From Pseudarthrobacter sp. IC2-21 (GTDB lineage: Bacteria > Actinomycetota > Actinomycetes > Actinomycetales > Micrococcaceae): 64,000 bases of DNA. The notes under the pieces are model-generated. The model worked only from the letters and a program-made list of their open reading frames with translations, was not told the origin of the DNA and searched no databases. The stretch spans positions 1,674,001 through 1,738,000 of the forward strand of contig NZ_CP139145.1 in the NCBI RefSeq assembly GCF_034048115.1, written 5' to 3'. This document shows positions 1 through 64,000 of this stretch, in pieces. Position 1 is the stretch's first letter. Each line of letters opens with the position of its first letter. The translations under genes and the position numbers were made by a program.

Positions 1-21
1 GTGCAGGCCCTCGATGGGTAG
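1..21 (+). CDS. 3' end of upstream gene, probably murC (partial)
   Basis: The first seven codons read VQALDG followed by TAG, and the stop overlaps the ATG of the next gene in an 8-base ATGGGTAG overlap. The same 8-base coupling occurs twice more in this window, at pgeF-yggS and lspA-rluA. In Arthrobacter relatives murC (UDP-N-acetylmuramate-alanine ligase) precedes ftsQ, so murC is inferred from gene order only; six residues cannot identify it. Confidence 0.45.
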   Translation: MQALDG

Positions 22-931
22 CCCGCGCCGCCCCACCTACGCGTCACCGGGACGCCGGCCAGCCGATGCCGGGGCGGCGTCGGCTGAACCTGAGACCATC
101 TCCGCTTCCAAGAGTGTCCCCGTTCCGGATCCGGCCACCGTGCCGGCCCGCAAGAAGGGAAAGGCCCCGGGATCCGTGCCGTCCCGGGAGAAGAAACCGG
201 CCGGCCCCGACAACGTGCTGGTTTTTCCTGAGCCGCCGGCCAAGCGCCGGAGGCGGCATTTGCTCGTTGCCGCGGGAACTGTGCTGGGGCTGGTTGCGGC
301 CCTCCTTGCCGCAGCCATCTTTTCGCCGATGCTGGCCGTGGGCACCATTTCCGTAACAGGGACCAAACTGGTCACATCCGACCAGGTGCAGGCGGCGCTG
401 GAGCCGCTGAAGGGCAAACCGCTGCCGCAGATCAGCGACGACGAGGTCAGCAGCATGCTGAAGTCCCTGGTGCAGATCAAATCCGTCTCTTCGCAGGCAC
501 GGCCGCCATCAGAACTCGTGGTGCACGTGCTCGAACGCACTCCGGTGGCGCTGGTCAAACAGGGGGAGCAGTACCAGCTGGTGGACGTGGACGGCGTGGT
601 GCTGGCTGCGACGACGGACCCGGCCTCGGTGTCCCTTCCCGTGATCGACGGCGGCGCCGGAACCATCGGCAAGGACCTTTTCCAGGCCACCGCCGAGGTG
701 CTGGGGGCGCTCCCCCCGGACGTACTCTCGAAGCTTTCCAACGCCTCCGCCCAATCGGTGGATGCCGTGGAACTGAAGCTGGTGGACGGCCAGACCATCA
801 TCTGGGGCAACGCCGGGGAGAAGGAACTCAAGGCCAAGGTGCTTGCAGCCCTCCTGAAGGTTCCGGCCGATCCAAAGAACCCCGTGCGCGTGTACGATGT
901 GAGCGCGCCCCGGCATCCGGTGACGCGTTGA
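14..931 (+). CDS. ftsQ: Cell division protein FtsQ
   Basis: FtsQ/DivIB is a bitopic membrane protein of the divisome that links FtsL/FtsB to the septal synthase. The 305-residue product has a long cytoplasmic N-terminus rich in Pro, Ala and basic residues (about 1-80), one membrane segment (about 83-105), and then an extracytoplasmic POTRA-like part beginning VGTISVTG, with the FtsQ-type segment PPSELVVHVLERTPVAL. The long cytoplasmic tail is usual in actinobacteria. The ATG overlaps the preceding stop, suggesting translational coupling. ftsZ follows after about 200 bp, the normal dcw order. Confidence rests on domain order plus context, since FtsQ is poorly conserved. Confidence 0.92.
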   Translation: MGSPRRPTYASPGRRPADAGAASAEPETISASKSVPVPDPATVPARKKGKAPGSVPSREKKPAGPDNVLVFPEPPAKRRRRHLLVAAGTVLGLVAALLAAAIFSPMLAVGTISVTGTKLVTSDQVQAALEPLKGKPLPQISDDEVSSMLKSLVQIKSVSSQARPPSELVVHVLERTPVALVKQGEQYQLVDVDGVVLAATTDPASVSLPVIDGGAGTIGKDLFQATAEVLGALPPDVLSKLSNASAQSVDAVELKLVDGQTIIWGNAGEKELKAKVLAALLKVPADPKNPVRVYDVSAPRHPVTR

Positions 932-1034
932 ACCTTTCCTCCGGCAACTGCAAACTTTCCCGGTATTCGCGCGACACGCGGCTCCGGTTATTGAATGTCA
1001 GAACCATAGGAAATAGCGTTCCAACATGAGTTAC

Positions 1035-1066
1035 TTGACATAACTATAACCTTCAACTCGAAGGTT
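1035..1066 (+). promoter_or_regulatory. Dyad and TTGACA element upstream of ftsZ
   Basis: The ftsQ-ftsZ gap contains TTGACA at 1035-1040 followed by a perfect 7-5-7 inverted repeat, AACCTTC-N5-GAAGGTT, at 1048-1066. The start codon of ftsZ is about 67 bp downstream. A separate ftsZ promoter inside the dcw cluster is common in actinobacteria. Which of these bases form the promoter is not settled, because no convincing -10 lies 17 bp after the TTGACA. Confidence 0.45.
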
Positions 1067-1132
1067 AAGGTTGCAGGCTTCAAGCCCGACTCCACAGTTT
1101 TCGCAATAGGACACGAACAAGGGACACGTAAC

Positions 1133-2368
1133 GTGGCAGCTCCGCAGAATTACTTGGCCGTCATCAAGGTCGTCGGCATCGGCGGCGGTGGCGTGAACGC
1201 AGTCAACCGCATGATCGAGGTAGGCCTCCGGGGTGTCGAGTTCATCGCCATCAACACAGATGCTCAGGCACTGCTGATGAGTGACGCCGACGTCAAGCTC
1301 GACGTCGGACGCGAGCTGACTCGCGGTCTCGGTGCAGGCGCCAACCCTGAGGTGGGCAAGCAGGCTGCCGAGGACCACGCTGACGAGATCGAAGAGGTCA
1401 TCCGCGGCGCCGACATGGTGTTCGTGACTGCAGGCGAAGGCGGCGGTACCGGAACCGGCGGCGCGCCCGTCGTGGCACGAATTGCCCGCTCGCTCGGTGC
1501 ACTGACCATCGGTGTGGTCACCCGCCCGTTCACCTTCGAGGGCCGCCGCCGTGCCGGCTCCGCCGAGGCCGGCATCGACGCCCTCCGCGACGAAGTTGAC
1601 ACCCTGATCGTGATCCCCAACGATCGCCTCCTTTCCATCAGCGACCGCAACGTCTCCGTCCTGGACGCTTTCCGCTCCGCTGACCAGGTCCTGCTGTCCG
1701 GTGTCCAGGGCATCACGGACCTGATCACCACGCCCGGGCTGATCAACCTGGACTTCGCCGACGTCAAGTCCGTCATGCAGGGCGCAGGCTCGGCCCTGAT
1801 GGGCATCGGCTCCGCACGCGGCGAGGACCGTGCAGTGAAGGCAGCTGAACTTGCCATCGCGTCCCCGCTCCTGGAAGCCTCCATCGACGGCGCCCATGGT
1901 GTCCTGCTCTCCATCCAGGGCGGCTCTGACCTCGGCCTGTTCGAAATCAACGAAGCAGCCCGACTCGTCCAGGAAGTGGCCCACCCGGAGGCCAACATCA
2001 TCTTCGGTGCCGTGATTGACGACGCCCTTGGGGACGAAGCCCGCGTGACGGTCATCGCCGCCGGGTTCGACGACGTGAAGGCCACCTCGCCCTCCATGGA
2101 CCAGTCCCAGCCCCAGGTGGCGCCCCAGCGTCCCGCCGCGGCTCCCGCACCGGCCCAGGCCCCCACCTCCGGCGGCGGCAGCCACCAGCTCAACGCGCAG
2201 CCCGTCCACGCCGGCATGGGTGCGTCCGGACTGAGCAACTGGGGCCAGCAGCGCCCCTCCGCCGTTCCGGCGGACTCAGGTTTCGACGTCGACCTCCCCT
2301 CAGTGGTGGAGCCGGATCTCTCGGGGAACCGCTCGGACGATCTGGATGTCCCCGACTTCCTGAAGTAG
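1133..2368 (+). CDS. ftsZ: Cell division GTPase FtsZ
   Basis: FtsZ is the tubulin-like GTPase that forms the Z-ring at mid-cell. The 411-residue protein starts with GTG. It shows the nucleotide-binding [13 protein letters not shown] near the N-terminus, the tubulin signature [12 protein letters not shown] at about 101-112, and the T7 synergy loop with Asn205, Asp207 and Asp210 (NLDFADVK). A variable Pro/Ala/Gln-rich linker (about 320-400) leads to the conserved C-terminal peptide DVPDFLK, which binds partners such as SepF and FtsW. SepF lies downstream in the same cluster. Length and motifs are fully normal. Confidence 0.99.
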
Positions 2369-2376
2369 GGCACGGC

Positions 2377-3069
2377 TTGTTCCTTTGGCGGGCTGAAGTC
2401 TCTCCCGGCGTCAGTGTCGCATTCACGGACATTCACGCCGGCAATCTTGCCCTCCACGTCGGTGACGATGCAGCGCAAGTGCGACGGCGCCGCGGTGAGC
2501 TGGAGGGGGCCGCCGGGCTGACACCGGGATCCCTGCGGTTCATGGATCAGGTCCACGGTTCCACGGTTGAGATGATGGAGCCCGGCACCCCCGCGCCCAC
2601 GGCAGACGCCATGGTGTCCCGGGGCCTTCCCCTCGCGGTCATGGTGGCCGACTGCATCCCTGCGGTACTGGTGGCTCAGGACGCGGACGGCACGCCGGTC
2701 CTGGCCGCTGTCCATGCAGGGCGGCCGGGAATAGCCAACGGCATCCTGCCCGCAGCAGTGGAACGGATGCGGGCAGCGGGCGCAACCGGGATCCGGGCCT
2801 GGCTCGGTCCTTCAATCTGTGGCAAGTGTTACGAGGTCCCCGCCGACCTGCGTGACCAGGTGGCCGCGCAGGTACCGGCAACGCGGGCCGAAACGTCCTG
2901 GGGGACCCCCGCGCTGGACCTGCCGGCCGGAGCCCGCAGTCAGCTGGAGGCCGCCGGGGTGGTCGTCGAATACGCCGGGCAGTGCACGCTCGAAAGCGAG
3001 CAGGTGTTCTCCTACCGCCGTTCATCCACGACCGGACGCTTTGCCGGAATCGTGTGGTCCCATGACTGA
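2377..3069 (+). CDS. pgeF: Laccase-domain (YfiH/PgeF family) protein
   Basis: This 230-residue protein belongs to the multicopper-oxidase-like family once called polyphenol oxidase or DUF152. In E. coli the homologue PgeF edits peptidoglycan precursors by removing wrongly attached serine. Family marks are the metal-site segments MDQVHG, VADCIPAVL, VHAGRPG, a Cys pair in SICGKCYEV, and the C-terminal GQCTLESEQVFSYRR. The start is TTG, 8 bp after ftsZ; the frame begins LFLWRAEVSPGVSVAFT, which fits the family N-terminus. Its stop overlaps yggS. The editing role is transferred from the E. coli work. Confidence 0.9.
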   Translation: MFLWRAEVSPGVSVAFTDIHAGNLALHVGDDAAQVRRRRGELEGAAGLTPGSLRFMDQVHGSTVEMMEPGTPAPTADAMVSRGLPLAVMVADCIPAVLVAQDADGTPVLAAVHAGRPGIANGILPAAVERMRAAGATGIRAWLGPSICGKCYEVPADLRDQVAAQVPATRAETSWGTPALDLPAGARSQLEAAGVVVEYAGQCTLESEQVFSYRRSSTTGRFAGIVWSHD

Positions 3070-3787
3070 AGACACCGCACGGATGGCTGAGCTGGCGGAA
3101 CGGCTGGCCGCGGTCCGGCGGCGGATCGAATCAGCGGCCGCCGAGGCAGGCCGCGGCAACGACCTGCCCACGCTGATCGTCGTCACCAAATTCCATCCGG
3201 CCGCGGACATCAGGCGCCTCGCCGCGCTGGGGGTGCGCGATTTGGGCGAAAACCGTGACCAGGAAGCCTCAACCAAGGCGGCGGAACTGGCTGACCTTGG
3301 ACTTCACTGGCATTTCGTGGGGCAGTTGCAGAGCAAAAAAGCCAAGTCCGTGGCCAGATACGCCCATGCAGTCCACTCCATCGACCGCCCCGCACTGGTG
3401 GATGGCCTGGAGCGTGCCATCGCCGCGGAGCAGGATCGCACTGGCCGCGGCGCCCTGCAGTGTTTCATCCAGGTCAGTCTCGATGACGACGCCGGCGCGC
3501 ACCGCGGCGGGGCTGCGCCGGCTGAGGTGCCGCTCCTGGCTGACCGGCTCGCCGCGGCCGGCGGGCTGGAGCTGGCAGGCGTCATGGCCGTCGCACCGGT
3601 CGGGGCCAGCCCGGAGGCCGCTTTCGAAAAACTGGCAGCCGTTTCCGCTTCGCTGGTGGCGGTTCATCCCACTGCCTCAGCCATTTCTGCCGGCATGAGC
3701 CAGGACCTGGAGGCGGCCATCAGATTCGGGGCGACACACCTGCGGATCGGTTCCGATATTCTCGGATCACGTCCCGCTGTGGGGTAG
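3062..3787 (+). CDS. YggS/PROSC-family pyridoxal-phosphate-binding protein
   Basis: Members of this family bind PLP without known enzymatic turnover and keep PLP and amino acid pools balanced. The 241-residue form starting MTEDTARMAEL is chosen because its ATG overlaps the pgeF stop (ATGACTGA), while the longer open frame reads back through pgeF. The PLP lysine is Lys43 in IVVTKFHP. Other family segments are LGENRDQE, WHFVGQLQSKKAK and a C-terminal ISAGMSQDLEAAIRFGATHLRIG stretch that carries the phosphate-binding region. It sits between pgeF and sepF, the standard actinobacterial order. Confidence 0.93.
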   Translation: MTEDTARMAELAERLAAVRRRIESAAAEAGRGNDLPTLIVVTKFHPAADIRRLAALGVRDLGENRDQEASTKAAELADLGLHWHFVGQLQSKKAKSVARYAHAVHSIDRPALVDGLERAIAAEQDRTGRGALQCFIQVSLDDDAGAHRGGAAPAEVPLLADRLAAAGGLELAGVMAVAPVGASPEAAFEKLAAVSASLVAVHPTASAISAGMSQDLEAAIRFGATHLRIGSDILGSRPAVG

Positions 3788-3876
3788 CGTCGAGCACATA
3801 GGAAGTGAGTGGCGGGGGATTCCAGTGCTGTCAAGTTATTGGGCGGCCCGCCTACGGACACGATTAGGAGTCGACC

Positions 3877-4407
3877 ATGGCCGGCGCTCTGCGCAAGACA
3901 ATGATCTATCTTGGGCTCGCCGACGGCGATGAACACTACGAGTCCGAGCACACCACAACACGTAAGGACGAGGACGAAACCATGGAAGCTGACCGCGAGG
4001 AACGCCGGGCCCCTGCACCGGTCCGCGAAGTCAGCCGTGAATCAGTCCACGTCCCCGAAGAGGAATACCGCGCACCCGTGACCCCCATCAAGCGTGCGGC
4101 CTCGAGCCGCGAAGAAACGTCCGGACTCCGGCAGATCACCACGATCCACCCGCGGTCCTACAACGACGCCAAGCTCATCGGGGAGAGTTTCCGCGACGGC
4201 ATTCCCGTGATCATGAACGTCACTGACATGGGCGAGGCGGACGCGAAGAGGCTGGTTGACTTCTCGGCCGGCCTCGTTTTTGGGCTCCGCGGCAGCATCG
4301 AGCGCGTCACGAACAAAGTCTTCCTGCTGTCGCCGTCCTACATCGAGGTCATCGGCGACGACAAGAAAATCAGTGAGACCCAGGCAAGCTTTTTCAACCA
4401 AAGCTAG
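3877..4407 (+). CDS. sepF: Cell division protein SepF
   Basis: SepF anchors FtsZ to the membrane and orders the septal ring. The 176-residue product begins with the short [22 protein letters not shown], which resembles the amphipathic N-terminus and acidic region of actinobacterial SepF. A charged linker follows (about 30-85), then the folded SepF core (about 88-172) with [36 protein letters not shown] and the terminal [19 protein letters not shown] ribosome binding site precedes the ATG. Actinobacteria lack FtsA and ZipA, so SepF is the expected FtsZ anchor here. Confidence 0.97.
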
Positions 4408-4423
4408 CCCCGGGCTGAGTGCT

Positions 4424-4453
4424 GATGCCAGGCAGGGACACCTGTCTGGCATC
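4424..4453 (+). terminator. Stem-loop after sepF
   Basis: A 13-bp inverted repeat with one mismatch (GATGCCAGGCAGG and CCTGTCTGGCATC) and a 4-base loop starts 17 bp after the sepF stop. No T-run follows, so it may be an attenuating or mRNA-end structure rather than a strong intrinsic terminator. Confidence 0.5.
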
Positions 4454-4527
4454 TGTGCTGAAATAGACAAGTAATGTTGGCAGGGCACTGCGGTATCCGG
4501 AATGGACATGGAGATATGAGTTAAGTC

Positions 4528-4815
4528 ATGGGAATTGTTTTCGGACTGCTCTATATTGCCCTGCTGCTGTTCTTCGTTGCCCTCATCGTCCGCCTGGTCT
4601 TTGACTGGGTGCAGATGTTTGCCCGGGAGTGGCGGCCCCGTGGTGCGGCCCTAGTGGCCGCCCACACGGTGTACTCCGTGACTGATCCGCCACTTAAGGG
4701 GCTGCGGCGGGTCATCCCCCCGCTGAGGCTCGGCGGCGTGACCCTGGACCTCGGATTCCTGGTTCTCTTCATCGCCGTGAGCATCGCAATGGCGGTGACC
4801 AGGGGATTCGCGTAA
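4528..4815 (+). CDS. YggT family membrane protein
   Basis: This 95-residue protein has two hydrophobic segments: residues 1-25, beginning MGIVFGLLYIALLLFFVALIV, and about 72-92, LDLGFLVLFIAVSIAMAV. Between them is the family segment YSVTDPPLKGLRRVIPPLRLGG. YggT/YlmG proteins are found next to sepF and divIVA in many Gram-positive bacteria and have been linked to division or nucleoid organisation, but the biochemical role is unknown. It lies between sepF and divIVA, the usual order. Confidence 0.9.
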   Translation: MGIVFGLLYIALLLFFVALIVRLVFDWVQMFAREWRPRGAALVAAHTVYSVTDPPLKGLRRVIPPLRLGGVTLDLGFLVLFIAVSIAMAVTRGFA

Positions 4816-4994
4816 TCTTCGACAAGACCTAGCAGTTCAGGGGCGGTTGCTGGAACGGATCCCAACCCTGTGAAGCGAAAGAAATCTCCGGTTTGACACC
4901 CAGTGTTGAATTAGAGGAACCAGACAAATTTTAGGTACCGTAGTTTTGGACGGCCGGAAGGCCTCCTGACTAACTAGACCAATGAGGTGACCAG

Positions 4995-5693
4995 ATGGCT
5001 TTGACGCCAGAAGACGTTGTCAACAAGCGCTTTCAGCCGACCAAGTTCCGCGAAGGCTATGACCAGGACGAAGTTGACGACTTCCTGGACGAGATCGTCG
5101 TGGAACTCAGGCGCCTGAACCAGGAGAACGACGAACTCCGCAAGAAGCTTGCCGAGTCCGGTTCTGCTGTGCCGGCCAGCTCCGCTGCCGCCGCCCCCGT
5201 GGTTGAGAAGGTCCCTGCGCCCGTCAAGGCCGACAAGGCCGAAGCTCCGGCCAAGGCCGAAGCCGAGACCAAGGTTGCCGAGGCTCCGAAGAAGAAGGAA
5301 GCCGAGCCCGTCGCCGCTGTTGCGGCCGTTCCGGCTGCCGCTCCTGCACCCGCCGCGGGGAACAGCGTTTCCGCCGAGTCTGCCGCAGGCCTGCTTGCCA
5401 TGGCGCAGCAGATGCACGACCGTCACGTGGCGGATGGCCAGTCCCAGAAGGACAAGATCATCGCCGAGGCCCAGATCGAAGCCAGCAGCCTGGTAAACGA
5501 TGCCCAGGAGAAGTCCCGCAAGATCCTTGGTGCCCTGGAGCAGCAGCGCTCCGTCCTGGAGCGCAAGGTTGAGCAGCTCCGCGGATTCGAGCGCGATTAC
5601 CGTTCACGCCTGAAGGCCTACATTGAAGGCCAGCTGCGCGACCTTGACGCCCGCGGCTCCGTTGCAGCGCCTGAGGTCGAGGCGAACAACTAG
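4995..5693 (+). CDS. divIVA: DivIVA/Wag31 polar growth protein
   Basis: DivIVA (Wag31) marks curved membranes and directs polar cell-wall growth in actinobacteria. The 232-residue protein opens with the signature MALTPEDVVNKRF, then FREGYDQDEVDDFLDEIV, the membrane-binding N-terminal domain. A coiled coil (about 30-55) is followed by a long Ala/Pro/Lys/Glu-rich linker (about 58-130) and a second coiled-coil domain (about 135-220). The variable linker is typical of the family. GAGGTGA precedes the ATG. An intrinsic terminator follows, closing the division cluster. Confidence 0.97.
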   Translation: MALTPEDVVNKRFQPTKFREGYDQDEVDDFLDEIVVELRRLNQENDELRKKLAESGSAVPASSAAAAPVVEKVPAPVKADKAEAPAKAEAETKVAEAPKKKEAEPVAAVAAVPAAAPAPAAGNSVSAESAAGLLAMAQQMHDRHVADGQSQKDKIIAEAQIEASSLVNDAQEKSRKILGALEQQRSVLERKVEQLRGFERDYRSRLKAYIEGQLRDLDARGSVAAPEVEANN

Positions 5694-5713
5694 TCCGTCA
5701 AGCACGTATTCTG

Positions 5714-5751
5714 AAAGCCGGTGGCTGAGGATTCCTCGGCCGCCGGCTTTT
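5714..5751 (+). terminator. Intrinsic terminator after divIVA
   Basis: Inverted repeat AAAGCCGG...CCGGCTTT, extended inward through GGC/GCC with one bulge, ending in TTTT. It begins about 20 bp after the divIVA stop and separates the division cluster from lspA. Confidence 0.8.
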
Positions 5752-5784
5752 GTGATTAACATCGGTTTTACAAATGAAAGCACC

Positions 5785-6357
5785 ATGACTGACGACCTCG
5801 CCGCTGACGCAGCACATCCCGCGCCATCATCACCCCGGCCCCGGAAAAGGCTCCTGCTCCTGCTTTTTGCGGGCTTCGCAGCGTTTGCCTACGCCTTTGA
5901 CCAGCTGACCAAAATATGGGTGACCTCCACCATGGTGGAGGGGGAGCGCATCCCCGTGCTGCCGCCGCTGCTGCACTGGTACTTCATCCGGAACTCCGGC
6001 GCCGCCTTTTCCATCGGCGAGAACGTGACGTGGGTGTTCTCCATCATCATGGCAGGCGTTTCGATTGCGATCCTGTTCCAGGTCCGCAAGCTCGGCTCGG
6101 CCTGGTGGGCCCTGGCACTAGGCCTACTCCTCGGCGGTGCGCTGGGCAACCTGACGGACCGCTTGTTCCGGGAGCCTTCATTCGCCATGGGGCACGTGGT
6201 GGACTTCATCCAGCTGCCCAACTTTGCGATATTCAACATCGCCGACTCCGCGGTGGTCTCCGCGGTGTCCATTATCTGCATCCTGACGCTGCGGGGGATC
6301 TCGCTGGACGGCTCGCGGCACGTTGCTGCGTCCAAGGAGAAGGCCGACGATGCCTGA
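5785..6357 (+). CDS. lspA: Lipoprotein signal peptidase (signal peptidase II)
   Basis: LspA is an aspartic membrane protease that cleaves signal peptides from diacylglyceryl-prolipoproteins. The 190-residue form starting [12 protein letters not shown] is preferred; the longer open frame overlaps divIVA and the terminator. Four membrane segments are visible. Family motifs are DQLTK (Asp39), the [11 protein letters not shown] loop, and the two catalytic aspartates in GNLTDRLFR and FNIADSAVV. The stop overlaps the start of the downstream pseudouridine synthase by 8 bases, a pairing (lspA-rluA) that is widely conserved. Confidence 0.96.
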
Positions 6358-7276
6358 GCAGGTGGTGGTGGCCGATGAATTCAACGGAACCCGTGCAGAC
6401 GCCGGGCTCGCCGGGCTGATGGGGATCTCACGCTCGCTGGCGGCGACCCTGATTGCCGAAGGAAACGTGCTGTGCCGCGGCAAAAAACTTGGCAAGTCGG
6501 CACGCCTGGTGGCGGGGGATGTCCTGGAAGTGACGGTGCCTGAACGACGGGACCCGCTCGAAGTGGTGGAGGAAGTTGTGGAAGGCCTGAAAATCCTGCT
6601 CGACGACGACGATTTTGTTGTTGTGGACAAGCCGGTCGGGGTAGCCGCGCATCCGTCGCCCGGCTGGGTGGGACCCACCGTGGTGGGCGGGCTCGCCGGG
6701 GCCGGTTACCGCATTTCCACCTCAGGCGCGCCGGAGCGGGTGGGGATCGTGCACAGGCTCGACGTCGGCACGTCCGGCGTGATGGTGGTGGCCAAAACCG
6801 AGCGCGCCTACACCGCCCTCAAACGCGCGTTCAAGGAGCGCACCGTGGACAAGGTCTACCATGCCGTGGTCCAGGGGCTCCCGGATCCGCTGGAAGGCAC
6901 CATTGACGCCCCGATCGGGCGCCATCCCGGGCATGACTGGCGCTTTGCCGTGATCGAGGACGGGCGTCCGTCCGTGACGCACTATGAGGTCCTTGAAGCG
7001 TTCGGCAAGGCGACCCTGGTTGAAGTGCATCTGGAAACGGGGCGCACACACCAGATCCGGGTGCACTTCTCCGCCCTGCGCCACCCTTGTGCCGGCGATC
7101 TGACGTACGGCGCCGATCCGCGGCTGGCCGCGACCCTGGGCCTGACACGGCAGTGGCTGCATGCGCGCCAACTCGGTTTTGACCACCCGGTGACCGGTGA
7201 GCGCGTGACCGTCACCAGCGAATATCCGCAGGACCTCGCCTACGCCTTGGAAATCCTGGAGTCGGGCCAGGCCTAG
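6350..7276 (+). CDS. RluA-family 23S rRNA pseudouridine synthase
   Basis: The 308-residue protein has an N-terminal S4 RNA-binding domain (about 12-60) and an RluA-type catalytic domain with the HRLDVGTSG motif (catalytic Asp138), the segment HPSPGW, and the C-terminal [22 protein letters not shown]. It resembles the RluD/RluC branch, which modifies large-subunit rRNA, but the exact target uridine cannot be read from sequence. The ATG is chosen because it overlaps the lspA stop (ATGCCTGA), implying coupled translation. Confidence 0.93.
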
Positions 7277-7361
7277 CCACGCGGCCCCGAGAGGCGAGCG
7301 ACGCCGGGCCGTTGCGTTCAGGGTCACTGCGTCGCTGGGCAGCCGGCTCACCCGCAGCGCT

Positions 7362-7374
7362 TAGAATGGTCCGG
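7362..7374 (+). promoter_or_regulatory. Leaderless -10 element of dnaE
   Basis: TAGAAT at 7362-7367 lies exactly 6 nt before the GTG of dnaE. This spacing predicts transcription starting at or within a base of the start codon, a leaderless mRNA. No -35 match is obvious. Confidence 0.6.
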
Positions 7375-10300
7375 TGACTTCCAGCAATGCCTCGTTCGTC
7401 CATCTCCACAACCACACCGAATATTCCATGCTGGACGGCGCCGCCCGTCTGGGGGAGCTCTTCGATGAAACCGAACGCCTCGGCATGCCGGCCCTCGCCA
7501 CTACCGACCACGGCTACCTGTTCGGCGCGTTCGATTTCTGGAAGCGTGCCACGGACCAGGGCATTAAGCCGATCATCGGCGTCGAAGCGTATGTGACCCC
7601 CGGGACCGCGCGCACGGACAAAAGCCGTGTGCGCTGGGGTGAGGAACACCAGCGGAAAGACGACATTTCCGGCGGTGGTTCATATACCCACATGACGCTG
7701 CTGAGTTACAACAACGCCGGGATGCGGAACCTCTTCCGCGCGTCCTCCATCGCCTCGCTGGACGCTGTCTTCGGCAAGTGGCCGCGGCTGGACCGCGAAC
7801 TCCTCAACACCTACTCCGAAGGCCTGATCGCCACCACCGGCTGCCCGTCGGGTGAGGTCCAGACCCGGCTTCGCCTGGGCCAGTACCGGGAGGCCGTAGA
7901 GGCCGCCGCGGAGTTCCGTGACATTTTCGGCGCCGAGAACTACTTCTGCGAACTGATGGACCACGGGCTGGATATCGAACGCCGGGTCACCGGCGACCTG
8001 CTCCGGCTGGCCAAGGACCTGAACCTGCCGCTGGTGGCCACCAACGACCTTCATTACACCCACGAGCACGACGCCAAGGCCCATGAGGCGCTGCTTGCCA
8101 TCCAGTCCGGTTCAACGCTGCTCGAACCCACGTACGACAACGGCGGTTCCCGCTTTGCGTTCTCCGGCAGCGGCTACTACCTCAAATCCCCGCAGGAGAT
8201 GCGGGAGCTGTTCCGGGACCACCCGGACGCGTGCGACAACACCCTGCTGATCGCGGAGCGGTGCGAGGTCTCGTTCAACACCGGCGCCAACTACATGCCC
8301 CGCTTCCCCTGCCCCCCGGGCGAGGACGAAACCTCGTGGTTGGTCAAGGAGGTGGCCACCGGCCTGGAATTCCGTTACCCAGGAGGCGTGCCGGACAAGG
8401 TCCGCACGCAGGCCGACTACGAGCTCGAAGTCATCACCTCCATGGGGTTCCCCGGCTACTTCCTAGTGGTGGCCGACTTCATCAACTGGGCGAAGAACAA
8501 CGGCATCCGCGTGGGCCCGGGCCGTGGCTCGGGCGCCGGTTCCATGGTTGCCTACGCCATGCGGATCACCGACCTCGATCCGCTGCACCACGGCCTGATC
8601 TTCGAGCGCTTCCTGAACCCGGACCGCGTTTCCATGCCCGACTTCGACGTCGACTTCGATGATCGGCGCCGGTCCGAGGTGATCGACTACGTCACCCGCA
8701 AGTACGGCGACGAGCGCGTGGCCATGATCGTCACCTACGGCACCATCAAAACCAAACAGGCACTCAAGGACTCCTCCCGCGTGCTGGGCTACCCGTTCAG
8801 CATGGGTGAGCAGCTCACCAAGGCGCTGCCCCCGGCGGTCATGGCCAAAGACATTCCGCTTGCTGATATCCAAAATAAGGACTCCAAGCGGTACAGCGAG
8901 GCCGGCGACTTCCGGCAGCTGATCAGCACCGATCCCGAAGCCGCGAAGGTCTTCGAGACGGCGCTCGGCATCGAGGGGCTGAAGCGGCAGTGGGGCGTCC
9001 ACGCCGCCGGTGTCATCATGTCCTCGGACCCCATCATCGACGTCATCCCCATCATGCGCCGCATCCAGGACGGGCAGGTGATCACGCAGTTCGATTACCC
9101 CACCTGCGAAGGCCTGGGGCTGATCAAGATGGACTTCCTGGGTCTGCGAAACCTGACGATCATCTCGGACGCCCTGGAGAACATCAAGCTCAACCGCGGC
9201 CATGACCTGGACCTGGACAGCCTGGCCCTGGACGACACCGCCTCGTACGAACTGATGGCCCGCGGCGACACCCTGGGCGTCTTCCAGCTCGACGGCGGCC
9301 CCATGCGCGCGCTCCTGAAGCTGATGAAGCCTGACAACTTCGAAGACATCTCCGCTGTGCTGGCGCTCTACCGTCCCGGCCCCATGGGTGCCAACGCACA
9401 CACGGACTATGCCCTCCGCAAGAACGGGATCCAGGAAGTCATTCCCATCCATCCCGAGCTCAAGGAACCCCTCGCGGAGATCCTGGGCGGAACGTACGGC
9501 CTGATCGTGTACCAGGAGCAGGTTATGGCGGTGGCGCAGAAACTCGCCGGCTATTCCCTGGGCCAGGCTGACATCCTCCGGCGCGCGATGGGCAAAAAGA
9601 AGAAATCGGAACTGGATAAGCAGTTCGCCGGGTTCTCCCAGGGCATGCAGGACAACGGCTATTCCATGGAAGCGGTCAAGACACTGTGGGACATCCTGCT
9701 TCCGTTCTCCGACTATGCCTTCAACAAGGCGCACTCGGCCGCGTACGGCGTGATCTCCTACTGGACGGCGTACCTGAAGGCGCACTACGCGCCGGAGTAC
9801 ATGGCGGCGCTGCTGACCTCCGTGGGTGACGACAAGGACAAATCGGCAATCTACCTCAATGAGTGCCGGCGCATGGGCATCACCGTGCTGCCGCCGGACG
9901 TCAACGAGTCCGCCCTGAACTTCACCCCGGTGGGCAACGACATCCGCTTCGGCATGGGAGCCATCCGCAACGTGGGGGTCAACGCCGTCGAAGCCATGGT
10001 GGCTGCGCGCGAAAAGGAAGGCGCCTACACGTCCTTCAAGGACTACCTGGTGAAGGTTCCGGCCGTGGTGTGCAACAAACGCACCATTGAATCGCTGATC
10101 AAGGCCGGGGCCTTCGATTCCCTGAACCACCACCGGCGTGCCCTGGCGATGATCCACGAAGAGGCGATCGACTCGGTCATCACCCTCAAACGCAACGAGG
10201 CGATCGGCCAGTTCGACCTGTTCGCCGGTTTCGAGGAGGCCGAGTCGGAGGCCTCCCTGAGCATTGAGATTCCCGACCTGCCGGAGTGGGAGAAGAAGGA

Positions 10301-10931
10301 CAAGCTGTCCTTCGAACGGGACATGCTGGGCCTGTACGTTTCGGACCACCCGCTGCAGGGACTGGAAGGACTCCTCAGCCAGCACGCGGACCAGAGCATC
10401 ACGTCGATCATTGCCGAAGACGGCCCGCACGACGGCGCGATTGTCACGATCTCCGGCATGATCACGTCACTGAGCCGCCGGATCGCCAAGGCGAGCGGGA
10501 ACGCCTACGCACGCGCCGAAATCGAGGACCTTGGCGGCTCCATGGAGGTCATGTTCTTCGGCCAGGTCTACGGGCCCATCGCTTCGGTCCTGGCCGAGGA
10601 CCTGATTGTGGTGGTCAAGGGGCGCCTGCAACGGCGCGACGACGGTGCAGTCACCCTGAACTGCATGGAACTCTCCGTTCCGGACCTCAGCGAGGGAACA
10701 AACGGTCCGCTGCAGATATCGATGCCCACCCATAAGGCCACCGAGGCCGTGGTGACCGAACTCGGGGACGTCCTGCGGAACCATCGCGGGAATTCGGAGG
10801 TCCGGCTGCATCTGCAGGGGGATACCCGGACCGAAGTCATGGCCCTGCCCGTGCACCTCAGGGTCAACCCAAGCCCGTCACTGTTCGGGGACCTGAAGGT
10901 CCTGCTCGGGCCGACCTGCCTGGACTACTAA
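7374..10931 (+). CDS. dnaE: DNA polymerase III alpha subunit DnaE
   Basis: This is the replicative polymerase of the C family. The 1185-residue protein begins with a PHP domain (FVHLHNHTEYSMLDG), which in actinobacterial DnaE1 provides 3'-5' proofreading. The palm holds the catalytic aspartates in PDFDVDFDDRRR (Asp423 and Asp425), with the upstream GPGRGSGAGSMVAY segment. HhH and OB-fold parts follow (OB-fold near 1005-1100, IVTISGMITSLSRR). Length matches the family. The GTG start has no ribosome binding site but sits 6 nt after a -10 element, so leaderless translation is likely. Confidence 0.97.
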   Translation: MTSSNASFVHLHNHTEYSMLDGAARLGELFDETERLGMPALATTDHGYLFGAFDFWKRATDQGIKPIIGVEAYVTPGTARTDKSRVRWGEEHQRKDDISGGGSYTHMTLLSYNNAGMRNLFRASSIASLDAVFGKWPRLDRELLNTYSEGLIATTGCPSGEVQTRLRLGQYREAVEAAAEFRDIFGAENYFCELMDHGLDIERRVTGDLLRLAKDLNLPLVATNDLHYTHEHDAKAHEALLAIQSGSTLLEPTYDNGGSRFAFSGSGYYLKSPQEMRELFRDHPDACDNTLLIAERCEVSFNTGANYMPRFPCPPGEDETSWLVKEVATGLEFRYPGGVPDKVRTQADYELEVITSMGFPGYFLVVADFINWAKNNGIRVGPGRGSGAGSMVAYAMRITDLDPLHHGLIFERFLNPDRVSMPDFDVDFDDRRRSEVIDYVTRKYGDERVAMIVTYGTIKTKQALKDSSRVLGYPFSMGEQLTKALPPAVMAKDIPLADIQNKDSKRYSEAGDFRQLISTDPEAAKVFETALGIEGLKRQWGVHAAGVIMSSDPIIDVIPIMRRIQDGQVITQFDYPTCEGLGLIKMDFLGLRNLTIISDALENIKLNRGHDLDLDSLALDDTASYELMARGDTLGVFQLDGGPMRALLKLMKPDNFEDISAVLALYRPGPMGANAHTDYALRKNGIQEVIPIHPELKEPLAEILGGTYGLIVYQEQVMAVAQKLAGYSLGQADILRRAMGKKKKSELDKQFAGFSQGMQDNGYSMEAVKTLWDILLPFSDYAFNKAHSAAYGVISYWTAYLKAHYAPEYMAALLTSVGDDKDKSAIYLNECRRMGITVLPPDVNESALNFTPVGNDIRFGMGAIRNVGVNAVEAMVAAREKEGAYTSFKDYLVKVPAVVCNKRTIESLIKAGAFDSLNHHRRALAMIHEEAIDSVITLKRNEAIGQFDLFAGFEEAESEASLSIEIPDLPEWEKKDKLSFERDMLGLYVSDHPLQGLEGLLSQHADQSITSIIAEDGPHDGAIVTISGMITSLSRRIAKASGNAYARAEIEDLGGSMEVMFFGQVYGPIASVLAEDLIVVVKGRLQRRDDGAVTLNCMELSVPDLSEGTNGPLQISMPTHKATEAVVTELGDVLRNHRGNSEVRLHLQGDTRTEVMALPVHLRVNPSPSLFGDLKVLLGPTCLDY

Positions 10932-10943
10932 GGAACAGCCGGT

Positions 10944-11456
10944 CTAGATTTCGTAGTCCAGCGGGACGGGCTGGCCATAACTGCCGGAGTGGTACAGGAG
11001 CGGCGTGCCGTCCGCGCCCACGGCGCCAGCGACCACTTCCACGACCACCACGGCGTTGTTCTCGAAGGAGAGACGCATCTGGATCTTGCCGATCAGCCAG
11101 CCGGCAACATCCTTGAGAACCGGGACATCGTGCGGTCCCATTTCCCAGTGATCTCCGACGAACCGGTCCTTGGTGCGGGCGAAGCGGTCGGCCAGGGCCT
11201 GGTTCTCCAGACCCAGCATATGGACGCCAAGGTGGGTGGCGTTGGCCACCGCCGGCCAGGAGCGCGAGCTGCGGGCCATGTTGAAGGTGAACCGCGGCGG
11301 CTGGGCTGAGAGCGATGCCACGGACGTGGCCGTGAAGCCGTACGGCTCGCCCTTGTAGTTCACCGTGATGATCGCGACGCCGGCAGCGTGGCGCCGGAAC
11401 ATTTCCTTGAACGTGCCCTCAAACGGCACTGCATCTGGCGGCACTGCATCTGACAT
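10944..11456 (-). CDS. Flavin reductase-like domain protein
   Basis: The 170-residue product matches the small flavin reductase/HpaC-type FMN-binding split-barrel family: FKEMFRRHAAGVAIITV, GFTATSVASLSAQPPRFTFNMA and a C-terminal LLYHSGSYGQ. Such proteins reduce FMN or FAD with NAD(P)H, often for a partner monooxygenase, but no monooxygenase is near. A GGGAG site precedes the ATG. It runs opposite to dnaE, tail to tail, 12 bp apart. The substrate partner is unknown. Confidence 0.85.
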   Translation of the reverse strand: MSDAVPPDAVPFEGTFKEMFRRHAAGVAIITVNYKGEPYGFTATSVASLSAQPPRFTFNMARSSRSWPAVANATHLGVHMLGLENQALADRFARTKDRFVGDHWEMGPHDVPVLKDVAGWLIGKIQMRLSFENNAVVVVEVVAGAVGADGTPLLYHSGSYGQPVPLDYEI

Positions 11457-11573
11457 TGTTGAGTTGCTCCCTAGACATGCTTCATGAATTCTTCCTTAAG
11501 CGTATTGCTCCGCCGCTGAACAGCGGAATCGGCGCACCACGCACGTCATGCGGCCACACGCAGCTGCCTTTGT

Positions 11574-11586
11574 TAAGGTTTGTTTC
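11574..11586 (+). promoter_or_regulatory. Leaderless -10 element of the membrane protein gene
   Basis: TAAGGT at 11574-11579 lies 7 nt before the ATG at 11587. It supports that start over the longer reading frame beginning at 11548. Confidence 0.45.
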
Positions 11587-12093
11587 ATGGAAAAACACAA
11601 CAGTCCGCCTTCCGCCCGGCTGCCATGGACATGGTTTGGTGCAGCCGCGGCCGGTGGTGTTCCGCTCGGACTGCTGTGGTGGCTGCTCGCTCCCGGCGGG
11701 CTGAACCTGATCACCCGCAATCCCGCCTTGGGAAACGGGACCAACCCGGAGGTGTGGCTGCCGCGGGACCTGACCCTCGCCGGCCTCCTGGTCTTCGGCG
11801 GGTGCCTCATGGCCGTGTTCCTCACCGAAAAGCGGGGCGGCGCGGAGCGGCAGGCCTTTCTTCTCAGCCTGGCAGGCGGTCTCCTGGGCGCGGTCATCGC
11901 CTGGCAAACGGGTGTGTTGGCCGGCCGGGTGTGGGGTGCGCCCGTGGATGCCGCCATCAACGCCAGTGTGGCGTTCTCCCTCCGATCCCTGTCCGTACTG
12001 CTGCTGTGGCCGGCTGCAACGGCAGTGTCAGTGTTTGCCCTGAACCTGCTCAACCTGCTCAGGAAGGGGCCGGACACGGGAATGCATCAGTAG
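11587..12093 (+). CDS. Membrane protein of unknown function (four predicted segments)
   Basis: I do not recognise a specific family, although the layout recalls actinobacterial DUF2567-type proteins. The 168-residue form starting MEKHNSPPSARLP has hydrophobic stretches at about 15-32 (WFGAAAAGGVPLGLLWWLLA), 58-75, 88-105 and 130-155 (SLRSLSVLLLWPAATAVSVFAL). It ends with a short basic tail. It lies 53 bp upstream of hisD on the same strand, but hisD has its own leaderless -10, so cotranscription is uncertain. Confidence 0.75.
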   Translation: MEKHNSPPSARLPWTWFGAAAAGGVPLGLLWWLLAPGGLNLITRNPALGNGTNPEVWLPRDLTLAGLLVFGGCLMAVFLTEKRGGAERQAFLLSLAGGLLGAVIAWQTGVLAGRVWGAPVDAAINASVAFSLRSLSVLLLWPAATAVSVFALNLLNLLRKGPDTGMHQ

Positions 12094-12134
12094 CACCGGG
12101 GTGCACCCAGGCCGAACACGGTGTGCCCGGCGCG

Positions 12135-12147
12135 TAAAATGAACGGG
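12135..12147 (+). promoter_or_regulatory. Leaderless -10 element of hisD
   Basis: TAAAAT at 12135-12140 is followed by six bases and then the GTG of hisD at 12147. No ribosome binding site is present, so the transcript is predicted to begin at the start codon. Confidence 0.65.
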
Positions 12148-13523
12148 TGACCATTTCTTCTGCATCTCCAGCAACCCCGCCAACCGCAACCGTCAACTTC
12201 CGCACGGTCGACCTGCGTGGGAAGGGACTGACCTTGGCCGGCCTGCGTGCCGCGGTGCCCCGCGCCAGGCAGAACACCGTGGCGGACGCGGAGGAAAAGG
12301 TCCTGCACATCATCGACGCGGTCCGCCAGCGGGGCTTCGCCGCCCTCGGCGACCTTGCCAGGCAGTTCGACGGAGTTGACCAGGTGCACCCCCGGGTCCC
12401 GGCCGATGCACTGGCCCGGGCCCTGGCGGAGCTGGACCCTGCAGTCCGCCGTGCCCTGGAAGAATCCATCAGCCGGGCGCGGCAGTTCGCGGACGGGCAG
12501 CGGCCCCGCGGCGTCGACGTCGAACTCGGCGACGGCGCCCTCGTGAGCCAGAAGTGGGTGCCGGTTTCGCGCGTGGGTCTCTACGTCCCGGGAGGCCTGG
12601 CGGTCTACCCGTCCTCGGTCATCATGAACGTGGTCCCCGCCCTGGCTGCGGGAGTGGAATCCATCGCCCTTGCGTCGCCTCCCCAAAAAGACTTCGGCGG
12701 CCTTCCCCACCCCACCATTCTTGCCGCGGCGGCCCTGCTGGGCATCAGCGAGGTGTATGCGATCGGCGGCGCGCAGGCCATCGCGGCCTTCGCCTACGGC
12801 GTGGAGGCTTCCGATGCGGGACCCGCCCTGGAGCCCGTGGACGTGGTCACCGGTCCTGGAAACATCTTTGTGGCCACGGCGAAACGGCTTGTCAAGGGCG
12901 TGGTGGGCATCGATTCCGAGGCCGGGACGACGGAGATCGCCATCCTGGCCGATTCCTCCGCGCAGCCGGCCCTGGTGGCGGCCGACCTGATCAGCCAGGC
13001 CGAGCATGATCCCAAAGCAGCGTCGGTACTGATCACTGATTCCGAGGACCTTGCCGCGGCGGTCCGCACCGAGCTGGACCGGCAGTCGGCCCGCACCAAG
13101 CACTCCGCCAGGGTATGTGAGGCGCTGTCCGGGCCTCAGTCCGGCGTTGTGCTGGTGGAGGACCTCGACCAGGGCGTGGCAGCCTGCGATGCCTATGCTG
13201 CGGAGCACCTGGAGATCATGACCGCCGACGCCGCCGCGGTGGCCGCCAGGATCCGGAATGCAGGCGCCATCTTCGTCGGGGACTACAGTCCCGTCAGCCT
13301 GGGCGACTACTGTGCGGGCTCGAACCACGTCCTGCCCACCAGCGGTACGGCGGCGTTCTCCTCCGGCCTGAATGTGACCACGTTCCTTCGGGCCATTCAG
13401 GTGGTCAATTACAGCCGGGCCGCCTTGCAGGAAGTCAGCAGCCACATTCTCAGTTTGTCCGGCGCAGAGGACCTGCCGGCGCATGGTGAGGCAGTGACGG
13501 CACGCTTCGGCGGGACTGCCTGA
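12147..13523 (+). CDS. hisD: Histidinol dehydrogenase HisD
   Basis: HisD oxidises L-histidinol to L-histidine in two NAD-dependent steps, the last reaction of histidine synthesis. The 458-residue protein carries the family segments [22 protein letters not shown], and the zinc/catalytic region [11 protein letters not shown] and [23 protein letters not shown]. An N-terminal extension of about 20 Thr/Ala/Pro-rich residues precedes the conserved part, which starts near VDLRGKGL. No other his genes are in this window. The GTG start is supported by the leaderless -10. Confidence 0.97.
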
Positions 13524-13548
13524 TTCCGGACCCTGCCCCGACTCAGAA

Positions 13549-13564
13549 GCACAACATGTAGTCC
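13549..13564 (+). promoter_or_regulatory. Weaker NrdR-box-like site
   Basis: GCACAACATGTAGTCC matches the site at 13571-13586 at 11 of 16 positions. The two centres are 22 bp apart, about two helical turns, as expected for paired NrdR boxes. It is the distal, weaker copy. Confidence 0.5.
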
Positions 13565-13570
13565 TTCTTA

Positions 13571-13586
13571 ACACTACATATAGTGG
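13571..13586 (+). promoter_or_regulatory. NrdR-box-like site upstream of nrdR
   Basis: ACACTACATATAGTGG closely fits the established NrdR consensus acaCwAtATaTwGtgt. It lies about 67 bp upstream of the nrdR GTG, in the hisD-nrdR gap. This suggests that nrdR represses itself. Confidence 0.7.
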
Positions 13587-13652
13587 TTACCTCCCCCATT
13601 GTGACGTAAGATGCACTTGTAGGGACAAGTTGCCACTGAGGGAGGCGCCACC

Positions 13653-14144
13653 GTGTATTGTCCGTTTTGCCGTAATCCGGACTCCCGTGTTGTGGACAGC
13701 CGCATGGCGGACGACGGCTCCGCCATCAGGCGGCGCCGGCAGTGCCCCGAGTGCGGTCGCAGGTTCACCACGGTGGAAACCACCAGCCTGTCGGTCATCA
13801 AGCGCTCAGGCGTGGGTGAACCATTCAGCCGCAGCAAAGTCATCAACGGCGTCCGTAAAGCGTGCCAGGGCCGGCCGGTGAGTGAGGATGACCTTGCGCT
13901 CCTTGCCCAGGAGGTGGAGGAACAGATCCGTGCCTCCGGGGCTGCTGAGATCGAGGCGCACGAAGTGGGCCTTGTGATCCTGGGTCCGCTGCAGAAGCTT
14001 GACCAGGTTGCGTACCTGCGTTTCGCCAGCGTGTACCAGGCCTTCGAATCCCTGGAGGACTTCGAGACGGCCATTGCCCTGTTGCGGCACGAGTCGGTTG
14101 GAGAAACCGTCAGCCCCGCTGCGAAGGCCGCCCGGACCTCGTAG
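13653..14144 (+). CDS. nrdR: Transcriptional repressor NrdR
   Basis: NrdR represses ribonucleotide reductase genes and senses dNTP/ATP levels. The 163-residue protein has the N-terminal zinc ribbon MYCPFC...CPECGRRF (cysteines 3, 6, 31 and 34) and an ATP-cone domain (about 49-139) beginning [24 protein letters not shown]. The start is GTG with GGGAGG upstream. Two NrdR-box-like sites precede it. No ribonucleotide reductase gene is adjacent, unlike the nrdRJ operons of Streptomyces, so its targets must lie elsewhere. Confidence 0.97.
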
Positions 14145-14192
14145 AAGCCCACCGCAGGCGCTGCCCGGTGGCCGAGGAAGACCATGGCCGTT

Positions 14193-15188
14193 TTACCCCC
14201 AGAATTCGCTGAGCCGGTCCGCAAGGAACCTGCCCTGGTTGTGCCCGGCGCGGGCGGCGGCCGGACGCAGTGACGGATCCATCGCCTTGGCGCCAAACAG
14301 GTGTTCGGCGTCGCCGGCAGGGAAGACCGTTTCGACTTTGCTCCCGCCTGCGCGCAGCTCCCCGACCTGGGCTGCAAGGTGCAGGCCCCACTCCTTTGGC
14401 GTCCGCGCCCTCCCGCCGAAGGGTGAGAGCACCAGCACCCGCCCGCATCCGGCCGCCAGGTCGGCGTTCTCGCTGGATCGCCGGTAGCCGCCGTCGATGT
14501 ACCGGTTGTCCCCGATGCCGTACGCGAAACCGCTGGCACAGCTGGCAGCGACTGCGTCCACCAGGCTGACTCCGCTGGTGCGGTCGAACACCACAGGTTC
14601 GCCGGTATGGGCGTCGACCGCCGTGATGAGCACGCGCTGTTCCGGCCAGCTTTGGCCGGGCAGCCGGGCGGCGACGGTGGCGCGCCACCTCGCTTGCCCG
14701 GAGACGTCCGACGCCGATTCCATCCCGAGTGCCGCTGCGCCCATTCTGCGGCGCATGTCAGCCGCGTCCTGTGCTGCGCCGATGAGCCTGTTCGTTCTCT
14801 CCAGGTGGTCTGTGACCGGCTTGAGGGGGACGCGGGCGTCGGGGGAGGGGGCGGGTCGGGTCCCTTGCCGGGGAACCTCGGCCAGGATGGCGGCGAGAAG
14901 TTCGGCCGGGCCGGCGCCGGCGATCTGGGCCGCGGCTGTCGATCCGGCCGACGTCCCGATGGTCAGCTCTGCGCGGGTCACATCGAGCCCGGCCTCGAAC
15001 AGGCCGGCGATCACGCCGATCAGCCAGGCGTTCCCGGTGGAGCCTCCGCCGCCGAGGACCAGCGCGCGGTCACCCGCGGCCCCTTCCCGCGGGGAGGCCG
15101 CGGCCTGCGCCTGATCCTGGCCGCACTGCGGCCCTGGAGAAGCCGGGGTTGGGTTGATGTGCCGGGTGGAAAAAGGTGTTGTGTTCAT
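14193..15188 (-). CDS. Patatin-like phospholipase family protein
   Basis: The 331-residue protein has the patatin catalytic pattern: an oxyanion-hole glycine run in LVLGGGGSTGNAW (about 43-55), the nucleophile elbow IGTSAGS (about 82-88, Ser of GTSAG), and a DGG-type Asp motif in YIDGGYRR. Patatin-like enzymes are serine-aspartate acyl hydrolases acting on lipids. The substrate is unknown. The first 35 residues are low-complexity (Thr/Pro/Gln/Ala) and no good ribosome binding site is visible, so the true start may be later. It converges on nrdR. Confidence 0.87.
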   Translation of the reverse strand: MNTTPFSTRHINPTPASPGPQCGQDQAQAAASPREGAAGDRALVLGGGGSTGNAWLIGVIAGLFEAGLDVTRAELTIGTSAGSTAAAQIAGAGPAELLAAILAEVPRQGTRPAPSPDARVPLKPVTDHLERTNRLIGAAQDAADMRRRMGAAALGMESASDVSGQARWRATVAARLPGQSWPEQRVLITAVDAHTGEPVVFDRTSGVSLVDAVAASCASGFAYGIGDNRYIDGGYRRSSENADLAAGCGRVLVLSPFGGRARTPKEWGLHLAAQVGELRAGGSKVETVFPAGDAEHLFGAKAMDPSLRPAAARAGHNQGRFLADRLSEFWG

Positions 15189-15230
15189 GGGAGTCGCCGT
15201 TCTCGAATTGCCTGGCGGGCGCTCCCTGAG

Positions 15231-15247
15231 ACGACTACCTCAGTCGT
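15231..15247 (-). promoter_or_regulatory. Small dyad upstream of the patatin-like gene
   Basis: ACGACT-N5-AGTCGT is a perfect 6-5-6 inverted repeat 43-59 bp upstream of the patatin-like start. It could be an operator. A repeat of this size can also arise by chance. Confidence 0.3.
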
Positions 15248-15392
15248 GAAATCCTGGCCGGCAGGGGAGTGCCCATTGCTGATACTGCGTTCATGGGGTC
15301 CCACCTCCTGCGATTGGTGACGATTACACGAATATTCGCACAGTAGCTAGGTGTGCGCAATGACGCTGTGCCGCTTCCGGCCGAGCAGGGGG

Positions 15393-16196
15393 CTACTTGG
15401 TGAGCTTATGCTTGACGGCGATTTCGACCGCGGCACCCACAATTCCCGCTTCGTTCTTCAGCTCGGCAGGGACGATGGGGGTGCGCAGCTTCAGGTTCGG
15501 CAAGTACTCGTCCGCCCGCTTGGAGATCCCGCCGCCCACAATGAACAGCTCCGGCGAGAAAAGGAACTCGACATGGGAGAAGTAGCGCTGCAGCAGCACG
15601 CTGTATTGCTCCCAGCTGAGGCCGTCCCGCTCGCGGGCCACGGCAGAGGCTTTGGTCTCGGCGTCGAAGCCGTCAATTTCCAGGTGGCCCAGCTCGGCGT
15701 TCGGGACCAGGTTGCCGTTGAAGATGAAGGCGGATCCGATTCCGGTGCCCAGGGTGATGACCAGGACCGTGCCGTCAACCCCGGCACCGGCGCCGTAGCG
15801 CGCCTCAGCGAGTCCGGCGGCGTCGGCGTCGTTGATGACCTCAACCGGACGGCCGAGGCGGGCCGTGAGGAGGGCGTCGATGTCCGTGTTGAGCCAGCTC
15901 TTATCCACATTCGCTGCCGAGTGCACCACACCGTGCTGGATGATGCCCGGGAACGTGACACCTACCGGTGATTTGGCGTCCGGGGCCTCGGGCCGGCTGG
16001 ACAGCTCGGCCACAACCTGTGCCACCACCTCGGCCACGGCCTCCGGGGTGGCGGGCTGCGGAGTGGCGACGCGGAACCTCTCGCCCAGCAGTTTGCCCTT
16101 CTTCAAGTCGACGATGCCGCCCTTGATCCCTGTCCCGCCGATGTCGATGCCGATCAGCGGGGATTTTTTGTGCGACTTCTCGTCCTTCTTGGCCAA
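15393..16196 (-). CDS. ppgK: Polyphosphate glucokinase (ROK family)
   Basis: PpgK phosphorylates glucose using polyphosphate (and often ATP) to give glucose 6-phosphate; it is characteristic of actinobacteria. The 267-residue protein shows the phosphate-binding [15 protein letters not shown] near residue 15, the sugar-binding [16 protein letters not shown], and [15 protein letters not shown], followed by ELGHLEIDG. This lacks the zinc-binding CXCGXXGC motif of other ROK kinases, as expected for PpgK. The start is TTG (TTG GCC AAG AAG). It lies 62 bp downstream of map on the same strand. Confidence 0.95.
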
Positions 16197-16258
16197 TGTT
16201 GTTCCGTTCGTGGCAGGGCGGGCGGGCAGGCCGGGCGGCTGACCGGGTCTGGGGAAAA

Positions 16259-17137
16259 TTAGGGGAGCGTAAGGATTTCGGCGCCGGAGTCCGTTACCAG
16301 CAGCGTGTGTTCAAACTGGGCGGTCCGCTTGTGGTCACGGGTGACAACTGTCCAGTCGTCTTCCCACATGTCCCATTCGACGGTGCCGAGGGTGAGCATC
16401 GGTTCGATGGTGAACACCATTCCGGGCTCGATCACAGTGCTGTACGCGGGGGCGGCATCGTAGTGCGGAATGATCAGGCCGGTGTGGAAGGCTTCCCCCA
16501 CGCCGTGGCCGGTGAAGTCCCGCACCACCCCGTAGCCAAAGCGCTTCGCGTAGGACTGGATGGCCCGTCCGATCACGTTGATTTCGCGGCCCGGCGCCAC
16601 GGCCTTGATGGCGCGGTTCAGCGACTCGTGGGTGCGCTCCACCAGCAGCCGTGATTCGTCGTCGACATCTCCGACCAAAAAAGTGTAGTTGGTATCGCCA
16701 TGCACGCCGTTGATGAACGCTGTGATGTCGATGTTGATGATGTCGCCGTCCCGGACCACCGTGCTGTCGGGGATGCCATGGCAGATGACCTCATTAAGCG
16801 AGGCGCACAAGGACTTCGGAAATCCCCGGTAGCCCAGGGTGGACGGGTACGCCTTATGGTCCAGCAGGAACTCGTGGCCCACTTTGTCCAGCTGGTCAGT
16901 GGTGACTCCCGGCCGGATGTGCTTTCCCACTTCAACAATGGCCTGGGCGGCGATCTTGCTGGCAATCCGGATTTTTTCGACAGTTTCAGCCGACTTGACC
17001 TCCGAGCCCGTGAACTTCGCAGGACCGGGCTTGCCCACGTACTCCGGCCGCGGGATGGACGGCGGAACGGGGAGCTGCGGGCTGACGGTTCCCCTGGTCA
17101 GGGTTCCGGTAGGTGCAGTGGAGGCAAGGGAAGGCAT
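16259..17137 (-). CDS. map: Type I methionine aminopeptidase
   Basis: MetAP removes the initiator methionine from nascent proteins. The 292-residue form starting [11 protein letters not shown] is chosen because TATGAT lies exactly 6 nt upstream, a leaderless arrangement. The N-terminal extension (about 1-45) contains the SH3-binding-like [20 protein letters not shown] stretch found in actinobacterial MetAP-Ic enzymes. Metal ligands are in [17 protein letters not shown] (two Asp), [11 protein letters not shown] (His), FTIEPM (Glu) and FEHTLLV (Glu). The catalytic HGIPD is also present. Confidence 0.96.
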
Positions 17138-17149
17138 ACATTGATCATA
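17138..17149 (-). promoter_or_regulatory. Leaderless -10 element of map
   Basis: On the minus strand TATGAT (17149-17144) is followed by six bases and the ATG of map at 17137. It supports this start over a TTG 33 nt further upstream. Confidence 0.6.
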
Positions 17150-17256
17150 TAAGGCACCGCAGAACGCCAAGTAATGGAAGCCCCCAACCTTCGCGCATCT
17201 GTTGTTAAGTTACGTGGATCACAGCGGGGATCCTTTAGCCGGAATGAGGAGCATCG

Positions 17257-17421
17257 ATGACTGAGTACTGGTATAACGTGAACACCCACGAGGTGGAAGA
17301 GGACGCGCTGTCTGACTGGAGCCAGCTGATTGGCCCCTACAAGACACGCGAAGAGGCGGAACATGCCTTGGAGAAGGTCCGCGCCCGCAACGAAGCCTGG
17401 GACAAAGGCGAAGAAGACTGA
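17257..17421 (+). CDS. Small SPOR-like protein (54 residues)
   Basis: A 54-codon frame beginning MTEYWYNVNTHEVEED, with a GAGGAG ribosome binding site 4-9 nt upstream. It continues with WSQLIGPYKTREEAEHALEKVRARNEAW, which resembles the GPYxTREEAE core of SPOR-type repeats, and ends in an acidic tail (KGEED). It has no signal peptide. Similar short proteins are encoded near map in other Arthrobacter-type genomes, as far as I recall; the function is unknown. It is followed 32 bp later by the YceI gene. Confidence 0.75.
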   Translation: MTEYWYNVNTHEVEEDALSDWSQLIGPYKTREEAEHALEKVRARNEAWDKGEED

Positions 17422-17453
17422 CCGGATCCGCTGGCACCGCAGAGAGGCACGAC

Positions 17454-18011
17454 ATGGCTGATATCAAACCTGAATACGCAGGGCAGTGGCGATTCGACCC
17501 GGCGCACACGCGAATTGGTTTTTCCACCCGCCATGCCATGGTCACTAAAGTCCGCGGTGCCTTTAACGACTTCGAGGGCACCATCACCGTCGATCCGGAT
17601 GCCCCCGAACGCTCGGCCGTGCAGCTGACCATCAAGGTCGCGAGCATCGATACCCGCAATGCGGACCGCGACCAGCACCTGCGGACCAACGACTTCTTCG
17701 ATGCCCCCAACTTTCCGGAAATCACGTTTGTGAGCGACCGGGTCGATCAGGTGGACGAGGGGCACTTTATTGTCAGCGGCAGCGTCACCATCCGGGGCGT
17801 TACCCGCGAGGTCTCGATTCCGATCGATTTCATGGGCGTCGAGCGCGATCCCATGGGGAACCTCCGTGCCGGCTTTGAAGGCTCCCGCCGCATCAACCGC
17901 CAGGATTTCGGGCTCAAATGGAACACCACGCTGGACTCCGGCGGGGTCCTGGTGTCGGACAAAATCACCCTGGAATTCGAGGTGTCCGCCATCAAGGTGG
18001 AGGACGGCTAG
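17454..18011 (+). CDS. YceI family protein
   Basis: The 185-residue protein fits the YceI lipocalin-like family, which binds polyisoprenoid or similar amphiphilic ligands. Features: [31 protein letters not shown] at the N-terminus, the middle segment [20 protein letters not shown], and [22 protein letters not shown]. No signal peptide is present, so this copy is likely cytoplasmic, as in many actinobacterial YceI proteins. GAGAGG precedes the ATG. Its stop overlaps the 3' end of panB on the other strand by four bases. Confidence 0.92.
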
Positions 18012-18913
18012 AACGAGTGCTCAGGGCCGGGGAACTGTCCGGAGCGGACGTCCTCGCCGTACGCCCGGGCAGCGTCGCCGAGGGTGGTGCGGAGATCGGC
18101 GTACTGCTTCACGAACTTCGCCATCCGCCCGCCCCGCAGCCCGGCCATGTCCTGCCACACCAGCACCTGGCCGGTGGTGACGTTGCCGGCTCCGATGCCC
18201 ACCGTCGGAACGTCGATGGCGGCGTCGACGGCAGCCGCGGTCTCCGCGGGCACCATTTCCATCAGGACACTGAACGCGCCCGCGTCAGCCAGCGCGACGG
18301 CGTCGTCAATCAACCTCTGGGCGTCCTCGCCGCGGCCCTGGACCCGGTAGCCGCCCAGCGCGTGCTCACTTTGCGGGGTGAATCCGATGTGGGCCATGAC
18401 GGGGATTCCCGCCTGCACCATTGCCTGAACGGTTTCCGCGTAGTACTTGCCGCCCTCCATTTTGACCGCGTGTGCCAGGCCTTCCTTGAGGAACCGGACG
18501 CCGGTTGCCACGGCCTGCTGGGGGGAGACTTCATAGCTGCCGAATGGCAGGTCCGCCACCACCAGGGCGCGCTTCGCCGAGCGGGCCACCGCCCGGCAGA
18601 GCGGGAGGAGTTCATCCACCGTCACCGGCAGGCTCGTTTCGTTGCCGAAGACGTTGTTGGAGGCGGAGTCTCCCACCAGAAGAACCTCAATGCCGGCCTG
18701 ATCGAAAATCTCGGCACTGTACTGCTCGTAGGCGGTCAGCATGGCAAACCTGGTGCCGTCACGCTTGGCCTGCTGCAGATGGTGGAGGCGGACCCGCGGC
18801 GCCGGCTTCGCGGGATCGCCCGACGACGGCGACTGCGCGGCGGCGGGCCCGTTTCCGTAGGGTGCGGGTACTTCAGCGGACGCGCTTGAGCCGGAGCTAT
18901 TGGTTGTGGCCAT
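18008..18913 (-). CDS. panB: 3-methyl-2-oxobutanoate hydroxymethyltransferase PanB
   Basis: PanB transfers a hydroxymethyl group from methylene-tetrahydrofolate to ketoisovalerate, giving ketopantoate for pantothenate and CoA synthesis. The 301-residue form starting [10 protein letters not shown] is supported by TACGCT 6 nt upstream (leaderless). After a low-complexity N-terminus (about 1-40) come the family segments [32 protein letters not shown] with a metal-binding Asp, VKMEGG, and HIGFTPQ. It converges on yceI. No panC or panD is nearby. Confidence 0.95.
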
Positions 18914-18925
18914 GGCAAGAGCGTA
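18914..18925 (-). promoter_or_regulatory. Leaderless -10 element of panB
   Basis: On the minus strand TACGCT (18925-18920) is followed by six bases and the panB ATG at 18913. No ribosome binding site is visible. Confidence 0.5.
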
Positions 18926-19177
18926 GTGCGGCACCGAGGCTCCTAGCCACCTGCCTTCAGCCGGGAAGTGTGTGATACGCCTCATATCAGCCCTGCCGCG
19001 TGGGTGGATTTTGCCTCCCGTTGACAGGATCCGGCCCCGGTTCCGATGTTAACCCTGTGTTACGGGAGCGGTGGCTCCCGCATCGGGCTGGATTGCTTAG
19101 TAAAGTGATGGTGAACTGCTGCCGGCGTCCGCTCTTGCGGACCCGGGGCATGAACGATGACCGGAGAAGAGGCCCCC

Positions 19178-20518
19178 ATGGACCGCCAGCAAGAGTTTGT
19201 CCTGCGCACAATCGAGGAGCGCGACATACGGTTCGTACGTCTGTGGTTCACCGACGTCGTCGGGTCGCTTAAGTCAGTGGCACTGGCGCCGGCAGAAGTT
19301 GAGGGTGCCTTCGAAGAAGGGCTCGGCTTCGACGGCTCATCCATCGAGGGCCTGGCCCGGGTCTTTGAATCGGACATGCTGGCACAGCCGGATCCTTCCA
19401 CCTTCCAGATCCTGCCGTGGCGCGGTGAGACAGAGCAGACCTCCCGAATGTTCTGCGACATCCTGACCCCGGACGGCGAACCGTCCTCCGCCGACCCGCG
19501 AAACGTCCTGAAGCGGACCCTGGCGAAGGCCGCGGACATGGGATTCACGTGCTACACACACCCTGAGATTGAGTTCTACCTGCTGAAGTCGCAGGAGCCC
19601 GGCCCTGACGGCTCGCCGGTGCCGGTGGATGAAGGCGGCTACTTCGACCACGTGCCCGGCGGCGTTGCCCAGGACTTCCGCCGCACAGCCGTGACCATGC
19701 TGGAGTCGGTGGGCATCTCGGTGGAGTTCAGCCACCACGAAGCCGGGCCCGGCCAGAACGAGATTGACCTCCGCTACGCCGATGCCCTTCAGACGGCGGA
19801 CAACATCATGACGTTCCGGACCGTCATCAAGGAAGTGGCACTGCAGCAGGGGACCTATGCCACCTTCATGCCCAAGCCCTTCACCGAACACCCGGGGTCC
19901 GGCATGCACACCCACTTCTCGCTGTTTGAAGGCGACGCGAACGCATTTTACGAGGCCGGCGCGGAGTTCCAGCTCTCCAAGACGGCGCGCCAGTTCATCG
20001 CAGGCATCCTGAAGCACGCCCCGGAGTTCACGGCCGTGACCAACCAGTTCGTTAACTCGTACAAGCGCCTTTGGGGCGGCGGCGAAGCCCCGAGCTACCT
20101 GAGCTGGGGTCACAACAACCGGTCCGCGCTGGTCCGCGTACCGCTGTACAAGCCCGGGAAAGGCCAGTCAGCCCGGATCGAATACCGCGGCATCGATTCC
20201 GCTGCCAATCCCTACCTCGCCTACGCCGTCCTGCTGGGCGCGGGCCTGAAGGGCATTGAGGAGGGCTACGAACTCCCGCCCGCCGCGGAGGACGACGTCT
20301 GGTCGCTGAGCTCGGCTGAACGCCGCGCCATGGGACACGATCCGCTGCCGGCCAGCCTCCATGACGCCATCCGCTCCATGGAGGATTCAGAACTGATGCC
20401 GCAGATTCTGGGCGAACAGGTCTTCGAACACTTCCTGCGCAACAAGCGCGCGGAGTGGCAGGACTACCGTCTGCAGGTGACGCCCTACGAACTGCAGCGC
20501 AACCTCGGCATCCTTTAG
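19178..20518 (+). CDS. glnA2: Glutamine synthetase, GlnA2-type
   Basis: A type I glutamine synthetase fold of 446 residues, closest in motif to actinobacterial GlnA2 (N-terminus MDRQQEFVLRTIEERDIRFVRLWFTDV). Metal and substrate motifs are present: GFDGSSIEG, CYTHPEIEFYLL, HHEAGPGQNEIDLRY, GSGMHTHFSLF and IEYRGIDSAANPYLA. At the adenylylation position other type I enzymes have Tyr in a DLY motif; here the aligned segment reads DDVWSLSS with Trp375, so it should not be regulated by GlnE. The start is at the ATG with GGAGAAGAGG upstream. glnE follows 9 bp later. Confidence 0.93.
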   Translation: MDRQQEFVLRTIEERDIRFVRLWFTDVVGSLKSVALAPAEVEGAFEEGLGFDGSSIEGLARVFESDMLAQPDPSTFQILPWRGETEQTSRMFCDILTPDGEPSSADPRNVLKRTLAKAADMGFTCYTHPEIEFYLLKSQEPGPDGSPVPVDEGGYFDHVPGGVAQDFRRTAVTMLESVGISVEFSHHEAGPGQNEIDLRYADALQTADNIMTFRTVIKEVALQQGTYATFMPKPFTEHPGSGMHTHFSLFEGDANAFYEAGAEFQLSKTARQFIAGILKHAPEFTAVTNQFVNSYKRLWGGGEAPSYLSWGHNNRSALVRVPLYKPGKGQSARIEYRGIDSAANPYLAYAVLLGAGLKGIEEGYELPPAAEDDVWSLSSAERRAMGHDPLPASLHDAIRSMEDSELMPQILGEQVFEHFLRNKRAEWQDYRLQVTPYELQRNLGIL

Positions 20519-20527
20519 GCGGCCGCG

Positions 20528-23500
20528 GTGAGCCTCGCCCGCCGCCTGATCTCGGCCGGCTTCAGTGACCTGGAGAAGGGGGAGCGGTTCCTCGCTGCCC
20601 CTGAACTGGAAGGACTGGACCCGGAGCGGCTCTTCGCGGGCCTGCAGATGGCGGCGAACCCGGATGTGGCGCTGCAGTCCCTGGTCCGCCTGATCGAGAA
20701 ACATCCGGGCCTTCGGGATCTCGCCGCGGCCGACCCGGAGACCAGTGAACCGCTCTACCGGGTTCTGGGTGCCTCGGAGGCGCTGGGCGAATTCCTGATC
20801 CGGCATCCGGAACACCTGGTCGCTTTCGAGGTCACTGCCAGTCCGGAACCGCTGCAGGCGGATCCGGACCAACTGCGGGCAGCACTGCTGGCCTCGGTCC
20901 GGGCTGACTCCAGATCGACCAGGCCGCTTGCCGGGATCACGGGCGCCGAGGCGTATGCCGCCCTCCGGACGGCCTACCGCCGCGGCGTGGTGGATCTTGC
21001 CATCAAGGACCTGTGCGCTGCCGATCCCTTGGACTTTATGCCCGCCGTCGGCGCTGAACTGGCCGACCTGGCCGGCGCTGCCATCGAAGCCGCGCTGGCA
21101 GTTTCCCGGGCGGAAGCCACAGAGAAGTTCAGCGCCGTTGAGGTCGCCGAGGTTGGCTTGGCCGTGATCGGCATGGGCAAGTGCGGAGCCCGCGAACTGA
21201 ACTACATTTCCGACGTCGACGTCATCTACGTCATTGACGCCGGGGACCTGGAAGATGCCCGCGCCATCACCATTGGCACGGCACTGGCGGCCGGAATCTC
21301 AAGGGCGATTTCCTCGGTGGCGCGGGAGCCGGGCCTCTGGGAGGTGGACGCCAACCTCCGGCCCGAGGGGAAGTCCGGACCGCTGGTGCGGACCCTCGCT
21401 TCCCACGAGAGCTACTACGCCCGCTGGGCCGAAAGCTGGGAGTTCCAAGCCCTGCTGAAGGCGCGCACCATCGCCGGGGACCGGGAACTTGGTGAACGCT
21501 ACGAGGACGCGGTGGCCCCCCTGATCTGGAATTCCGCCGGGCGGGAAGGATTTGTTGAGTCGGTCCAGGCGATGCGCCGCCGGGTGACCGAGCACATTCC
21601 CGCAGCCGAGGAACAACGCCAGATCAAGCTCGGCCGGGGAGGCCTGCGTGACGTTGAGTTCACGGTTCAGCTGCTCCAACTGGTGCACGGCAAATCCGAC
21701 GAGTCGCTCCGCCGCAGGGACACCACCGCGGCCATCGCGGCGCTCTCGGCCGGCGGCTACATTGGCCGGTCCGATGCCGCGGCCTTTGACCAGGCCTACC
21801 GTTACCTGCGGCTCCTGGAGCACCGGATCCAACTGTTCCAGCTCCGCCGGACGCATCTTATGCCGGTCAGCGAAACGGCCCTGCGTGCGCTGGCCAAGGC
21901 GGTGCTGGGGCCGTTCTCCACGGACCGTCCGCATTCTGATGCGCTCCTCGCCCAGTGGCAGAAAACCAAGAGGTCCGTCCGCGAACTGCACGAACGCATT
22001 TTCTACCGCCCGCTGCTGAACACCGCGGCGAAACTCAGCACGGAAGACGCCCGGCTGACGCCGGAGGCGGCCCAGGGACGCCTGGCTGCGCTGGGCTACC
22101 TTGACCCCAAGGGAGCCATGCGGCACATCGAGGCCCTGACAGCCGGGGTCAGCCGGCGTGCCGCCCTCCAGCGCCAGTTGTTGCCCATCCTGCTGGACTG
22201 GCTCGCCGAGGGCGTGGATCCGGACGCGGGCCTCCTGGCGTTCCGGCGGGTCAGCGAGGCGCTGGGCACCACCCACTGGTATCTCGGGATGCTCCGGGAC
22301 TCCACGGCCGCTGCGGAGCGGCTGTGCCACGTCCTTTCCAACTCACGCCTGATCGCGGACCTGCTGGAAGTGTCGCCGGAATCGGTGGCCTGGCTGGGCA
22401 ACGACAAGGACCTCGCGCCGCTGGGCTTCGAAGCCCAGTGGCAGGAGATCACCGCCAAAATGTCGCGGCACTCCGACCCCGAAAATGCGATGCGCCTGAT
22501 CCGGCTGATACGGCGCCGCGAGATCCTGCGGATCGCGATCGCGGATTCGGCCGGGCTGCTCAACCAGGATCAGGTCGGCTCAGCCCTCGCGGACACGGAC
22601 CGGGCGGCCGTCCTGGGTGCGTTGCGGGTGGCCGAAGGCATTGTCTCCGCGAAAGGTCCGCTCAAGACCGCCATGCTGATTGTTGCCATGGGCCGGCAGG
22701 GCGGACGCGAGATCGGCTACGGCTCGGATGCCGACGTGATGTACGCGCACCGGGCCCTGCCCGGCTACTCGGAGGAGGAAGCCCAGGAACAGGCGGCCAG
22801 GATCGTCTCCAGGGTCTCCAGCCTCCTGACGCAGCCGCTGAAGCCGGCCATCATGGCCGAACGGGTCCTGCAGATGGATGCCGACCTCCGCCCGGAGGGG
22901 AAAAACGGCGCCATGGTGCGTTCCCTCGATTCCTTCGCCGAATACTACCGACGGTGGTCGCTGATCTGGGAGGCACAGGCGCTGCTGCGGGCACGGCCCA
23001 TGGCCGGAGACGATGATCTGGCCCGCGATTTTGTGGCCCTCATCGACCCGATCAGATACCCGGAGAATATTTCGGAGCACGACGTCCGTGAAGTGCGCCG
23101 GGTCAAGGCCCGCGTCGAAGCCGAGCGGCTGCCGCGCGGGGCGGATCCGGCCCGCCACCTGAAACTGGGGCGCGGGGGACTGAGCGACGTCGAATGGCTG
23201 GTTCAGCTCCTCCAGCTCCAGCACGCGGGCAAACACGATGAACTGCGGACCACCTCAACGGTGGAGGCGCTGGACGCGGCCGCGTCCCTGGACCTGCTTT
23301 CCGCGGCTGATGCGAAGCTCCTCGCCGACGCGTGGCGGCTGGCCAGCCGGATCCGTTCCGCCAACGTGATTTGGACCGGACGGGCGTCGGACCTGCTGCC
23401 GTCCTCACGCCGGGACCTTGAAGCGGTGGCCCGCTGGTGCGGCTACCAACCCGGCCACGCGGCGGCACTGGAGGAGGACTACCTGCGCCTGAGCCGGCGG

Positions 23501-23539
23501 GCCCGTGCCGTCTTCGAACGGGTTTTCTACGGCCATTAG
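20528..23539 (+). CDS. glnE: Glutamine synthetase adenylyltransferase/deadenylyltransferase GlnE
   Basis: GlnE attaches AMP to, and removes it from, a tyrosine of glutamine synthetase. The 1003-residue protein has the two expected nucleotidyltransferase domains: an N-terminal one with GMGKCGARELNYISDVDVIY (about 216-235) and a C-terminal one with AMGRQGGREIGYGSDADVMY (about 721-740). Each has paired Asp residues in SDxD. Each domain is followed by a helical segment with KLGRGGLxDVE (KLGRGGLRDVEFTVQLLQL and KLGRGGLSDVEWLVQLLQL). The start is GTG, 9 bp after glnA2, so they are likely cotranscribed. The probable target is GlnA1 (Tyr402), encoded about 3 kb downstream. Confidence 0.96.
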   Translation: MSLARRLISAGFSDLEKGERFLAAPELEGLDPERLFAGLQMAANPDVALQSLVRLIEKHPGLRDLAAADPETSEPLYRVLGASEALGEFLIRHPEHLVAFEVTASPEPLQADPDQLRAALLASVRADSRSTRPLAGITGAEAYAALRTAYRRGVVDLAIKDLCAADPLDFMPAVGAELADLAGAAIEAALAVSRAEATEKFSAVEVAEVGLAVIGMGKCGARELNYISDVDVIYVIDAGDLEDARAITIGTALAAGISRAISSVAREPGLWEVDANLRPEGKSGPLVRTLASHESYYARWAESWEFQALLKARTIAGDRELGERYEDAVAPLIWNSAGREGFVESVQAMRRRVTEHIPAAEEQRQIKLGRGGLRDVEFTVQLLQLVHGKSDESLRRRDTTAAIAALSAGGYIGRSDAAAFDQAYRYLRLLEHRIQLFQLRRTHLMPVSETALRALAKAVLGPFSTDRPHSDALLAQWQKTKRSVRELHERIFYRPLLNTAAKLSTEDARLTPEAAQGRLAALGYLDPKGAMRHIEALTAGVSRRAALQRQLLPILLDWLAEGVDPDAGLLAFRRVSEALGTTHWYLGMLRDSTAAAERLCHVLSNSRLIADLLEVSPESVAWLGNDKDLAPLGFEAQWQEITAKMSRHSDPENAMRLIRLIRRREILRIAIADSAGLLNQDQVGSALADTDRAAVLGALRVAEGIVSAKGPLKTAMLIVAMGRQGGREIGYGSDADVMYAHRALPGYSEEEAQEQAARIVSRVSSLLTQPLKPAIMAERVLQMDADLRPEGKNGAMVRSLDSFAEYYRRWSLIWEAQALLRARPMAGDDDLARDFVALIDPIRYPENISEHDVREVRRVKARVEAERLPRGADPARHLKLGRGGLSDVEWLVQLLQLQHAGKHDELRTTSTVEALDAAASLDLLSAADAKLLADAWRLASRIRSANVIWTGRASDLLPSSRRDLEAVARWCGYQPGHAAALEEDYLRLSRRARAVFERVFYGH

Positions 23540-23604
23540 GGACCGGACACGTCCCCGGGGTGCGGGCAGGAAGCGCGGCGGCGACGGCTGCCGCCAAATG
23601 CGGA

Positions 23605-23642
23605 TAACCTCTAAAGGTTAGTTTGCCGGTCCAGAAACCGGC
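23605..23642 (+). promoter_or_regulatory. Dyad and small hairpin upstream of the amino acid transporter
   Basis: TAACCT-N4-AGGTTA (23605-23620) is a perfect 6-4-6 dyad 52-67 bp before the transporter start. It is followed by a second inverted repeat, GCCGGT-N6-ACCGGC (23625-23642). These are candidates for an operator and an mRNA leader hairpin. The regulator is unknown. Confidence 0.4.
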
Positions 23643-23671
23643 TGCCGCACTTACCAAGGGGTTGTTAGAAC

Positions 23672-25186
23672 TTGTCCAGACTCCAGCAGACCGGGGCCAC
23701 CCGTCACCGGCGAGCCACGGTCATCGGAGCGTTGCTGGCCTTTGCCGCGATGATCTTCGGTGCCGTCGGCGCCGCAGCCGCGCCGGCAGACGCAACCGCG
23801 GCCTCCATCGGGTCCGCCCCCTCCGCCATACCGTCAAGCCTCGCGGGCAAGACCTTCGTCATCGGCACGGACACCACCTTTGCCCCGTTCGAGTTCCGGG
23901 ATGCGGGAGGTGAACTGACCGGCATCGACATGGACATCATCCGTGAGATCGCGAAGAAGCAGGGATTCGCCGTCGAGATCAAGTCGCTGGGCTTCAACGC
24001 GGCCCTCCAGGCGCTCTCCTCCAACCAGGTGGACGGCGTGATCGCGGGCATGTCCATCACGGAGCCGCGCAAACAGATTTACGATTTCTCCGACCCCTAC
24101 TTCGAGTCGGGCGTTCAGATGGCCGTTGCCAAGTCCAACTCGGACATCAAGGCTTACGAGGACCTCCGGGGTAAGACGGTCACGGCCAAGACGGGAAGCG
24201 AGGGCGAAACCTTCGCCAAGTCCATCGCGGACAAATACGGCTTCACGGTCACGTCACTGGACCAGTCCGCCACCATGTACGAGCTGGTCAAGTCCGGGAA
24301 TGCCGTGGCTGTTTTCGATGACTACCCGGTCCTGGCGTACGGCATCAGTCAGAACAACGGTCTGAAGTCCGTGACAGAGAAGGAAAAGGGCGGCTCCTAC
24401 GGCTTCGCCGTCAACAAGGGACAGAACCCGGAGCTGCTTCAGGCGTTCAACACCGGCCTGGGCGATCTGAAGTCCACCGGGAAGTACCAGGAAATCCTGG
24501 ATAAGTACCTCAAAGATCCCACCCAGGCCACTCCCTCCAGCTTCTGGGACCTGCTGGTCAACAGCTTCCCCGCGCTGATGAAGGGCCTGGGCAATACGGT
24601 TCTGGTGACTGCGATTTCCTTCGCCATCGCCATGCTGATCGGTCTGTTCATGGGCTTCCTGAAGATCTCCACCAGCACACTGCTCCGTGGCGTTGCGACG
24701 ACCTTCGTCAGCGTCTTCCGCGGGACCCCGTTGCTGGTATGGGCGTTCTTCTTCTACTTTGGCATCCCGCAACTCACCGGCCAGCCGATCGACATCTGGG
24801 TGGCGGGTGTGTTGACCCTGAGCCTGAACTCCGGTGCGTACATCACCGAAATCGTCCGGGGATCCATCCAGTCGGTGGACCCGGGCCAGCTCGAGGCCAG
24901 CCGCAGCCTGGGCCTGGGCTACGCCAAGTCCATGCAGAAAGTTGTGGTTCCGCAGGCTTTCAAGATCATGACGCCTTCCCTGATCAACCAGCTGATCATC
25001 ATGCTCAAGGACAGCTCCCTGCTGCTCGCCATCGGCTTCGCGGAACTTCTCTACCAGGGCCAGCAGATCTACGCGGGCAACTTCCGGATCACCGAGACAC
25101 TGCTGATTGTCGCTGTCCTGTACTTCGTGGTGATCATGCTCCTGACCAAACTGGCCAACGTTGCAGATAAGAGGTTCAACAAATGA
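23672..25186 (+). CDS. Polar amino acid ABC transporter, fused substrate-binding protein and permease
   Basis: A 504-residue fusion. Residues about 1-45 form a signal peptide ([14 protein letters not shown] then AAAAPADA). Residues about 50-275 are a family 3 solute-binding domain ([43 protein letters not shown]). Residues about 285-500 are a HisM/GlnP-type permease ([26 protein letters not shown], and the EAA loop [24 protein letters not shown]). With the ATPase downstream (ATGA overlap) it should import glutamine, glutamate or a similar amino acid. The position between glnE and glnA1 favours glutamine. The start is TTG with AAGGGG upstream; no ATG precedes the signal peptide. Confidence 0.92.
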
Positions 25187-25932
25187 GCACAGCAGTAACT
25201 GAGCGCAGCAAGATCTCGGTCAGGGACCTCAAAAAGTCTTTCGGGGCGCATGAGGTCCTCAAGGGCATCAACGCGGAGGTGGCGGAGGGCGAAGTCGTCT
25301 GTGTCATCGGTCCTTCCGGCTCCGGCAAGTCCACTTTCCTGCGGTGCCTGAACAAGCTCGAGGACATCACAGCCGGCCACGTCACCGTGGATGGCTTCGA
25401 CGTGTCGGATCCCAAAGTGGACATCAACGAGGTCCGGCGGCACATCGGCATGGTCTTCCAGCACTTCAACCTGTTTCCGCACATGTCGGTCATTGAGAAC
25501 ATCATGCTGGCTCCGGTGGAATCGAAGAAGCAGGGCAAGGCCGAGGCCCGGGACAGCGCTCTGAAGCTGCTGGAACGCGTCGGCCTCGCCGAGAAGGCCG
25601 ATGCCCGCCCGGCGTCGCTGTCCGGCGGCCAGAAGCAGCGGGTCGCGATTGCCCGGGCCCTGGCCATGAACCCGGACATCATGCTTTTCGATGAAGCCAC
25701 CTCCGCACTGGACCCCGAGATGGTGGGCGAGGTGCTGCAGGTCATCAAAGACCTGGCCGGCGAAGGCATGACCATGGTCCTGGTCACGCACGAAATGGGT
25801 TTCGCCCGCGAGGTCGCTGACCGGGTGCTCTTTATGGCGGACGGTGTGATCTGCGAGCAGGGAAAGCCGGAGCAGCTGTTCGGAAACCCGCAACAGCAGC
25901 GGACCCAGGACTTCCTGTCCAAGGTGCTTTGA
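25183..25932 (+). CDS. Polar amino acid ABC transporter ATP-binding protein (GlnQ type)
   Basis: The 249-residue ATPase has Walker [10 protein letters not shown], the Q-loop [12 protein letters not shown], the ABC signature [15 protein letters not shown], Walker [15 protein letters not shown] and the switch [13 protein letters not shown], all typical of the GlnQ/HisP/ArtP group. Its ATG overlaps the stop of the fused binding protein-permease, so the two form one transcription unit and one transporter. The exact substrate is inferred from context only. Confidence 0.95.
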
Positions 25933-25939
25933 TCCGGAG

Positions 25940-26461
25940 ATGCCTGAAAGCGTGTGGCTGTTGCCGCTGAAGGATGTCGACGACGACGCTCGTGCCGTGA
26001 AGCTGGGGGAGATAGCCGAACTGGACGTCACTGCCTCCCAGCGGCGGTTTGTGGATGACCCGCTGCGCATGGCGCTGGCCGGCCTGGCAGAGGCCGGCCG
26101 GCATCCTTTCGCGATCGACTCCAACGGGCTTGCCGTCGGCGTCCTGACGCTGCAGGCCGGTGCCGCCCGGCTGGCCGGCTGGCCGGATAGCGACTCCGCC
26201 TGGTTGTTGAGGGGGTTCGCGATCGACCGGCGCCGGCAGGGGAGGGGACTGGGACAACTCGCGGCTGCCGCGGCGGTGGAGGCCGCCGCGAAACTGACGG
26301 CGAAGCACGCAGGCGGCGAGACCGGCGTCGTTCTTTCGGTCAATGAAGCCAACCCGGCGGGTCTGGCCGCCTACCGCAAGGCCGGATTCACCGACCACGG
26401 CCAGTATCTCGGCGGAAGTTCCGGGCCCCAGCGGATCATGTTCCGCGCGTTTACGGGGTAA
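25940..26461 (+). CDS. GNAT family N-acetyltransferase
   Basis: A 173-residue protein with the GNAT acetyl-CoA-binding motif in LRGFAIDRRRQGRGLGQLAAAAA (about 93-115) and the C-terminal VNEANPAGLAAYRKAGFTDHGQYLGG. The N-terminal half carries DVTASQRRFVDDP, a pattern seen in GNATs related to spermidine/spermine or small-amine acetyltransferases. The acceptor is not predictable. It starts 7 bp after the ATPase stop, so it is probably the last gene of the transporter operon. Confidence 0.87.
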   Translation: MPESVWLLPLKDVDDDARAVKLGEIAELDVTASQRRFVDDPLRMALAGLAEAGRHPFAIDSNGLAVGVLTLQAGAARLAGWPDSDSAWLLRGFAIDRRRQGRGLGQLAAAAAVEAAAKLTAKHAGGETGVVLSVNEANPAGLAAYRKAGFTDHGQYLGGSSGPQRIMFRAFTG

Positions 26462-26657
26462 TTCGACCAGACACGCAGCCACAGGATTGCCTCCGGGCGA
26501 ACATTGACCCATCATGTGGGTGGCGGTGTTCTTCAGTCCTTGTTGGGGGGAAGGCTTGAAAAGTCTTCGTCCGGGGGAGCACATGTCAGGGGGCTGGCTC
26601 TTGGTCTCAGCACGTCTGGAGCCAGCCTCCACCTTGCGCGGCTCTGCCAGATGCAAA
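26462..26657. other. Intergenic region with an inverted repeat, no gene seen
   Basis: The gap between the convergent GNAT and glnA genes is 277 bp. Besides the terminator at 26658-26706 it holds GGCTGGCTC (26592-26600) paired with GAGCCAGCC (26629-26637), a 9-bp stem with a 28-base loop that may end the + strand operon. One short frame here runs through the terminator and has no family features. Confidence 0.5.
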
Positions 26658-26706
26658 AAGTCCGCCCGGACGGCTCAGCATGGCTGCTGGCCGTCCGGGC
26701 GGACTT
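26658..26706 (-). terminator. Intrinsic terminator of glnA1
   Basis: A perfect 17-bp inverted repeat, AAGTCCGCCCGGACGGC and its complement, has a 15-base loop. On the minus strand it is followed by a run of T (the A-run at 26655-26659). It starts 33 bp after the glnA stop. It may also act on + strand transcripts. Confidence 0.88.
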
Positions 26707-26738
26707 ATCGGGACTGAGTGTGTCAGCCCTGCGGTGTG

Positions 26739-28163
26739 TTAGACGCCGTAGTAGAGCTCGAACTCGTACGGGTTCGGGCGCAGGGACAGCGGGCGGATCT
26801 CGTACTCGTACTTGTACTCGATCCAGGTGTCGATCAGGTCCTGGGTGAACACGCCACCGGCCTGCAGGAACTCGTTGTCCTCGCTCAGTGCCTCGAGGGC
26901 TTCCTCCAGCGTTCCGGGAGCCTTGGGGATGTCCTTGGCTTCCTCGGCGGGGAGCTCGTAGAGGTCCTTGTCGATGGGGGCAGGCGGTTCGATGCGGTTG
27001 CGGATGCCGTCGATGCCGGCCATCAGCTGGGCAGCGAAAGCCAGGTACGGGTTGGAGGACGGGTCCGGAGCGCGGAACTCGATGCGCTTGGCCTTCGGGT
27101 TGGAACCTGTGATGGGGATACGGATGCCGGCGGAACGGTTGCCCTGCGAGTAAACCATGTTGACCGGGGCTTCGAAGCCCTTAACCAGGCGGCGGTAGGA
27201 GTTGACCGTCGGGTTGGTGAACGCCAGCACTGCCGAGGAGTGCTTCAGCAGGCCGCCGATGTACCAGCGGGCAGTGTCGGACAGGCCGGCGTAGCCCTTT
27301 TCGTCGTAGAACAGCGGTTCGCCGTTGGTCCACAGCGACTGGTGGCAGTGCATGCCCGAACCGTTGTCGCCGAAGACCGGCTTCGGCATGAACGTCACGG
27401 ACTTGCCCCAGGCGTCCGCGGTGTTCTTGATGACGTACTTGAACTTCTGCAGGTCATCAGCCGCGTGGGTCAGGGTGGTGAACTTGTAGTTGATTTCAGC
27501 CTGGCCGGCGGAGCCTACCTCGTGGTGGCTGCGTTCAACCTCCAGGCCGGCCTCGTCCAGGGCAACGCACATGGCGTCGCGCAGGTCGGCCTGCTTGTCG
27601 GTGGGGGAAACCGGGAAGTAGCCGCCCTTGACGGGAGTCTTGTAGCCGAGGTTGCCGCCTTCTTCTTCGCGGCCGGAGTTCCAGTGCGCTTCTTCCGAGT
27701 CGATCTTGTAGAAGCTGCCCTCGGGCGAGGACTGGTACTGAACGTTGTCGAAGACGAAGAATTCGGCTTCGGGAGCGAAGAACGCGGTGTCCGCAATGCC
27801 GGTGGAGGCCAGGTACGCCTCAGCCTTCTCGGCCACGCCGCGGGGGTCGCGGTGGTACGGGTCACCGGTGCGCGGGTTCACGATGGAGAAGTTCAGCGCC
27901 AGGGTCTTTTCCATGCGGAAGGTGTCCAGGAATGCGGTGGTGACGTCCGGGATCAGCTGCATGTCGGATTCGGCGATGCCCTGGAACCCGCGAATGGAGG
28001 AACCATCGAAGAGCTGGCCGTTGACGAAGAAGTCAGCGTCAACACTCTTGGCTGGCACATTGAAGTGCTGCTGGACGCCGGGGAGGTCGGTGAAGCGGAT
28101 ATCGACGAATTTAACATCCTCGTCCTTGATGAACTTGAGGACTTCGTCCGCATTCTTGAACAT
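26739..28163 (-). CDS. glnA: Glutamine synthetase type I (GlnA1)
   Basis: The main ammonia-assimilating enzyme, making glutamine from glutamate, ammonia and ATP as a dodecamer. The 474-residue protein has [57 protein letters not shown], and the [13 protein letters not shown] segment. The adenylylation loop reads [10 protein letters not shown] with Tyr402 in the position modified by GlnE. AGGAG lies 6 nt before the ATG. A 10-3-10 dyad lies about 64-86 bp upstream. The partner GlnE is encoded about 3 kb away on the other strand. Confidence 0.98.
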
Positions 28164-28226
28164 CTATGCTCCTATCGCATATGTAAAATCTGGCTGCAAG
28201 CCGTCTGGTCCAGCGCAATCCGAAAG

Positions 28227-28249
28227 GCAGGGAAACAGCGTTTCCCTGC
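28227..28249 (-). promoter_or_regulatory. Perfect dyad upstream of glnA1
   Basis: GCAGGGAAAC-AGC-GTTTCCCTGC is a perfect 10-3-10 inverted repeat 64-86 bp upstream of the glnA start. Its position suits an operator or a 5' leader hairpin. It is not a clear AmtR box. It contains GAAAC half-sites like those of GlnR boxes, but with the wrong spacing. Confidence 0.5.
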
Positions 28250-28411
28250 TCGGGCTATTGCTTGAAACTGCTACCAACCTTATGGACATGTCATTTCCCG
28301 ACAGTGTCCGCATTGTTTCGGGCAGGTTACAGAATGCCCTGCCCTGGCAACGCTATCGACTGACCACACTGCGGTCCAGCGGATTCCACGCTGTGAACGG
28401 TGACGAGCCGG

Positions 28412-28424
28412 TAGGATTGGACGG
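28412..28424 (+). promoter_or_regulatory. Leaderless -10 element of the RDD gene
   Basis: TAGGAT at 28412-28417 is followed by six bases and then the GTG at 28424. No ribosome binding site is visible. Confidence 0.55.
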
Positions 28425-28861
28425 TGGTAGATCGCAACGACATTGGCTCCTGGCTGACCGGACCGGACACTTCGGGCATTTCCAAATACCCGGGGGAGCG
28501 GTTGGGGCTACCCGAGTCCGGGCCTGGTTCAATCGCCCGCGCGGGACGCCGCATCGTCGCCATCATGCTCGACTGGGGCGTTGCACTGTTGATCAGCAAT
28601 TTTGCCTTTGCCGGCGACTCCTGGGCTACCCTTTTCGTCTTTGCCGTGGAGCAGACTCTGCTCGTGGGCACGCTTGGGTACAGCATTGGCCACCGGATAG
28701 TTGGCATCCACGTTCTTCGGCTGGGCGGCGCTCCGGCGGGACCCTTGGCCGCGCTGGTCCGGGCGGTGCTCCTGTGCCTGGTCATCCCGGCCGTCATCTT
28801 TGATCCGGACCACCGTGGCCTGCATGACAAAGCCATGAACACGGTCCTGGTGCGGCGCTAG
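28424..28861 (+). CDS. RDD family membrane protein
   Basis: The 145-residue protein fits the RDD domain: ARAGRRIVAIMLDWGVALLISNF (Arg and Asp in the first membrane segment), a second segment (FAVEQTLLVGTLGYSIGHRIVGIHVLR), and the C-terminal FDPDHRGLHDKAMNTVLV, the usual ending of RDD proteins. RDD proteins are small membrane proteins of mostly unknown function; some are suggested to be transporters. Its divergent neighbour is glnA1, and the adjacent RDD/glnA pairing is common in actinobacteria. The GTG start is leaderless. Confidence 0.9.
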   Translation: MVDRNDIGSWLTGPDTSGISKYPGERLGLPESGPGSIARAGRRIVAIMLDWGVALLISNFAFAGDSWATLFVFAVEQTLLVGTLGYSIGHRIVGIHVLRLGGAPAGPLAALVRAVLLCLVIPAVIFDPDHRGLHDKAMNTVLVRR

Positions 28862-28881
28862 TTCCACGCCCCGGCGTGTTC

Positions 28882-29238
28882 CTACACCCCGGCGGTTTCC
28901 TTGACGGCTGACGTGCGTGCCGTGTTGTCCGTGAGGTGACCGCGCTTCCCGGCCCAGCGCTCGAAGGCGATGGTAGCGAACGGGAAAACGGCTGAAACGC
29001 CTGCAAACAGCGCCACCGGGAACGGCCAGCGCTGGAGCCGCCACAACGTAAGGGCAGCGACCCCGTAGCCCACGAACAGTGCGCCGTGAATCGGTCCGGC
29101 GATTTCCACCCCCAGTTCGCTGGTTTTGGCGACCCATTTGAAGTACATGCCAATGAGCAGGGCAGCCCAGCTGAAGGCCTCAGCCACCGCCAGGATCCGG
29201 AAGGTCCGGATAACGACAGTCTTCAGCGGGATTTTCAT
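28882..29238 (-). CDS. DUF3817 membrane protein
   Basis: The 118-residue protein has three hydrophobic segments and the DUF3817 pattern: FRILAVAEAFSWAALLIGMYFKW, then GPIHGALFVGYGVAALTLWR, then a third segment ending IAFERW. The conserved His in the GPIHG segment and the Glu in AEAFSW are typical. The function is unknown. GGAGAA precedes the ATG. It converges on the RDD gene with a 20-bp gap. Confidence 0.88.
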   Translation of the reverse strand: MKIPLKTVVIRTFRILAVAEAFSWAALLIGMYFKWVAKTSELGVEIAGPIHGALFVGYGVAALTLWRLQRWPFPVALFAGVSAVFPFATIAFERWAGKRGHLTDNTARTSAVKETAGV

Positions 29239-29291
29239 GGGTTCTCCGATCTCAGGATGTGTTGGCGCGACGGTTGGCGCGCAAAAAAATG

Positions 29292-29328
29292 CCGCCCCGG
29301 TACCAGCCTGAGCCGGAACCGGGGCGGT
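29292..29328 (-). terminator. Intrinsic terminator after the DUF4191 gene
   Basis: CCGCCCCGGT (29292-29301) pairs with ACCGGGGCGG (29318-29327). On the minus strand the stem is followed by a run of seven T (A-run 29283-29289). It begins about 10 bp after the DUF4191 stop. Confidence 0.85.
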
Positions 29329-29337
29329 TCTAGGTTC

Positions 29338-30090
29338 TTAGCGTCCGCGGTTGGGGCGCGCCTTGTACGGGTCGATGCCCTTGGGGATGGGCAGACGGTT
29401 GCCCAGCGACGAGATGCGCTTGGACACCGCGTTCACCTCAAGCTTTGTCAGTTCGTTCTTCAGCTTGCCCATCTTCCTGGCCACCTGGCTGATGGGAACC
29501 TGGCCCTCGCCGCGGCCGCTCTCGATCACGTGAACGGTGACATTCGGGAGGATGCGCGCCAGGCGTTTGCGTTCCGCGTCGAGCAGCGGCTTGACACGGA
29601 CGGAGGGGCCTTCGCTGACCAGGACGACGCCGGGACGGCCGATCGCGCGGAAGACGGCGTCCTGGGTGCGCGGGTTGACCGCAACGGGCTGGTCTTCGGT
29701 GACCCAGCCACGCTTCAGCGTGCCCAGGGCAGCGCCGGACGCGCCGGGCTGGTTCTCGATCTGAGCGAACGCCGCGCGCTCGGCCCGTCGCGACAGGATC
29801 AAGGTCGCGCCGAGGAGCCCGAGCGGAATGCCGATCAGCAGGCCCGTGATCCAGTTCTCCAGCCAAAAGCCCACCAAAAGGCTAACGGCCACCACACCGA
29901 GGAACACCAGCAGCATCAGCCACGGAACCATGGGGTCGTGGCGGCGGGTCATGTTGAAGACTTCGCCGATCTGCTTCAGACGGCTGGGCTTCTTGACCTT
30001 CGCTTCTTTCGGCTTGCGCGAGAAGAGGCCACGCTTCGGGGCGCCGTCGGCCGCCGGGGCAGTGTTACTGGAATCAGGGGATTTCGCCAT
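29338..30090 (-). CDS. DUF4191 membrane protein
   Basis: A 250-residue protein typical of actinobacterial DUF4191. It has a basic N-terminus (KRGLFSRKPKEAKVKKPSRLKQIGEVFNMTRR), two adjacent membrane segments (about 54-75 and 80-98), and a soluble C-terminal part with RRAERAAFAQIENQPGASGAAL, GRPGVVLVSEGP and a terminal DPYKARPNRGR. It is usually encoded directly after lipA, as here (88 bp downstream). No biochemical role is established. A TAGAAT and a GAGG site lie before the ATG. Confidence 0.9.
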   Translation of the reverse strand: MAKSPDSSNTAPAADGAPKRGLFSRKPKEAKVKKPSRLKQIGEVFNMTRRHDPMVPWLMLLVFLGVVAVSLLVGFWLENWITGLLIGIPLGLLGATLILSRRAERAAFAQIENQPGASGAALGTLKRGWVTEDQPVAVNPRTQDAVFRAIGRPGVVLVSEGPSVRVKPLLDAERKRLARILPNVTVHVIESGRGEGQVPISQVARKMGKLKNELTKLEVNAVSKRISSLGNRLPIPKGIDPYKARPNRGR

Positions 30091-30117
30091 AGTGCCTCAA
30101 TTCTACGTGATTTATGC

Positions 30118-30159
30118 CTGAGGGCCGGACGCCGGAAGTTGTCCGGTGCCGGCCCTCAG
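30118..30159 (-). terminator. Stem-loop after lipA
   Basis: CTGAGGGCCGG (30118-30128) pairs perfectly with CCGGCCCTCAG (30149-30159), with a 20-base loop, 19 bp after the lipA stop. No T-run follows on either strand, so termination strength is uncertain. Confidence 0.5.
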
Positions 30160-30178
30160 GGCACAACAAACTTACTGT

Positions 30179-31186
30179 TCAGGATCGGGCGGCCAGCAGT
30201 GAGCTGGCTTCCTGGCGGGTGCTGCCGGAGGACTCGATGTGGGCGAGCTGGGCCGGGATTTCCCAGCCCTTCTTCCGCATCGCGGTGGCCCAGAGCCGGC
30301 CGGCACGGTAGGAGGAACGGACCAGCGGGCCACTCATGACCCCGAGGAAGCCGATCTCGTTCGCCTCGTCCTGCAGGTCCACGAACTCCTGCGGCTTGAC
30401 CCAGCGGTCCACCGGCAGGTGCCGCTCGGACGGGCGCAGGTACTGGGTGATGGTGATCAGGTCACAGCCGGCCTCGTGCAGGTCCCGCAGGGCTTCGGAG
30501 ATTTCCTCGCGGGTCTCGCCCATGCCCAGGATCAGGTTGGACTTGGTCACCATGCCCAGGGCCCGGCCCTGGCTGATGACATCCAGGGACCGCTCATACC
30601 GGAACGCCGGCCGGATCCGCTTGAAAATCCGCGGCACGGTCTCCACGTTGTGCGCGAACACCTCCGGCTTGGAATCGCAGATCGCCGCGATGTGCTCGGG
30701 CTTGCCGGAGAAGTCCGGGATCAGCAGCTCCACCCCGGTGCCCGGGTTCAGCTCATGGATCTTCCGGACCGTCTCGGCGTACAGCCACACGCCCTCGTCC
30801 GCGAGGTCATCCCGGGCCACCCCGGTGACCGTGGCGTAGCGCAGCTGCATCGCCTGCACCGAGCGGGCCACCTTGGTGGGTTCGAACATGTCCACCGGGG
30901 ACGGCTTGCCGGTATCGATCTGGCAGAAATCACAGCGCCGGGTGCATTCGGAGCCGCCGATCAGGAACGTGGCTTCCTTGTCTTCCCAGCACTCGAAAAT
31001 GTTCGGGCAGCCGGCCTCTTCACAGACCGTGTGCAGGCCTTCTTTTTTGACCAGGTTCTTGAGCTGGACATACTCCGGACCCATCTGGACCTTGGCCTTG
31101 ATCCACTCCGGCTTCCGCTCCACGGGTACAGCGGAGTTACGCTGCTCAACGCGCAGCAGCTTCCGGCCTTCTGGTGCCAATGTCAC
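30179..31186 (-). CDS. lipA: Lipoyl synthase LipA
   Basis: A radical SAM enzyme that inserts two sulfurs into octanoyl groups on lipoyl domains. The 335-residue protein has both iron-sulfur cluster motifs: the auxiliary cluster cysteines in [12 protein letters not shown] and the radical SAM motif [10 protein letters not shown]-terminal [14 protein letters not shown] contains the RSSY serine that ligates the auxiliary cluster. The start is GTG and overlaps the lipB stop by four bases, so lipB-lipA form an operon. Confidence 0.98.
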
Positions 31187-31851
31187 AGGAGCGCTCCTTC
31201 TGGGTTTGCGACGAGTGCGTCTTCATGTTTGCGGAACTCGGCCATAAACCGGTCCGCTATGTCACTCGGATTGATGGTCCGGCCGGCTTCGATGGACATC
31301 GTGGTGACACCGGCATCGGTGATGCCACAGGCAATGATCTGCTCGTAGGGCGCCAGATCGTTGTTGCAGTTGATGGCAACACCGTGCATGGTGACACCAT
31401 CCAGAACGCGGATGCCGATGGCGGCAATTTTCCGGTCCGGGCCTTTGTCGTCCGCGGTGATCCACACTCCGGCGCGGCCCTTGATCCGCTCTGCGTTGAT
31501 GCCGTAGTCAGCCATGACGGCGATCATGACTGCCTCAAGCCGCTCAACGTAGTCGCGGATGCCGGACCGGTTCTTCAGTTTGAGGATGGGGTAGGCGATC
31601 AGCTGGCCCGGGCCGTGCCAGGTGAGCTTGCCGCCGCGGTCCACAGGAATCACCGGCGTCCCGTCCAGCGGACGCTCGTGCTCTTCGGTGAGTTTGCCCG
31701 CGGTATAGACGGCCGCGTGTTCAAGGATGAGGACCGTGCTGGGTGCCTCCGCTGCAACAACTTTGGCGTGGATGTCGCGTTGCAGGTCCCAGCCCCGGGT
31801 GTATTCGACCAAGTCCGGGGCGAGACCCACCTGTGAAAACTCAAGAGTCAT
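31183..31851 (-). CDS. lipB: Octanoyltransferase LipB
   Basis: LipB moves octanoate from acyl carrier protein to a lysine of lipoyl domains, the first step of lipoate synthesis. The 222-residue protein has [11 protein letters not shown], the conserved [17 protein letters not shown], the lysine in KIAAIGIRV, and the catalytic cysteine in IIACGI. TAAGCT lies 7 nt before the ATG, suggesting a near-leaderless transcript. Targets such as SucB (two lipoyl domains) are encoded about 8 kb downstream on the same strand. Confidence 0.97.
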
Positions 31852-31988
31852 GCCATCCAGCTTAGACCCCGGTCCCCAGGGGGTCCGGTATAAGTGGCGG
31901 ACCTCTCATGCGGCCCGGACACTACGCCGGCACCTGCTCCCTGTGGATAACTTCTGCGCGTATTCCGCGATTCCGCTAGACATGACTC

Positions 31989-33785
31989 ATGGATCATTTC
32001 AAAGCTCCGGAAGTTCCGGGTTTCCTGGTGGGACGCATGCTGGGCCGGGGCGGAAGCTCAACGGTGTGGCTGGTAACCGAGGAAAGGACCGGCCGGGAAT
32101 TCGCGCTGAAATGCCTTGGCCCGGAGGCCTGCGGGGGCGCCGGCGGCCCTGACGCCGCGGGGCTCGACGGTGCGGCCGGGGAGGACGGCATCCGCCGTGA
32201 GATTCGGATCCTCTCGGTGCTGGACCATCAGCATCTCATCAAGGCCCTCGACGTCCTCCGGCTGGCGCGGCAGCCCGGACCGGGAGCCGCCGAGGGAGCC
32301 GCCGGATCCGGGATGGGCCTGCTGCTGGACTATGCGCCCGGAGGTTCCCTGGCAGAACTTGTTGCCAGCCGCCGCAACCTCCCCATCGGGGAGACCGTCA
32401 CCGTGCTGACGCCCATCGCCCAGGTGCTTGGATACCTGCACGCCAGGGGGTTCACCCACGGTGACGTCTCGCCCGGCAACGTCCTGTTCACCGGGCACGG
32501 CAAACCGATGCTGTCCGACCTCGGCATCGCCCGCATGGTGGGAGATGCGTCGGCGGTGGCGGACCAGGGAACGGCGGGCTTTATGGACCCGGCACCGGTG
32601 GATGCGGTGCGGGCAGGGCTGCAGCCGGAGCGGGATGTTTTTTCGGTGGCAGCCCTGGGATGGTATTGCCTGACGGGTGAGCCGCCGCGGCGGAGTGCAG
32701 ACCGCCCGCCGCTGTCCCTCCTGCTCCCGGACGTGCCGGCCGAGCTGGCCGCTGCCCTGGAGGCCGGCCTGAATGAGGACCGGAGGCTGCGGCCTACCGC
32801 CGTTGAACTGGCGACGGCGATCTACCGCAGCGCGCCGCCCTTGCCGATTGACCTCGCATCCTCCGTCCATGCCACGGTCAGTCCGCAGTTGCTGACCCGG
32901 CGGCGTGTTCCCGAACGCCCGGACGGTGCTGTCCGGAACGGTCTGGGTGCATGGCGCAGAAAACTCGCGACGTCGCGCTGGTCCGGCTTCGTGGGGGTTC
33001 GCCAAGTGCTCCCTTTCCCGGTGGAGGAGGAAAGGCCTGGGCGTCCTGCTCAGCCTTTAGCCGCGGCGCTCACGGCGGGAGCAAACGTGACAACGGGAGA
33101 GATGCAGTCCACGCGACGCGGCAGGCGCGCCGAACAGCAGGAGGCCAATCGTCGCAGGCCGGCGCCCGGACGCGGGACCCTGGTACTGGCCGGGGGAACC
33201 GCTGCCATGATTGCGGCCGTCATCTGGATGGCCGGCGCCTTCGGGCCCGGCGGGCTGTTCACGGGAATGGAAGGATTCAGAGGGCCGGCCACGGGGAGCG
33301 GCTCCAGCCAGGAAGCGCTGAGTGGTGCCAATCCGGACACGTCCCCGAAGGAAACCGGCACCACCGGGATTCCGGCTGCCGTCGCGGCGCGGCTGGGCTC
33401 ACAGGATCCGGGCGAGGCTGTTCACGGGCTGGCTGCCGTCCGTTCGTTGGCGCTCAACTCGGGCCGGCTGGAGCTGCTGGACCTTGTTAATGCCCCGGGC
33501 TCCGCGGCCGCCGCCACCGACGCGCGGCTCAGGGATGCGCTCCAGGGATCCGGCCACATGCTGGCGGGCTTCACGAGCACACTCTCCGATGTCCACGTTC
33601 TGCCTGGCGGTTCGCCCGGCCAGGCCATCGTGGGGGTCACTTCCTCCACATCATCGTATGTGGAACAGGACAGCACCGGCACGGTGGTGGCCGCCGGCGC
33701 CGCCGGGACAGGACAGGCTCTTCGGCTCGTCCTGGTTCCCCTGGACGGGCAGTGGAGGATCAGCGACGTCCTGCCGGGTTCATGA
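31989..33785 (+). CDS. Serine/threonine protein kinase with transmembrane segment
   Basis: The 598-residue protein has an N-terminal kinase domain (about 10-280): glycine loop LGRGGSSTVWLV, the ATP lysine in EFALKCLG, a catalytic loop HGDVSPGNVLF where HRD is replaced by HGD, and SDLGIARM where DFG is replaced by DLG. The catalytic and metal aspartates are kept. A long Pro/Ala/Arg linker follows, then one membrane segment near 398-420 (TLVLAGGTAAMIAAVIWMAGA) and an extracytoplasmic region of about 175 residues with no family I recognise. It diverges from lipB. HGD-type loops occur in other actinobacterial kinases, so activity is plausible. Confidence 0.88.
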   Translation: MDHFKAPEVPGFLVGRMLGRGGSSTVWLVTEERTGREFALKCLGPEACGGAGGPDAAGLDGAAGEDGIRREIRILSVLDHQHLIKALDVLRLARQPGPGAAEGAAGSGMGLLLDYAPGGSLAELVASRRNLPIGETVTVLTPIAQVLGYLHARGFTHGDVSPGNVLFTGHGKPMLSDLGIARMVGDASAVADQGTAGFMDPAPVDAVRAGLQPERDVFSVAALGWYCLTGEPPRRSADRPPLSLLLPDVPAELAAALEAGLNEDRRLRPTAVELATAIYRSAPPLPIDLASSVHATVSPQLLTRRRVPERPDGAVRNGLGAWRRKLATSRWSGFVGVRQVLPFPVEEERPGRPAQPLAAALTAGANVTTGEMQSTRRGRRAEQQEANRRRPAPGRGTLVLAGGTAAMIAAVIWMAGAFGPGGLFTGMEGFRGPATGSGSSQEALSGANPDTSPKETGTTGIPAAVAARLGSQDPGEAVHGLAAVRSLALNSGRLELLDLVNAPGSAAAATDARLRDALQGSGHMLAGFTSTLSDVHVLPGGSPGQAIVGVTSSTSSYVEQDSTGTVVAAGAAGTGQALRLVLVPLDGQWRISDVLPGS

Positions 33786-33827
33786 CAACAACTGCATAAG
33801 CTTCGCGTCAGCGCCGGCTCCTGACGA

Positions 33828-34718
33828 TCAGCGCCCGGCGAGCCAGGCAGCGGCCTGGCCAAGCGACGGGTGCTGCCATTGGAAACCGGCTGCCTCGAGG
33901 ACGGCAGGCTCCATGCGCTGGCTGGGCAGTAAGAGTTCGTCGGCGAGCTTGCCCAGGACCAGGCGCAGTGCCGGGGCGGGCACCCGGAAGATGGCCGGCC
34001 TGTGAAAGGCCGAGGCCAGGACGGCGGTCAGGGTGTTCACGTCCGCCTGTTCGGGGGCGCACACGTTAACCGGGCCCCTGATGGCGGAGGAGGCAAGGAA
34101 AACGAAGGCCGCTGAAACGTCGGGCAGCGTGATCCACGGCCAGTACTGCCTGCCGTTGCCCAGCGGGCCGCCGACGCCGAGGCGGATGAGTGGAAGCAGC
34201 CGCCCCAGTGCGCCGCCGGACCGGTTGAGCACAATTCCCATCCGCGGTGTCACCACACGGACGGCGGGTGGTGCCTGGTGCGCGGCCGCCTCCCACTCGA
34301 GGCAGAGACGGGCCAGGATGGTGGAACCCGGTGAAGCGGTTTCCTGAAGCTGGGCCGGCCCGGAGTCGCCGTAGTACCCGGAAGCTGACTGGCTGATAAA
34401 CGTCCGGGGCGGGGCGTCCAGTTTGTCCATCGCCTGCGTCAGGGTTTGGGTGGCACTCAGGCGTGAGGTGAACAGTTCGGTAATCCGGTGTTTTGTCCAG
34501 GGCCTGTCGCCGATCCCTGCGCCCGACAGGTTGATCACAGCGTCAGCACCGTCCAGCGCCGAGGGGTCCAGGCGGTGCGCGGCCGGATCCCATTGAAATT
34601 CAGTGGGAGTGGAAGGCTTGCGGCGGACCAGGGTCACCACCTGATGGCCGGTACCACGAAGGGTGGCGGACAGATGTGTCCCGATCAGCCCGGAGGCTCC
34701 GCTAATGACGATGCGCAT
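33828..34718 (-). CDS. TIGR01777 family NAD(P)-binding epimerase-like protein
   Basis: The 296-residue protein starting MRIVISGASGLIGTHLSATL has the Rossmann GxxGxxG motif, DAVINLSGAGIGDRPWT, SQSASGYYGDSG (the extended SDR YxxxK-like region), and a C-terminal part with VPAPALRLVLGKLADELLLPSQRM, the DUF1731 domain that defines TIGR01777. The substrate is unknown; members have been discussed in cell division and sulfur or heme contexts without proof. The start is the internal ATG, since family proteins begin directly with the nucleotide-binding strand. Confidence 0.92.
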   Translation of the reverse strand: MRIVISGASGLIGTHLSATLRGTGHQVVTLVRRKPSTPTEFQWDPAAHRLDPSALDGADAVINLSGAGIGDRPWTKHRITELFTSRLSATQTLTQAMDKLDAPPRTFISQSASGYYGDSGPAQLQETASPGSTILARLCLEWEAAAHQAPPAVRVVTPRMGIVLNRSGGALGRLLPLIRLGVGGPLGNGRQYWPWITLPDVSAAFVFLASSAIRGPVNVCAPEQADVNTLTAVLASAFHRPAIFRVPAPALRLVLGKLADELLLPSQRMEPAVLEAAGFQWQHPSLGQAAAWLAGR

Positions 34719-34788
34719 GATCCATCTCACCACGCCCCAACCTTTGACGGAACCGGTGTACCTCCCGGGGGCGTCAGCACGGGTTGAC

Positions 34789-34801
34789 TATGATCGAACG
34801 A
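34789..34801 (+). promoter_or_regulatory. Leaderless -10 element of the tricorn protease gene
   Basis: TATGAT at 34789-34794 is followed by six bases and the ATG at 34801. It supports this start over the longer open frame that reads back into the divergent gene. Confidence 0.65.
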
Positions 34802-37800
34802 TGACTTCTTCGAGCTACTTCCGATTTCCGCACGTCCACGGCGATCTGGTCACCTTTGTGGCGGAGGACGACGTCTGGATTGCGCCGCTTAGCGGCGGCC
34901 GGGCGTGGCGTGTTTCGTCACTGCAGCTGCCTGCCCGCAACCCCCGCTTCACTCCCGACGGTAAGCGGCTGGTCTGGACCGTCATCCAGGGGACAGCGCC
35001 GGAAGTGGTTTCGGCCGAGGTCGACGGCGGTGGCTACCGTCAGCTGACGTATTTCGGCCACGGAACCACCAAGGTCAAGGGTTTCACCGCAGCCGGTGAC
35101 GTGGTGGTCACCAGCGCCTTCCGCCAGGCCGAGAGCCGGCACACCTACGCCTACAGCCTGCCGGTTGACGGCGGCTGGGCCGAAGAACTTCCCTTCGGCC
35201 CGGTGGAGTCCGTGGCCTTTGGCCCGGAAGTCGGAGACGAACGGCCCGTGGTCCTGGCCAGCGTGCTCTCCCGCGAGCCGGCCTGGTGGAAGCGGTACCG
35301 CGGCGGTACCGCAGGCAAGCTGTGGATCGACGCCGACGGTAACGGCGAGTTCGAACGGCTGGTTCCCGAACTGGACGGAAACCTCACCGATCCCCTGTGG
35401 GTGAAGGGAAGGATCGCGTTCCTCTCCGACCACGAAGGGTTTGGCAATCTGTATTCGGTCCTTCCCGGCGGCGGGGACCTGCGCCGTCACACGGACCACG
35501 AAGATTTCTACGTCCGGCACGCAGCCACCGACGGCGAACGGGTGGTCTTCGAATCGGCCGGCGAACTCTGGGTCCTCCATGATCTTTCCTCGGAGCCCGT
35601 GCGGCTGGACATCACGTTGGGCTCGGCGTCGCAGTCGCGGCGACCGTCCCTGCTGAAGGTCACCAAGCACCTGGGCGCGGTGGTCCCGGACGCCGGCGGT
35701 TCGGCCAGCGCCGTCGAAGCCCACGGCACCATCCACTGGCTCCGGCACAAGGACGGGCCCTCCCGCGTGGTCGAAGCCACCCCCGGCGTGCGTGCCCGGC
35801 TGCCCCGACCGCTCGACGGCGGCCGGCTCGCCTACATTGCCGACCACGATGGCGTGGAGGCCATCTACATCAAGGAAATCGCTGCCGACGTTGCCGCACC
35901 CCGGGCGGCCGTCGCTGCGCCGGACCAGGCCCGCGCGGTTCCCGCTGCCGCGGTGGCCGCCGGTGACGGGGCCGCGAAGGAGGAGCCGGCACTGCAGCTT
36001 CCCAGCCCGGTTCCCGCGGCCGGCGCCACCGCCGTGGTGACTGCCGACGTCGTGGTGGCCGATGATGCTGCGTCCGGCGCCGCGCCCGCTGCGGACGTGA
36101 AGACCGCCGACGCCGGGACCGCCTCCGGAGGTGCCGGACGTCAAACTCCTGCCGCTCCCGCGGGCGCGTCCCGCATCGCCTTTCCGAAGCCGTCGCGCGC
36201 CAGCGCCCTGGAAGCCAGCCCGGACGGCAAGTGGCTGGCCGTGGGCACCTCGTTCGGCGACGTGTACGTGGCCAACACCGCCACCGGCGAGTTGTCACTG
36301 GTCGCCAGCATCGGTGAAGGCACCATCGGTGAAATGGCATGGTCCCCGGACTCACGCTGGCTCGCCTGGTCCGAACCCGTCACCTCGTTCGGCTCCCGGA
36401 GCCGGTTGCGGCTGGCGAAGGTGGAACAGCCGGACCAGGAAATCGTTGAGGTTACCGACGGGCGCTTCTGCGATGTCTCGCCGAGTTTCACCCCCGACGG
36501 GAAATTCCTGGCGTTCCTGTCGAACCGCAGTTTTGACCCGGTCTACGACGGACACTCGTTTGATCTTTCCTTCCCCAGCCCCATCAAGCCCTACCTCGTG
36601 GCGCTGGCAGCGGCCACGCCGTCGCCCTTCGGCCCGTCCGTGGACCTGACGCCCTCAGCCGGCACGGACACGGAAGCCGACGAGGCGGCACCTGCTGAGG
36701 TGCGCGTGGACCCCGAGGGCCTCGCGCACCGGGTCATCGGCGTGCCCGTGACCCAGGGGAACTACACCGCCCTGGTAGCCACCGAGGGTGCACTGCTCTG
36801 GCTCGACTGGGCCCTGGCAGGCGTCACAGGCGATGGCAAGGCCAGCCAGGAAGACAAGGACGCCCGCCCCGGCCTGGTCCGGTTCGACCTCGCCCGGCGC
36901 AAGCCCGTCACCCTGGTCGATGCCGTGGACAGCTACCGGCTCTCCGGCGACGGCCTGAAGGTGGTGCTGATCAGCGACAAACAGGTCAGCGTTGTTCCTT
37001 CCACCGCAAAAGCGGACGAGGAGTCCGGCCAGCTGGTCAAGGTTGACCTCGGCAGGATCCGGGTGATGATGGACCCCGTCAGCGTCTGGGGCCAAGCCTT
37101 TGATGAGGCCTGGCGGCTGCAGCGCGATTTCTTCTGGGCGGAGGACATGGCCGGCCAGGACTGGGAATCGATCCACAAGCGGTACCGGCCCCTGGTGGAC
37201 CGGCTGGGATCACACGACGACCTGGTGGACCTGCTGTGGGAACTCCACGGCGAACTGGGCACGTCCCACGCCTACGTCCGGCCGGCGATGGTCACCGAGA
37301 ACGGCAGTAACGGTCAGGGCCGGCTGGGCGCCGACCTCGCCTTCACCCCCGCCGGCTGGGAGATCACCCGCATCCTCGCCGGCGAGTCATCCGATCCGCT
37401 GGCCACCTCGCCGCTGACCCGCCCGGGCGCTGCCGCCATGGCCGGGGACGTGCTCCTCGCCATTGACGGCGTGCCGCTGTCCGGGACGGTCACACCGGCC
37501 ATGCAGCTGGTTGGGGCCGCCGGGCGCGCCGTGGAACTGACACTGCTCAACGGTGCCGGCCATGGAGCCGAGGCAGGCACGCAGCGGCGCATCGCCGTCG
37601 TCCCGGTCAAGGATGAGGAGCGACTGCGCTACCAGGAGTGGGTGGCGGCAAACCGCAGGACCGTCCGCGAGGCTTCGGGCGGCCGCTACGGGTACCTCCA
37701 CATCCCGGACATGATGGCCAACGGCTGGGCCCAGCTGCACCGTGACCTGGACACCGAAACGGCTCTCGACGGGCTGATTGTGGACGTCCGGCGCAACCGC

Positions 37801-38316
37801 GGCGGGCATACCTCCCAGCTGGTGGCCGAGTTGATCGGCAGGAAGGTCACCGGCTGGAGCATGCCGCGCGGGGAACGCCCGCGCACTTACCCGCACCACG
37901 CCCCGCGCGGTCCGGTGATCATCCTCGCGGATGAGTTTGCCGGGTCCGACGGCGACATCATCACCCAGGTGTCCAAGCTGCGGGGCATCGGGCCTGTCAT
38001 CGGGACCCGGACCTGGGGCGGTGTGGTGGGAATCGACAACAGGTTCTCCCTGGCCGACGGCACCGGGGTCACCCAGCCGCGCTACGCCACCTGGTTCGGC
38101 GGCGGCGTCGGATGGTCCGTGGAAAACTACGGCGTGGATCCCGACATCGAAGTCACCTATCCGCCGCACGCCTACGCGGCCGGCAGGGACCCGCAGCTGG
38201 AGTACGGCATCGGCGCCCTGCGGGAAATGATCCAGGAACTGCCCACGGACCGGCCCCCGGCACGTGAAGGTTACCGCCGCCTGCGGCCGGCGCCGCTCCC
38301 GGGCCGCCGCAGCTGA
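34801..38316 (+). CDS. Tricorn protease homologue (S41 family)
   Basis: A 1171-residue protein. Residues about 1-360 form a first beta-propeller (YFRFPHVHGDLVTFVAEDDVW). Residues about 361-457 are an Ala/Pro/Val-rich insert of unusual composition. A second propeller follows (about 458-740), then the tricorn core (QRDFFWAEDMAGQDW), a PDZ domain (about 855-935), and the S41 catalytic domain. Catalytic His is His823 in HGELGTSHAYV and the nucleophile is Ser1049 in EFAGSDGDI, matching tricorn His746 and Ser965. Tricorn peptidases cut peptides released by larger proteases such as the proteasome. No signal peptide; cytoplasmic. Confidence 0.95.
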   Translation: MTSSSYFRFPHVHGDLVTFVAEDDVWIAPLSGGRAWRVSSLQLPARNPRFTPDGKRLVWTVIQGTAPEVVSAEVDGGGYRQLTYFGHGTTKVKGFTAAGDVVVTSAFRQAESRHTYAYSLPVDGGWAEELPFGPVESVAFGPEVGDERPVVLASVLSREPAWWKRYRGGTAGKLWIDADGNGEFERLVPELDGNLTDPLWVKGRIAFLSDHEGFGNLYSVLPGGGDLRRHTDHEDFYVRHAATDGERVVFESAGELWVLHDLSSEPVRLDITLGSASQSRRPSLLKVTKHLGAVVPDAGGSASAVEAHGTIHWLRHKDGPSRVVEATPGVRARLPRPLDGGRLAYIADHDGVEAIYIKEIAADVAAPRAAVAAPDQARAVPAAAVAAGDGAAKEEPALQLPSPVPAAGATAVVTADVVVADDAASGAAPAADVKTADAGTASGGAGRQTPAAPAGASRIAFPKPSRASALEASPDGKWLAVGTSFGDVYVANTATGELSLVASIGEGTIGEMAWSPDSRWLAWSEPVTSFGSRSRLRLAKVEQPDQEIVEVTDGRFCDVSPSFTPDGKFLAFLSNRSFDPVYDGHSFDLSFPSPIKPYLVALAAATPSPFGPSVDLTPSAGTDTEADEAAPAEVRVDPEGLAHRVIGVPVTQGNYTALVATEGALLWLDWALAGVTGDGKASQEDKDARPGLVRFDLARRKPVTLVDAVDSYRLSGDGLKVVLISDKQVSVVPSTAKADEESGQLVKVDLGRIRVMMDPVSVWGQAFDEAWRLQRDFFWAEDMAGQDWESIHKRYRPLVDRLGSHDDLVDLLWELHGELGTSHAYVRPAMVTENGSNGQGRLGADLAFTPAGWEITRILAGESSDPLATSPLTRPGAAAMAGDVLLAIDGVPLSGTVTPAMQLVGAAGRAVELTLLNGAGHGAEAGTQRRIAVVPVKDEERLRYQEWVAANRRTVREASGGRYGYLHIPDMMANGWAQLHRDLDTETALDGLIVDVRRNRGGHTSQLVAELIGRKVTGWSMPRGERPRTYPHHAPRGPVIILADEFAGSDGDIITQVSKLRGIGPVIGTRTWGGVVGIDNRFSLADGTGVTQPRYATWFGGGVGWSVENYGVDPDIEVTYPPHAYAAGRDPQLEYGIGALREMIQELPTDRPPAREGYRRLRPAPLPGRRS

Positions 38317-38338
38317 CAGCTGTCGCCCTCCAACACCG

Positions 38339-38380
38339 AAGGCCCTGCTCCCACCGGTAATCCGGCGGGAACAGGGCCTT
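38339..38380. terminator. Stem-loop between convergent tricorn and OsmC genes
   Basis: AAGGCCCTG (38339-38347) pairs with CAGGGCCTT (38372-38380), with further pairing inward through CTCCC/GGGA and CCGG. It lies 22 bp after the tricorn stop and 36 bp after the OsmC stop, so it probably serves both directions. Confidence 0.7.
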
Positions 38381-38416
38381 CCGTGTATGTCCGCGCGGCG
38401 TACACCGCAGGCGTGA

Positions 38417-38845
38417 CTAGGACTGCAGGGAAGCGTCCAGGGTGATCTCAATGCCGGTCAGTGCGGCCGAAACCGGGCAGCCGGTCTTGGCTTCGCCGGC
38501 GATCCGCTGGAACTCTTCCTCTGAGATGCCGGGGATCTTCGCGGACATGGTCAGGTGGCTGCCGGTGATGCCCGTGCCGGCAACGAACGTGACGTCCGCC
38601 TTGGTGTTGACTTCCTCGGGAGCGTGGCCGGCCTGGGCCAGGGCATGGCTGAAGGCCATCGAGAAACAGCTCGCATGCGCTGCGGCGATCAGCTCTTCCG
38701 GGCTGGTCTTACCCTCGGCGGCCTCGGTGCGCGCCTTCCACGTGACGTCGAACGTACCCAGGCCTGAGCTGTCCAGCGTGGTCTGACCCGACCCCGACAT
38801 CAGGTCGCCGTTCCATACTGTGTGTGCGGTGCGTATTGCTGCCAT
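38417..38845 (-). CDS. OsmC family peroxiredoxin-like protein
   Basis: OsmC/Ohr proteins reduce organic hydroperoxides with a pair of cysteines. The 142-residue form starting MAAIRTAHTVWNGDL has the peroxidatic Cys in HASCFSMAFSHAL and the resolving Cys in KTGCPVSAAL. TSPEELIAAAHASC is the characteristic run of the OsmC branch. GAGGAG lies 7 nt before the ATG; a GTG six bases earlier falls directly on that site and is less likely. Confidence 0.93.
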   Translation of the reverse strand: MAAIRTAHTVWNGDLMSGSGQTTLDSSGLGTFDVTWKARTEAAEGKTSPEELIAAAHASCFSMAFSHALAQAGHAPEEVNTKADVTFVAGTGITGSHLTMSAKIPGISEEEFQRIAGEAKTGCPVSAALTGIEITLDASLQS

Positions 38846-38993
38846 GTCCACTCCTCAAGGTCGGTTCGAACCGGGGCCGGCCGTTGCCGCCCCCGCCGGT
38901 TCCCATCCTAGGGATTCGGCCGCGCGCTTGCACGGGCTGTCCGCTCTCAGTGGATTATGACCGGACTGCGGTGGGGGAGGGGGTTAAACGCCG

Positions 38994-39031
38994 ACGGCGC
39001 CCCTCCCGGATGAGGGGAGCGGCGCCGCCGT
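38994..39031 (-). terminator. GC-rich stem-loop after the small membrane protein gene
   Basis: Imperfect inverted repeat GGCGCC/CCCTCC...GGGGAG/GGCGCC between the stop of the membrane protein (39048) and the OsmC start. On the minus strand it is followed by GTTTAA. It is probably the intrinsic terminator of that gene. Confidence 0.55.
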
Positions 39032-39047
39032 GGTGGTGCGTGGGTGA

Positions 39048-39401
39048 TCAGCTCCAGAGCGTGGCGATGGCAACGTTGAGCAGGGCCAGTCCGCCGACGC
39101 CGTGGGCGAGGCCGGTGGAGACCGGCTCGCCCTTCTTGACCTTGCGGGCGCCGATCACGGCCAGGACCGCAACCACGATGGCGATAACGAGCTTGATGCC
39201 CAGTTTGGTGTAGTTGGGGTTTGAGTCCGGCAGGAACGGAAGGACGCCCATCATGGCGACGCCGGTGAGGAGCTGCAGGAAGGCGCCATCACGCTGGCGC
39301 GGGTGCACGGTGGGGGTTCGCATCGTGGCGATCCAGTAGCCCACGATCATGGCCGCGCCCACCACGTGCAGGAAAACCAGAATGTTAAAGAGGATTGTCA
39401 T
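39048..39401 (-). CDS. Small integral membrane protein, putative BlaI-regulon member
   Basis: The 117-residue protein has four hydrophobic segments: FNILVFLHVVGAAMIVGYWIA (about 4-25), a second near 40-55, IKLVIAIVVAVLAVIGA (about 69-85) and GLALLNVAIATLW at the end. A His sits in the first segment (FLHVVGA) and another in LAHGVGG, a layout that recalls small heme-binding membrane proteins, but this is not proven. The ATG is 6 nt after TAAGCT (leaderless). A dyad like those ahead of cydA lies immediately upstream. The family is not identified with confidence. Confidence 0.82.
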   Translation of the reverse strand: MTILFNILVFLHVVGAAMIVGYWIATMRTPTVHPRQRDGAFLQLLTGVAMMGVLPFLPDSNPNYTKLGIKLVIAIVVAVLAVIGARKVKKGEPVSTGLAHGVGGLALLNVAIATLWS

Positions 39402-39413
39402 GGCTCCAGCTTA
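39402..39413 (-). promoter_or_regulatory. Leaderless -10 element of the small membrane protein gene
   Basis: On the minus strand TAAGCT (39413-39408) is followed by GGAGCC and the ATG at 39401. The GGAG could also act as a ribosome binding site, though it is close. Confidence 0.5.
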
Positions 39414-39422
39414 GCCAGTCAG

Positions 39423-39439
39423 TTCTACGTCCCGTAGCA
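39423..39439 (-). promoter_or_regulatory. BlaI-type operator-like dyad (fourth copy)
   Basis: TTCTACG-TCC-CGTAGCA matches the 7-3-7 dyad found three times before cydA, with one changed base in the right arm. It ends 10 bp upstream of the predicted -10 of the small membrane protein gene, over the expected -35, a good position for a repressor site. Confidence 0.6.
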
Positions 39440-39493
39440 AAGCCACGCGGACGCCGCAGCGCGCTGTCCACGGGCTGCCAGGGGTTAAACCGC

Positions 39494-39544
39494 GACGGCG
39501 GCGCCGGCTGCGGGAGGTTTCCCGCCCGTGCCGGCACCGCCGTC
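39494..39544 (-). terminator. Terminator-like stem after sucB
   Basis: GACGGCGGCGCCGGC (39494-39508) pairs with GCCGGCACCGCCGTC (39530-39544) with one mismatch. The loop has an inner hairpin (CGGGA/TCCCG). It starts 15 bp after the sucB stop. On the minus strand the downstream side reads GTTTAA. Confidence 0.7.
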
Positions 39545-39559
39545 GTTGGTTTGTGAAGC

Positions 39560-41329
39560 TTAGAGCCCCAGGTCCGCTTCGAAGGCGCCTTCTTCAAGGC
39601 GGGCCTTCAGCGACTGCAGGAAGCGGCCCGCGTCCGCACCGTCAACCAGTCGGTGATCGTACGTCAGTGACAGGTACATCATGGAGCGGATCGCGATGGA
39701 GTCGTCGCCATTCTCGTCGGCCACCACAACAGCCCGCTTGACGATGGCACCGGTCCCGAGGATGGCGACGTTCGGCTGGTTGATGACCGGCGTGTCGAAG
39801 AGTGCCCCGACGCTGCCGATGTTGGTGATGGAGAACGTGCCGCCGGACAGTTCGTCCGGCCCGATCTTGCCCTGGCGGGTCCGGGAGGCGACGTCGGCGA
39901 TCTTCCCGGCGATGCCGCCCAGGTTGAGGTCGCCCGCGTTGGAGATGACGGGAACCAGGAGACCCTTTTCGGTGTCCACCGCAATCGCCAGGTGCTCGGC
40001 GTTGTGGTAGGTGATCTGCTGGGTTTCCTCGTTGTACTCGGCGTTCAGCTTCGGGTGCTGCTTCAGGGCCTCGGCCACGGCCTTGGCGATGAACGGCAGG
40101 TAGGTCAGCTTCACACCGTTGGTAGCAAGGAAGTTGTCCTTGCCGGCGGTGCGGAGCTTGACGATGCGGGTCATGTCGACCTCATGTACCTGCGTCAGCT
40201 GGGCGGACAGGTCCAGCGACTCACGCATGCGGCGGGCAATGACCTGGCGGATGCGCGGAGCCTTCTGGGTGGTGCCGCGGAGCGACGAAGGGGTGGGACC
40301 GGACGCTGCCGGGGCTGCCGACGCGGCCGGCTGGGCCGGAGCGGCTGCCGGGGCAGCCTTGGCTTCAGCTGCCGCGAGCACGTCCTGCTTGCGGATGCGG
40401 CCGCCGACGCCGGTGCCGGACAGGGCCGAGACGTCAACACCGTGCTGGTTGGCGAGCTTGCGGACCAGCGGGGTGACGTAGCCGGACTCGCCGTTGGCGG
40501 CCGGTTCGGCAGCCGGGGCCGGAGCGGGCGCGGCTGCCGGAGCCGGGACTGCTGCGGGAGCGGGGGCCGGGGCGGCCTCCGCCTTGGGGGCCGGGGGAGC
40601 GGGTGCAGCAGCCGGAGCCGGAGCAGGTGCTGCAGGCGCTGCGGCGGCGGGTGCAGCAGGTTCGGCCGGGGCTGCCGGAGCAGGTGCTGCCGCGCCGGAA
40701 CCGATAACGGCCAGGACGGCGCCAACCTCGGCGGTCTCGTCCTCGTTCACCCGGATTTCCTGGAGCGTGCCGGCAACAGGGGACGGGATCTCGGTGTCAA
40801 CCTTGTCGGTGGAGACCTCGAGCAGCGGCTCATCAACAGCAACCGTGTCGCCCACGGCCTTAAGCCAGCGCGTGACAGTGCCTTCGGTGACGCTTTCACC
40901 CAGGGCAGGCAGGGTGACGTCGTGGCTTTCGCCGCCCGACGCGGCCGGAGCCTCTGCAGCGGGGGCTGCGGCGGGTGCCTCGGCCGCGGGTGCCTCTTCG
41001 GCGGGAGCTTCTTCGGCAGGGGCCTCCGCAGCCGGGGCTGCGGGCGCTTCTTCTGCTGCCGGTGCTGCAGCGGGGGCATCCCCGCCGCCGGAACCGTCGC
41101 CGATGCGGACCAGGGGAGCGCCTACCTCGGCGGTCTCATCCTCGGCGACGAGGATCTCCTCGATGATGCCGGCTACTGGAGAGGGGATTTCAGTGTCTAC
41201 TTTGTCGGTGGAAACCTCGAGCAGCGGTTCGTCCACCTCTACCCGGTCACCTACCTGCTTGAGCCAGCGGGTGACGGTTCCTTCGGTGACACTCTCACCG
41301 AGGGCGGGCAAGTTAACGGATTCAGACAT
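39560..41329 (-). CDS. sucB: 2-oxoglutarate dehydrogenase E2 (dihydrolipoamide succinyltransferase)
   Basis: E2 of the 2-oxoglutarate (or a shared 2-oxoacid) dehydrogenase complex. The 589-residue protein starting [17 protein letters not shown] has two lipoyl domains (about 3-76 and 135-210), each with the lipoylated lysine in [16 protein letters not shown]. They are joined by Ala/Pro/Glu-rich linkers. A peripheral-subunit-binding domain follows (about 285-320, [21 protein letters not shown]), then the acyltransferase domain with the active-site [13 protein letters not shown]. The Ala/Pro linkers are normal for E2. The longer open frame has no family support. lpd lies upstream in the same direction. 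Confidence 0.95.
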
Positions 41330-41451
41330 GTCGTCCCCGTTCTCCTTATTGATCTTTAGTGCGGATGATTGCTGCCTGTTCGAGCTTAGTGCACCCGGCA
41401 TTCTCAGCCGGGTGCACCAAACCCTGATGTCTTGCGGTCAAACGGGGGCTG

Positions 41452-42834
<1,383 letters not shown>

Positions 42835-43016
42835 TTAGACGCTCCCTCGCGTGAACGATGACGCGAGCTTGCGCATCATCTGGTCTTTGGAACTTGTACT
42901 GCCGTGATTATGCCAGCAGGCAGGTTCTCTTTCATTTGTCACTACCGTGGTTTACCTTAGCGAACCACTTATCCATGCTCCACCTCGCCGCTGCGTTTGT
43001 GGAGCGCTTGTGTCCA

Positions 43017-43074
43017 GTGTCACGCGGCTTTGTGCCTGACGGATCACGCCGGGCAGCAAAGCCGCCTAGGACAC
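43017..43074 (-). terminator. Terminator-like hairpin after pepA
   Basis: GCGGCTTTG pairs with CAAAGCCGC, extended inward by TGCC/GGCA and outward by GTGTC/GACAC, 11 bp after the pepA stop. No strong T-run follows. The rest of the 250-bp pepA-lpdA gap shows no gene. Confidence 0.6.
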
Positions 43075-43084
43075 CGGGACGTGG

Positions 43085-44608
43085 TCAGACTGCCGCCAGG
43101 ACATCCTCCACGTAGGCCACCAGGGTCCGGACGGTACAGCCCGTGGCCTGCTTGTGCGTGTAGCCGTAAGGAGTGCCGTTGTTAAAGGAGGGGCCGGCAA
43201 TGTCGATGTGGGCCCAGGGGATCTGTTCGCCGTCCTTGCCCTTGCCCACGAACTCGCGCAGGAACACCGCAGCGGTCATCATGCCGCCGTGCCGTTCGCC
43301 GATGTTGGCCAGGTCGGCCACCTGGGAGTCAATGGTGGGGCGCAGCTCCTCGGGCAGGGGCATGGGCCATACCAGTTCTCCCGCGCGGTCGGCAGCGGCC
43401 TTGAGCGGTCCGGTGACGCTGTCTGAGCCCATGATGCCTGCTGTGCGGTTGCCGAGGGCAATGAGCTGCGCGCCGGTGAGCGTGGCGACGTCGATAATGG
43501 CGTCGGGGTATTCACGGCTGGCGGCGACGATGCCGTCCGCCATCACCAGGCGGCCTTCGGCGTCGGTGTTCAGTACCTCCACGGTCTTGCCGCCGAACAT
43601 GGTGAGGACGTCGGCGGGGCGGGATGCTCCGCCGCCGGGCATGTTTTCGGCGATGCACAGCCACGCGGTGGCCTTGACGGGCAGGCCAAGACGGGCGATG
43701 GCCAGCACAGTATTAAGGACGACGGCGGCGCCGGCCATGTCGGACTTCATGTCACCCATGCCGAGGGCCGGCTTCAAGGAGATGCCGCCGGTGTCGAAGG
43801 TGATGCCCTTACCGACCAATGCGATCTTCCTGATGGCCTTAGCCGGGGCGTACTCCACTTTCACCAGGCGCGGCTGGCGGCTGGAGCCCTTGCCCACGCC
43901 CATGATGCCGCCGAAGCCTTCCTTCTCCAGGCGCTTCTCATCCCAGACGGTCACCTTGACGGGCAGGCCTTTGGCCAGGTCCTTCGCGGCCTCGGCAAAA
44001 GACTCGGGAAAGAGGTGGCTCGGCGGCTGGTTGACCAGGGACCGGGTGGCATTGACCGCCTGGCCGATCAGGCCGGCGCGCTTCAGTGCCGCACTCAGTT
44101 CGTCGCTTGCCGGAACATCCGTGTAGATCACCGCATTGCGCACGGGGTCTTTGAGGCCATCGCTGGAGGACCTGTGCTCGGTAAAAGCGTAGGCGCCCAG
44201 CGCGGCACCCTCGGCGACCGCCGCGACGTCGGCGACTCCCGCCGTCGGGAATGCCAGGACAACGGTGGGCAGGCCAGCCAGTTGGCGGACGGCGGAACCG
44301 GCAGCGCGCCGGAGGGCCTCTTCGGAGAGTTGCTGGCCGACGGCGACCTTGCCCACGCCGGCCAGGACCAGCACGCCGGCACCGGTTTCGGGCAGGCCGG
44401 GAAGCCGGACTGCCTGATCGGCGGCCCCGGTGATCCCCAGGGCCTTGAGGGACTCGGTCAGCGCCTCGGCTGACTTCGCGGTCAGCGGGTTCCCCAGCAG
44501 CACAGGGCCGTCGGGGCCCTGTCCCACGCCGATGACAACGGCGTCACTGGTGGCCCTCTTCAGGTCCTTGGCGAGGGTACTAAGGTTGATTTCAGTATTC
44601 TTGACCAC
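43085..44608 (-). CDS. pepA: Leucyl aminopeptidase (M17)
   Basis: A hexameric di-metal aminopeptidase that removes N-terminal residues, especially leucine, from peptides. The 507-residue protein has the metal and catalytic segments ALVGKGITFDTGGISLKP (Lys, Asp), SDMAGAAVVL and the M17 signature NTDAEGRLVMADG. The start is GTG (VKNTEINLSTLAKDL). It is divergent from the PAC2-family gene, with a 258-bp gap in which no other gene is visible. Confidence 0.96.
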   Translation of the reverse strand: MVKNTEINLSTLAKDLKRATSDAVVIGVGQGPDGPVLLGNPLTAKSAEALTESLKALGITGAADQAVRLPGLPETGAGVLVLAGVGKVAVGQQLSEEALRRAAGSAVRQLAGLPTVVLAFPTAGVADVAAVAEGAALGAYAFTEHRSSSDGLKDPVRNAVIYTDVPASDELSAALKRAGLIGQAVNATRSLVNQPPSHLFPESFAEAAKDLAKGLPVKVTVWDEKRLEKEGFGGIMGVGKGSSRQPRLVKVEYAPAKAIRKIALVGKGITFDTGGISLKPALGMGDMKSDMAGAAVVLNTVLAIARLGLPVKATAWLCIAENMPGGGASRPADVLTMFGGKTVEVLNTDAEGRLVMADGIVAASREYPDAIIDVATLTGAQLIALGNRTAGIMGSDSVTGPLKAAADRAGELVWPMPLPEELRPTIDSQVADLANIGERHGGMMTAAVFLREFVGKGKDGEQIPWAHIDIAGPSFNNGTPYGYTHKQATGCTVRTLVAYVEDVLAAV

Positions 44609-44866
44609 GGGGTAAAGTCCTCAATTCTCGAAAAGGCTGTTCGCGCAGGTGGATGTCCGGCGCTGGCCATGGAAATGATGCAGGTGTCCGGTCGGAGCCC
44701 GGCCGGGTGCCGGCCCGGCCCCTCCGGCAGCCTCTTCTCGATCGTAGCCGTTGGTGGCCGCCGGGGCGGAATCTTGTGAGACCTGCGCCACACCGGCCGG
44801 CGGAATGCCGGGAGCTCCGGAAGCGTTGTGCAATGTATCCACCTGAATCCTCGAAAGGAAGACGCT

Positions 44867-45805
44867 GTGCTTGAACGGATTTCCGGCTCACTGCTGGACC
44901 CCGATGCGCTCTACGCGAGCAACATCGAGCTGTTCCACAGCCCGGCGCTCCGCGGGCTGAACCTGGTGATGGGTTTCACCGGCTTTGCCGATGCGGGCCA
45001 TGTAGTGAAGCAGATCAACGCGGAACTGTTGGACACCCTCGATGCCGAAACGGTGGCGGTGTTCGATGCCGACCAGCTGATCGACTATCGGTCGCGACGG
45101 CCACATATCTCCTTTGTCGAAGACCATGTGCAGGACTATCAGGCGCCGAAGCTGGCCCTGTACAAGTTGAAGGACGGGCTGGGCAATGCCTTCCTGCTGC
45201 TGGCAGGCTTCGAACCCGACCTTCAGTGGGAGCGTTTCGCGCGGGCTGTTGTGGGCATTGTGGAAAAGCTCGACGTTAACCTCGTGACGTGGATCCATTC
45301 GATACCCATGCCGGTGCCGCACACCCGGCCGGTGGGCGTCACGGTCCACGGCAACCGCCCCGAACTGATCGAGGGCATCTCGGTCTGGAAGCCCACGGTG
45401 GACGTCCCCGCAGCAGTGGGGCACATCCTGGAGCTGCGCCTGGTGGACGCCGGACGCAACGTCGCGGGGTATGTCATCCACGTCCCGCACTACCTCGCCG
45501 AAGCTGAATACCCGACGGCCGCAGTTGCCGGCCTCGAATTCCTCGGCGCGGCCACGTCCCTGATGCTCCCCACCGACCGGCTGCGTGAGGCGGGCCGGGA
45601 AGTTGCACGCCAGATCGCGGAGCAGGTGGAAGCCTCGGATGATGTCCGGCAGGTGGTTGCCCGGCTGGAGGAACGGTACGACGAGAAGGCCGACGGAACG
45701 GTCCGGCGCTCACTGCTCGCCGACGAGAACGACGAACTTCCCAACGGCGATGAGCTGGGGGCCGCGGTGGAGGCGTACCTGGCGCGGGAGAACCCCGGCC
45801 TCTGA
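44867..45805 (+). CDS. PAC2 family protein
   Basis: The 312-residue protein beginning VLERISGSLLDPDALYAS fits the PAC2 (proteasome-assembly-chaperone-like) family common in actinobacteria: VMGFTGFADAGHVVKQINAELL, DADQLIDYRSRRPHISF, GFEPDLQWERF and HVPHYLAEAEYP. The C-terminal 75 residues are acidic and probably helical. The GTG with AAAGGAAG upstream is preferred to a longer open frame. Actinobacterial PAC2 proteins have no firmly established function; a link to the proteasome is an inference. Confidence 0.9.
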   Translation: MLERISGSLLDPDALYASNIELFHSPALRGLNLVMGFTGFADAGHVVKQINAELLDTLDAETVAVFDADQLIDYRSRRPHISFVEDHVQDYQAPKLALYKLKDGLGNAFLLLAGFEPDLQWERFARAVVGIVEKLDVNLVTWIHSIPMPVPHTRPVGVTVHGNRPELIEGISVWKPTVDVPAAVGHILELRLVDAGRNVAGYVIHVPHYLAEAEYPTAAVAGLEFLGAATSLMLPTDRLREAGREVARQIAEQVEASDDVRQVVARLEERYDEKADGTVRRSLLADENDELPNGDELGAAVEAYLARENPGL

Positions 45806-45866
45806 TCCGTCCGGCCGGATGTGTCCGCTTGGCAGACGGTTGCCACGCTAAGCGGGGCAACCCGGG

Positions 45867-45879
45867 CATAATGAGGGAG
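45867..45879 (+). promoter_or_regulatory. Leaderless -10 element of the MFS gene
   Basis: CATAAT at 45867-45872 is followed by GAGGGA and then the GTG at 45879. The six-base spacing fits a leaderless start; GAGGGA is too close to act as an ordinary ribosome binding site. Confidence 0.5.
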
Positions 45880-47222
45880 TGACTTCCCCCCGAGCCTGGC
45901 TGATCTGGACCGTCGGTATCTTTGCGTATCTGGTGGCGGTCTCCCAGCGCACGTCCTTCGGCGTGGTGGGGCTTGAGGCCACCGAGCGATTCAACGCCAG
46001 CGCATCCGCGATCTCCTTCTTCACCGTGCTGCAGCTGCTGGTCTACGCGGGCCTGCAGATCCCCGTTGGCGTGCTGGTGGACAGGTTCGGCTCCCGGGCC
46101 ATGATCGCCGGCGGGGCCATCCTCATGGGGCTCGGCCAGCTCCAGCTCGCTTTTGCGGAAAGCATTCCCGGCGGCGTGGCCGGGCGGGTGCTGGTGGGTG
46201 CCGGCGACGCTATGACATTCATCTCGGTGATCCGCCTGATTCCGCTATGGTTTGCCCCGGCACGGGTTCCCCTGGTCACCCAGCTGACGGGAATGTCCGG
46301 CCAGTTGGGACAGCTTTTCAGTGTTCTGCCGTTTGCCTTTGTCCTGCACTCGTTCGGGTGGACCCCCGGTTTCCTGATGCTCGCCGGCATGTCTGCGCTG
46401 GCCGTGATCCTGGTGGTGGTTCTCCTGCAGGATCACCCGCCCGGAGCAACGACCCCGCAGGTACAGCGCGGCCTGAGGGCCACCGGCGTCTCCCTTGCCA
46501 CTGCATGGCGCCAACCCGGGACCCGGCTGGGCATGTGGACCCACTTCACCATCCAGTTCAGCGGCACGGTGTTCGCCATGACCTGGGGCTATCCGTTCCT
46601 CATCTCCGGACAGGGGCTGGCCTCGGGGACCGTGGCAGGACTCATGACCCTGTACGTTGCCGCCGGACTGGCCACCGGCCCCTTCATCGGCAGCTTCGTC
46701 GCGCGGCACCCGCTGCGCCGGTCCACCATGGTTCTGCTGATATCCGTCGCCACTGCCGCGGCGTGGGCCGCTGTCCTGCTGACGCCGGGCCGGTCGCCGC
46801 TGTGGCTGCTCGCGATCCTGGTGGTGGTCCTGGCCATTGGCGGCCCGGGTTCCATGATCGGGTTTGATTTCGCCCGGACCTTCAACCCGGCCCACAGGCT
46901 CGGCACCGCCACGGGGATTGTGAACGTGGGCGGCTTCATCGCGGCACTCGTGACGATTTTCCTGATCGGTTTTGTGCTGGACTTCCTCCTTGCCAGCGGC
47001 TATTCCGGCGGGGAGCTGTACGGCCTGGAGCCATTCCGGATCGCCCTGAGTGTGCACTTCCTGCTGCTGGCGTTTGGGGGCGCCATGATGCTGCGGACCC
47101 GGCGCAAGGTGCGGCGTCAGATGGCGGCGCAGGGTGTGGTGGTGCCTCCGCTGCTGCGGGCTATGGCACAGCAGCGGCGGTCGAACCTGGCCCAGCGCCG
47201 CCGGCAGGACAGCCCGGAATAG
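45879..47222 (+). CDS. Major facilitator superfamily transporter
   Basis: The 447-residue protein has about twelve membrane segments in two halves. The N-terminal half opens SPRAWLIWTVGIFAYLVAVSQRTSFGVVGLEATERFNAS and shows VDRFGSRAMIAGGAILMGLGQLQLA, the MFS loop 2-3 motif. The second half begins near residue 205 (TRLGMWTHFTIQFSGTVFAMTWGYPFLI). The cytoplasmic C-terminus is basic and Gln-rich. The N-terminal pattern is seen in nitrate/organic-anion-like MFS members, but the substrate cannot be assigned. Confidence 0.9.
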   Translation: MTSPRAWLIWTVGIFAYLVAVSQRTSFGVVGLEATERFNASASAISFFTVLQLLVYAGLQIPVGVLVDRFGSRAMIAGGAILMGLGQLQLAFAESIPGGVAGRVLVGAGDAMTFISVIRLIPLWFAPARVPLVTQLTGMSGQLGQLFSVLPFAFVLHSFGWTPGFLMLAGMSALAVILVVVLLQDHPPGATTPQVQRGLRATGVSLATAWRQPGTRLGMWTHFTIQFSGTVFAMTWGYPFLISGQGLASGTVAGLMTLYVAAGLATGPFIGSFVARHPLRRSTMVLLISVATAAAWAAVLLTPGRSPLWLLAILVVVLAIGGPGSMIGFDFARTFNPAHRLGTATGIVNVGGFIAALVTIFLIGFVLDFLLASGYSGGELYGLEPFRIALSVHFLLLAFGGAMMLRTRRKVRRQMAAQGVVVPPLLRAMAQQRRSNLAQRRRQDSPE

Positions 47223-47321
47223 CGCCGGCACTTTTCCTCCACACCTGCCGCCCGGGGAAGTTGTTGACATAGCGGGGGTGGGGACTGTCATTGGACTTGG
47301 TGCCGGGCCAAAGCTGGAGCC

Positions 47322-48518
47322 ATGAAACCTTCAGAACACCTGACCGTCCGAGGCCCTGAAGACGTCCTCGGGTTCATTCCACATTCCTTGGGGTACTGGC
47401 CCTCGGACAGCCTCGTGGCCATGTCCATGCACGGTAAACGCCTCGGAGCGACCCTTCGGCTTGACCTGCCCGGGCCGCGAAATCTTGCCGACCCGCTGGA
47501 GTATGCCCGGAGGGTTCGCGAGTACCTTTCAGCCGACCGCGATGCTGACGGGGCCCTGCTGGCCCTCTTTACCAACCACGGCTGGATGGAACCGCCAGGG
47601 ATCTACCAGGGACTGCTGGCCGCGCTGGAAACTTCTCTCGACGCCGGGGGCATGACAGTACGCGATGCCTGGTATGTGGGGGATGACTATTGGCGGAGCG
47701 CCAGCTGTGATGACCGGGTGTGTTGTCCTTTGCCCGGCCTGCCGGTGCAGGTGATCAAGGACAGCATGCTGAATGCCGAGATGGTCTACCGCGGCAGCTG
47801 TGTGGGGCCTTCGCCTGAAAACGGCGCACGCCCGGCGGCGGCGCTTTCCCGTGCGGAGCGCGCCGGTATCCTGGCGGCGGAGGATGCCTGGGCGGCCCGG
47901 CTGGACACCCGCCGGGGGAGCCGGGAACAATTCAGCAGCCTCCTGGGGCGGTGGGATTCGGTACTGACCGGCGAGGGCGTGCCGTTGTCAGCGGACCACG
48001 CAGCGTTCCTGCGCGCCTCGCTCCGCGTCCCCGCCTGGCGTGACGCCGTTTTTGTGATGGCTGCGGCGGGCACCCAGGCAGCAATGGCGGGTGCCGAAGC
48101 GTTTGGCATCTTCGAAGCGGGGTGCACTCTGGCGCCCGTCGGTCCGGCGGACCTCGGCCACGGCGCCACCGATAGTTTTGACAGTGCCTGCGCGGTGCCG
48201 GGATACGGCGAGATTCTGCTGGGCCTGGAGCCTGAAATGCCTGCATGGGACAGCCTGAACAGTCTGGATGCAGTTCTTGAGCAGCTCTCGGACTGCGGTG
48301 GAGCGTCCGGCGCTGCCGCGCTCACAGGCCGCGGCTGGATCGCCTGGTGCCGGGGCAGGGGATCGTACGCGGCCGCGTATCTTGGCCGTGCCCTGGACGA
48401 GGAACCCGGCTACCGGCTTGCCGAGCTGATGATCGAACTGGTGCGGCGCGGAACCCTCTGTGGCTGGGCAGCGCGGAAGGAGGCCGCCTGGCGCAGGTTC
48501 GAACCCGACGCAGCGTAG
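47322..48518 (+). CDS. DUF4192 family protein
   Basis: The 398-residue protein fits actinobacterial DUF4192: EHLTVRGPEDVLGFIPHSLGYWPSDSLVAMSM at the N-terminus, DAWYVGDDYWRSASCDDRVCCPLPGLP with a cluster of four cysteines, and the C-terminal WIAWCRGRGSYAAAYLGRALDEEPGYRLAELM. The function is unknown. GGAG precedes the ATG. It is commonly found upstream of the primary sigma factor gene, as here; the 242-bp gap suggests rpoD has its own promoter. Confidence 0.9.
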   Translation: MKPSEHLTVRGPEDVLGFIPHSLGYWPSDSLVAMSMHGKRLGATLRLDLPGPRNLADPLEYARRVREYLSADRDADGALLALFTNHGWMEPPGIYQGLLAALETSLDAGGMTVRDAWYVGDDYWRSASCDDRVCCPLPGLPVQVIKDSMLNAEMVYRGSCVGPSPENGARPAAALSRAERAGILAAEDAWAARLDTRRGSREQFSSLLGRWDSVLTGEGVPLSADHAAFLRASLRVPAWRDAVFVMAAAGTQAAMAGAEAFGIFEAGCTLAPVGPADLGHGATDSFDSACAVPGYGEILLGLEPEMPAWDSLNSLDAVLEQLSDCGGASGAAALTGRGWIAWCRGRGSYAAAYLGRALDEEPGYRLAELMIELVRRGTLCGWAARKEAAWRRFEPDAA

Positions 48519-48760
48519 GTCCCGCCGGTTCTTGAGGCTTCTGCGGCAAAACCGTGAGACAATGGTTGCCGAGACCCGGTTGGGTCCGTGTATCAAGTGC
48601 ATGTAATGCTGCCCCTGCGGGAACATTACAGCCGCCCCGGCAGTTCTACTTATAGACTCTGCCAGCCGTGGTTGCACCTGGTGTTAATCACGGACTTGAC
48701 AGGGTCATAGTGGTGTTGCCCGTATGGTGATTCCACAGACCGCCGCTAGAAAGGTTTTCT
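48519..48760 (+). promoter_or_regulatory. Intergenic region upstream of rpoD
   Basis: No gene is seen. It contains TTGACA at 48696-48701 and TATGGT at 48723-48728, but their 21-bp spacing is too long for a confident promoter. An inverted TGTAATG/CATTACA pair lies near 48603-48631. The region must hold the rpoD promoter; I cannot place it exactly. Confidence 0.4.
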
Positions 48761-50071
<1,311 letters not shown>

Positions 50072-50081
50072 ATCAGACTCA

Positions 50082-50148
50082 CGCAACGCGGGGTCAGTTC
50101 CCGCCCGCCATCCACGGATTGACGGGCGGTAACTGACCCCGCGTTGCG
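50082..50148. repeat. Large near-perfect inverted repeat after rpoD
   Basis: A 26-bp arm beginning CGCAACGCGGGGTCAGTT (50082-50107) is matched by its complement at 50123-50148 with a single mismatch and a 15-base loop. It starts 11 bp after the rpoD stop. It could be a very stable terminator (no T-run) or a dispersed intergenic palindrome. Confidence 0.75.
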
Positions 50149-50191
50149 GCTTAAAGGGCTTAAACCAGGGCGCTTCTATTGAAAAGCAAAA

Positions 50192-50220
50192 CAGGACCCC
50201 CTCCAATGGAGGGGGTCCTG
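50192..50220 (-). terminator. Intrinsic terminator of the DUF7455 gene
   Basis: CAGGACCCCCTCC and GGAGGGGGTCCTG form a perfect 13-bp stem with a 3-base loop. On the minus strand it is followed by TTTTGCTTTTC. It begins 18 bp after the DUF7455 stop. Confidence 0.85.
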
Positions 50221-50237
50221 TCCGGATGTCTTGCAGG

Positions 50238-50459
50238 TCAGTCGACGGCTACGGGAGCCTTCTCGTGAAGCCTGCCGGTCTCATCGTGCCAGTCAGAGCT
50301 CAGCGGCCTGAGTGTTGCCTCGACTGCACGGGCATGGTGGCCGCAGAAAAGCAGCTCACCGCCGGAGGTCTCAAGTACAACGCGGACATATGCCTGAGCC
50401 CCGCAACGATCGCACCGGTCCAGTGCGTTGAGTGTGCGGTCTGCCACTGCTGTTGTCAT
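50238..50459 (-). CDS. Small zinc-ribbon-like protein (DUF7455)
   Basis: A 73-residue protein with a CDRCGAQAYVRV knuckle and a second Cys/His pair in LLFCGHHARA, so probably a single zinc-binding site. It matches the small actinobacterial family DUF7455, which is regularly encoded next to the primary sigma factor. A strong AAGGAGG site lies 6 nt before the ATG. The function is unknown. It converges on rpoD. Confidence 0.9.
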   Translation of the reverse strand: MTTAVADRTLNALDRCDRCGAQAYVRVVLETSGGELLFCGHHARAVEATLRPLSSDWHDETGRLHEKAPVAVD

Positions 50460-50717
50460 ATCGGCCTCCTTAGTAGATCTGTATGTCTATATAACCAGCA
50501 TTCGTATCAATACCATCGCAAGGACGGGTCAAGTTCGCTGACCGCGTAGCCACAAGAGTGTCTCAAGCTTCGGATCATGGTCACGAAGGCGTCACGAGTG
50601 GCGGCGGCCACAGCCCCCGGCCAGGTGTGGCAGCGGGCCGCTCCCGCTCCCGCAGACTAGGCTTGAACGAGCGTCCGCAGCGCCAGCTGTTTCCGTTACT
50701 GAAGGAGTTCACCACCC

Positions 50718-52826
50718 GTGGCACCAAGTTCTGACTACACCGCCCGGCACCTATCCGTCCTGGAGGGCTTGGAGGCCGTCCGCAAACGCCCCGGCATGTA
50801 CATCGGCTCCACCGACTCGCGCGGACTGATGCACTGCCTGTGGGAGATCATTGACAACTCCGTGGACGAAGCGCTGGCGGGCTTCGGACATGACATCAAG
50901 ATCATCCTGCACTCGGATAACTCCGTGGAAATCCACGACGACGGCCGTGGCATCCCCATTGATGTGGAACCCAAAACAGGGCTCACCGGCGTCGAAGTGG
51001 TCTTCACCAAGCTGCATGCCGGCGGGAAGTTCGGCGGCGGCTCCTACACCGCCTCCGGCGGCCTGCACGGCGTGGGCGCCTCCGTGGTCAACGCACTGTC
51101 CGCCAGGCTGGACGTGGAGGTGGACCGCGGCTCCAAAACATACAAGATGTCGTTCCGCCGCGGAGAGCCGGGCCGTTTCAAGGACACCGGCAGCAAGCCC
51201 GATCCGGCCGCGACGTTCGAACCGTTTGTTAAGGACTCCGTCCTTGACGTCATCGGCAAGGCGAAGCGCGGAGTGACCGGGACACGGATCCGCTACTGGG
51301 CCGACCGGCAGATCTTCACTCCGGACGCGAAGTTCTCGTACGACGAACTGGCCGCCAGGGCCCGGCAGACATCCTTCCTGGTGCCGGGGCTCAAGCTCAC
51401 CGTCCGCGATGAACGCCGGCTGGCCGGAACCCCGGGTGAAGCCGGCCCCCACGAGGAGGTCTTCCACCATGACGGCGGCATCTCCGAGTTTGTTGACTTC
51501 CTCGCCGCCGATCCCGCCGTCACCGATGTCTGGCGCCTGCACGGCTCGGGCAAGTTCAAGGAAACGGTGCCGGTGCTGGATGAGCGCGGCCACAGCCAGC
51601 TGGCCGAGGTGGAACGCGACTGCGAAGTGGACGTGGCACTGCGCTGGGGCATCGGCTACGACAGTACCGTCCGCAGCTTTGTGAACATCATTTCCACGCC
51701 CAAGGGCGGAACCCACCAGGCCGGCTTTGAGCAGGCCCTCGTCAAGACGTTCCGGAAGGCCGTGGAAACCAATGCCCGCAAGCTCAAGGCGGGCAACGAC
51801 AAGATCGAAAAGGACGACATTTTCGCCGGGCTGACCGCTGTCCTGACGGTCCGGCTGGCCGAGCCGCAATTCGAGGGACAGACCAAGGAAATCCTCGGCA
51901 CCTCGGCGGTCCGGGCCATCGTGGCGAAGGTCGTGGAGCATGAGATCAACGCCAAGCTGAACTCGGCCAACCGCAACGACAAGGCCCAGTCCGCGCTGCT
52001 GCTCGAAAAAATCGTCAGTGAGATGAAGTCCCGTATTTCCGCGCGCGTGCACAAGGAAACACAACGGCGCAAGAATGCGCTGGAAACTTCGTCCATGCCC
52101 ACCAAGCTCGCCGACTGCCGGACGGACGACGTCGTGCGTTCCGAGCTGTTCATCGTCGAGGGTGACTCCGCCCTGGGAACGGCGAAGCTGGCACGGTCCT
52201 CGGACTTCCAGGCGCTGCTTCCCATCCGCGGCAAGATCCTGAACGTCCAGAAGGCGTCGGTGGGGGACATGCTCTCCAACGCTGAATGCGCCGCCCTCAT
52301 CCAGGTGGTGGGCGCCGGCTCCGGCCGCAGCTTCGATATCAGCGCGGCCAGGTACGGCAAGGTCATCCTGATGACCGACGCCGACGTTGACGGGGCCCAC
52401 ATCCGGACGCTGCTGCTGACGCTGTTCTTCCGCTACATGCGGCCCATGATCGACGAGGGGCGCGTTTTCGCCGCCGTTCCGCCGCTGCACCGGGTCGAAG
52501 TGATCAACGCCGGCCAGAAGGCCAACGAGATGATCTATACCTACTCCGAAGCGGAACTGCACGTGCTGCTGGCCCGGCTGGCGAAGGAAGGCAAGCGCTA
52601 CAAGGAGCCGATCCAGCGCTATAAGGGTCTGGGCGAGATGGATGCCGAACAGCTGGCTGAAACCACCATGGATCCCCGGCACCGGACGCTGCGCAAGGTG
52701 GGGATCGAGAACGCCAAGCAGGCAGAGGACACCTTCGATTTGCTGATGGGCTCGGACGTGGCGCCGCGGAAGGACTTTATTATTGCCGGCGCCTCCAGCC
52801 TGGACCGGGAGCGGATCGACGCCTGA
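50718..52826 (+). CDS. parE: Type IIA topoisomerase subunit B (ParE/GyrB family)
   Basis: The ATPase subunit of the second type II topoisomerase (topoisomerase IV-like), which decatenates chromosomes. The 702-residue protein has the GHKL ATPase motifs DNSVDEALAG, DDGRGIPI and ASGGLHGVGASVVNALS, and the TOPRIM domain with EGDSALG and DADVDGAHIRTLLLTLFF. The start is GTG with GAAGGAG upstream. The A subunit is encoded 9.5 kb away on the opposite strand, so parE and parC converge. Whether it is ParE or a second GyrB is judged from that pairing. Confidence 0.93.
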   Translation: MAPSSDYTARHLSVLEGLEAVRKRPGMYIGSTDSRGLMHCLWEIIDNSVDEALAGFGHDIKIILHSDNSVEIHDDGRGIPIDVEPKTGLTGVEVVFTKLHAGGKFGGGSYTASGGLHGVGASVVNALSARLDVEVDRGSKTYKMSFRRGEPGRFKDTGSKPDPAATFEPFVKDSVLDVIGKAKRGVTGTRIRYWADRQIFTPDAKFSYDELAARARQTSFLVPGLKLTVRDERRLAGTPGEAGPHEEVFHHDGGISEFVDFLAADPAVTDVWRLHGSGKFKETVPVLDERGHSQLAEVERDCEVDVALRWGIGYDSTVRSFVNIISTPKGGTHQAGFEQALVKTFRKAVETNARKLKAGNDKIEKDDIFAGLTAVLTVRLAEPQFEGQTKEILGTSAVRAIVAKVVEHEINAKLNSANRNDKAQSALLLEKIVSEMKSRISARVHKETQRRKNALETSSMPTKLADCRTDDVVRSELFIVEGDSALGTAKLARSSDFQALLPIRGKILNVQKASVGDMLSNAECAALIQVVGAGSGRSFDISAARYGKVILMTDADVDGAHIRTLLLTLFFRYMRPMIDEGRVFAAVPPLHRVEVINAGQKANEMIYTYSEAELHVLLARLAKEGKRYKEPIQRYKGLGEMDAEQLAETTMDPRHRTLRKVGIENAKQAEDTFDLLMGSDVAPRKDFIIAGASSLDRERIDA

Positions 52827-52844
52827 TAATCGGGCCGGCGTCCC

Positions 52845-53831
52845 TTAGCCCAGCAGGCCGGGCACGATCAGCAGCGCCGTGGGCAGGGCAAGCAGGAGGG
52901 TGCAGCCGGCCAGCACCGTGCCGCGGACCGCGGTGGGCAGTTCCGGCCGGGGCGAGAGCAGCCGGCTGACGCGCGAAGCCGTGGTGCGGGCGGCGTCGGA
53001 GCCGGTCACGCCCGCAGCGGCCTCCAGCCCGTCGAGGGCCAGGCCGGCCTGAGCGGCGGGCCGGAAAGCCCGGGCGCCGGCCGAGCCGCTGGCGACTATG
53101 GCGATTGCCTTGATGAGGGTTGACCGGCTTTCCGTCTTCAGGGCAACATCGTCAGCCAGCATCTCGATGAGGGAGTTCACGGACTCCTGGGCCAGCCTGG
53201 TGGTGGGAAGCCAGGGGAGGGCCTGGCGCCACGCGGCGAACGCCCAGAGGAGCAGGTGGTGGCGCTGGTTGAGGTGGGCGTTCTCATGGCTCAGGACTGC
53301 CCGCAGTTCGTCCGGTTCAAGGGCGGCCATCAGGCCGTCGGAGAGCACAGTGACCGAGCGGGCCCCGCCGGGCAGGCAGTAGGCCACGGGGGAGTCGTGG
53401 CTGATGACCACCGTTCCTGCCCTTTCAGCGGACGGCGAAGCCAGGAGGTCAAGCAGTTCACGGTGGCGCCGGCGCTGCCGCCGGATCTTGTAGTACGTGA
53501 GCAGCAGCGTAAAGACCAGGTGCGCCGTGAGCAGCGCGGCGGCGGAGAGGGCAAAAAGGTGCCAGAAGCCCAGTGCGGTGGTGGGCGCGTTAAAGAACAC
53601 CATGCCCGCGAGGGCCCGCAGGCCCGCGATCAGGTTTTCGCCCACCGGTTCCAGGCCGTAGACCAGCATGGCGCCGATCATCGAAAGCCCGCCGGCGAGG
53701 GCGATCGCCTGCCAGAGGAGCATGGCGGTAAACGGCGAGCGGGCCGGCCACTGGGCACGCGAAAGAAAGATAGGCACCGGCCACGCCAGGACTATCGCCA
53801 GGACCGCCAGCAGGTATGAGGTCCAGAACAT
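52845..53831 (-). CDS. M56 family (BlaR1-like) membrane metallopeptidase
   Basis: The 328-residue protein starting MFWTSYLLAVLAIVLAW has four hydrophobic segments: three in the first 120 residues, and a fourth at the C-terminal end (TVLAGCTLLLALPTALLIVPG). The zinc motif HENAH is in LRAVLSHENAHLNQRHH, and EMLADD supplies the third ligand. BlaR1/MecR1 proteases of this family cut the partner BlaI/MecI repressor. There is no C-terminal penicillin-binding sensor domain, so it is not a classic beta-lactam sensor. It lies 7 bp downstream of the BlaI-type gene, so they form one operon. Confidence 0.92.
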   Translation of the reverse strand: MFWTSYLLAVLAIVLAWPVPIFLSRAQWPARSPFTAMLLWQAIALAGGLSMIGAMLVYGLEPVGENLIAGLRALAGMVFFNAPTTALGFWHLFALSAAALLTAHLVFTLLLTYYKIRRQRRRHRELLDLLASPSAERAGTVVISHDSPVAYCLPGGARSVTVLSDGLMAALEPDELRAVLSHENAHLNQRHHLLLWAFAAWRQALPWLPTTRLAQESVNSLIEMLADDVALKTESRSTLIKAIAIVASGSAGARAFRPAAQAGLALDGLEAAAGVTGSDAARTTASRVSRLLSPRPELPTAVRGTVLAGCTLLLALPTALLIVPGLLG

Positions 53832-53838
53832 GGGCCCG

Positions 53839-54225
53839 CTAGACGTGGCCGAGCAGTTTGCGCAGCGTTTCGGCTTCACTTTCGGTTACGGAACCGATGA
53901 ACTGCGCCAGTACGGCTTCCCGGTCAGGCGCGGAGCCCAGCACCTCATGCATCAGTTCCGCGGTGTGTTCCTCCCGGCTTGAAACCGCCTGGTAGCGGTG
54001 CGGCCTGGTGCCGCGTTCCCGTTCCACAAGGCCTTTCTTTTCCAACCGTGAGAGGACAGTCAGGACCGTTGTGACGGCAAGTTCCTTGCCGGCATGCCCG
54101 GCTGCGTCCCCTTCCGCCTCCGTGGTGGTTGCCAGTCTGTCACGCAGGGTATTTGCGGTGGCTGCTTCGTGGCCCGCCCAGAGCAGGTCCATCACTGCCC
54201 GTTCCAGTTCCCCAAGACTTGCCAT
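53839..54225 (-). CDS. BlaI/MecI/CopY family transcriptional repressor
   Basis: The 128-residue form starting MASLGELERAVMDLLW has the winged-helix pattern of this family: the N-terminal helix, TVLTVLSRLEKKGLVERERGTRPHRYQAV (recognition helix and wing), and a C-terminal dimerisation part with the protease-sensitive AELMHEVLG stretch. AAGGAT precedes the ATG. It is divergent from cydA, and the gap has three 17-bp dyads. With the adjacent M56 protease it resembles the M. tuberculosis Rv1846c-Rv1845c pair. Predicted to repress itself, the M56 gene and cydABDC. Confidence 0.93.
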   Translation of the reverse strand: MASLGELERAVMDLLWAGHEAATANTLRDRLATTTEAEGDAAGHAGKELAVTTVLTVLSRLEKKGLVERERGTRPHRYQAVSSREEHTAELMHEVLGSAPDREAVLAQFIGSVTESEAETLRKLLGHV

Positions 54226-54328
54226 TGCTACATCCTTCTTGTTCCCGCATCCGCCGGCTGAGCGCCGCGGTGCCTGCACATTGTTCGCTACAGATACACC
54301 ACTAAATTTACCTGTTTTTTGGCTGAGT

Positions 54329-54345
54329 TTCTACGTACCGTAGAA
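54329..54345. promoter_or_regulatory. BlaI-type operator-like dyad, copy 1
   Basis: TTCTACG-TAC-CGTAGAA, a perfect 7-3-7 inverted repeat, lies about 104 bp upstream of the BlaI-type gene and 143 bp upstream of cydA. TACNNNNNGTA-type cores fit the general form of BlaI/CopY operators. Confidence 0.75.
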
Positions 54346-54415
54346 CACAGCGTGGGCGGTCGCCTTGTTGGCGGTGCAGTGACGTGCAACTCTTGTTTTT
54401 ACAGTGCCTGCCGCA

Positions 54416-54443
54416 TTGTTCTACACTCTGTAGAAGTTACAGT
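54416..54443 (+). promoter_or_regulatory. Candidate cydA promoter
   Basis: TTGTTC (54416-54421) and TACAGT (54438-54443) are separated by 16 bp. Operator copy 2 lies between them and copy 3 starts at the last base of the -10. Binding at either site should block transcription. Confidence 0.5.
54419..54435. promoter_or_regulatory. BlaI-type operator-like dyad, copy 2
   Basis: TTCTACA-CTC-TGTAGAA, a perfect 7-3-7 inverted repeat, sits inside the candidate cydA promoter spacer. Its centre is 24 bp from copy 3. Confidence 0.78.
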
Positions 54444-54459
54444 TCTACGATTCGTAGAA
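54443..54459. promoter_or_regulatory. BlaI-type operator-like dyad, copy 3
   Basis: TTCTACG-ATT-CGTAGAA, a perfect 7-3-7 inverted repeat, begins at the predicted -10 and ends 28 bp before the cydA start. Confidence 0.78.
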
Positions 54460-54487
54460 GTTGAACCCCGACCCCCGAGGGACTGCT

Positions 54488-56083
54488 GTGGAAGCTCTGG
54501 AAATCGCACGCTGGCAATTCGGCATCACCACCGTTTACCACTTCATGATGGTGCCCCTGACTATCGGCCTGGGCCTGGTGGTCGCAGTCATGCAGACCAT
54601 CTGGTACCGGACCGGCAAGGCCGAATACCTGAGGATGACCAAGTTCTGGGGCAAGCTCTTCCTGATCAACTTCATCATGGGGGTTGCCACCGGCATCGTC
54701 CAGGAGTTCCAGTTCGGCATGGCCTGGAGCGAATACAGCCGGTTCGTCGGCGACATCTTCGGCGCACCGCTCGCACTGGAGTCCCTGCTGGCGTTCTTCG
54801 TTGAGTCCACGTTCCTGGGCCTGTGGATCTTCGGCTGGAAACAGCTGAAGCCGGCCATCCACCTCGCCTGCCTGTGGATCGCCGTGGTGGGATCGGTCTT
54901 TTCCGCCTACTTCATCATTGTGGCCAACAGCTGGATGCAGCACCCCGTCGGCGCGGAAATCATCAACGGCCGGCCGGTCATGACCGACGCGTGGGCCGTG
55001 TTCACGAACAACACCGCGCTGGTCGCCTTCCCGCACACCCTGATGGGAGCGCTGGCCGTGGCCGGCGGGTTCCTGCTGGGCATCGCCTGGTACCACCTCT
55101 GGCGCCGGCGCAAGGACGGCATCGACACCATCGGCCCTGACGGCAAGGTCATTCCCGGCGAAGCACCGATCGCCGGCCGCGACAGGACCGACTACAACGT
55201 CTGGATCCGCTCCCTCCGGATCGGCGCCGTCGTCGCCATGATCTCGTTCGCCGGCACCGCCCTCACCGGCGACCTGCAGGGCAAGCTGATGTTTGAGCAG
55301 CAGCCCATGAAGATGGCCGCTGCCGAAGCCGCCTGCCACGACGGCACCGGCTTTTCGGTCCTCAGCGTCGGCAACCTCGGCTCCAAGAACTGCGACGACA
55401 TCACGGCAGTGATCGAAGTGCCGGGCATCCTGTCCTTCCTTGCCAAGGGCGACTTCACCACTGAGGTCAAGGGCGTCAACAGCCTCCTGGACCAGTACAA
55501 GGCCGACTACGGCACCCACCTGCCGGACAACCCGATCTACGGTGAACGGGCCGGCGCCGAAATCCAGTACGTCCCCGTCATGGAAGTCACGTACTGGGGC
55601 TTCCGGATGATGATCGGCTTCGGCGGACTGGCGGCGATGGCAGCTCTCGTGGCCCTCTGGCTGACCAGGAAGGGAACCGTCCCCGCGTCGCCCTGGCTGA
55701 TGCGTCTGGCGGTGTTGGGCATCCTGGCCCCCTTCGGTGCCAACGCCGCCGGCTGGATCTTCACCGAAATGGGCCGTCAACCGTTCGTGGTTGCGCCCAA
55801 CCCGGACCTGAACGGCATTGACCAGGTGTTTATGTTTACGGCAGCCGCCGTTTCGCCCGGCGTGTCCGCCGGCGAACTGCTGACCTCGCTCATCGTCCTG
55901 GCCGCGGTCTACGGCGCCCTGCTCGTGGTGGAGGTCAAACTCCTGGTCAAGTACATCCGCGGCGGCGTGGTCTCTGCCATGCCGGAACTGGTGCAGGCGC
56001 CGGCGGACGAGAACGAGGACGGCACCCCGGGCCCCGGCGGCACCGCCAAACCCGCCGATGACGTCCTGGCATTCGCCTACTAA
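54488..56083 (+). CDS. cydA: Cytochrome bd ubiquinol/menaquinol oxidase subunit I (CydA)
   Basis: CydA carries the three hemes of the bd-type terminal oxidase in the cell membrane. The 531-residue form begins with GTG (VEALEIARWQFGITTVYHF), with GAGGGA upstream. A longer frame from TTG at 54461 would add nine residues starting beside operator copy 3 and has no support. His18 is the expected heme b595 ligand. The protein has the segments KFWGKLFLINFIMGVATGIVQEFQFGMAW and MGRQPFVVAPN. A Q-loop region lies at about 235-360. cydB and cydDC follow. Confidence 0.97.
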   Translation: MEALEIARWQFGITTVYHFMMVPLTIGLGLVVAVMQTIWYRTGKAEYLRMTKFWGKLFLINFIMGVATGIVQEFQFGMAWSEYSRFVGDIFGAPLALESLLAFFVESTFLGLWIFGWKQLKPAIHLACLWIAVVGSVFSAYFIIVANSWMQHPVGAEIINGRPVMTDAWAVFTNNTALVAFPHTLMGALAVAGGFLLGIAWYHLWRRRKDGIDTIGPDGKVIPGEAPIAGRDRTDYNVWIRSLRIGAVVAMISFAGTALTGDLQGKLMFEQQPMKMAAAEAACHDGTGFSVLSVGNLGSKNCDDITAVIEVPGILSFLAKGDFTTEVKGVNSLLDQYKADYGTHLPDNPIYGERAGAEIQYVPVMEVTYWGFRMMIGFGGLAAMAALVALWLTRKGTVPASPWLMRLAVLGILAPFGANAAGWIFTEMGRQPFVVAPNPDLNGIDQVFMFTAAAVSPGVSAGELLTSLIVLAAVYGALLVVEVKLLVKYIRGGVVSAMPELVQAPADENEDGTPGPGGTAKPADDVLAFAY

Positions 56084-56104
56084 GCAGAGCAGAGGATATT
56101 CGAC

Positions 56105-57154
56105 ATGGAACTGCTGCCCACCATCTGGTTCGTCATCATTGCGGTGCTCTGGACCGGTTACCTTTTCCTTGAAGGCTTCGATCTCGGCGTCGGAATGCTG
56201 ATGAAGCTGTTCGCACGGAACAACACTGAACGCAGGGTGCTGCTGAACACGGTCGGCCCGGTCTGGGACGGCAACGAGGTCTGGCTGATCACGGCCGGCG
56301 CGGCCACTTTCGCGGCGTTCCCGCTCTGGTACGCCTCGCTCTTCTCCGCGCTCTACCTCCCCCTCCTGGTGGTCCTCGTGGCACTGATCTTCCGCGCCGT
56401 GGCTTTCGAGTACCGGGGCAAGGTGGACGATGACAGCTGGCGGGCACGCTGGGACTGGGCCATCGCCCTGGGCTCCTTCTTCGCCGCCTTCGGCGTCGGC
56501 GCGGCGCTGGCACTGACCACCACGGGCCTGCCGCTGAACGCAAACGGCGACCGTGAAGGCGGAGCGATGGCGTGGTTCAGTGGCTACGCCGTCCTGGGCG
56601 GACTGGCCGTGGTGGGGTTCTCCCTGCTCCATGCCCTGGCCTTCCTCGCCTTGAAGACCGACGGCGACATTCGGCACCGGGCCCGTGCCTGGTTTGTCCG
56701 GCTGCTGCCCGTCCTGCTGCTTCCCCTGGCCGCCTGGGCGCTGGTCATCCAGTTCCTGGCGGGCGAGCTGTGGACCTGGGCCGCCGTGGTCCTGGCAGTC
56801 GTGGCAGCTGTCGTGGCGTGGTTCCAGGCCCGGCGCGGAGCCGAGGGCCACGCGTTCATGGCCATGGGAACCTTCCTGCTCCTGGGCAGTGCCTCGATCT
56901 TTGGCGCCGTGTTCCCCGTGGTGCTGCCCTCCACCCTGGACCCGGCGTTTGACCTGACCATTGCCAACGCGTCCTCCTCCGATTACACCCTCGGCCTCAT
57001 GAGCGTGGTGGCGGCGGTGGGCCTTCCGCTGGTGATCGTGTACCAGGCCTGGACGTACTGGGTGTTCCGCCGCCGCGTCAGCGCGGCGCACATCCCGGAG
57101 GCCCACAGTTTCCTGCCGGCAGTGGCCGTCAGGGCATTCACCACGAAGGGCTGA
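56105..57154 (+). CDS. cydB: Cytochrome bd oxidase subunit II (CydB)
   Basis: The 349-residue membrane subunit that pairs with CydA. It opens MELLPTIWFVIIAVLWTGYLFLEGFDLGVGML, the family signature with the conserved acidic residues, and continues VGPVWDGNEVWLITAGAATFAAFP. Eight to nine membrane segments are expected from the hydrophobic pattern. It begins 21 bp after cydA and ends 6 bp before cydDC, so the genes form one operon. Confidence 0.97.
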   Translation: MELLPTIWFVIIAVLWTGYLFLEGFDLGVGMLMKLFARNNTERRVLLNTVGPVWDGNEVWLITAGAATFAAFPLWYASLFSALYLPLLVVLVALIFRAVAFEYRGKVDDDSWRARWDWAIALGSFFAAFGVGAALALTTTGLPLNANGDREGGAMAWFSGYAVLGGLAVVGFSLLHALAFLALKTDGDIRHRARAWFVRLLPVLLLPLAAWALVIQFLAGELWTWAAVVLAVVAAVVAWFQARRGAEGHAFMAMGTFLLLGSASIFGAVFPVVLPSTLDPAFDLTIANASSSDYTLGLMSVVAAVGLPLVIVYQAWTYWVFRRRVSAAHIPEAHSFLPAVAVRAFTTKG

Positions 57155-57160
57155 CCCGGC

Positions 57161-60100
57161 GTGCGCCCGGACTTTCCAGCCGGACCGGCCACCCGCTCCG
57201 CCGTCTACTGGCTTGGCCTGCTGGCCGCGCTGAAGGCGCTCGCCCTGGTCCTCATGGGGCAGGCCGTGGCGGCCATGCTCGCCGGACTGGCCACCGGGAA
57301 CGATTCCTGGCCGGACCAGCTGCCCTGGGGCCTGGCAGGCGTGGTGCTTCGTTCAGTCACCGTGTGGGCACAGGGCATCGCCGCCCGCAGGGCCGCCCTG
57401 GGCATCAAGGAGGAACTGCGGCAGGAACTGCTGGCACGCGCCCTTCGGAACGGTGCACGCAGCACCGGGCCGGGCGACGGCGGCCTCGCCGTGCTGGCGA
57501 CCCGCGGCCTGGATGCACTGGACAGCTACTACACCCAGTTCCTGCCCGCGCTCGTGAACTGCGCCGCCATCCCGCTGCTGCTGGGGGTACGCATCCTCTT
57601 CGCGGACTGGGTCAGTGCCGTGGTAGTGGTCCTGACGGTTCCGCTGGTCCCGCTGTTTATGGTGCTGATCGGCCGGTACACGGAGGACCATGTCCGCGAG
57701 GCGCAGGAAACGCTCACCCGGCTCTCCGCCCACATGCTGGAGCTGGCCAAGGGGCTGCCCGTGCTGGTGGGCCTGGGCCGCGCCACGGCACAGCGCAAGG
57801 CCCTGGAGGAAATCTCCGAGGAATACCGGACCAAAACCATGGGGACCCTGCGGACCGCGTTCCTCTCCGCCCTGGCGCTCGAACTCATCGCCACCATTTC
57901 CGTGGCCGTGGTGGCCGTCTTCATCGGAGTCCGCCTGGTGCAGGGTGACATGGCCCTCGAGGCCGGCCTCCTGGCGCTCATCCTCGCGCCCGACTGCTAC
58001 CTGCCGCTGCGCGAACTGGGCACTGCGCACCACGCCAGTGACGATGGGAGGGCCGCGCTCGCCGCGACCCGGACCGTCACCGAAGCACCGGAGCCGCGGC
58101 CGCTGCCTGCCGGCGGCGCCACTGCCGGGAATGCCGAAATCCCCGCCCGCGTCGTCCTTCCAGTGAACGACGACGCCGCGCTGCCTTCCACAGCGGACTC
58201 ACGCGGCGTGTCGGTCACCGACCTCACGGTTACCTATGCGGGCAGGGCGGAAGCCGCCGTCGGCCCCCTCACCTTCACCGCCCCGCGGGGCCGGATCACC
58301 GCCCTCGACGGCCCCAGCGGTGCCGGCAAAAGCACCGTGCTGGGCGTGCTCGCCGGGACGGTGGGCGACGGCGCCGGAACCACGGTGTCGGGACAGCTTT
58401 CCGGCTTCGACCGGGACGCGGTGGCCTGGGTTCCGCAGCACCCGGTGATGGTGGCGGAGTCCGTCCTTGGGGAGGTCGCGCTCTACGTCAACGCCGGGAC
58501 TGCAGAAGAATCGGAAGGGATTGCCCGCGAGTGCCTCGCCGCGGCTGCCGCCGGCCACCTTGCCGGGAAGCATCCGGCCGAGCTGAGCCCGGGGGAGCTG
58601 CGGCGCGTTGCGCTGGCCCGCGGGCTGGCCCGCATCCGCGCCGGCGCCACCGTGCTGCTCCTTGATGAACCGACGGCCCACCTGGATGCCGCTTCATCGG
58701 GGCTGGTGCAGGACTCCATCCGTGCCCTCCGCGGCCAGGTCACCGTGATCCTGGTGGCCCACGACCAGCAGACCCGCGAACTGGCGGACCACCTGGTGCC
58801 TGTCTCTGCCCGCGGGGTCACGGAACCGTCCAGGGCCCCTGCCAGGCCGAACGCTGCAGTGGCTCCAGGAGGCCCGGCCGGCGCAGCAGCGGGCGGTGAC
58901 GCCCATCAGGTCCCTGCAACCCCAGGCCTGGGCGTTGCCCGCCCGGCGTCGGACGGACGGCCTGACCCAACCGACGGAGGGCCTCAGCCAACCAGCAGCC
59001 TGCTGGGCAGCCTGCTGGCGCCCGTGGCCGGCCGGTTCACGGGCGCAGCCGTGGTGGGGGCCCTGGCCGCCATCTTCGCTGTTGCTCTCTCCGGACTGTC
59101 CGGCTGGCTCATCATCAGGGCGAGCGAGCAGCCGCCCATCCTCTACTTGCTGACCGCCATCGTGGGCGTGCGGTTCTTCGGAATCGGGCGGGCCGTCCTG
59201 CGCTACGGGGAGCGGCTGCTGCTGCACGACGCCGTCTTTGCCGCCCTCACCCGGCTCCGTGGCCGGATTTGGGAATCGCTGAGCCGCAAGGCCCTGTCCC
59301 TGCGGCGGCTGCTGCAGGGCGGCAATGTCCTGGGCACGGTCATTGACGATGTCGATACCATCCGGGACCTGCTGCCGCGCGTTGTCCTGCCTCCCGTGAC
59401 CGCCCTTGCGGTTGGCGGTGCGGCGCTGCTGGCCACCACCCTGGTGGCCCCGGCGGCCCTGCCCGCCGTCGCCATCGCGGCCGTCCTGAGCCTGGCCGTG
59501 GCGCCCGCTGCTGCCCTCTGGGGCGACCGGCAGTCGGCCGCAGCGGAACAGCGCCTGCGCGCCGGGGTCCTGCGGCGCACGTCCGCGGCCCTGGACGCGC
59601 GGGCCGAACTGCACGCCAACGGCATCTCCGCGACGGTCCTGGCTGCACTCCGGTCCGAGGACCGCACAGCAACCAAAGCATCCCAGCGCTCCGCCTGGGC
59701 GGAAGGCCTGGGCCAGGCCGTCACCGTAGCCGCCTGCGGCATGGCGGCGCTGGCTGCCGCCGTGCTCACTGCACCGCAGGTGATTGCCGGCGCCATGGAA
59801 CCGGCCACCGCGGCGGTGATGGTGCTCCTGCAGCTTGCCTTGGTGGAGCCTTATGCAGCCATGACGACGGCGGTCCGCCAGTACCCTGCCCTGCGCCAGG
59901 TCATGCGCCGCGTGGCGGAGTCCGGCGTCCTGACCGCGACGGCGGACGAGGAAGCAGAAGGGGACGGGCTGTGCCACGTCCCACCCCGCTCCGGGGCTGT
60001 CCCCGGTGTGGAACTGACCAACCTTTCGGCAGCCTGGCCGGGCGGAGGCACAGTGTTCTCCGGGGTGTCGGCAACTGCCGGACCAGGCCGATGGCTGGCG

Positions 60101-60712
60101 GTGACCGGGCCTTCCGGCGCGGGTAAGTCCACCCTCCTTGCCGTTCTCCTGGGCTTCCTTCCCGCCGCGGCCGGCACGGCCGCGGTGACAGGACAGGCAG
60201 CCTGGTGCCCCCAGGAAGCTCACCTGTTCGATTCGACCCTTCGAGGCAACCTGATGCTGGGGCTCCCAACCCGCCGGAACGGCACCTCCGGCACCCCCGG
60301 CTCCAGTACCCCTGAGCCCGGCGAGGCCGAGCTGGCTGCGGCCTTGACCGCCGTCGGCCTCGATGCCCTGGTGGCACGGCTGCCGGACGGGCTTGACACC
60401 CGCATCGGCCCCGGCGGCTCGTTCCTGAGCGGCGGTGAGCGGCAGCGGCTTGCCGTGGCCCGGACCATCCTGACAGGCGCCCGGGTGATCCTGCTGGATG
60501 AGCCCACGGCCCACCTGGATGCCGAATCGGGCCGTGGGATGCTGGCAGACCTGCGCGCCGGCCTCCAGGACCGAACGGTGGTCATGGTGACGCACAATCC
60601 CGCTGACATCCAGCCGGGCGACACTCTCCTGGACCTGTCCGCTGCTTCGCTGACAGGCGCTGAGGGAGGGACCCGGGATCTGCTGTCAACGGGGCACCCT
60701 TCATTGGCCTGA
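57161..60712 (+). CDS. cydDC: Fused heterodimeric ABC exporter CydDC
   Basis: CydDC exports cysteine/glutathione-type thiols (and may handle heme), and is needed to assemble cytochrome bd. Here both halves are in one 1183-residue protein. Residues about 1-565 are CydD-like: membrane domain, then Walker A GPSGAGKSTVLGVL, signature LSPGELRRVALARGL and Walker B VLLLDEPTAHLD. A Pro/Ala/Gly linker (about 565-610) leads to the CydC-like half (about 612-1183) with Walker A GPSGAGKSTLLAVL, signature LSGGERQRLAVARTI and Walker B VILLDEPTAHLD. The CydD signature is degenerate (SPGE for SGGQ). The start is GTG, 6 bp after cydB. Confidence 0.95.
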   Translation: MRPDFPAGPATRSAVYWLGLLAALKALALVLMGQAVAAMLAGLATGNDSWPDQLPWGLAGVVLRSVTVWAQGIAARRAALGIKEELRQELLARALRNGARSTGPGDGGLAVLATRGLDALDSYYTQFLPALVNCAAIPLLLGVRILFADWVSAVVVVLTVPLVPLFMVLIGRYTEDHVREAQETLTRLSAHMLELAKGLPVLVGLGRATAQRKALEEISEEYRTKTMGTLRTAFLSALALELIATISVAVVAVFIGVRLVQGDMALEAGLLALILAPDCYLPLRELGTAHHASDDGRAALAATRTVTEAPEPRPLPAGGATAGNAEIPARVVLPVNDDAALPSTADSRGVSVTDLTVTYAGRAEAAVGPLTFTAPRGRITALDGPSGAGKSTVLGVLAGTVGDGAGTTVSGQLSGFDRDAVAWVPQHPVMVAESVLGEVALYVNAGTAEESEGIARECLAAAAAGHLAGKHPAELSPGELRRVALARGLARIRAGATVLLLDEPTAHLDAASSGLVQDSIRALRGQVTVILVAHDQQTRELADHLVPVSARGVTEPSRAPARPNAAVAPGGPAGAAAGGDAHQVPATPGLGVARPASDGRPDPTDGGPQPTSSLLGSLLAPVAGRFTGAAVVGALAAIFAVALSGLSGWLIIRASEQPPILYLLTAIVGVRFFGIGRAVLRYGERLLLHDAVFAALTRLRGRIWESLSRKALSLRRLLQGGNVLGTVIDDVDTIRDLLPRVVLPPVTALAVGGAALLATTLVAPAALPAVAIAAVLSLAVAPAAALWGDRQSAAAEQRLRAGVLRRTSAALDARAELHANGISATVLAALRSEDRTATKASQRSAWAEGLGQAVTVAACGMAALAAAVLTAPQVIAGAMEPATAAVMVLLQLALVEPYAAMTTAVRQYPALRQVMRRVAESGVLTATADEEAEGDGLCHVPPRSGAVPGVELTNLSAAWPGGGTVFSGVSATAGPGRWLAVTGPSGAGKSTLLAVLLGFLPAAAGTAAVTGQAAWCPQEAHLFDSTLRGNLMLGLPTRRNGTSGTPGSSTPEPGEAELAAALTAVGLDALVARLPDGLDTRIGPGGSFLSGGERQRLAVARTILTGARVILLDEPTAHLDAESGRGMLADLRAGLQDRTVVMVTHNPADIQPGDTLLDLSAASLTGAEGGTRDLLSTGHPSLA

Positions 60713-60734
60713 GGTGACCGGCTGATGTCGGCAC

Positions 60735-60760
60735 AGGCTACCGACCGATGTGGGTAGCCT
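60735..60760 (+). promoter_or_regulatory. Dyad overlapping the leaderless -10 of the tandem GNAT gene
   Basis: AGGCTACC-N10-GGTAGCCT is a perfect 8-10-8 inverted repeat. Its right arm contains TAGCCT (60755-60760), which lies exactly 6 nt before the ATG at 60767. A repressor bound here would cover the promoter. Confidence 0.6.
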
Positions 60761-60766
60761 GTTGCC

Positions 60767-61783
60767 ATGGACCAGAAGCCACCGGTGGACTTTCCGCAAC
60801 TGCAGTGGCGGCCGGCCGCGGCGTCCGACATCCCGGCGTGGGCTGCGCTGATTGCCCGGGCCGCCGCCGTCGAGACGCCCGTCTGGTACGAGCGGGAAGC
60901 GGACCTGCAGGAGCACGTCGCGTCCCGCAAAAACCCTGTGGCCACGCACACGGTGCTTGGTTTCGACGGCCACGGCGTCATCCGCGCGTACGCCAGGATT
61001 TCGAAAAACCCGGACGGGGACAAAGCACACGGCTTTGGGTGCGTGGACCCGGCGTGGCAGCGGCGCGGAATTGGCACGGCACTGCTTGGCTGGCTGGAGC
61101 AGCGCACCCGGGAGCGCTTCGCCGGGGACCGCGCCAGGGTTCCGGCAGAAGTCTCCGCCGGCGGCGACGCGCGGCCGGTGCCCCGCCTGCGGATCGGGAC
61201 CGAGCAGCAGCACGCGCACCAGGCCAGGCTGTTGGAAACCGGCGGGTACACGGTGGTCCGCTACTTCAACGAAATGCACCGTCCCCTGGACCGGCCGCTG
61301 CCCCCGGCCGCCCTCTCCCCGTGCCTGGTGCTGGCCGCGCTGGTTCCGGAGCTGCACGAACCGGTCCGGCTGGCGCACAACGCGGCCTTCCTCGACCATT
61401 GGGGCAGCGAGCCGAAGGACAGGGAATCCTGGTCTTTCATAGTCAACAACCCGCAGGCGCGCCCGGACCTCAGCGCTGTGGTCCTGGACAGTGTCACCGC
61501 TGAAGTGGCCGGTTACCAGCTTGCCAGCCACGATCCGGACATAGCCGTGCAGCGGGGCTTCCGGGAGGGCTACACGGAACTGCTCGGCGTACGGCGGGAG
61601 TACCGCGGCCGTGGGATTGCCCGGGCGCTGCTGACTGATGCCATGCGCCGGTTTACCGCCGCCGGAATGGACGTGGCGTCACTGGATGTCGATTCGGAGA
61701 ACCCGTCCGGCGCGCTGGCGCTTTACACGCGGCTGGGTTACCGGGCCGTCAACCGCAGTATGGCCTGGGACAAGGCCCTGTAG
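60767..61783 (+). CDS. Tandem GNAT acetyltransferase (MshD-like layout)
   Basis: The 338-residue protein contains two GNAT domains. The first (about 10-170) has VDPAWQRRGIGTALLGWLEQRTRERF. The second (about 185-338) has VRREYRGRGIARALLTDAMRRF and VDSENPSGALALYTRLGYRAVNRSMAW. This layout matches mycothiol synthase MshD and relatives, but only the second acetyl-CoA site looks fully canonical and the acceptor is unknown. The ATG is leaderless. It starts 54 bp after cydDC. The stop codon lies inside a 13-bp tandem repeat. Confidence 0.87.
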   Translation: MDQKPPVDFPQLQWRPAAASDIPAWAALIARAAAVETPVWYEREADLQEHVASRKNPVATHTVLGFDGHGVIRAYARISKNPDGDKAHGFGCVDPAWQRRGIGTALLGWLEQRTRERFAGDRARVPAEVSAGGDARPVPRLRIGTEQQHAHQARLLETGGYTVVRYFNEMHRPLDRPLPPAALSPCLVLAALVPELHEPVRLAHNAAFLDHWGSEPKDRESWSFIVNNPQARPDLSAVVLDSVTAEVAGYQLASHDPDIAVQRGFREGYTELLGVRREYRGRGIARALLTDAMRRFTAAGMDVASLDVDSENPSGALALYTRLGYRAVNRSMAWDKAL

Positions 61784-61814
61784 TCAACAGCTGTAGTCAA
61801 CAGCTGTAGTCAGG
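61778..61814 (+). repeat. Short tandem repeat at the GNAT stop codon
   Basis: CTGTAGTCAACAG is repeated twice in tandem (61778-61790, 61791-61803), followed by a partial third copy (CTGTAGTCA). The first copy contains the TAG stop, and each later copy has another in-frame-shifted TAG. It probably arose by replication slippage. Confidence 0.8.
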
Positions 61815-61822
61815 CCCTGGCG

Positions 61823-62341
61823 TCAGCCGTCCACGTCGTGCAGATGGTGGACCACGTCGTGCAGGAAATACTGGGACAGCGTCAGGACGGTGAACTTCGA
61901 ACCGTTGCCCCGCAGGCCCGTCCGGACCCAGTCCTCCTCCCGGACGCCGGCGAAGGACGCGGCGATCTGTTCGCCCTCGGCCGTCAGTTCGGCACTGACA
62001 ACGGCGGGGTCCGCGCCGGCATAGTCCTTCTCGACAGCCGTCCGGTCCTGGTCCCAGTTCTCGAACCGTGCGTCCTCGGACCCGAGCATCAGGTTCAGCC
62101 GCTGGTCGAACAGCGCAAAGACGTCCCGGACGTGGCAGGCGTACTCCAGGGCCGACCACGTGTTCGCGTCCGGACGTTCGGTGACCTCCGGCCTGCGGAG
62201 GACCGCCCGCCAGCGCGGGAGCATGTTCGCCACGCTGCCGGCAACGGTCACCGGAGTGACGGTGGATGCATCAAAGGAACACTCCGGGCAGGGCCGGGAG
62301 AGTACCCAGGTCCAGTCTTTTTCATCAGGAATGATAGGCAT
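61823..62341 (-). CDS. DinB family protein
   Basis: The 172-residue protein fits the DinB/maleylpyruvate isomerase-like four-helix bundle. Metal-ligand histidines occur in WSALEYACHVRDVFALFDQR and YFLHDVVHHLHDVDG, and an N-terminal CPECSFD motif adds a Cys pair. Proteins like this are thiol-dependent metalloenzymes, often using mycothiol or bacillithiol in Gram-positives; the substrate is unknown. The ATG is leaderless, with TAGACT 6 nt upstream sharing its TAG with the parC stop. Confidence 0.87.
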   Translation of the reverse strand: MPIIPDEKDWTWVLSRPCPECSFDASTVTPVTVAGSVANMLPRWRAVLRRPEVTERPDANTWSALEYACHVRDVFALFDQRLNLMLGSEDARFENWDQDRTAVEKDYAGADPAVVSAELTAEGEQIAASFAGVREEDWVRTGLRGNGSKFTVLTLSQYFLHDVVHHLHDVDG

Positions 62342-62353
62342 GGCAGCAGTCTA
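62342..62353 (-). promoter_or_regulatory. Leaderless -10 element of the DinB gene, overlapping the parC stop
   Basis: On the minus strand TAGACT (62353-62348) is followed by GCTGCC and the DinB ATG at 62341. The TAG of this hexamer is also the stop codon of parC. Confidence 0.55.
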
Positions 62354-64000
62354 GGCCGGATCAGCCCAGGCCATGGCCGGTCCCACCGCATCCACGGCCT
62401 GGGACAGGGGAATGCCCGAACCGTCACGCCGCCCGTGTTCCTGCGGCAGCGACCTGGCCACACCGCCCAGCGAGGACGCCTTGGCCGGTCCGTGGCCCGC
62501 CCAGCCCAGCAGCAGGGTGTCTTCGCCCTTGAGGAACCGGTGGGCGCGGACACCTGCAGTGGCGCGGCCCTTGACCGGATACTCGGCAAACGCCGTCACC
62601 TTCGCAGCGCCGGGCGCGGTGCCCGGCAGGGCGCCGTCGGTCCCTGCGATGGTCACCACGACGGCGGCGTCATCGTTCGGGTCCACCGCGCCAAAGAACA
62701 CCACATGGTCGCCGGCGCCGAGCTTGATCCCGGCCATGCCGCCCGCTGTCCTGCCCTGGGCCCGGACGGTGCCGGCACTGAAGCGCAGCAGCTGCGCTTC
62801 GCGGGTCAGGAACACCAGGTCCGTGTCTTCCGACCCTGCCGGGGCCACGCCCACCACGGAGTCCTTGTCCTTGAGGGCAATGATTTCCCAGTCCTCGCGG
62901 TTCAGGGGGTAGTCCGGCTGGACCCGTTTGACCACGCCCTGGGCGGTCCCGATGGCCAGGACCTCATCCAGCGGGGCGAAGGCCACCAGTGTTTCACCCT
63001 TGCCCAGGGTGATGAAATCCTTGGCGGGGACCCCGCCGGCCAGGTTGGGCAGGCCGGACATCGGCGGCAGCACCGGCATGTCCATCACCTGGAGCCGCAG
63101 CATGCGCCCCAGTGAGGTCACAGCGGCGATCTCACCGCGCGCGGAGGTCTTGACCACGGACCGGAACACGTCATGCCGGACCCGCGGACCTGACTCGGCG
63201 AGCGGCTCCTGGTTGGACGTGCGGCCAATCTGGCCCGAGGCCGTAAGAATGGCCCAGCACGGGTCATCGGGGATCTCCAGGGCCAGGGGTGTGGCTTTGC
63301 CCTTCACCCCGGGCGCGGCGGCCAGTGCAGCGGCCACCGTGGGGGAGACGGCCTCGGATTCGAGCAGCACCGTCCGGCGCGGGGTGCCGTATTTCTCCGC
63401 GATCTCGCCGAGCTCGGCCGACACCAGTTCACGCAGCCGCTGCTCTGAGCCGAGGATGGCTTCCAGCTCCGCAATTTCGCGGCGCAGCTCCTCCTGTTCC
63501 TTCTCGAGTTCGATCCGTGAGTACTTGGTCAGCTGCCGCAGCCGCAGTTCCAGGATGTAGTTGGACTGGATTTCGGTGAGGTCGTAGATGGACATCAGCC
63601 GTTCGCGGGCTGCGGCCACCTCGTCCGAGGAGCGGATGATCTGGATGACCTCGTCAATGTCAACGATGGCGATCAGGAGGCCCTCCACCAGGTGCAGGCG
63701 GTCCTTTTTCTTGCCCAGCCGGAAGGCGGTGCGCCGGCGGACCACGTCGATCCGGTGGCCGACGTAGACAGAGAGCAGGTCCACCAGCCCGAGGGTCTGC
63801 GGCTGGCCGTCCACCAGCGTCACGTTGTTGATGCCGAACGAGTCTTCCATGGGGGAGTAGCGGTATAGCTGCTGGAGGACAGCGTTCGGGTTGAACCCGT
63901 TTTTCAGCTCGATGACCAGGCGCAGGCCGTGTTTGCGGTCCGTGAGGTCCACGATGTCGCTGATGCCGGTCAGCTTCTTGGCGTTGACCGCGTCCTTGAT
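62351..64000 (-). CDS. parC: Type IIA topoisomerase subunit A (ParC/GyrA family), 3' part
   Basis: The frame is open to the window edge, giving the last 549 residues; the N-terminal part with the catalytic tyrosine lies outside. It begins IKDAVNAKKLTGISDIVDLTD, equal to about residue 270 of GyrA. It includes NPNAVLQQLYRYSPMEDSFGINNVTLVDGQP, a coiled-coil region (IELEKEQEELRREIAELE), and a six-bladed C-terminal domain. No canonical GyrA-box (QRRGGKG) is seen, which favours ParC over GyrA. It pairs with parE and is convergent with it. DinB follows 9 bp later. Confidence 0.93.
   Translation of the reverse strand: MKDAVNAKKLTGISDIVDLTDRKHGLRLVIELKNGFNPNAVLQQLYRYSPMEDSFGINNVTLVDGQPQTLGLVDLLSVYVGHRIDVVRRRTAFRLGKKKDRLHLVEGLLIAIVDIDEVIQIIRSSDEVAAARERLMSIYDLTEIQSNYILELRLRQLTKYSRIELEKEQEELRREIAELEAILGSEQRLRELVSAELGEIAEKYGTPRRTVLLESEAVSPTVAAALAAAPGVKGKATPLALEIPDDPCWAILTASGQIGRTSNQEPLAESGPRVRHDVFRSVVKTSARGEIAAVTSLGRMLRLQVMDMPVLPPMSGLPNLAGGVPAKDFITLGKGETLVAFAPLDEVLAIGTAQGVVKRVQPDYPLNREDWEIIALKDKDSVVGVAPAGSEDTDLVFLTREAQLLRFSAGTVRAQGRTAGGMAGIKLGAGDHVVFFGAVDPNDDAAVVVTIAGTDGALPGTAPGAAKVTAFAEYPVKGRATAGVRAHRFLKGEDTLLLGWAGHGPAKASSLGGVARSLPQEHGRRDGSGIPLSQAVDAVGPAMAWADPA

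Follow-up and report, generated by a model that had tools for sequence, protein, structure and literature searches.

The closest described relatives of the system analysed here are BlaI (Rv1846c) and BlaR (Rv1845c) of Mycobacterium tuberculosis. According to the excerpts of published work used here, M. tuberculosis BlaI binds the promoters of cytochrome bd and ATP synthase genes (PMC5473688, citing Sala et al. 2009), and both EMSA binding and repression by mycobacterial BlaI have been described at the Rv1303 (ATP synthase) promoter (PMC12565901). The atp genes are also named as BlaI targets elsewhere (PMC7924339, PMC8265638, PMC5874750), as is sigC (PMC8265638), and the mycobacterial BlaR is described as lacking a sensor domain (PMC5473688). 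In the excerpt of PMC5473688, a BlaI–cytochrome bd link is therefore already in print for one species, and the statement in a sequence-only reading of the present locus, that the M. tuberculosis homologue touches bioenergetic genes, is borne out second-hand by the same source citing Sala et al. 2009.

The system described below resembles the M. tuberculosis pair in repressor family (best PDB match 2g9w), in its sensor-less BlaR and in having cytochrome bd and ATP synthase genes among its putative targets (PMC5473688, PMC12565901, as excerpted). The M. tuberculosis regulon is described in these excerpts around blaC, sigC and ATP synthase, whereas here no operator dyad was found at the β-lactamase-family gene, cyd is adjacent to and divergent from blaI, the operator is of a TTCTAC type, and the putative targets further take in heme, cytochrome c and flavohemoglobin genes. 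Unlike BlaI/BlaR1 and MecI/MecR1 of Staphylococcus aureus, whose targets are blaZ or mecA, it has no extracellular β-lactam sensor domain and its putative targets are respiratory genes. With the copper repressor CopY it shares the superfamily and a weak match to the CopY_TcrY model, which at 26.1 bits is far under the 121.95-bit cut-off, and in place of copper export its neighbours and putative targets have to do with cyd and respiration. In the literature searched, neither the operator and its conservation nor the wider respiratory regulon was found described.

A repressor gene and a sensor-less protease gene face the cyd operon

The window, i.e. the whole 64-kb stretch of DNA analysed, contains a blaI gene, the gene of a BlaR-like protease and a cydABDC operon (Table 1). 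The blaI product matched PF03965 (Penicillinase_R) over residues 4–125 with 74.9 bits against a cut-off of 22.6 bits (E 8.2e-21); its best solved relative is 2g9w (E 4.5e-16), which we take to be M. tuberculosis BlaI. None of its 128 residues is a cysteine. The protease scored 44.6 bits with Pfam M48, over the cut-off, and 25.1 bits with M56, under the 31-bit cut-off. Its structural model (pLDDT 91.6) found S. aureus BlaR1 as the best solved match and shows a zinc protease embedded in the membrane, with HExxH and a fold like that of BlaR1. This match spans only BlaR1 residues 1–290. In BlaR1-type proteins, a sensor domain of about 250 aa follows the protease. No C-terminal extracellular β-lactam-binding sensor domain is present here, as the 328-aa protein ends after its last hydrophobic helix. 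The 42 homologous proteases all have HExxH and measure 249–404 aa (290–340 aa in 36 cases); 41 are too short for a BlaR1-type sensor domain, and the remaining one (L305) is cut by a contig end. On the opposite side of the gap, the assignment of cydABDC rests on PF01654, PF02322, TIGR00203, TIGR02857 and TIGR02868, all over their cut-offs. A single reading frame encodes CydD and CydC as a fusion, with both models over cut-off.

Table 1. Features of the blaI–cydA locus, with positions counted in the window
Feature	Position	Strand	Basis or remark
blaR-like membrane metalloprotease gene, 328 aa	52845..53831	-	HENAH at residues 182–186
blaI, BlaI/MecI/CopY-type repressor gene, 128 aa	53839..54225	-	PF03965, 2g9w
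candidate blaI -10, TAAATT	54305..54310	-	by eye; 5/6 columns invariant in 34 gaps
dyad 1, TTCTACGTACCGTAGAA	54329..54345	.	putative blaI-side operator; exact match
dyad 2, TTCTACACTCTGTAGAA	54419..54435	.	putative cydA-side operator, holds -10-like hexamer; exact match
candidate cydA -10, TACACT	54422..54427	+	inside dyad 2; promoter scan, consensus match only
dyad 3, TTCTACGATTCGTAGAA	54443..54459	.	putative cydA-side operator, just 3' of the inferred start point; exact
cydA, cytochrome bd subunit I, GTG start	54488..56083	+	PF01654, 503.5 bits
cydB, cytochrome bd subunit II	56105..57154	+	TIGR00203, 286.3 bits
cydDC, fused thiol-reductant ABC exporter, 1183 aa	57161..60712	+	TIGR02857 + TIGR02868

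Three dyads in the divergent gap are neither chance nor confined to it

The sequence-only reading had placed three perfect 7-3-7 dyads in a 262-bp gap between the divergent genes, the second and third 24 bp apart. All three are exact where it put them and are the sole zero-mismatch matches of that pattern in the window, and both distances were measured as claimed (blaI ATG at 54225 on the minus strand to cydA GTG at 54488 on the plus strand; 24 bp start to start for dyads 2 and 3). The 7-3-7 form holds in the window but not in relatives, where the seventh arm position varies (for example TTCTACGTACGGTAGAA in L022). We therefore dropped the strict form and take the conserved unit to be 6-N5-6, TTCTAC-N5-GTAGAA.

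Under Markov models (order 1–3) trained on the window, 5e-7 to 4e-6 exact copies of this unit are expected per gap and 0.008 to 0.06 across the whole genome of 4.27 Mb. Not one of 50,000 simulated sequences based on the dinucleotides of the gap itself contained it, which rules out chance as the origin of the dyads. The whole genome holds eight exact copies vs one for a reversed control pattern, and since five of these lie elsewhere, outside the gap, the site is not confined to blaI–cydA. Allowing up to one mismatch gave 14 matches in this genome vs 13 for the reversed control, so this looser pattern was rejected as a genome-wide definition and one-mismatch sites were accepted only with tested conservation. 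Six one-mismatch sites are present in the genome: the conservation test covered the two at ATP synthase and sucC, which both passed, and the other four candidates lie at G000 1252434, 1713423, 2027990 and 2124405.

The dyad arms are invariant within the genus

A BlaI match at 83–100% identity was found in 36 of 37 genus genomes, the missing one being a 68%-complete genome, and 35 of these 36 carry three exact dyads between blaI and cydA. The exception (G014, L032) lacks cydA in the locus and keeps one dyad at blaI. We ran the comparison of blaI–cydA gaps across the genus that the sequence-only reading had proposed, on 34 gaps, leaving out L032 and L035 (a 985-bp gap). The dyads were present and all 36 columns of their arms were invariant, compared with 19 of 211 columns outside the dyads. 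Only three of the 15 centre columns were invariant, all of them the ACT of dyad 2, which is consistent with the overlapping -10-like TACACT. A TTTACA at 54398, paired with this hexamer, is less conserved in the same gaps. In L035 an insertion splits the gap, such that one dyad remains with blaI and two with cydA, and the same split is seen in L177, with one dyad at blaI and the dyad pair at cydA across a 3.8-kb gap.

An operator over the -10 region and just downstream of the start point is the usual layout for repression by occlusion. Dyads 2 and 3 lie in this way with respect to the candidate cydA promoter, and dyad 1 overlaps a minus-strand -35-like hexamer, found by eye, of the candidate blaI promoter, whose -10 TAAATT was not reported by the promoter scan.

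The dyads follow BlaI

The loci used for linkage were the best 80 of 580 BlaI loci in a scan of named genomes, all 80 distinct. Among these, a protease gene accompanies blaI in 80/80, cydA is divergent from blaI in 71, and at least one exact dyad lies in the gap or within 400 bp upstream of blaI in 78, i.e. a palindromic TAC-N-GTA operator at the repressor's own gene, as is characteristic of the BlaI family. The nine loci without adjacent cydA all keep the dyad at blaI, seven exactly and two with one mismatch. Eight of the nine corresponding genomes were searched further: in three, cydA lies elsewhere and has two exact dyads upstream (3/3), and in the other five there was no cydA match at all and the dyad was still found at blaI. 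Within the same order (26 genomes, BlaI presence decided by a search at E 1e-12), an exact dyad occurred in 0/14 genomes without BlaI vs 9/12 with it. The three BlaI genomes without an exact dyad all belong to family f17, and the one helix read there (L328) is of the M type described below.

Across the class, 211 of 345 genomes had a BlaI match. For a selection of loci among the matches listed, leaving out 14 loci fetched twice, the divergent cydA–blaI arrangement was seen in 10/10 loci of f19, 10/10 of f38, 13/14 of f45, 5/7 of f36, 1/12 of f35 and 0/18 of f22; in f53 (two loci), blaI lies ahead of cydA. Family f22, with g32 probably the mycobacteria and kin, has cydA in 23 of 24 genomes, with an upstream dyad at 0–1 mismatch in 23/23 (five exact). 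Its blaI locus is without cydA in 15/23, and the best BlaI match is on another contig in 8/23. Every exact TWCTAC-N5-GTAGWA site lies at blaI–cydA in five genomes from three families (G056, G346, G042, G391 and G305), and the exact sites of G323 lie solely at blaI and at cydA on another contig. In G112, three exact TACTAC-type sites lie at neither gene.

Operator type is associated with a residue of the BlaI helix motif TTV-x-TVL. When this residue is L, the arms are TTCTAC in 126 of 128 loci with a core dyad (two ties); when it is M, they are TACTAC in 25 of 27 (two others), and none is reversed. These counts come from 195 distinct loci after removal of three duplicates, of which 39 had no strict core dyad and one (L222) no readable motif. 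In a tree built from 42 selected BlaI rows, L/M and TT/TA form one split, so the association is not independently replicated, although f36, which lies outside the order, combines the L helix with the TT operator. The footprint, linkage, absence and helix–operator comparisons, all made on sequences, strongly point to BlaI as the probable reader of the dyads.

The same operator marks a putative respiratory regulon

Exact sites were fully listed for 10 of the 37 genus genomes. Of their 75 sites, 30 are at blaI–cydA and the other 45 are all at the same five places: hemQ (10/10 genomes), a histidine-phosphatase gene facing yceI and leading a run of ResA-like, CcdA-like, ResB and CcsB genes (10/10), a membrane-protein gene with no assigned name (10/10), a flavohemoglobin gene (hmp) beside an Rrf2/NsrR-type gene (9/10) and a pyridoxamine-oxidase-like gene (6/10). 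These names rest on matches to HemQ_actino, a ferrochelatase behind hemQ, His_Phos_1, AhpC-TSA, DsbD_TM, ResB, ccsB, YceI, a globin with FAD and NAD domains, Rrf2 and Pyridox_ox_2; the model for NO-inducible flavohemoprotein scored under its cut-off. The membrane-protein site lies between two genes without a Pfam or NCBIfam match (L008:1055-1510 / 1533-2123; G000 4180515). In the hmp/nsrR intergenic region (L011:6769-6785; G000 721768), the dyad is near a second palindrome-like stretch, GCATTTCGAATGC. This is possibly an NsrR site, and two regulators may act at this one promoter.

Both tested one-mismatch sites were present in every locus fetched. One lies between wecA (Glycos_transf_4; matched in 31/37 genus genomes) and a gene of the Cg1360 family, associated with ATP synthase (30/30 loci fetched), and the other precedes sucC (ATP-grasp_2, Ligase_CoA; matched in 36/37 genus genomes; 30/30 loci fetched). 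The Cg1360-family match is 41 bits against a 40-bit cut-off, and we read the gene as lying ahead of atpB. At this site a TAGAAT overlaps the right arm of the dyad. No such ATP synthase site is present in f19 (0/2), f45 (0/3) or f35 (0/2); it is absent in four of eight non-g32 f22 genomes and has two or four mismatches in f36. It is present in 12/12 g32 genomes and overlaps the wecA stop codon in 10 of them, where its conservation may be due in part to coding constraint.

Other families add sites of their own. In f19, exact sites precede the flavohemoglobin gene (L369 and, by our own reading, L370) and genes read as cydD (L372, L378). In f36, TTCTAC-type exact dyads lie just upstream of hemE (L342, L359), a second heme gene besides hemQ, and one exact site is in a copC region (L358). 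Exact sites of f35 are at a TlpA-like/CcdA-like pair (L364) and at a Rieske protein gene (L363). The heme, cytochrome c maturation, flavohemoglobin, ATP synthase and sucC sites make the unit a probable respiratory-chain regulon, and these sequence comparisons strongly suggest that BlaI would control cyd as part of it. The sequence-only reading had proposed that the repressor–protease pair controls cydABDC for oxidase choice. Control of cyd by BlaI is what the sequence tests support, and oxidase choice proved too narrow, because the same operator marks these other genes.

Proposed mechanism and alternatives

We consider it highly probable that, taken as a whole, the system works as follows. A dimer of the adjacent BlaI would bind all three dyads. 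The layout of operators and promoters suggests that dyad 1 would mediate autorepression of blaI–blaR, and that dyads 2 and 3 would mediate repression of cydABDC by covering the -10 region and the stretch just past the start point. The same operator would control hemQ with the heme genes behind it, the ResA/CcdA/ResB/CcsB genes and flavohemoglobin, and weaker copies of the dyad would control ATP synthase and sucC. The pairing of the protease gene with blaI suggests proteolytic relief, in which the BlaR-like protease would most likely cleave BlaI upon a membrane or respiratory signal. Judging by the target set, this signal would be the respiratory or membrane state, and the missing sensor domain argues against direct sensing of β-lactams.

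The site between hmp and the Rrf2/NsrR-type gene and the mostly respiratory target set would also fit a different respiration regulator, for example Rex-, CRP- or NsrR-like, with blaI a mere neighbour of its dyads. We regard this as very improbable, given the retention of the dyad at blaI without adjacent cydA, even in the five of eight searched genomes that have no cydA, the 14 of 14 BlaI-less genomes without an exact copy, the distribution of sites in G323 and the tracking of operator type with the BlaI helix. The sequence-only reading had tied the pair to a membrane or cell-wall signal. A classical β-lactam response, with cyd induced incidentally when the protease senses damage to the cell wall, would agree with the rise of blaR–blaI and cydAB transcripts under amoxicillin–clavulanate in M. 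tuberculosis (PMC5473688, as excerpted). A cell-wall or β-lactam signal was not supported here: the proteases, 41 of 42, are too short for the sensor, the structural match stops at BlaR1 residue 290, and the sole Beta-lactamase2-family match in the genome has no dyad within a 3.5-kb locus (best, four mismatches). We accordingly judge it improbable, though less so than a different regulator.

Relief without the protease, in which a small molecule, metal or redox change would directly alter DNA binding, is the least improbable of the alternatives and still unlikely. It draws on CopY, structurally related to BlaI and inhibited by Cu(I) (PMC5772342, as excerpted), on the heme genes among the targets and on the copC gene near a dyad in one f36 genome; against it stand the constant company of a protease gene in the best 80 of 580 loci and a BlaI devoid of cysteine. 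BlaI repression with protease relief remains our preferred account. On a broader proposal we are evenly divided: BlaI and the sensor-less BlaR may fundamentally be a regulator of how actinobacteria assemble the respiratory chain, one that covers cytochrome bd, heme, cytochrome c maturation, ATP synthase and NO detoxification and senses the condition of the membrane or of the electron transport chain, the mycobacterial β-lactam role being a later side branch.

With this operator code, the targets of a widespread, little-studied repressor become readable in the genomes of actinobacteria. Cytochrome bd is grouped with the genes for heme, cytochrome c and ATP synthase in a single regulon, and the question of which signal the sensor-less BlaR proteins sense becomes directly testable in soil bacteria that are harmless.

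Variant operators

The strict core dyad was lacking or poor in 41 loci. No operator with up to one mismatch was found at blaI in nine of them: L319, L320 and L321 (f22), L292 (f45), L304 (f35), L309 (f36), L123 and L328 (f17) and L120 (f6). The operator-less f17 and f6 blaI loci adjoin cyd genes; in f17 (L123, L328), blaI and the gene for its protease follow cydDC and are not divergent from cydA, again without a recognised operator. The other 32 have an operator with at most one mismatch near blaI, mostly TACGAC-N5-GTAGTA. In f38 (L276, L312–L315, L335 and L336), seven of the eight gaps examined carry TACTAC-N5-GTCGTA and TACGAC-N5-GTAGTA in tandem, 22 bp apart, and these mixed operators represent a different operator flavour.
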